Assembly (NCBI GenBank): GCA_002284615.2
Contig: MU069883.1
Span: 10,499 to 32,998 of the forward strand
Reading direction: 5' to 3'
DNA from: Dunaliella salina
Taxonomy: Eukaryota; Chlorophyta; Chlorophyceae; Chlamydomonadales; Dunaliellaceae
DNA: 22,500 nucleotides
The first letter of the stretch is position 1. Each line of letters begins with the position of its first letter. Under the pieces are notes generated by a model. It did not search any database and had not been told where the DNA came from. It worked only from the letters and a program-made list of their open reading frames with translations. The position numbers were made by a program, and so were the translations under genes. Of this stretch, positions 1 to 22,500 are shown piece by piece.

Positions 1-229
1 CCGCATCTACCTGAAGCGTGAGGACCTGAACCACACGGGCACCCATATCATTAATAACTCTTCACTTCTTGTCTCTCAAGTGTGCCCCTGCTATCGCCCC
101 TCTAAAGCCTGATGACACCCACCCCCGCATCTACCTGAAACGCGAGGACCTGAACCACACCGATGCCCACAATATCAACAACTGTCACTTCTTGTCTCTC
201 AAATGTGCCCCCGCTGTTGCCCCTCTTAG
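1..229 (+). repeat. Tandem copies of the 5' part of the PLP-lysine exon
   Basis: The intron end and the first ~23 codons of the exon at 230 are present in two earlier copies. One starts near or before base 1 and one near 107, with offsets of 124 and 123 bp. The copies have lost the AG acceptor alignment (AAAG at 104-107). The PLP lysine codon has changed to Asn in the middle copy and to Ile in the first. Only the copy at 230 runs on into [12 protein letters not shown]. Confidence 0.9.
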
Positions 230-392
230 GCCTGATGGCACCCACCCCCGCATCTACCTGAAGCGCGAGGACCTGAACCACACGGGAGCCCACAAGATCA
301 ACAACTCCTTAGGCCAGGCCCTGCTGGCCAAGCGCATGGGCAAGCAGCGCATCATTGCAGAGACAGGGGCGGGCCAGCATGGTGTGGCGACG
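230..392 (+). CDS. trpB: trpB exon with PLP lysine (first exon seen)
   Basis: The acceptor is CCCCTCTTAG, and the exon starts with one base completing a split codon, then 54 codons beginning [14 protein letters not shown]. It carries the PLP lysine in GAHKINN, then [12 protein letters not shown] and [14 protein letters not shown]. The donor is GTGAGT at 393. I chose this start because the plant family has an arginine before PDG at this point and because a pyrimidine-rich tract and AG sit exactly there. An unspliced open frame continues 5' through an older duplicate of the same segment, but that is not a normal part of TrpB. Confidence 0.9.
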
Positions 393-3300
393 GTGAGTGC
401 TCTCACAAGTACAAGACGGTCTCACATGCATATCAAAGCTGCAGCACTCATGCGAATGCTTGAGCACTCAAGCATGTTATGGTATATTCAATCTGTGAGA
501 TTTGGCACCCACAAGCAAGCTATCATGGCACTGGAGTAGCTGCTAGAGTCAGCTGTAGAGATCGTCTGCATGCCTAAATGAGCAGAGAAAGCTGTGTTTG
601 TGTGAGGTCGATGTTGACGAGGCCGTTGTACCACATTCCGCGTAATAACAGACTTGTTGCCCTCCCCAGAAATGATTAAAAAAAATTTACGCGCACTGCA
701 AGCGCACTTCAAAATGAAGTAGTTAAGAAATTGTGCATCAGGTTGTGCATGGGAGCATCAACCATGCACAAACATGGCTGTCCTGGGGAGAGCCGTTGTT
801 GGAGGGGCTGCAATTGAGTAAGAAGGCACGCTTCGGGACAAGGACATTTTCCGCAATGTTTTTGTGTCAACCTGGCAGTCACCGTGCCATGTAAAGAACA
901 TTTCAATGGGTGCTTGCATAGTTTCTGCACTGTGTGGGAGACTTCCGATTTAAGGTGAGACACACCAATCTGAATGACTGGGAGAAGCGTGGTTCATGAT
1001 ACCAAAAACACAAGGCTGAGAGGAATCGTTACCATAGATAAAGATGATGTTCATTACATTTGTTGCTTTCATCTCCGGTACCGATCGCTTTTTGCTTGTT
1101 TCTTTCGGGGTGTTCGGTGCGCTGGGCCACAAGTCTCCTTGTCGCCTGGATTGGTGGGAGGGATTCGGTTCGCTTTCAGCCTGATCCCCCAGGATAGTAA
1201 AAGGGTCAATGGCATTAAAAGATGCAGACTTTGTGCATGTGCAACCCTAAACCTTGCAGCCTAGTTTGCGAACGCTACTCCTGTATTGTCTCCTCGGCAT
1301 GCCAATTCCCACTCCCAGTCCAAGAGCTCTGGAGCGCTCTGTTTGCAACCCTTGTGCAGGCCACTGCATATGCTTGCCTGGACTCATGCGCACTCTTTCT
1401 GGTTGCAATTCTTGCGCAGGCGACGGTGTGTGCTCGCTTGGGGCTGGAGTGCATCATCTATATGGGCAGCAAGGTGAGACCTGTCTTTCTTCTGTCCATC
1501 GCCCTGAGCCTTGCACCCAAACCTGTCTGTTTGCCAACTCTATTCTTCACTGCATTCACATGTGCAGCATGTGTGCAGTGTCCATTTCAATCATTGCATG
1601 ATCAGCTGTGACTGCCTCTCTGCCTGCAAACTCAGGAGAGTTTCTTTTCTTTCAAAAATGTAATCGCATCAAAAAATATGATTAAATTATGTCTTTCGTT
1701 GTAAAAATTTCCACCTGGAAGTATGTATAATACATTGTTCTGGTTTAGTTCTTCAATGCATCCATGTGGACAGCAGCACGTGCATTATGTGTGCATTTCC
1801 TTGAGGTGTCCATTGGAATTTTTTGTTTGATAAGCTATGACAGGCTCTGCTACATCATTACACACATTGCATTATTGTATGGTCATCTGTGACTGGTTCT
1901 GGTACATCATTGCGTATCATTGTAAGCCGCATAGTCACAGTCACCACAATTACATATGCATGCGTGTTTTGAAGGACATGAAGCGCCAGTAGCTGAATGC
2001 GTTCTGCATGCGCCTTATGGGTGCAACACATAATTGTTGCATGGTCAGCTGTGGCTGGCTCTGCCATATCTTCACGAGCCACACAGTCACCACCACCGCC
2101 GCCACATGCATACACACTGTACTATTATACAAACTGTACTTACATCGTACACAAGGACATGGAGCGCCAACAGCTAAACGTGTTCCGCATGCGCCTGATG
2201 GGCGCTGAGGTGCGCCCAGTCAGCACCGGCACGGCCACCCTCAAGGACGCCACCAGCCAAGCCATCCGCGACTGGGTGCGTGTGTGAATGCGCAAGCGTG
2301 TGCGCTTTGGATTTGTGTACCATGCGGGCTCAGTTTTCACTGCATAGTGCCTTTGTGTGTAAAGGGGCGGTGTCAGCATGTTTGAAGGGGCTGTAGATGC
2401 TCTATGTGTGTATCACTTCTTTTCCATGAGGCAGTCATTTGTGCCTTCAATTTCTTTGTGTGTAGGAAGCAACAAATACACCTCTTTTCCACATCTAATT
2501 TACTACATCTCATTTCAGGTCACCAGCGTAGGAAGTACCCAATACATCCCATTTCTACATCTCATAAATTGCATCTCTTTCCAGGTCACCAATGTAAAGA
2601 GCACCCAATACACCTCATTTCTCCATCTCATTCACTACATCCCATTCCAGGTTACCCGTGTGGAGAGCACTCAATACACCTGATTTCCACATTTCATTTA
2701 TTGCACCTCATTTTAAGTCACCAGTGTGGAGAGCACCCACAATGTATTGTATATAAATTTCATTTCAGGTCACCAAGGTGCAGAGCACCCACTATTTCTC
2801 ACTGCTGCACATCATCTACTACACTCCATTCCAGGTCACCAACGTGGAGAGCACGCACTACATCTTGGGCTCTGCTGCTGGCCCCCATCCATACCCCATG
2901 ATGGTACGAGACTTCCAGTCCGTCATTGGCAAGGAGACCAGAGAGCAGGTGCGCTGTTTGGTCGCTCTGCCCTGTTATCAGTAGGGCACAGCTTGATTGA
3001 TTTGTGGCTCTTGAAATGGAATTGAGTATGGTTGTGAGCTGCTGCATTTTTGATTGCGAATGGATTTCCGTCCAACAAGGCAAAAAATGGAAAGCGATAA
3101 AAGGCCTCAGTTGTTGCAATTACGTCCTTCAGAGCTCGTACTTTCATTAACGTGACCCCTAGCTTGGAACCTCGACTAATGGGAAATTTCAGCATGGACA
3201 AGTCTCAAACAGACAAGTATTGGAAGTGTTGGGATCAGGGGTTTACAAGGGCCTCATGGGCGCCGTCCAAAAGAAAGAGCCTGGACCTGTTGGTCAGGCG

Positions 3301-6300
3301 CCACAACCCTGTGTGATATCCTGCCTATTGCCAGCCAGGCCACCTCTGCCCATTCTGAGCACATAGCCTGAAAGCTAGTAAAAAAAGCAATTTTTCAGCG
3401 CTGAGCTGGTCCCATTTGGTGAACCCTGCTGCGCGCTAGGTCTGCATGTTTGCGCGCTCAGGCAGCAAAACTCACCCCCAGTGTGCCGAAACCCTCCAGC
3501 TGCACCCCCAAGCCTGTAGGTGGACCCCAGGATGTGCCCTGAGAGCACAGGTGGCCACCTGCTGCGAGCTGGCGGAGGGCTGTCCTAGGGGTGCTCCAAA
3601 GCCAGTCGAGAGGAGTGATGACGATAGGGAACGGCTTTCTATTAATATTTAATGAAATTTAGGCACTTCAGCGGAGTGTTGGGACGGGTCCCGGATTTCA
3701 AATGCGAACCCCTTTCAAGTTCCGCGGACAGCCAGTCATTTGAGATTAAATACGCTGTTTTGATTTTATTTTGAAGGGACTTAGTCAACCACTTTTCGCA
3801 GGCAGGCTTTAAAATCCGAAAAATCCGCCGCGGCGCAGCAAATTCAGAATTCTGGTTGCGTAAATTTGCGAGATTTGTCATTAAAACTGCATTGACCTCC
3901 TCGGATGTGTGCCCACAAGCAAACTTTCCAAAGTTTTTAGCTCCAGCAACTTTGCGGAGCCCGGCAGCTCCTCCCAGGCACCCATCTTCACGGCCCGCGG
4001 CGTCAGTGTTGATGATGACAATCCCAGGCATCGGCCAGGCCAAACAGCGGGTGCGGAGGTGGCCTATCGGGGCCTGGCCAGGCCTCCCAGGTTATGCATG
4101 CTTGTCTGTGCGATGAAAATCCGACGAGCATCAGGGGTGCTCCCGACAACCCAAAATCACTTGCAATATTACCAGCAGGCTGCCCAAACACTCGCCGCTG
4201 CAGTTTGGGCCTGAGCAGGGTCCCTCAAAAAATAGCCATTCCCAGGGTTGACCAAGAAGTGCAAGAATGGGGCACAACTGATGCTCCTTAATTATGTAAA
4301 TATTAATAGAAAACCATCTGCCAATCCAAAACACTGCATGGTGGGACCAGATGGAAGAAATGCTGGTTTCTGATGCACAGAGCTCAACCTGAGCCACATC
4401 CAGATACCACCAAAAAGCCAAATTTGGCATAGGTTGTGGCGGCTGACTGTTGGACTACTTTCACAGGTGCAGTCATTGGCATCAAGCCTGCCTTAATTGG
4501 CTGAGAGGGTGTTAAACATTGCTAACTCTTATGGCCATCCGACAAATTGGTTACAAAAATCTCAGGTCTAATAATCAATGCATTGATTGTCTGACAGCAC
4601 TTGGCGCACCCAACCCTTCCTTAGAACTGCTTCGTGCTCTGCAATTTTTAATATTTGGACCAGGAGCCTTCAAGAAGCATGACTTTTTGTCGGATGGCTA
4701 TAATTTTGGGAAGCCAAGGGCCAATCCCATTAAGAATTCTATATCTGGAATCCTGGGATCAAGGGCTATTGATTGGTATATATGAGTCTGATCTGNGGNG
4801 GGGGGGGGGGGGTCAAGGGGGGGTACAGGTTTCTGGGACACCCCCTCCAGAATTTTTCTGGGCCACTTCTACAGAATTCTAAAGACACCATTGGATTCCT
4901 GAGCTCGAGAACTGTCTATTGGCACCCTCTTTGGGTAAATTGAGTAAAAGGGGGGGTCTATGTGCATGGCTGGGAGTCAGTGCCATGCGCGCAAGGGTGT
5001 GGGCAGCAGGGGGTGCAGAGGCGAACATGCGGCAAACCACTTCAAACTTCCAGGATAGTGATAATGTATGATATGATTATGCATGGTGAAGTCAGGAGGG
5101 CAGTTAGTGGACTTGCAAGCCAGTTGTGGGTGCCTGAAAGGGCAGGTGTGCATGAGCGTCCGCTGGTCAGTTTTTGTCCCATAACTATGCTGCAACTCAC
5201 TTTTCCAGTGTGGTGAGTGTGCAGATGGATAGCTATTTCAAAAGGAGCAGATTGATACCCTTTTTGTCCCAGTAGGGTTACTGCATGGGGGGTTTTGGGG
5301 TGGGTGGGTGGGTCAAGGGGCCAGGTGCCTGCCAAGACCAATACCTGTCAGCTCCGCAAAGCGGGTGCTGGCCAGTAGTATTTCTGCACTATGTCGTACG
5401 GGCGTGTTCAGTCTGTACACGCCCAAGTGCTTGCCAAGACCATACCTGAGACCAAGAATATACCATGTGTCCGGAGTATGTGCTCGCAGTGAGGTCCTCA
5501 GAGAGCTCTGATGAGAGGCCTAGTACAGCAGACCGTACAGCAGGATCTGGTGGTGGGGGCGGGGAGCCAACAAGGGGCAAATTCTTTGACTGTGATGTCC
5601 ATAGACAGCCTCTGCATATGATTGGCCGCCCCTGCTGGATGGTGCTGCCGGGTTGTGCAGCCAGCTGCAGAGGGCTTGCCAGATCCTGCTGATTTGCTCA
5701 GTATTTGCGAACTGCTGATTTGCTGATTTGCTGATTTGCTAAGTATTTGCAGACTGGAGAATTGGAATAGGAAAAGAGAAAGGTAAATTAGCTTTGCTCA
5801 TTTGGCTACCTGTGCTGTTTCCCCTGCAGTGCATGGAGAGGTGGGGAGGTCTGCCAGACATTGTGCTGGCCTGTGTGGGTGGCGGCTCCAATGCCATGGG
5901 CATCTTCAATGAGTTTGTGGAGGAGCCCAGTGTCAGGCTCATTGGCGTGGAGGTGCGTCGCAAACAATCCTAATTACTTAACCAGCTCATTGGCGTGGAG
6001 GTTTGTTGTACACTGTGTTGATTACTTCACCAGGCTTACAGCATGGAGGTGCGCTTTACTCAGTGTGTTAAACATTGTACCAGGGGAGTTGTCTCCTTCT
6101 TATGTTTGAGAGGACGCAGAGCATGGACAGCTGTGCTGGTTTGGAGGAAGCTGAGCACAGGAATGGTGGAGGCACAGCGGTGAGCACATCAGAGGGGTGG
6201 GTCCTGACTTGTGGAAGGTGTGTGAACGTGCGCGCAGGAGGAGGGGGAAAGCAGAAGGATACTGCACGAGCAATGGTCCTGCTTCAAAATGCCCTTCACG

Positions 6301-8424
6301 TTGGCATGTCTTCTTGTCCAGGGGCCCTCTCTCTCTGCTCCTGCAGGCTGTTGGTGAGGGTATGGTATCCAAGGAGCGGATGCCCTCAGAAGTCGTGTGC
6401 CTGTTTGACCCTTTGCCTCTCTCTCTGCTCTTACAGGCTGGCGGTGAGGACGTGATGTCCCAGAAGCATGCTGCCCTCGGACGTCATGTATGTGCCTGCT
6501 TGACCATTCGCCTCTCTTTCTGCTCCTGCAGGCTGGCGCTGAGGGCATGACGTCCCAGAAGCACGCTGTCCTCCGAAGTCATGATTGTGCCTGCTTGACC
6601 ATGGTCCCGTCTCTCTGCTCCTGCAGGCTGGCAATTGTGATGTTTAAGAAACATGATGCCCTCAGAAGTTATGTGCCTGCTTGACCATTGGCCTCGTTGC
6701 TGCTGCAGGCTGGCAATGAGGGCGTGATGTCCGAGAAGCGTGCTGCCCTCACAAGTCATGTGTCTGCTTGACCAATGGCCTGTCTCTCTGCTCTTACGGG
6801 CTGGCGGTGAGGGCGTGATGTCCGAGAAGCACGCTGTTCTCAGAAGTCGTGTGTGCCTGCTCGACCATGGGCATGTCTCTCTGCTGCTACAGGCTGGCAG
6901 TGAGGGCGTGATGTCCAAGAAGCACGCTGCCCTCAGAGGTCATGCGCCTGCTTGACCTTGGGCTTCTTTGTCTGCTCCTGCAGGCTGGCTGTGAGGGTAT
7001 GGTATCCAAGAAGCACGCTGACCTTGGAAGTCATGTGCTTGCCTGTCCCTTTGCCTCTCTCTTCTCATGCAGGCTGGCGGTGAGGGTGTGATGTCCCAAA
7101 AACACGCTGCCACCTTGACCAAGGGATCGCCAGGCGTGCTGCACGGCTCATTGTCCTACCTGCTGCAAGATGATGAGGGCCAGATCATCGACCCCCACTC
7201 TGTTAGTGCTGGGTGAGTGGCAGGTGGTCATTCATGGAGGGCAAGCCTTCCCCTCAAGGAGGGTGAATGGCAAATGTTCAAGCAGGGAAAGGCGTCCAAG
7301 GAGGGTGAGTGGCTGGTGCTCAAGCGGGGGCAGGTGATTAAGGAAGGTGAATGGCAGGTCATCAAGTAGGGGCAGGCGTTCGAGTTTGTGAGTGGTGGGT
7401 GTTCAAGGATGGGCCTGAAGAGGCATTGTCGCAAGTGGAAACTCGCTGGGCTTCGTTTTGCAAATCCTGCTGACCAGCTCTTCCATATCCAAGGGCAGCT
7501 CAATGGTCCCATGCCCATGTCTGGTATAGGCATCAGCTTTGTAGGCCGTCCCCAGCTCCCATAAGTTGTAAAGGTTTGCTGTGTGATTGTTGTTGCTGCT
7601 CTGTGTTGGTTCAGTGCTTTCCCACGGCGCCCTCAACTCTCAAAAACACTGCCATATACCTTGTTAGACTAGTTAACTCTCAAAAACACTGCCATATACC
7701 TTGTTAGACTTAGACGTGTTCGGAAATGAGTTAAGTTGCAACTCTGACATTTATTGACACAGAGCCCTTGGATATGCCCCCTGCCTTGCAGCTTGGATTA
7801 CCCTGGCATCGGACCAGAGCATGCATTCTTCAAGGATGCTGGCCGTGCCGAGTACCACGCTGTGACGGATGCCCAAGCCCTGGAGGGTTTCAAGCTGCTG
7901 AGCCGTGCTGAGGGCATCCTGCCGGTGAGTACTGCTGGCAAACAGTGTTCAATGTGGCTTGTATTCTTATCAGTTATCTTGGTGGTCGCCAGTTGGGGGA
8001 TGAGTGGGGAGAGGAAGCCAATCAACGAAAGGGGTACACAGTGTTGTTTAAGGATGCATGAATCAAGAGAAGAGCAAGAGGATGAGCAAGTACGGATGTT
8101 TGCTCCAGCATGTTTGCCCCACCCCCAGGGGACCAAAACGACAAATGTTATACAGGCCCTAGCATGTCAGGTGCAAGCTCAGGTTACTTCTTCAAAAAAA
8201 ATGCGTACCCCAGTTCTTGGTTATCTTCCCTGAGTGTTCAGAACAGATCTGCTCATTTTCTGCTGGCCTTCGTCCTTGCTCTGCAGGCTCTGGAAACCAG
8301 CCACGCCATTGCCTTCCTGGATATTCTGTGCCCTGACCTCCCTGGCAGCCAAAGCATTGTGATTAATTGCTCTGGACGTGGTGACAAGGATGTGAACACC
8401 GCCATCCGCTTGTTAGGCATGTGA
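230..8424 (+). CDS. trpB: Tryptophan synthase beta chain, 8 exons, 5' end outside window
   Basis: Spliced CDS join(230..392,1420..1473,2156..2275,2835..2948,5830..5952,7073..7212,7792..7924,8287..8424), about 327 residues plus stop. TrpB is the PLP enzyme that condenses indole (channelled from the alpha subunit) with L-serine to give tryptophan; in algae and plants it is nuclear-encoded and works in the chloroplast. In order, the sequence shows [15 protein letters not shown] with the PLP Schiff-base lysine (codon 294-296), AETGAGQHG with the catalytic glutamate, [25 protein letters not shown], the phosphate-binding loop [26 protein letters not shown] and SGRGDKD. Every intron is GT-AG and all phases agree. 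Mature TrpB is about 390-400 residues, so roughly 65 N-terminal residues plus any transit peptide lie upstream of base 1. No break is seen, so the gene looks functional. Introns are 1027, 682, 559, 2881, 1120, 579 and 362 bp. The odd feature is tandem duplication of splice junctions in the introns. Confidence 0.95.
1317..1419 (+). repeat. Tandem copies of the acceptor region of the 1420 exon
   Basis: A copy of CAG plus the exon start lies at 1360, exactly 60 bp upstream of the true acceptor. It reads [10 protein letters not shown] where the true exon reads [12 protein letters not shown] weaker third copy is visible near 1317-1345. Splicing at 1360 would insert 20 codons with no stop. Confidence 0.8.
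1420..1473 (+). CDS. trpB: trpB exon 2 of window
   Basis: A 54-bp, phase-0 exon encoding [18 protein letters not shown]. The acceptor is CTTGCGCAG and the donor GTGAGA. It matches the plant TrpB stretch between the GAGQHGVAT and DMERQ motifs. A diverged copy of its start, with its own CAG acceptor, lies exactly 60 bp upstream. Confidence 0.9.
1585..2075 (+). repeat. Duplicated block with pseudo-copy of the 2156 exon
   Basis: At 1975-2027 the start of the 2156 exon is repeated 181 bp upstream in degraded form. It aligns to [17 protein letters not shown] but has an in-frame TAG and an Arg-to-Cys change. The flanking motif resembling ATTGCATGGTCAGCTGTG occurs about four times (near 1590, 1833, 1873 and 2032), so the whole block has been copied repeatedly. 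Confidence 0.75.
2156..2275 (+). CDS. trpB: trpB exon 3 of window
   Basis: A 120-bp, phase-0 exon of 40 codons from [19 protein letters not shown] to SQAIRDW, a strongly conserved TrpB segment. The acceptor is ACACAAG, which has a weak pyrimidine tract; the donor is GTGCGT at 2276. The next codon of the protein comes from the exon at 2835, which fixes the donor here rather than a few bases later. Confidence 0.92.
2453..2834 (+). repeat. 66-bp tandem array of acceptor plus exon start
   Basis: Units begin at 2453, 2519, 2585, 2651, 2717, 2769 and 2835 (the true exon). Spacing is 66 bp except for one 52-bp step. Each unit has a pyrimidine-rich intron end, usually CAG, then about 30 bp like the exon start (GTCACCAACGTGGAGAGCAC). 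The first unit has no clear acceptor, and the fifth has AA where AG is expected. Confidence 0.95.
2835..2948 (+). CDS. trpB: trpB exon 4 of window
   Basis: A 114-bp, phase-0 exon of 38 codons ([13 protein letters not shown] to VIGKETREQ), including the conserved [13 protein letters not shown]. The acceptor is CATTCCAG and the donor GTGCGC. The first ten codons, with the acceptor, are also present in several degenerate upstream copies at a 66-bp period. Only this copy runs on into [12 protein letters not shown]. Confidence 0.95.
2949..4795 (+). other. Unrecognised part of the large trpB intron
   Basis: I recognise no gene here. Open frames in this stretch resemble no family I know and have no splice context. 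A 17-bp imperfect inverted repeat (TATGGCCATCCGACAAA near 4529, its complement near 4686) suggests a small foldback. It ends at an ambiguous G-run with N at 4796 and 4799. Confidence 0.5.
4796..4812. other. Ambiguous bases in a G homopolymer
   Basis: Two N calls (4796, 4799) stand in or beside a run of more than ten G. The length and sequence here are unreliable. The G-run adjoins the end of a family A repeat copy that has C-runs in its other copies. Confidence 0.9.
4800..5325 (-). repeat. Dispersed repeat family A, copy 1
   Basis: Its reverse complement aligns over nearly its whole length with 13055-13490, and in part with 10010-10335 and 12275-12420. Shared landmarks include GGCACCCACAACTGGCTTGC, ACAGTTCTCGAGCTCAGGAA and C-runs. 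I see no coding capacity, terminal inverted repeats or clear target duplication, so it is an unclassified non-autonomous element. It sits inside the trpB intron. Confidence 0.85.
5326..5685 (+). other. Unrecognised intron sequence with a 100-bp spaced repeat
   Basis: The short phrase TGCCAAGACCAATACCTG near 5333 recurs in similar form near 5433, about 100 bp later. Nothing else is recognised. Confidence 0.4.
5688..5752 (+). repeat. CTGATTTG microsatellite
   Basis: The words CTGATTTG and AGTATTTGC are repeated in tandem, about five CTGATTTG copies, about 80 bp upstream of the acceptor at 5829. Confidence 0.85.
5830..5952 (+). CDS. trpB: trpB exon 5 of window, glycine-rich PLP phosphate loop
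   Basis: A 123-bp, phase-0 exon of 41 codons beginning [14 protein letters not shown] and containing [10 protein letters not shown], the loop that holds the PLP phosphate, then [16 protein letters not shown]. The acceptor is TTTCCCCTGCAG and the donor GTGCGT. Two extra copies of the donor end follow at 6001 and 6049. The preceding intron is the longest (2881 bp). Confidence 0.95.
5936..6096 (+). repeat. 48-bp tandem array of exon end plus donor
   Basis: The end of the 5830 exon with its donor (ATTGGCGTGGAG/GTGCGT) recurs at exact 48-bp steps, with donor positions 5953 (true), 6001 (GTTTGT) and 6049 (GTGCGC). Sequence after each donor is also similar (ATTACTT..ACCAG). Use of a later donor would read into TAA soon after 5953. 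Confidence 0.9.
6300..7072 (+). repeat. ~91-bp tandem array of acceptor plus exon start (8 decoys)
   Basis: Exon-like starts lie at 6347, 6437, 6532, 6627, 6709, 6800, 6893 and 6984, then the true start 7073; steps are 90, 95, 95, 82, 91, 93, 91 and 89 bp. Each unit has a CT-rich tract, CAG (ACGG in the unit at 6800), about 38 bp encoding variants of [13 protein letters not shown], then a conserved linker containing GAAGTCATGTG and GCCTGCTTGACC. No unit has a donor after the exon stub. Confidence 0.97.
7073..7212 (+). CDS. trpB: trpB exon 6 of window
   Basis: A 140-bp exon (46 codons plus two bases) encoding [18 protein letters not shown], then [19 protein letters not shown] and [10 protein letters not shown]. 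The acceptor is CTTCTCATGCAG and the donor GTGAGT at 7213. It is preceded by eight degenerate copies of its first ~38 bp with acceptors, and its donor is followed by four donor-like copies. Only this copy continues past KHAA into TLTKG. Confidence 0.95.
7211..7410 (+). repeat. ~42-bp tandem array starting at a splice donor
   Basis: Donor-like GGGTGAGTGG or variants occur at 7213 (true), 7263, 7305, 7347 and 7388, in units that also contain GGCAGG..TCAAG..GGGGCAGG. Steps are 50, 42, 42 and 41 bp. Confidence 0.85.
7635..7710 (+). repeat. 40-bp perfect direct duplication
   Basis: A 36-bp phrase starting AACTCTCAAAAACACTG occurs at 7635-7670 and again at 7675-7710 without a mismatch. It looks like a recent tandem duplication in the intron before the 7792 exon. 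Confidence 0.95.
7792..7924 (+). CDS. trpB: trpB exon 7 of window
   Basis: A 133-bp exon: the first base completes the glycine codon split by the previous intron, then 44 codons follow ([20 protein letters not shown] to [10 protein letters not shown]). The acceptor is CCCCCTGCCTTGCAG and the donor GTGAGT. No tandem copies of its splice sites are seen. Confidence 0.95.
8287..8424 (+). CDS. trpB: trpB terminal exon and stop
   Basis: A 138-bp exon of 45 codons plus TGA at 8422-8424. It contains [11 protein letters not shown] and the C-terminal SGRGDKD motif, ending in AIRLLGM, the normal end of a plant-type TrpB. The acceptor is TTGCTCTGCAG. No tandem copies of this junction are seen. Confidence 0.95.
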   Translation, partial: ALETSHAIAFLDILCPDLPGSQSIVINCSGRGDKDVNTAIRLLGM

Positions 8425-8631
8425 TTTAGGGATTTGAGCAAGAGATTGGTTTTGGATTTTAGCAAGAATGGGGGGAAAGAGAGGGTGAGAGTGAGTGTGA
8501 GTGAGTCTCTGGGAATTTTGCCCATGGGAATTTTGCCTGTGGGATAGAGCGGCATGAGTGCAGTTATGAAGCTTATGTGGTGTACTCAATTTCTTTCTAC
8601 CGGCTGGAGAACGTATCTATACAGTGCCAAA

Positions 8632-8925
8632 GTAAGGTAAGGTTAGGTTACGTTGCTATATCCGCCTTCAAGGGCAGCTGGGCGGAAACACTGAGGTCTG
8701 TAACCAGACCTGGCCTAAGAAGGAAAAGCTCAACTCACAAAGCTTGAACTGGAAAATTCACAACAAATCGTGTCCGTTGTGGTCTGGTGATTGATGAAAC
8801 TGTCCGAGACAGATGTTGTTGGATCAAAAATTGCCAGAGTAAGGTAAGGTAAGGTTAGGTTACATCGCTATATCCGCCTACGAGGGCAGCTGAGCGGAAA
8901 CACAGACCTGGAACTAGACAAGTCT
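8632..8925 (+). repeat. Dispersed repeat family C, two copies
   Basis: Copies at 8632-8720 and 8834-8925 begin AGTAAGGTAAGG and TTAGGTTAC, then GCTATATCCGCC, GGGCAGCTG and GCGGAAACAC. The first copy contains a 6-bp stem hairpin GGTCTG-TAAC-CAGACC. A degraded copy lies at about 9455-9545. A related module is at 17442-17513 on the minus strand at the 5' edge of a LINE fragment. Confidence 0.8.
8699..8703 (+). terminator. Candidate TGTAA polyadenylation signal for trpB
   Basis: TGTAA is the usual chlorophyte poly(A) signal and lies 275 bp after the trpB stop, a normal 3' UTR length for green algae. It falls inside a small dispersed repeat, so it may be coincidental. Confidence 0.35.
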
Positions 8926-9178
8926 TCGAAAATGTGTATAGAGGTGTCAACTGTTGAGAAACATGCGCTTAAAGTACCACATAAAGCAGAGGTTCTCCAA
9001 GTAAGCACTAAGAAATGGCACAAGAAGTCTGAACCTGAATGCTCATATGTTTGACTCGGAACTCCAACTATTCAGAGAACAGAGTGCAAGGAGAGAGATG
9101 GTCGTATGCAGATATGCATGATGTTTGGCAAACAGTCTCCTCGAAACTCCAACACCCTATTGCAATGTTTTTAAGTAT

Positions 9179-9246
9179 GGAAGGAACTACAGCAACAGCC
9201 TGTGAACACATGCTCATGGGATAGTACGGAAGGAACTACAGCAACA
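9179..9246 (+). repeat. 19-bp direct repeat
   Basis: GGAAGGAACTACAGCAACA occurs at 9179-9197 and 9228-9246, a 49-bp period. Confidence 0.85.
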
Positions 9247-9249
9247 GTT

Positions 9250-10009
9250 GCCAGAGTAATGCTGTTATGTTTGTGGACTTGCTGGGCAGTAATTTTCGTT
9301 TTCTTTTGGACAAAAAGAAAGTGTTGCTGCCCTGGAGAGCGGGAGGGTTTTTTCCGACTCTGCTTTTGACACATTACGAAAGAAAGAAGGGAGACCGCCT
9401 CCAGACAAAAAGGCTGACAGCTGGCCTATCATGCAGAAAGAGTCGTTGAAAAAAGGGAAGGTGGGGGTTACATAGCTATACCTGCCGGGGTGGGTCCGTT
9501 TAGCTGAAGCAGAAAAAAGTGCCTGTACCTGGACCAATCTGAAAAGTATCACTTGAAGCTCAGTCACGGCATTCCAGGCATGTGGACACGAGCATGGCCA
9601 TAAAGAGTTTTTTTACTGCATGGGGGCGTGGAACTAGACTACACAGATGTTGAGACTGAGTGCGTAGATTCAAGTAAGGATGGAACTTACTGTTGTTTCG
9701 CTTGTTGCACAAGGTGGGTGATTGTTAGGAAGGTCCCTACCCCCAAGAGAAGGCTCCTCTTGGTCTGAACTCGTGGGGCTCACTCTCAGCTTCAGTGTTG
9801 TCTCTTGGGTCTTTTCTTAACGATCTGGCCTCTGCCCAGCATAGACTTTCTTCCTTTCTTTCTTTCAGTTGTGCTCCCCAAGGTAGCCCAATGCGTCGAA
9901 GAAAGTTCTTGAACCAGCTGATGTCTTAGCATGAGCTAATTTCGTGTCTGCTTGCAGGAGGGTAATAAAAAATGATAATGGACGTCACAGGAGGGTAGCA
10001 AAAAATTTT
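9250..10009. other. Intergenic DNA, nothing firm recognised
   Basis: It holds a degraded family C copy (about 9455-9545). A pyrimidine-rich stretch at about 9841-9870 has a GCATAGACTTTCTT phrase resembling the LINE 3' tail at 15258. No convincing coding exon is seen on either strand. Confidence 0.4.
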
Positions 10010-10335
10010 GCAAGGATGGCACATGTAAATTTTGGGCTGGACCCCCCTGAACCCCCCCCCCAAAAAAAACTTCCAGTGCCCCAATCCAGACAACAAGGGT
10101 GCCAATCTGCTCCTTTTTCAAATATCTGTCAACCTGCATACTCAGCGCAATGAAAGGTTGATACGTAGCAGAGTTTTGGGGCAAAAACTGAGGAGAGGAC
10201 GCCCATGCATACCTTCTTTACCTGGTACCCAGAACTGGCATGTGAATCCACAAATTGTCCTCCTGATTTCAGCAAGCAACAACACATCACAGATTGTGAG
10301 AGTGGGCGACGGATTAAATCCCTGAAAATGTTCTT
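10010..10335 (+). repeat. Dispersed repeat family A, copy 2
   Basis: It aligns with 13055-13250 and with the reverse complement of 5050-5325. Shared words include GCCAATCTGCTCCTTTT, GGCAAAAACTGAG and CCCATGCA, with a C-run followed by an A-run at its 5' side. It stops before the segment that ends the longer copies. Confidence 0.8.
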
Positions 10336-10440
10336 TCCCGCCGATATTTTCCAAATCTGACCTGGCCAACCATTGGAACGATCGGTTACCACCGATCGGA
10401 CCTTTGTGAACAGCACTTTGACATGTGTCAAAAAATGACA

Positions 10441-11093
10441 TACCGTATCGACGCTGGGTATCTTGCGAGTAAATAATTAACTGCCAGAGCCCTTCGCAGG
10501 ATTTCAGCGTCGGCAGAAATTACTTTATTTAAGGCCTCGCAAGATGCACGTGTTCTAATACTGGCCTATTTGCGTCCAGAAATGGAACCACATGCGGCCA
10601 AGGGCATACCGGTACCGACCCTTTCCGACTTTGGTTGCACCAAGCACACAGCGGCTGTGAGGGAAGCCGGACCCCAGCCCATGGAAGCTCCCTGGAGGAC
10701 CCTCCTTCAGCCCACATGCAGCAGCAGGAGCAGCATGCAGCAACCACAGTAAGCCTCCTACTCCGCGGAGGAACCCACCTGCACGGTCCCAGGCTGCAAC
10801 ATCATCAGCAGCAGCAGCATCAGCATCAGCATCATTGGGCCAATTGGCACAAGGAAGCATGCGCATGCCAGTGCCTGGTGTGGAGGCAGGGGCGCCAGCA
10901 TGCACAGCTACGGGTTGCATGCAGCTGTGGACCAGCTAAGCGTCGTTTGTTGCTGAACGTTTTTTTCGTGTTCGCAAATTTTGCTGATTACTGGACCCCC
11001 CTCGCAAGATACAATGTCGCAAAGAAAATTATGAAATTATTTTGGGCACCTCGCAAGATAGTGGCGTCGCAAGATGGTAGCGTCGATACGGTA
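10441..11093. mobile_element. Non-autonomous TIR element flanked by TA
   Basis: The left end TACCGTATCGACGCT at 10441 is matched by its exact complement at 11079-11093. The inverted similarity extends about 27 bp to ATCTTGCGA. If TA is the target duplication, the TIR begins CCGTATCGACGCT, as in a Tc1/mariner-like element; that class is inference. The 10-bp word CTCGCAAGAT or its complement recurs near the ends (10460, 10536, 11001, 11050, with a variant at 11066), typical of subterminal transposase-binding repeats. The interior has CAG/CAT-rich sequence (about 10800-10835) and no recognisable transposase. Confidence 0.75.
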
Positions 11094-11105
11094 GAACGCA
11101 AGGAC

Positions 11106-11447
11106 TATCGTACTTTTTTTGACCATCCAGAATGACTCCTGATGTAATGTATAGTCGGACCATATGCATCGATAGAGCTTTACCCTACAGGCTCCAGAAT
11201 GTGACCAGCGCAAACGCGGCATTTGAAGTGCTGGAACCCTTTCAAATATGTTTAATATAGTGTCCATTTGATCAGAGCGTCGGTAGATGCGCATCCTGCG
11301 GGTGGAACTTTTTCGTGTGACCTGATTGAGCAGCATTTGACGTACTGAAAACCTTTCTAATATGTCCAATGTAGTGTCTATGTAATCAGAGCCTAGGCAA
11401 CGCTGCACTTTGGGGGGCCAACTTCGTGTGACGTGAGTGCACCTCAT
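11106..11447. repeat. 114-bp tandem repeat
   Basis: The units at 11220-11333 and 11334-11447 start CATTTGAAGTGCTGGAACC and CATTTGACGTACTGAAAACC and stay similar through TAGTGTC, ATCAGAGC and TTCGTGTGAC. A third, more diverged unit may precede them from about 11106. No coding function is apparent. Confidence 0.75.
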
Positions 11448-11599
11448 CAGCAATTGCGTACGTACGAGGTTCTGCACTGTTGGAACTGAATAACTTTATG
11501 AAAACGATCTCTTCTATTTACATCGACATATGATTCAATGAAGGTCCAATGGTGGATTCTATGCCAACTATATCAAGTGCACTTTTTTGTTGGTCTCAT

Positions 11600-12268
11600 G
11601 TCCGCCGATCGTTCCCCCAGCGCAGCGATACCAGTTATAATATAAATGAAAAACACATTCACCAAGAAATGATGAAAATCGGTTGACCCCAGATCACTCT
11701 CCTCGTCTCAGATCACCCTTAAATGGCCCACAGCACCACTCTGACCTTTTTGGCACCCTGAGTGCTGGATTTCTCCCAGGGAAATGGCTGAAATCCTGTA
11801 TCTGACCAACCACTGGGTCTTTTCACTCCATTTTTTTGCAATGATGTTTTTTTGGTACGAGGACTCCAGATCACTAAAAATCACCCAATTTGGTCCAGTG
11901 GCTGGTCACATATGGTGGGTGCTTGCTCAAAAACTAGGGTTCACGCAGCGGCTTGGGCACGTTGGCCGGGATTGGCAAGATTTAAGCTCAGGTGTGTGAA
12001 CAGCTACATTTTGGATCTAAGCTTGAATCTTGCCAGTCCCGGCCACCATACTTAAGGGTTACAATGGTGGCCTACAGCCCGAGACTCTGGCTGATCGGCT
12101 GCTGGTGAAACAATCTCAGCCAGCACCAAAAATTGAAACCAACTCAGACAAAAATTTCGAAAACCTGTACAAGTCTTGATTTAGAAATGTATTGATCTCA
12201 GGATCAATACGGGGTAGCTTGCCACCATACTTCAGGAACATTTCAAAAGTACCCCTATTTGAGGCCTT
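11600..12268 (-). repeat. Dispersed repeat family B, copy 1
   Basis: The reverse complement aligns with 20470-21010. Shared phrases include GGTACTTTT-AAATGTTCCTG, GCGTGAACCCTA, TTGGTCAGATACAG, CAGCCATTTCCC and GGGTGCCAAAAAGGTCA. This copy has about 130 extra bases, part of which forms a long hairpin (11964-12044). No coding capacity is seen. Confidence 0.85.
11964..12044. repeat. 25-bp stem foldback hairpin
   Basis: The arm 11964-11988 (GGCCGGGATTGGCAAGATTT followed by AAGCT) pairs with 12020-12044 around a 31-nt loop. The arms differ from perfect complementarity at two positions only, both G-U pairs if the plus strand is transcribed. It lies in the part of family B copy 1 that copy 2 lacks. 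It could be transposon structure or a small-RNA precursor. Confidence 0.85.
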
Positions 12269-12274
12269 CGTCGC

Positions 12275-12420
12275 CCACCTCTGATATATTATCCTGGGAG
12301 TTTGGATTGATTTGCTGCATGTTTGCCTCCACACCCCTTGTTGCTCAGACCCTCGCGCTTGGCACTGACTCCCAGCCATGCACACAGACCGCCCCCCCCC
12401 CCTTTAGCTATCAACCTGCA
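12275..12420 (+). repeat. Dispersed repeat family A, partial copy 3
   Basis: It matches the internal segment of family A seen at 13220-13345 and, reversed, at 4930-5080. Landmarks are TGCATGTTTGCCTCC, GGCACTGACTCCCAGCCATG and a C-run. It ends where the 18S rRNA fragment starts. Confidence 0.85.
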
Positions 12421-12423
12421 GAC

Positions 12424-12568
12424 TCTGTGATGCCCTTAGATGTTCTGGGCCGCACGCACGCTACACTGATGCATTCAACGAGCCTATCCTTGGCCGACAG
12501 GTCCGGGTAATCTTTGAAACTGCATCGTGATGGGGATTATTGCAATTATTAGTCTCCAACGAGGAATA

Positions 12569-12600
<32 letters not shown>

Positions 12601-12611
12601 TTACGTCCCTA

Positions 12612-12647
<36 letters not shown>

Positions 12648-12729
12648 GGTGTGCTGGTGAAGTGTTTGGATCGGTATCAATGGGGGGCAACCTCTGTTGG
12701 TACTGAGAAGAACATTTAACCCTCCCACC

Positions 12730-12762
<33 letters not shown>
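12424..12762 (+). rRNA. 18S rRNA 3' fragment, degenerate (pseudogene)
   Basis: The sequence from TCTGTGATGCCCTTAGATG to AAGGTTTCCGT is the last ~340 bases of eukaryotic 18S rRNA, including TTTGTACACACCGCCCGTCG and GAAGTCGTAACAAGG. It lacks the rest of 18S upstream, and no ITS or 28S follows. It differs from very conserved 18S sequence: a 4-nt deletion (GGGGATTATTGC for GGGGATAGATTATTGC), CCCTACCC for CCCTGCCC, GAATACC for GAATGCC, and altered bases before the CCCTCCCACC motif. It is therefore probably a non-functional genomic copy. Confidence 0.93.
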
Positions 12763-12763
<1 letters not shown>

Positions 12764-13060
12764 TTTGTTCTTCACACTTGCGGATGAGAAGGGCAGTGAA
12801 AAGCTGATCACCCCTAGTGGGCTTGAAACGCCTGCAGCACCATCAAATTGCCGGGACATCCTGATAAGTTGCTGGTACCTCTTGGTGACCGAAAGATCGC
12901 AGAGAACCATGGTGAAAGCCGTGGGTATGGTAATAATCCAGCAAATAGGGAAGATCGGCAGCCAAGTGCTAAGGGAGTTGAGAAGGTTTGCCTTCACTCC
13001 TATGCATGCAATTCACAGAGTAAATGGTGGTGGGTTTCCTTGTATGGGGGCTTAAGTCGG
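12763..13060 (+). ncRNA. Group I intron (IC1-like) core in the 18S fragment, 3' truncated
   Basis: It begins right after CCGT of 18S, the insertion site numbered 1512 on E. coli 16S. P1: exon UCCGU (12758-12762) pairs with GCGGA (12780-12784), placing the required U-G pair at the splice site. P3: CACCAT (12838-12843) pairs with ATGGTG (13024-13029). P4: TTGCCG pairs with CGGCAG, a covarying change from the usual TTGCGG/CCGCAG. Conserved core blocks are CAAATTGCCGGGA (12844), GGGTATGGTAATAA (12923), GCAGCCAAGTGCTAAG (12958) and TTCACAGAGTAAATG (13012), close to the Tetrahymena intron. The 3' end and 3' exon are missing: family A sequence starts near 13061. No homing endonuclease is present. 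Confidence 0.9.
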
Positions 13061-13490
13061 ACTCAGCGTAATGAAATATTGAGTCCCAGCAGAGTTATTA
13101 GGCAAAAACTGAGTAACGAATGCCCATGCAAACATGCCCTTCCAGGCACCCACAACTGGCTTGCAAGTCCATGAACTGCCCTTCTGACTTCACCATGCAA
13201 GGACATACTACACATTGTCACTATCCTTCAAGTTTAGACTTGTTTTCTGCATGTGCGCCTCCGAACTTCCTGGGACCTACACTTATGCGCATGTGGCACT
13301 GACTCTGATTCATGCGTAAAGGCCCCCCCTGTTACACAACTTGCTCAAAGAGGTTGCCAATCGACAGTTCTTGAGCTCAGGAATCCCATGATGTATTCAA
13401 GATTCTTTAGAAGTGGCACTGAAAAATTCCGGAAGGAGTCTCCAAAAGTAGGATCCCCCCCTTACCACCCACCACCTCCTTTGATTGGAA
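13055..13490 (+). repeat. Dispersed repeat family A, copy 4 (long)
   Basis: From ACTCAGCGTAATGAA it matches copy 2 (10142 on), then copy 1 in reverse through the GGCACCCACAACTGGCTTGC phrase, the C-run, GACAGTTCTTGAGCTCAGGA and CTTTAGAAGTGGC. It immediately follows the group I intron core. Confidence 0.85.
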
Positions 13491-13499
13491 AGAAAAAGA

Positions 13500-14820
13500 A
13501 AAAGAAAAGCCTGTGCATGCCAGAGGCTGCATGTGTTAAGGAAAGGTCCACTAACTAACAAGCTAGCAAGCTAGCAAGGTAGCAGTGGCCGCACCAGAAA
13601 GCCCTCAGAACCTATGGTAGACACAGCTAGTCTAGGAGAGCCAGAAACAGGTCTAATGGGGATCTGGAGGGTTGCTGCTCGCCATGCGTCTGGATGCTCG
13701 GACTCTTCTTCTCCCATCTTCCGCCGCCGCACGTCCAGCAAAACCCCTCCCAGAAGCGCCTTGAAATTAAAGAGCGTATCTAGTGTTTTTGACAGTGGTT
13801 GGTCTTTGAATAGCATGGTCCCTAAGCTTGGCTGCTACTGATCTGGCTTTTTGTTTGGTCAGGCCCAGATTAATAAAAGGTGTAATTGTGAAGTCATTGC
13901 AAATGGTACCGGCCACACCAACTAGGATGATGTGTAAAGTCACTTTGTTATTCCTGTTTGGATTTCTGGAGCTGCGGGTTTTAAGTCTGGTTATGGTGTG
14001 AGAATGTTGGGTCACTGCACGCTGTAAAGTGATGGAGGGGTTTGGGTCGGGACAGAATTTCAGTTCAACAAGATGTATGTCCCTGTCTTAAGGAGGGATC
14101 TTAGGAGGATCAAGGTGAGTTTGTCTGCCTGGAAGAGGGCGCACAAAGATAGCATCAGTGCGGGTTTGGTGCCGGGCAGTGGAGCCAGCACCATTAGGGA
14201 AAACCCAATCTGGAATTGCTCTCGATATGTTTTCAGGGATTTGTATGCCCTGATCCAGGAGTCTCTCGTCACTGCAGCCATCCATACCAATAATGAATGA
14301 GCCATGCCGGCCTTTACTGAGGGCTTTTACACAAAGACTTAGGACTGCATTGCGTGTGTTGGTGTGCATCCCGCTCATTGTCGAGTTTGTACATCAGAGT
14401 ATGTGGTCAATGTGATCTATATCATCACTTAGTGGGCATCTTCCATTACTGGAAGAGTTGAATTTGAAGGCATGACTCTGATTGTACAGTGTATCCGTAC
14501 GATACTTCATTACGTTAATTCGCTGTTTCAGGGTAATTCCTGGATTTTTCCAGAAGGAATTGCTGATCTCTTTATTAGCAAGCTGTGAGGTTGGGTTGCA
14601 AGATTCAGTGTTTGCAATGGTGGCTGGTGGTAGGGCATCATTCAGTTTCTGCCATCTCTGGTCGTGGTGGCCAGAGGTGTCAGCAGAGCCAAGCTTGTGT
14701 TTCTTGTGCATGTGTGCTTTGAGTTTGTCGTCCAGGTTGGTGAGGTAGTGCATCGGGAAAGCGTGGGATTGGACCCATATACACATCAATTGAAATCTCT
14801 CGATGTGAGGAAACATTTAG
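13500..14820 (-). mobile_element. LINE fragment 1, C-terminal part
   Basis: On the minus strand, broken frames encode the same C-terminal region as the larger LINE copy at 15340-17513. They include KAHMHKKHKLG, ISNSFWKNPGITLKQRINV, a degraded zinc-knuckle region (CPLSDDIDHI), then IQIPENISRAIPDWVFP, TDAIFVRPL, HLVELKFCPDPNP and NKVTLHIILVGVAGTI. The acidic-residue-plus-ExK pattern (TDA..VELK) is like a PD-(D/E)xK nuclease. It starts after the RNase H domain, so it is 5'-truncated as LINE copies usually are. Stops and frameshifts make it a pseudogene. Confidence 0.85.
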
Positions 14821-14844
14821 TTTTTGAGAGGACTTGGTCATGAC

Positions 14845-15300
14845 GTCCAACAAAGTGACTTTACACAACATGGTGTGACCTGTACCATTTACAATGAGTA
14901 TACAATTACACCCCTTATAAACCTGGGCCTGACCAAACAAAAAGCCAAATCATTAGCAGCCAAGCTTAGGAACCATGCCATCCAAAGATTAACCACTATC
15001 AAAAACACAAGACACGCTCTTTGCTCTCAAGGGGCTTCTGGGAGGGGGTTTGCTGGGCGTGCGACGGCGGAGGATGGGAGAAGAAGAGTCCAAGCGTCCA
15101 GAGGCATGGCAAGCAGCAACCCTCCAGATCCTCATTAGGCCTGTTTCTGGCTCTAACGTAGGCTAGCTGTATCTAGTGTAGGTTCTGGGGGCCTTCTGGT
15201 GAGGCCTCTAGCTTTCCAGTTGGAGGACCTTCCCTTAATGCACGCGGCGTTTGGCTTGCATAGACTTTTCTTTTTTCTTTCTCTTTCCTTTTCCATTATT
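14845..15300 (+). mobile_element. LINE fragment 2, 3' tail, inverted to fragment 1
   Basis: The plus strand encodes TPLINLGLTKQKAKSLAAKL, then RNHAIQR and a terminal SSNPPDPH, matching the C-terminal end and 3' UTR of fragments 1 and 3 (by eye about 85% to fragment 1). It ends after CCTTAATGCACGC (15233-15245) and a T/C-rich tail. With fragment 1 it forms an inverted repeat with arms of about 400 bp and a spacer of about 0.8 kb. Confidence 0.85.
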
Positions 15301-15339
15301 TTTTCTTATCACCTTCCTGCTGCTTGCCTGAATTGCTGT

Positions 15340-17513
15340 GTCTGAACTCCTAGCACACAAAGAAAAGAAAAGAAAAGAAAAACTACACAGGCAGTGAAAA
15401 CACTCCCCACATCAATTAAGAAAAAGGGGATTCCTAGGGCCGAGGCACCGCGTATCCTCTTCACCGAGAGAAAACAGAAGAAAGAAGTCAGTGGGGATCA
15501 GGAGGGTTACTAGCAGTATCCCGTGCCTGACCTTGTTGAGAGTTGAAAAAAGTTTTCTCTATAGCGCGTCTGGTGCTGGCAAGTTTGTAGGCATACAGGA
15601 CAGAATGAGCATGAAGCTTCCGAGCAAGCTTAATGGCCTTGTAAGTGTCAAGGCCAAGCTCCTTTAGAGGCTCCAATGTGTGTGGGATGTAGATGACTCC
15701 TCCCACACCTAACAGGATAGTATGGAGGGTGACTTGAGCTGAGGCTCTAGAAAGATGACGACAAAGGTCGCGGTGCTGCTGCTTGGAGGCCTCAAGCTGG
15801 CTGTTGGGCCGTGTGTCCTCACAGTACTTGACTTCTACAAGGTGGATGCGTCTCTGATCTGGGTGGAGCTGACTGGGGTCACGAGCCTTGGATGTGGGTA
15901 GAGTTGCTGTGGCTGGCGCTGAGTCCTCCCTGTTTCTCACGCGCCCCCCTGCACTTCTCAATTCATAACGAGGTTTCGACCTAGACGCTCTTTTCAGAGG
16001 AACAACTAATAGAGCATCAGGCCGGCTGGAAATGAGCCTATCCTTATTAGGGAAGCGGGGTGGAAAAATATATTTAGGGAGGGTCCTATTAGTAGCATGT
16101 TCTGGGATCTGTAGGTCTTGCAAGGCAAGACGGTCTGCACTGCCAGTGTCCATGGAGGCAATACCTGCCCCAAGAGGGCCTTTGCTGATGGCTTTTAGGA
16201 GGATTCTGCTGGCAATATTGTGTCGCTCAGGTACCATACCAGACATGGTTGAATTTTTGCATCCTGACAAGATGTGAAGGGCACTGTCGAGTTCCCCACA
16301 GAGGGGGCATTGTAGGCTGGTGGAAATTTTGAAGCGCACCGCGTGTTTTTGATTGAAGAGGGTACATGTGCGGTATTTGAAATGTGTTGCCTCATTTTGA
16401 AAGAGAGTGTTGACATGGTCCAGAAGGCATTGCTGATATTTTTGTGGATCTTGGGGGGTAAACTTTGGTAGAAAGAGTAGTACCCTGTGTTGGTGTTGGC
16501 CTTTCCAAGTCTGTGTTTTGAGTGCATGTGTTTGCGTAAAGCATCATGGATGTTGGAGAAGTGTTTAAGCTTCACGACAGGTGGGTTCAGACGCCTAGCA
16601 CTTGCATGAGTGCAGGGAGTTTCCTCAAAGGCAAGCCAGGTGGTGTCAAGAAAAGGATTGCCTTCGAGGTTTGCACATGGGAAGGTTGTGTCTGTGTCAT
16701 TATTCTGAATGGCCTGATGCTTGGCAATGGCATCTGCGCATTTGTTGCCAACAATTCCAGCATGAGATTTCACCTTGAAGAAATGGATAGGGGTAGGTGT
16801 GTTGCATATGAGCTGTATGATTAACTTGAGGATGTGGCCTTGGACATGCTGGTGATGAAGTTCTGGGTAGAGTATTTGCCTTCTGGTCTGTTCTAGAGAG
16901 CAAAGGCTGTCGGTGGCAATGCAGCGATATCCTAGGTGAATGGCAACTGCTATTGCCGCCAATTTGGCTCTGGTGATGGTATGGGTGATTCCTGCTCCAT
17001 TCGGCTGGACATGGCTGGTGCTGACAGTGGCGGGGTGGTAGACCCCTGCACCAATCACTTGTTTTCCATTGTGTACATGGCAGCTACCGTCCGTGTATGC
17101 CCACTCTCTCCAGTTTTCAACTTTGCGTTCCAGATGAGGGCTTGATGATGTGAGTGGTGGAAGAGTTTGTTGGCTCTGAGTGGCATTCTGAGGGGTTTGT
17201 TGGTAGGCAGAGGGTAGCTTTTTGAATTTATTAAGGCCAGTTTCAATTTCTGGGTGTCTGGGATTGAGGATTGGGTCATCGCTGACGTTTCTTTTCAGTC
17301 ATCTTGCCTCATGGATGTCTTCTTTCAGGCCTGTGAGCCAATTTGGGTTGTTCTCGTTCAGGCGGATTCTTGCAGCGGTATTCCAAACAGCAATTATATG
17401 TAGGCTCCAGGAGCACAGTATTCTATTCTTTTCCATCGGACTGGTCTGGTTAAAGGCCTCTGTGTTTCCGCTCAGCTGCCCACGTGGGCAATTATAGATA
17501 TGTGACCTTACTT
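15340..17513 (-). mobile_element. LINE fragment 3: RNase H, zinc knuckle, PD-(D/E)xK-like domain
   Basis: This is the longest copy of the family, on the minus strand. Domains in order: a linker (IIAVWNTAARIRLNENNPNW); an RNase H domain with YTDGSC (about 17090), THTITRAKLAAI, IATDS and GNKCADAIAKHQA; a CX2CX7HX4C knuckle (CPLCGELDSALHILSGC, about 16259-16309); then RPDALLVVPL and HLVEVKYCED (about 15822-15846), resembling a PD-(D/E)xK nuclease; and a terminal ASNPPDPH with TGA near 15488. Breaks are an in-frame TGA at 17299-17301, a frameshift near 16330-16345, and Lys in place of the RNase H catalytic Glu. Reverse transcriptase is absent (5' truncation). The 3' end is a (CTTTT)n tail, seen on the plus strand as AAAAG repeats at 15359-15382. 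The order recalls Dualen/RandI-type elements of green algae. Confidence 0.85.
15359..15382. repeat. (AAAAG)n microsatellite, tail of LINE fragment 3
   Basis: About five AAAAG units lie directly beyond the 3' UTR of the minus-strand LINE, as is common for LINE tails. Confidence 0.85.
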
Positions 17514-17889
17514 TTCACTCCCTCTAGTGCTGTGCCGCTACACTACAAACCAGCACTCAAGCAACAGCAGCAAAACATCAACTTCTGCGGCTGTGCAGCT
17601 CTTGCACACAGCTCACCCTCATCAAATTTACCTGTCAGCATGCTGCCTAAGCTTAGTGTGGTGCGCTTTTCTTTCCTCGAATCCATTTCTTGGAGGTTGT
17701 CCTCCTCTAAAAGTGCTGGTTCACCTGCTGCGTACTTTTTGCTTGACACCTCAAATCTGCATTTGGCCTTTCTGGCTGGCGTTGACTTTTCTTTCCTTTC
17801 TTACTAGGAATGGCAGGATGAACATAAAAATCCATGTCCCTTGTACTACTACTGCCTAGTAGGCATAAGCCAAAAGAGAGTGAGAAAAA
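17514..17889. other. Unrecognised spacer between LINE fragments
   Basis: Short open frames exist on both strands, but no family is recognisable. It may be older LINE sequence or unrelated DNA. Confidence 0.35.
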
Positions 17890-18165
17890 AAAAGGTAAAA
17901 CTATAGAAAGGGAACTCGCTCTCAAAGCTCAATCAATCAAGAAAAAGAGGATGCATTGGCTCAACAGAGCCAGAAGTCCAGGGCCCCTCTTGATCAAGAT
18001 TTTCCAGGGATCTGGAGGGTTACCAGAAGTACCCTGCTTGGCTGTAAGAAATACTACTGTTTTTGGTGGCGCCCCTGCTTATGGCAACTTTGTGGGAAAA
18101 AACTACAGGATAGAGTTCACATGCAAGCTTAGCAGCCCATTGGTGGTAATGGTCTAACTTGTTGA
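17890..18165 (-). mobile_element. LINE fragment 4, decayed 3' end
   Basis: The reverse complement aligns with the 3' end of fragment 3: TAAGCTTGCATGTGAACTCT, CTATCCTGTA, AAAGTTGCC and GTAACCCTCCAGATCC, followed by CTTTTTCTTGATTGATTG. No open frame remains. Confidence 0.7.
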
Positions 18166-18310
18166 ATGTAGGGGAGAACCTGGCGTGACTCAGTCGCATT
18201 GGTCGCCTTGTCCCTTCGGGGGAGACTGCGGTGGTCCGGGAGGTGTCGCAAGTTCTAATCCGGTGGGGGCGAGCCTGGAAGCCCTTTCCTTAATGCACGC
18301 TCTGAGATCG
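18166..18310 (+). mobile_element. tRNA-derived SINE candidate
   Basis: An A-box-like TGGCGTGACTCAGT (18181-18194) and a B-box GTTCTAATCC (18252-18261; one change from GTTCGAATCC) are separated as in a long-variable-arm tRNA. A CCC-TTCG-GGG hairpin lies between them. The sequence is not a clean tRNA cloverleaf. It ends with CCTTAATGCACGC (18288-18300), identical to the 3' motif of the local LINE family, followed shortly by a T-run. That combination of pol III head and LINE-like tail is typical of SINEs. Confidence 0.5.
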
Positions 18311-18405
18311 CTAAATGCGTAGAGCGTTGGAATTTTTTTTTAAACAGCCAAGCATTGGAACCAAAGCATTGCAGCGTTGACCTGTTGTGCATTCATAAAT
18401 AAAGG

Positions 18406-18487
18406 CATGAAGCACCACATACAATTTGCTTGATTCTGATCGTACCTTTATCTATGAGAGAATATGATGCACCACATGCGATTTGCC
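18406..18487 (+). repeat. 59-bp spaced direct repeat
   Basis: ATGAAGCACCACATACAATT at 18406 and ATGATGCACCACATGCGATT at 18465 are similar, and both are followed by TGC. No function is recognised. Confidence 0.6.
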
Positions 18488-18539
18488 GTAATCTGAAGTG
18501 CATATGTCAAAGCAAGCGAACAGAAGCCAGTTACATTGC

Positions 18540-18860
18540 CCTCTTTCCTCCCTCTCAGGGCAGAGTCTGTCCGGCAGACCTTGCCTTCATGGACATTGGC
18601 AGCGCAATCTTATTGCTTTACAGGACCTCCAGATTCCTGAGCACTCAACAAATAGAACCCTCCCTAAATATATTTTCACTCACCCTTTCCCTGACAAAGA
18701 GAGGCTCACTCCTAGCCACCCTGATGCAATATTAGTTGTTCCCATGAAAGAAGTGCCAAGGACCAATTCCCGGTATCCATTGAGGAGTGCAGGGGGGCGC
18801 TCAAGTCGTCGCTCAAATCGGTGCTTTGGTTGTGCGGTAACTCTTCCGCGTGCATTAAGG
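18540..18860 (+). mobile_element. LINE fragment 5
   Basis: The plus strand encodes IALQDLQIPEHSTNRTLPKY, IFTHPFPDKERL, SHPDAILVVPM and SRYPLRSAGG, nearly the same as fragment 3 (ALQDLQIPEHATNRTLPKY, RPDALLVVPL). It covers the region between the knuckle and the ExK motif, then ends. At 18848-18860 lies the inverse complement of CCTTAATGCACGC, so a second, opposite-strand element end abuts it. Confidence 0.85.
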
Positions 18861-18880
18861 GGGGTAAGAACCCCTAGCAA

Positions 18881-19150
18881 TTCTTGCTCTCCTGCAGTAT
18901 ACCGGGGTAATTGACTCCTGCTGGTCGGAGTTCTTGCTCTCCTGCAGTATACCGCGGTAATTGACTCCTGCTGGTCGGAGTTTCCTACTCTCATATGCCA
19001 GTGGCCTTTGCTTTTGTACAGCTCCAATTCCTTCTTTTAATGCGTCACACACTACCACAAAAGGAGTTAAGAAGTCTAGCAATGCCAGCACAGGGGCGTT
19101 TGTGTGTGGACGTTTTGCTGCAAGGAAGGCTGCTTCTCTCAGCTGCAGCT
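18881..19150 (-). mobile_element. Ty3/gypsy RNase H fragment with 50-bp tandem duplication
   Basis: The minus strand encodes LREAAFLAAKRPHTNAPVLA, LLDFLTPFVVVCDALKEGIG and RPLAYESRKLRPAGVNY, the connection/RNase H region of Ty3/gypsy polyproteins (family pattern APVLALPDF..PF.V..DAS..GIGAVL..RP.AY.SRKL.PA..NY). It is cut just after VNY, where a 50-bp unit (18881-18930 and 18931-18980, one mismatch) is duplicated and shifts the frame. No LTRs or other pol domains are present, so it is a dead fragment. Confidence 0.85.
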
Positions 19151-19154
19151 CCAT

Positions 19155-19184
19155 CATCATCATCACACACACACACACACACAG
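19155..19184. repeat. CAT/CA microsatellite
   Basis: A (CAT)n run passes into a (CA)n run at the 5' limit of the minus-strand gypsy fragment. Confidence 0.85.
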
Positions 19185-19338
19185 ACAAACACCAAAAGCG
19201 TAATTAGGCAGAGGCTCATGCATGCCAAGGCAGATGATGAGGTTAAGCAAGTACATGGGAATGATTCCATAGTACAGGAGCTGTACTAGTTGCACAGTGC
19301 CAGGCAGACGCATGACAATGCAAAGCAGTGTTGCTGTC

Positions 19339-19416
19339 CTACCCGGAGGCACATCCACCCTCCTCTTCCTCCTCCTCAGAGGCTGCGTAGTCTGGGTCAG
19401 CCTCACACTTATTGTC
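19339..19416 (-). CDS. Terminal exon of unrecognised acidic-tail protein
   Basis: On the minus strand, acceptor TTTTTGCTCTGCCCACAG is followed by 25 codons and TAG (19339-19341): DNKCEADPDYAAS, six glutamates, then GGCASG. An acidic C-terminal tail of this kind is common in nuclear or chromatin proteins, but I do not recognise the family. The phase agrees with direct splicing from the exon at 20072-20194, giving ..RKASRQ/DNKCEADPDY... . That junction is inferred from phase and splice sites only. It could instead be chance in a repeat-rich region. Confidence 0.5.
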   Translation of the reverse strand, partial: DNKCEADPDYAASEEEEEEGGCASG

Positions 19417-19990
19417 CTGTGGGCAGAGCAAAAATTAAGGCGCAAAAATACGGGGAATAAGCGCTGAACATTTTTCAACTTTTTTGCAATTTCATTGATG
19501 CTTGCACACCGCTAAGCTACCGGCCCTTGTGTCGCTACCATATTGACCCTTTTTTTACACTGTGAAGAGCGAGCGCACAAAAAGTGTGCATGTCAGAATC
19601 ACCACCCAAGCTACCTCGGACGATGTGGAAACCAAGCTCACCTTGATGCTTTTGTCATCACTCTCTCATGATTCATTGTACCTCACAGGCCTGGATGTAA
19701 GGGTTGCTCGCTGGGCAACCGCGCGTGCGCTACTGCTCGGACTGGAACCCAGTCTTTATGAGTGTGACTGCGCCGTATGGGATGCCTGTTTGTCCTCATC
19801 ATCAGACCTAAGCCCATGGACAGCTTTGGTGATGCTCTCAGCAGAAGCTTTCAAAAGAAAGAAGAGAGCGCTGAAAGCCAGAGCCATGCACCCAGACAGG
19901 TCAGATCTGACAGTCAGGCCTTGTGAAGCGACGTCCTTGTAAAGGGCAAGCCGCTGCGCACAGACTCTCCCTTGCATGTGGCCCGATGCT

Positions 19991-20060
<70 letters not shown>

Positions 20061-20071
20061 AAGGGCCTCAC
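19417..20071 (-). other. Intron of the minus-strand gene, with (GT)n tract
   Basis: The 655 bp between the two best minus-strand exons contain the (AC)n run at 19993-20057 (GT on the minus strand). Other open stretches (for example RSDDEDKQASHTAQSHS on minus, or SFGDALSRSFQKKEES on plus, around 19800-19880) could be exon pieces, but they lack a convincing pair of splice sites. Confidence 0.4.
19993..20057. repeat. (AC)n microsatellite, 65 bp
   Basis: An uninterrupted AC dinucleotide run. Confidence 0.98.
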
Positions 20072-20194
20072 CTGGCGAGAGGCTTTGCGGGGGGTGGTCG
20101 CGGGCGCCTCCTCTACCTCCTGCACCTCGTGCTCTTCAGTGTCGCTTGTGCTGGTCTCGCCCACCTCGCTAGTATGGCTGAGGCTGCGCGGCGC
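20072..20194 (-). CDS. Internal exon of unrecognised acidic protein
   Basis: On the minus strand, acceptor TCCCTCGCTCACAG and donor GTGAGG bound a 123-bp, phase-0 open exon of 41 codons: APRSLSHTSEVGETSTSD, TEEHEVQEVEEAPATTPRK and ASRQ. The composition (Ser/Thr/Glu-rich, then a short basic patch) suggests a disordered linker. Codons are G/C-ending, like the trpB exons and unlike the surrounding repeats. The plus-strand reading is Cys/Ser-rich and has no matching splice sites. The product is unknown. Confidence 0.6.
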
Positions 20195-20342
20195 CTGTGA
20201 GCGAGGGACAAGGAATTGGCTGGGTAGTGTGCAGTGGGAGATCTACTGAGGGGGGGGGGGTTTAGAATGAGAGGACACCACAACCATATAAGGCAACGCA
20301 GGCTCCACCAAAAAAAAGCTTGAGCTCGCACTTCACGCTAAC

Positions 20343-20384
20343 CTTGGGCCACACATTCAAGGGGGGCAGCTCCATGCATGCTGC
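20343..20384 (-). CDS. Possible upstream mini-exon of the minus-strand gene
   Basis: A 42-bp open, phase-0 segment (AACMELPPLNVWPK) lies between CCCCTTGCACGATACAG and GTTAGC on the minus strand. It would join in phase to the 20072-20194 exon. The evidence is only splice signals and phase, so this is tentative. Confidence 0.3.
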
Positions 20385-20469
20385 CTGTATCGTGCAAGGG
20401 GGGGAACACACACAAAATGGATGTTCCTTCAAAGACCTACTCATGTCCATGGGGAAAAGACCAGAGGGG

Positions 20470-21010
20470 GGCGACAGAGGCCTGAAAGAGGGTACTTTTC
20501 AAATGTTCCTGGAGTACGTGCATCCCAACTGGCCCCTTTTAAGACTACTGCCCAGATGTATCACCTAAGCTTAAAAAGTGCCAGTTGGGGTGCACCTGCC
20601 TAATGGGCCACGGCGTGAACCCTAATTTTCACCATCAAAACTCCATAACTGACCACCCACTGCACCAAATAAGGTGATTTTTTGATATTTAAAGTCCTTG
20701 TATCAAATAAATATCATTGCAAAAAAGAATGGGATAAAAACACCCATTAGTTGGTCAGATACAGAATTCCAGCCATTTCCCTTAGAAAATCTTGCTGAAG
20801 GGGTGCCAAAAAGGTCAAAATTTGACCTCCATCTTTTCTATTTTTTAATCTGCGGGATGTTAGCATATCATATATAGGGGTTATTACAAAATATTTTTGG
20901 GGGTGAAAAATGGCTCCAGGGTGGAGCTGTGGGCCATTTTTGGGTGACCTGAGGCCAGCGGAGTGATCTGGGGACCTCAGATTTTCATGAACTTTTGGGG
21001 GACATGATCA
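20470..21010 (+). repeat. Dispersed repeat family B, copy 2
   Basis: It aligns with the reverse complement of 11600-12268, from GGGCGACAGAGGCCTGAAAG through GCGTGAACCCTAA, TTGGTCAGATACAGAATT and GGGTGCCAAAAAGGTCA to GAGTGATCTGGGG. It lacks the hairpin of copy 1 and carries about 110 bp not seen there near 20820-20930. Confidence 0.85.
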
Positions 21011-21120
21011 TTAATTGAATCTTAATGTTAGAATGAAGGAAAAAGTCAGGAGAGAATATATCTAGTGGTTTTGGCCTGTTGACCCCCTCTGGGACTCGGA
21101 AAATACTGCAATTTCAATTG

Positions 21121-21236
21121 ACGCTAGTGGACAGGTCTATTGCAAATGCTGCCTGTCTGCGGGGTGGCACCTCAACACCGGCCTGCATAAGTGCTTCCTT
21201 GCCTGCTAACAGGAAGCGCCACCTATCCACTAGCGT
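21121..21236. repeat. Inverted repeat / foldback, 16-bp arms
   Basis: ACGCTAGTGGACAGGT (21121) and ACCTATCCACTAGCGT (21221) pair with one mismatch. Inside the loop a second hairpin, GCTTCCT..AGGAAGC (about 21193-21216), is present. No gene is recognised between 21011 and 21485. Confidence 0.7.
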
Positions 21237-21484
21237 ACCCTGCAATGGACATGCAATGCGTTTCACATATGTGCAACATTAATTCCGGAGTTGCCCCATA
21301 TGTGTGCACCCACGTCTTTTTTGCCGAGGTTACGATTGTGCCTTGCATGTGCATGCGCACAAGGCGACAAACAAGTGGACATTGCATGGTCATTGTTTTC
21401 CAGAAACGTGTTCACATCCTCCACACATTCTACTTACTCTACCTGCTGCATGCCATGCACTGTGAGCTTGCATGGTTGGCCGGA

Positions 21485-22500
21485 CAAGCAGGCTAGCATA
21501 AGAAAAGTTGGATAATTGACCAAGGCTGTGACCCATCCTTGTCCATAACGGTAAGCAAAAAATTGGAGCAGGCGTCTACTGCTCGTCCACTGACAGCAAG
21601 AATTTTGTAGAACCAAACGATGCCAGGATTCTAAAACCATCACTAGAGCTGAATTAGCAGCAATTGTTGCTGCTATCATCACCAAATATGCAGATACTGC
21701 ATAAGACAGCCTCACCTCTTTCAATCAAATACGTAAACAGCTTCTCTATCCTGAAAGACATATGAGGCATATCCAAGGAGACGTCCTTAAAATGATTTTA
21801 ACGCTCATTAGAGATTTCCATACCAAAATTCGAATTTACAAAGTGAAGTCCAATGCTGGCATCGCTTGAAATGAATGTGCAGATGCCATTGCAAAGCATC
21901 AGGCAAAGCAAGCACAGGACTGTGTGGCAGACACCGAGATCCCTGGTGCAGGTCCTGGTGGAAATCCATTAACTAATATTTTCTGGTTAGCCAAGGAAGA
22001 AAGAGTACATGCTGCAGGTACATCTACGTGTCCACCACCCACCCACAAGCTCACCTATCTCCCCAATCTTCGAGATGCTCTCAAATCCCACATGCATTCT
22101 AAACACAAGCTTGGATATGCCAATGCCAAAACAGGTTACTACTCTTACTATCAAAACTTAGTACTGCAAGTAGATAAAAAATTAGCAATGCCTTCAGAAA
22201 TATGCCCAACATCTCTGTAAACGTGAAGCGTACCATCCTGCAGTACCGCACAGGCACCTCTACAGCCAAAAACATGCTGTGCGTTTGAAAGGACAACTGA
22301 TCCATCTTGCCCCCTCTCAGGCTGCCATCATTTGGACAGCGCACTACACATGCTCTCAGGCTGCCAAAATCATTTCATCTCCAACATGAGTATTGAACGC
22401 CATAACATTGCAGGCAGGGTGATTACAAAAGCCTTCAGCAAATGCCCTGTAGGAGCAGGCCTGGTCTATGCAGGCGTAGGAAGCGATTCTAAGCTTGCTC
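21485..22500 (+). mobile_element. LINE fragment 6, runs off window
   Basis: The plus strand matches fragment 3 from just before the RNase H domain: TITRAELAAIVAAI keeps the catalytic Glu, then SLTSFNQIRKQLLYPERH, VKSNAGIA and NECADAIAKHQA. After that come THKLTYLPNLRDALKSHMHS, KHKLGYANAKTGYYSYYQN and a knuckle variant CPLSGCHHLDSALHMLSGC, in which one Cys is replaced by Ser and two residues are added. It ends at the window edge with IERHNIAGRVITKAFSK. Several stops and frameshifts make it a pseudogene. Confidence 0.88.

Follow-up and report, generated by a model that had tools for sequence, protein, structure and literature searches.

The original paper on mirages is said to have dealt with Adh. 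The closest described structures to those reported here are the mirages of the amphioxus globin genes, for which the relevant passages describe units of 10-160 bp at acceptors and donors, AG or GT in many of the copies, haplotypes that differ in length and an mRNA that is normal (PMC3087553). Further cases, in the part of the literature concerned with them, are PGBD5 and troponin C (PMC3902484). The arrays that we found at splice junctions of the halophilic green alga Dunaliella salina belong to the mirage kind already known from amphioxus and it is the lineage that is new. As in amphioxus, the repeated unit extends over the exon-intron boundary, acceptors and donors are both hit, the unit length is specific to the locus (here roughly 40-190 bp), AG or GT is kept in many copies and a regular mRNA is expected. 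Unlike the amphioxus cases, several independent arrays occur in one gene, the host is a green alga, and the structure is known here from the DNA of one assembly alone. The D. salina copies are also more diverged (about 58-90% identity) than those of amphioxus Gb6 (81-100%), and the passages on PGBD5 likewise call its copies imperfect.

Other repeats near splice signals are related less closely. Internal tandem repeats at human exon-intron boundaries likewise alter splicing or intron structure but, in the sections that describe them, they lie within recent segmental duplications and come with transcript evidence and novel introns, unlike those of D. salina (PMC2812944). In Chlamydomonas and Volvox, tandem repeats reach their highest density in introns, where they are commoner near the ends; these introns are repeat-rich like those of D. 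salina, but their abundant motifs are dinucleotides such as GT/AC, and copied exon edges are unmentioned in the relevant passages of that survey (PMC3887541). Intron gain of the AGGT type also involves tandem duplication at splice signals, where, in the account consulted, a new intron arises from exon sequence, whereas the introns of D. salina bear surplus copies of their own edges (PMC3443670). A literature search found no report of a green-algal mirage, although it covered mostly titles and the starts of abstracts in a partial collection and is weak evidence of absence.

The trpB gene and the surrounding DNA

The window, a stretch of 22,500 nucleotides, corresponds to C448:10499-32998 of an assembly of 284.9 Mb in 1403 contigs. 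Its joined exons, read together, encode the tryptophan synthase beta chain (TrpB), and the gene model was 100% identical to the public D. salina TrpB (P0001) over the 323 amino acids compared. Eight exons with GT-AG introns were placed on the forward strand by a purpose-written spliced aligner with this protein as the query. These are located at 230-392 (whose translation includes GVAT), 1420-1473, 2156-2275, 2835-2948, 5830-5952, 7073-7212, 7792-7924 and 8287-8421, the last of which carries the codons up to the final Met followed by a TGA stop that was read from the sequence. The first acceptor was entered as 229 in the junction scripts, which is one base off 230. Regular use of the exon-proximal sites is expected, as judged from homology and from the annotated D. 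salina TrpB, which matches them. A TrpB search of viral contigs found no relative.

Several other features were observed in this and other pieces of the assembly. Non-coding DNA at 12465-12786 of the window holds two stretches of eukaryotic small-subunit rRNA (Rfam RF01960), probably a nuclear fragment copy. Long open frames on the reverse strand at 14394-17298 include an RNase H-like stretch (YTDGSCHVHNGKQVIGAGVYHP) and, judged by eye, may be the remnant of a non-LTR retrotransposon. A perfect (AC)32 microsatellite is found at 19993-20057 and a comparable (CA)n run lies directly 5' of a CCT6 acceptor in L050. Elsewhere, a reverse transcriptase domain (PF00078, E 3.6e-25) was matched on the reverse strand of L022 at 7163-8305, and the PCIF1 WW domain family (PF12237, E 1.4e-10) on the reverse strand of L030 at 2664-3701.

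Arrays at the trpB splice junctions

Each junction was compared with its surroundings up to 1 kb away, in a window of 40 bases scored +1/-1 and with a cut-off of at least 16. A local copy at or above this cut-off was found for seven of the 15 scored trpB junctions, namely five acceptors (230, 1420, 2156, 2835 and 7073) and two donors (5953 and 7213). Shuffling the window sequence in two-base blocks, which keeps dinucleotide content in part, gave none among 450 windows at a reach of 1.5 kb. A sequence-only reading had placed all seven junctions in boundary-spanning arrays. All seven do reach the cut-off, but clear crossing, with at least four aligned bases on both sides, was observed at 230, 1420, 2835, 5953 and 7073 (5 of 15), while the copies at 2156 and 7213 are marginal and cross the junction by three and two bases respectively.

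All of these arrays lie on the forward strand. A 123-bp array of 2.5 copies covers acceptor 230 (1-307; TRF and BLAST); its unit contains about 45 bp of intron and 78 bp of exon and its upstream end is cut by the window edge. Acceptor 1420 is spanned by a 60-bp duplication (1338-1441, junction-copy alignment). At acceptor 2156, direct-repeat search and alignment showed a duplication with an offset of 181 bp (1820-2205), where about 50 bp of the exon start are copied at 1972-2024 and the three bases that align across the acceptor are intronic. Acceptor 2835 lies in a 66-bp array with five decoys (2460-2868; TRF and BLAST), donor 5953 in a 48-bp duplication (5937-6033; direct-repeat search and alignment) and acceptor 7073 in a 91-bp array of 8.6 copies (6326-7111; TRF). 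A 42-bp array starts at donor 7213, with which it shares two exon bases (7211-7384; TRF and alignment). TRF and direct-repeat searches recovered these arrays, with TRF periods of 123, 66, 91 and 42 and copy offsets of 60, 181 and 48, in agreement with the unit lengths of 123, 60, 181, 66, about 91, 48 and about 42 bp that had been proposed. TRF also detected a perfect 40-bp duplication in an intron interior, away from the junctions (7635-7710, forward strand). The repeat families of different trpB introns had no members in common among the 20 of 23 families compared.

These copies might instead be remnants of whole-exon duplications or of intron-creating internal duplications of the AGGT type, which are well documented in the passages concerned (PMC3443670). 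In trpB, a short stretch is shared between both ends of the first intron, where donor 393 and acceptor 1420 match with a score of 15 and the regions at 384-400 and 1410-1430 have GCGACGGTG plus a little more in common. This likeness may reflect a conserved coding repeat (ATAT) or an old duplication of the AGGT type. However, BLAST returned only partial copies for the trpB exons at 230, 2835 and 7073 and never a whole exon; no second copy was found for those at 1420 and 5830 at the threshold used. For these three exons and for two of CCT7, each copy was observed to consist of one exon edge together with intron sequence (thresholds of 1e-2 and 1e-3) and to sit inside an intron. An origin of this type therefore appears highly improbable.

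Junction arrays in other genes

Five genes besides trpB were examined (truA, carB, CCT6, CCT7 and CCT8). In these, 11 of 65 scored junctions, five acceptors and six donors, reached at least 16 with bases aligned on both sides. The matches per scored junction were 1/12 in truA, 2/13 in carB, 0/13 in CCT8, 5/22 and 1/2 (L045) in CCT7, and 1/2 and 1/1 in CCT6. Shuffled junction windows of these genes, in which dinucleotides were kept where the walk succeeded and single bases otherwise, gave one case in 330. Junction arrays are thus present in trpB, truA, carB, CCT6 and CCT7, and absent from CCT8. They were found on four contigs (C448, C736, C417 and C445), where 162,953 of the 200,000 bases taken from C448 are N. 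The earlier proposal that independent arrays with decoy sites exist at several boundaries of one gene is therefore borne out, and they extend to other genes.

The carB gene was located with E. coli CarB, and CCT6, CCT7 and CCT8 with PF00118; none of these was picked for its repeats. In contrast, truA shares its contig with trpB and was noticed through its arrays, which means that it is not a blind pick, and it was therefore counted but omitted in a separate count. This count, restricted to the genes found by homology, gave 10 of 53 junctions. The CCT8 model was checked against a D. salina protein (P0131), and human CCT7 was the template for the CCT7 model. Exon ends are less certain in carB, where they rest on the E. 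coli template, than in TrpB and CCT8. Those of truA were initially judged by eye, and this reading then served as the query of an alignment; the exons of CCT6 and the L045 exon of CCT7 were also placed by eye. The low-complexity CCT6 acceptor at 1523 (L050) and the undefined outermost ends in the models of truA, carB and CCT7 were left out.

An array of about 450 bp starts with the carB donor at 4779 of the reverse complement of L039, and its units carry further copies of this donor and of the exon end before it. In CCT7, BLAST showed that two exons (9763-9879 and 11503-11586 of the joined C417 stretch) are flanked by partial copies, which derive from the 5' part of the exon on the upstream side and from its 3' part on the downstream side. 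The CCT7 donor at 1612 of the same stretch reads GAG|GCAAGT and probably begins a GC-AG intron. The gene beside trpB, at 1508-8030 of L020, encodes a TruA-like tRNA pseudouridine synthase. It contains two arrays with acceptor-like units, one of 27-bp units within the interior of an intron and one of 44-bp units immediately 5' of an acceptor. An 86-bp array of 8.7 copies was observed at the start of L023 (1-749).

Junctions compared with intron interiors

A boundary-directed process, driven for example by transcription, R-loops or splice-site sequence, would duplicate exon edges preferentially and lengthen introns from them. Against this, interior intron windows overall score oftener than junctions do: in genes besides trpB, 553 of 2118 (26%) reached at least 16, compared with the 11 of 65 junctions. 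Since intron windows may fall in junction-touching arrays, which biases all-interior rates against boundaries, the rates were recounted outside such arrays, where 326 of 1840 interior windows (17.7%) reached the cut-off. For the genes found by homology, the corresponding values were 406 of 1699 and, outside junction-touching arrays, 189 of 1437 (13.2%), to be set beside the 10 of 53 junctions. In trpB, with windows in such arrays again set aside, 21 of 489 interior windows reached the cut-off, compared with seven of 15 junctions. The share of windows at or above the cut-off drops towards the junction, from 0.32 of 578 windows at 200-400 bases to 0.125 of 48 within 5 bases. When stratified by intron, the junction counts were 13 of 68 against 13.65 expected with trpB, 7 of 54 against 9.45 without it, and 6 of 14 against 4.2 for trpB alone (P 0.17). 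The share of interior windows reaching at least 16 differs strongly between genes (CCT8 1%, carB 11%, trpB 23%, truA 35% and CCT7 37%).

Random placement of whole arrays was also considered. Under unconstrained placement, 11 of the 40 arrays of five genes touch a junction, with 11.3 expected. A constrained null, in which placements covering an exon were forbidden, used the same arrays, two of which were split by hand mid-exon where they enclosed one. Here 15 of 42 arrays touch a junction in all genes including trpB (7.2 expected, P 0.002) and 7 of 10 in trpB alone (1.6 expected, P 0.00025), a gene that was chosen for this very pattern. Both results favour a boundary-directed process, as do the two CCT7 exons with arrays on both sides. 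With trpB left out, the count is 8 of 32 against 5.5 (P 0.18), or against 4.9 (P 0.10) when at least four bases over the junction are required. With truA left out as well, it is 7 of 24 against 4.0 (P 0.09), or against 3.5 (P 0.04) under the same requirement.

CCT7 supplies most of the array excess in genes other than trpB. A mild boundary excess in these genes is possible and of borderline weight, and an excess of this size could arise from slower decay of the exon copy. The process preferring exon-intron boundaries that had been suggested from trpB is not demonstrated by these counts: the homology-found genes lean towards it, while the full set without trpB shows no clear excess. Taken with the empty junctions of CCT8 and the flat arrays described below, we regard a boundary-directed process as unlikely.

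Properties of the decoy copies

Decoys were observed to be about 58-90% identical to their junction. An assembly artefact might be suspected because the published D. salina draft, which may be this assembly or another, was built from short reads plus about 10x PacBio. At these identities, however, the decoys are unlikely to be one locus assembled repeatedly, and arrays of the same kind occur on four contigs, which makes an artefact extremely improbable.

The AG was kept in register in 14 of 17 decoys and the GT in 8 of 10, together 22 of 27; this count covers 14 junctions, three of them without a decoy at the cut-off, and leaves out the later CCT7 junctions. Such retention would be expected of functional arrays, whose decoys might have a regulatory role or take part in recursive or alternative splicing. 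Per base, however, the AG was retained at 0.91 and the adjacent exon-derived bases at 0.87. AG and GT are thus kept about as well as their exon-derived neighbours, which gives no indication that selection acts on decoys in either direction. An apparent retention above chance (22 against 13.3 expected from identity squared) was discounted on the same grounds, as bases on the exon side are retained to a similar degree. Among the best copies, taken from 18 junctions, mismatches amount to 36 of 312 bases on the exon side and 43 of 252 on the intron side. The 123-bp copy in trpB also reads AHNINN in place of AHKINN. The lysine of this motif presumably has a role in the enzyme, and that copy would therefore not code for a working one. 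A function of the arrays in splicing is accordingly very unlikely.

Introns had been proposed to lengthen serially inward from the exon. In the two arrays examined, no directional gradient was observed: the identity of copies was not related to the distance between them, with rho 0.01 for the 91-bp array and, for the 66-bp array, one unit of which was out of register, rho -0.24 (P 0.39), and the junction copy of the 91-bp array was no closer than the other copies. This flat pattern fits neutral minisatellite turnover, and nothing in it points to introns growing inward from the exon.

Discussion

The arrays are probably of the mirage type, in which minisatellite turnover within introns also catches splice junctions and is kept where the exon-proximal site still yields a normal mRNA. 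Introns of D. salina would undergo frequent local tandem duplication in units of about 40-190 bp; replication slippage, template switching or unequal exchange is the probable mechanism. A duplication over a splice junction would leave additional copies of the exon edge within the intron and would be tolerated when splicing still picks the copy that is joined to the full exon. With median lengths of 114 bp for exons (44 exons) and 707 bp for introns (36 introns), exon definition is presumably the reason why decoys would be ignored. Surplus copies would then drift as decoys, while selection would hold the exon copy and keep it recognisable for longer. It is doubtful that the exon edges of some D. 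salina genes are true duplication hotspots, with arrays at half of the junctions of single genes, some exons bracketed, introns grown from their edges and strong decoys ignored.

The extension of mirages from amphioxus to a green alga suggests an origin in fast minisatellite turnover rather than in a special trait of cephalochordates. Junctions that bear decoys may mislead gene finders and short-read aligners. If about one junction in six has such decoys, as in this small sample (11 of 65), D. salina would be a natural test of how splice sites are chosen among look-alikes and of how introns lengthen.
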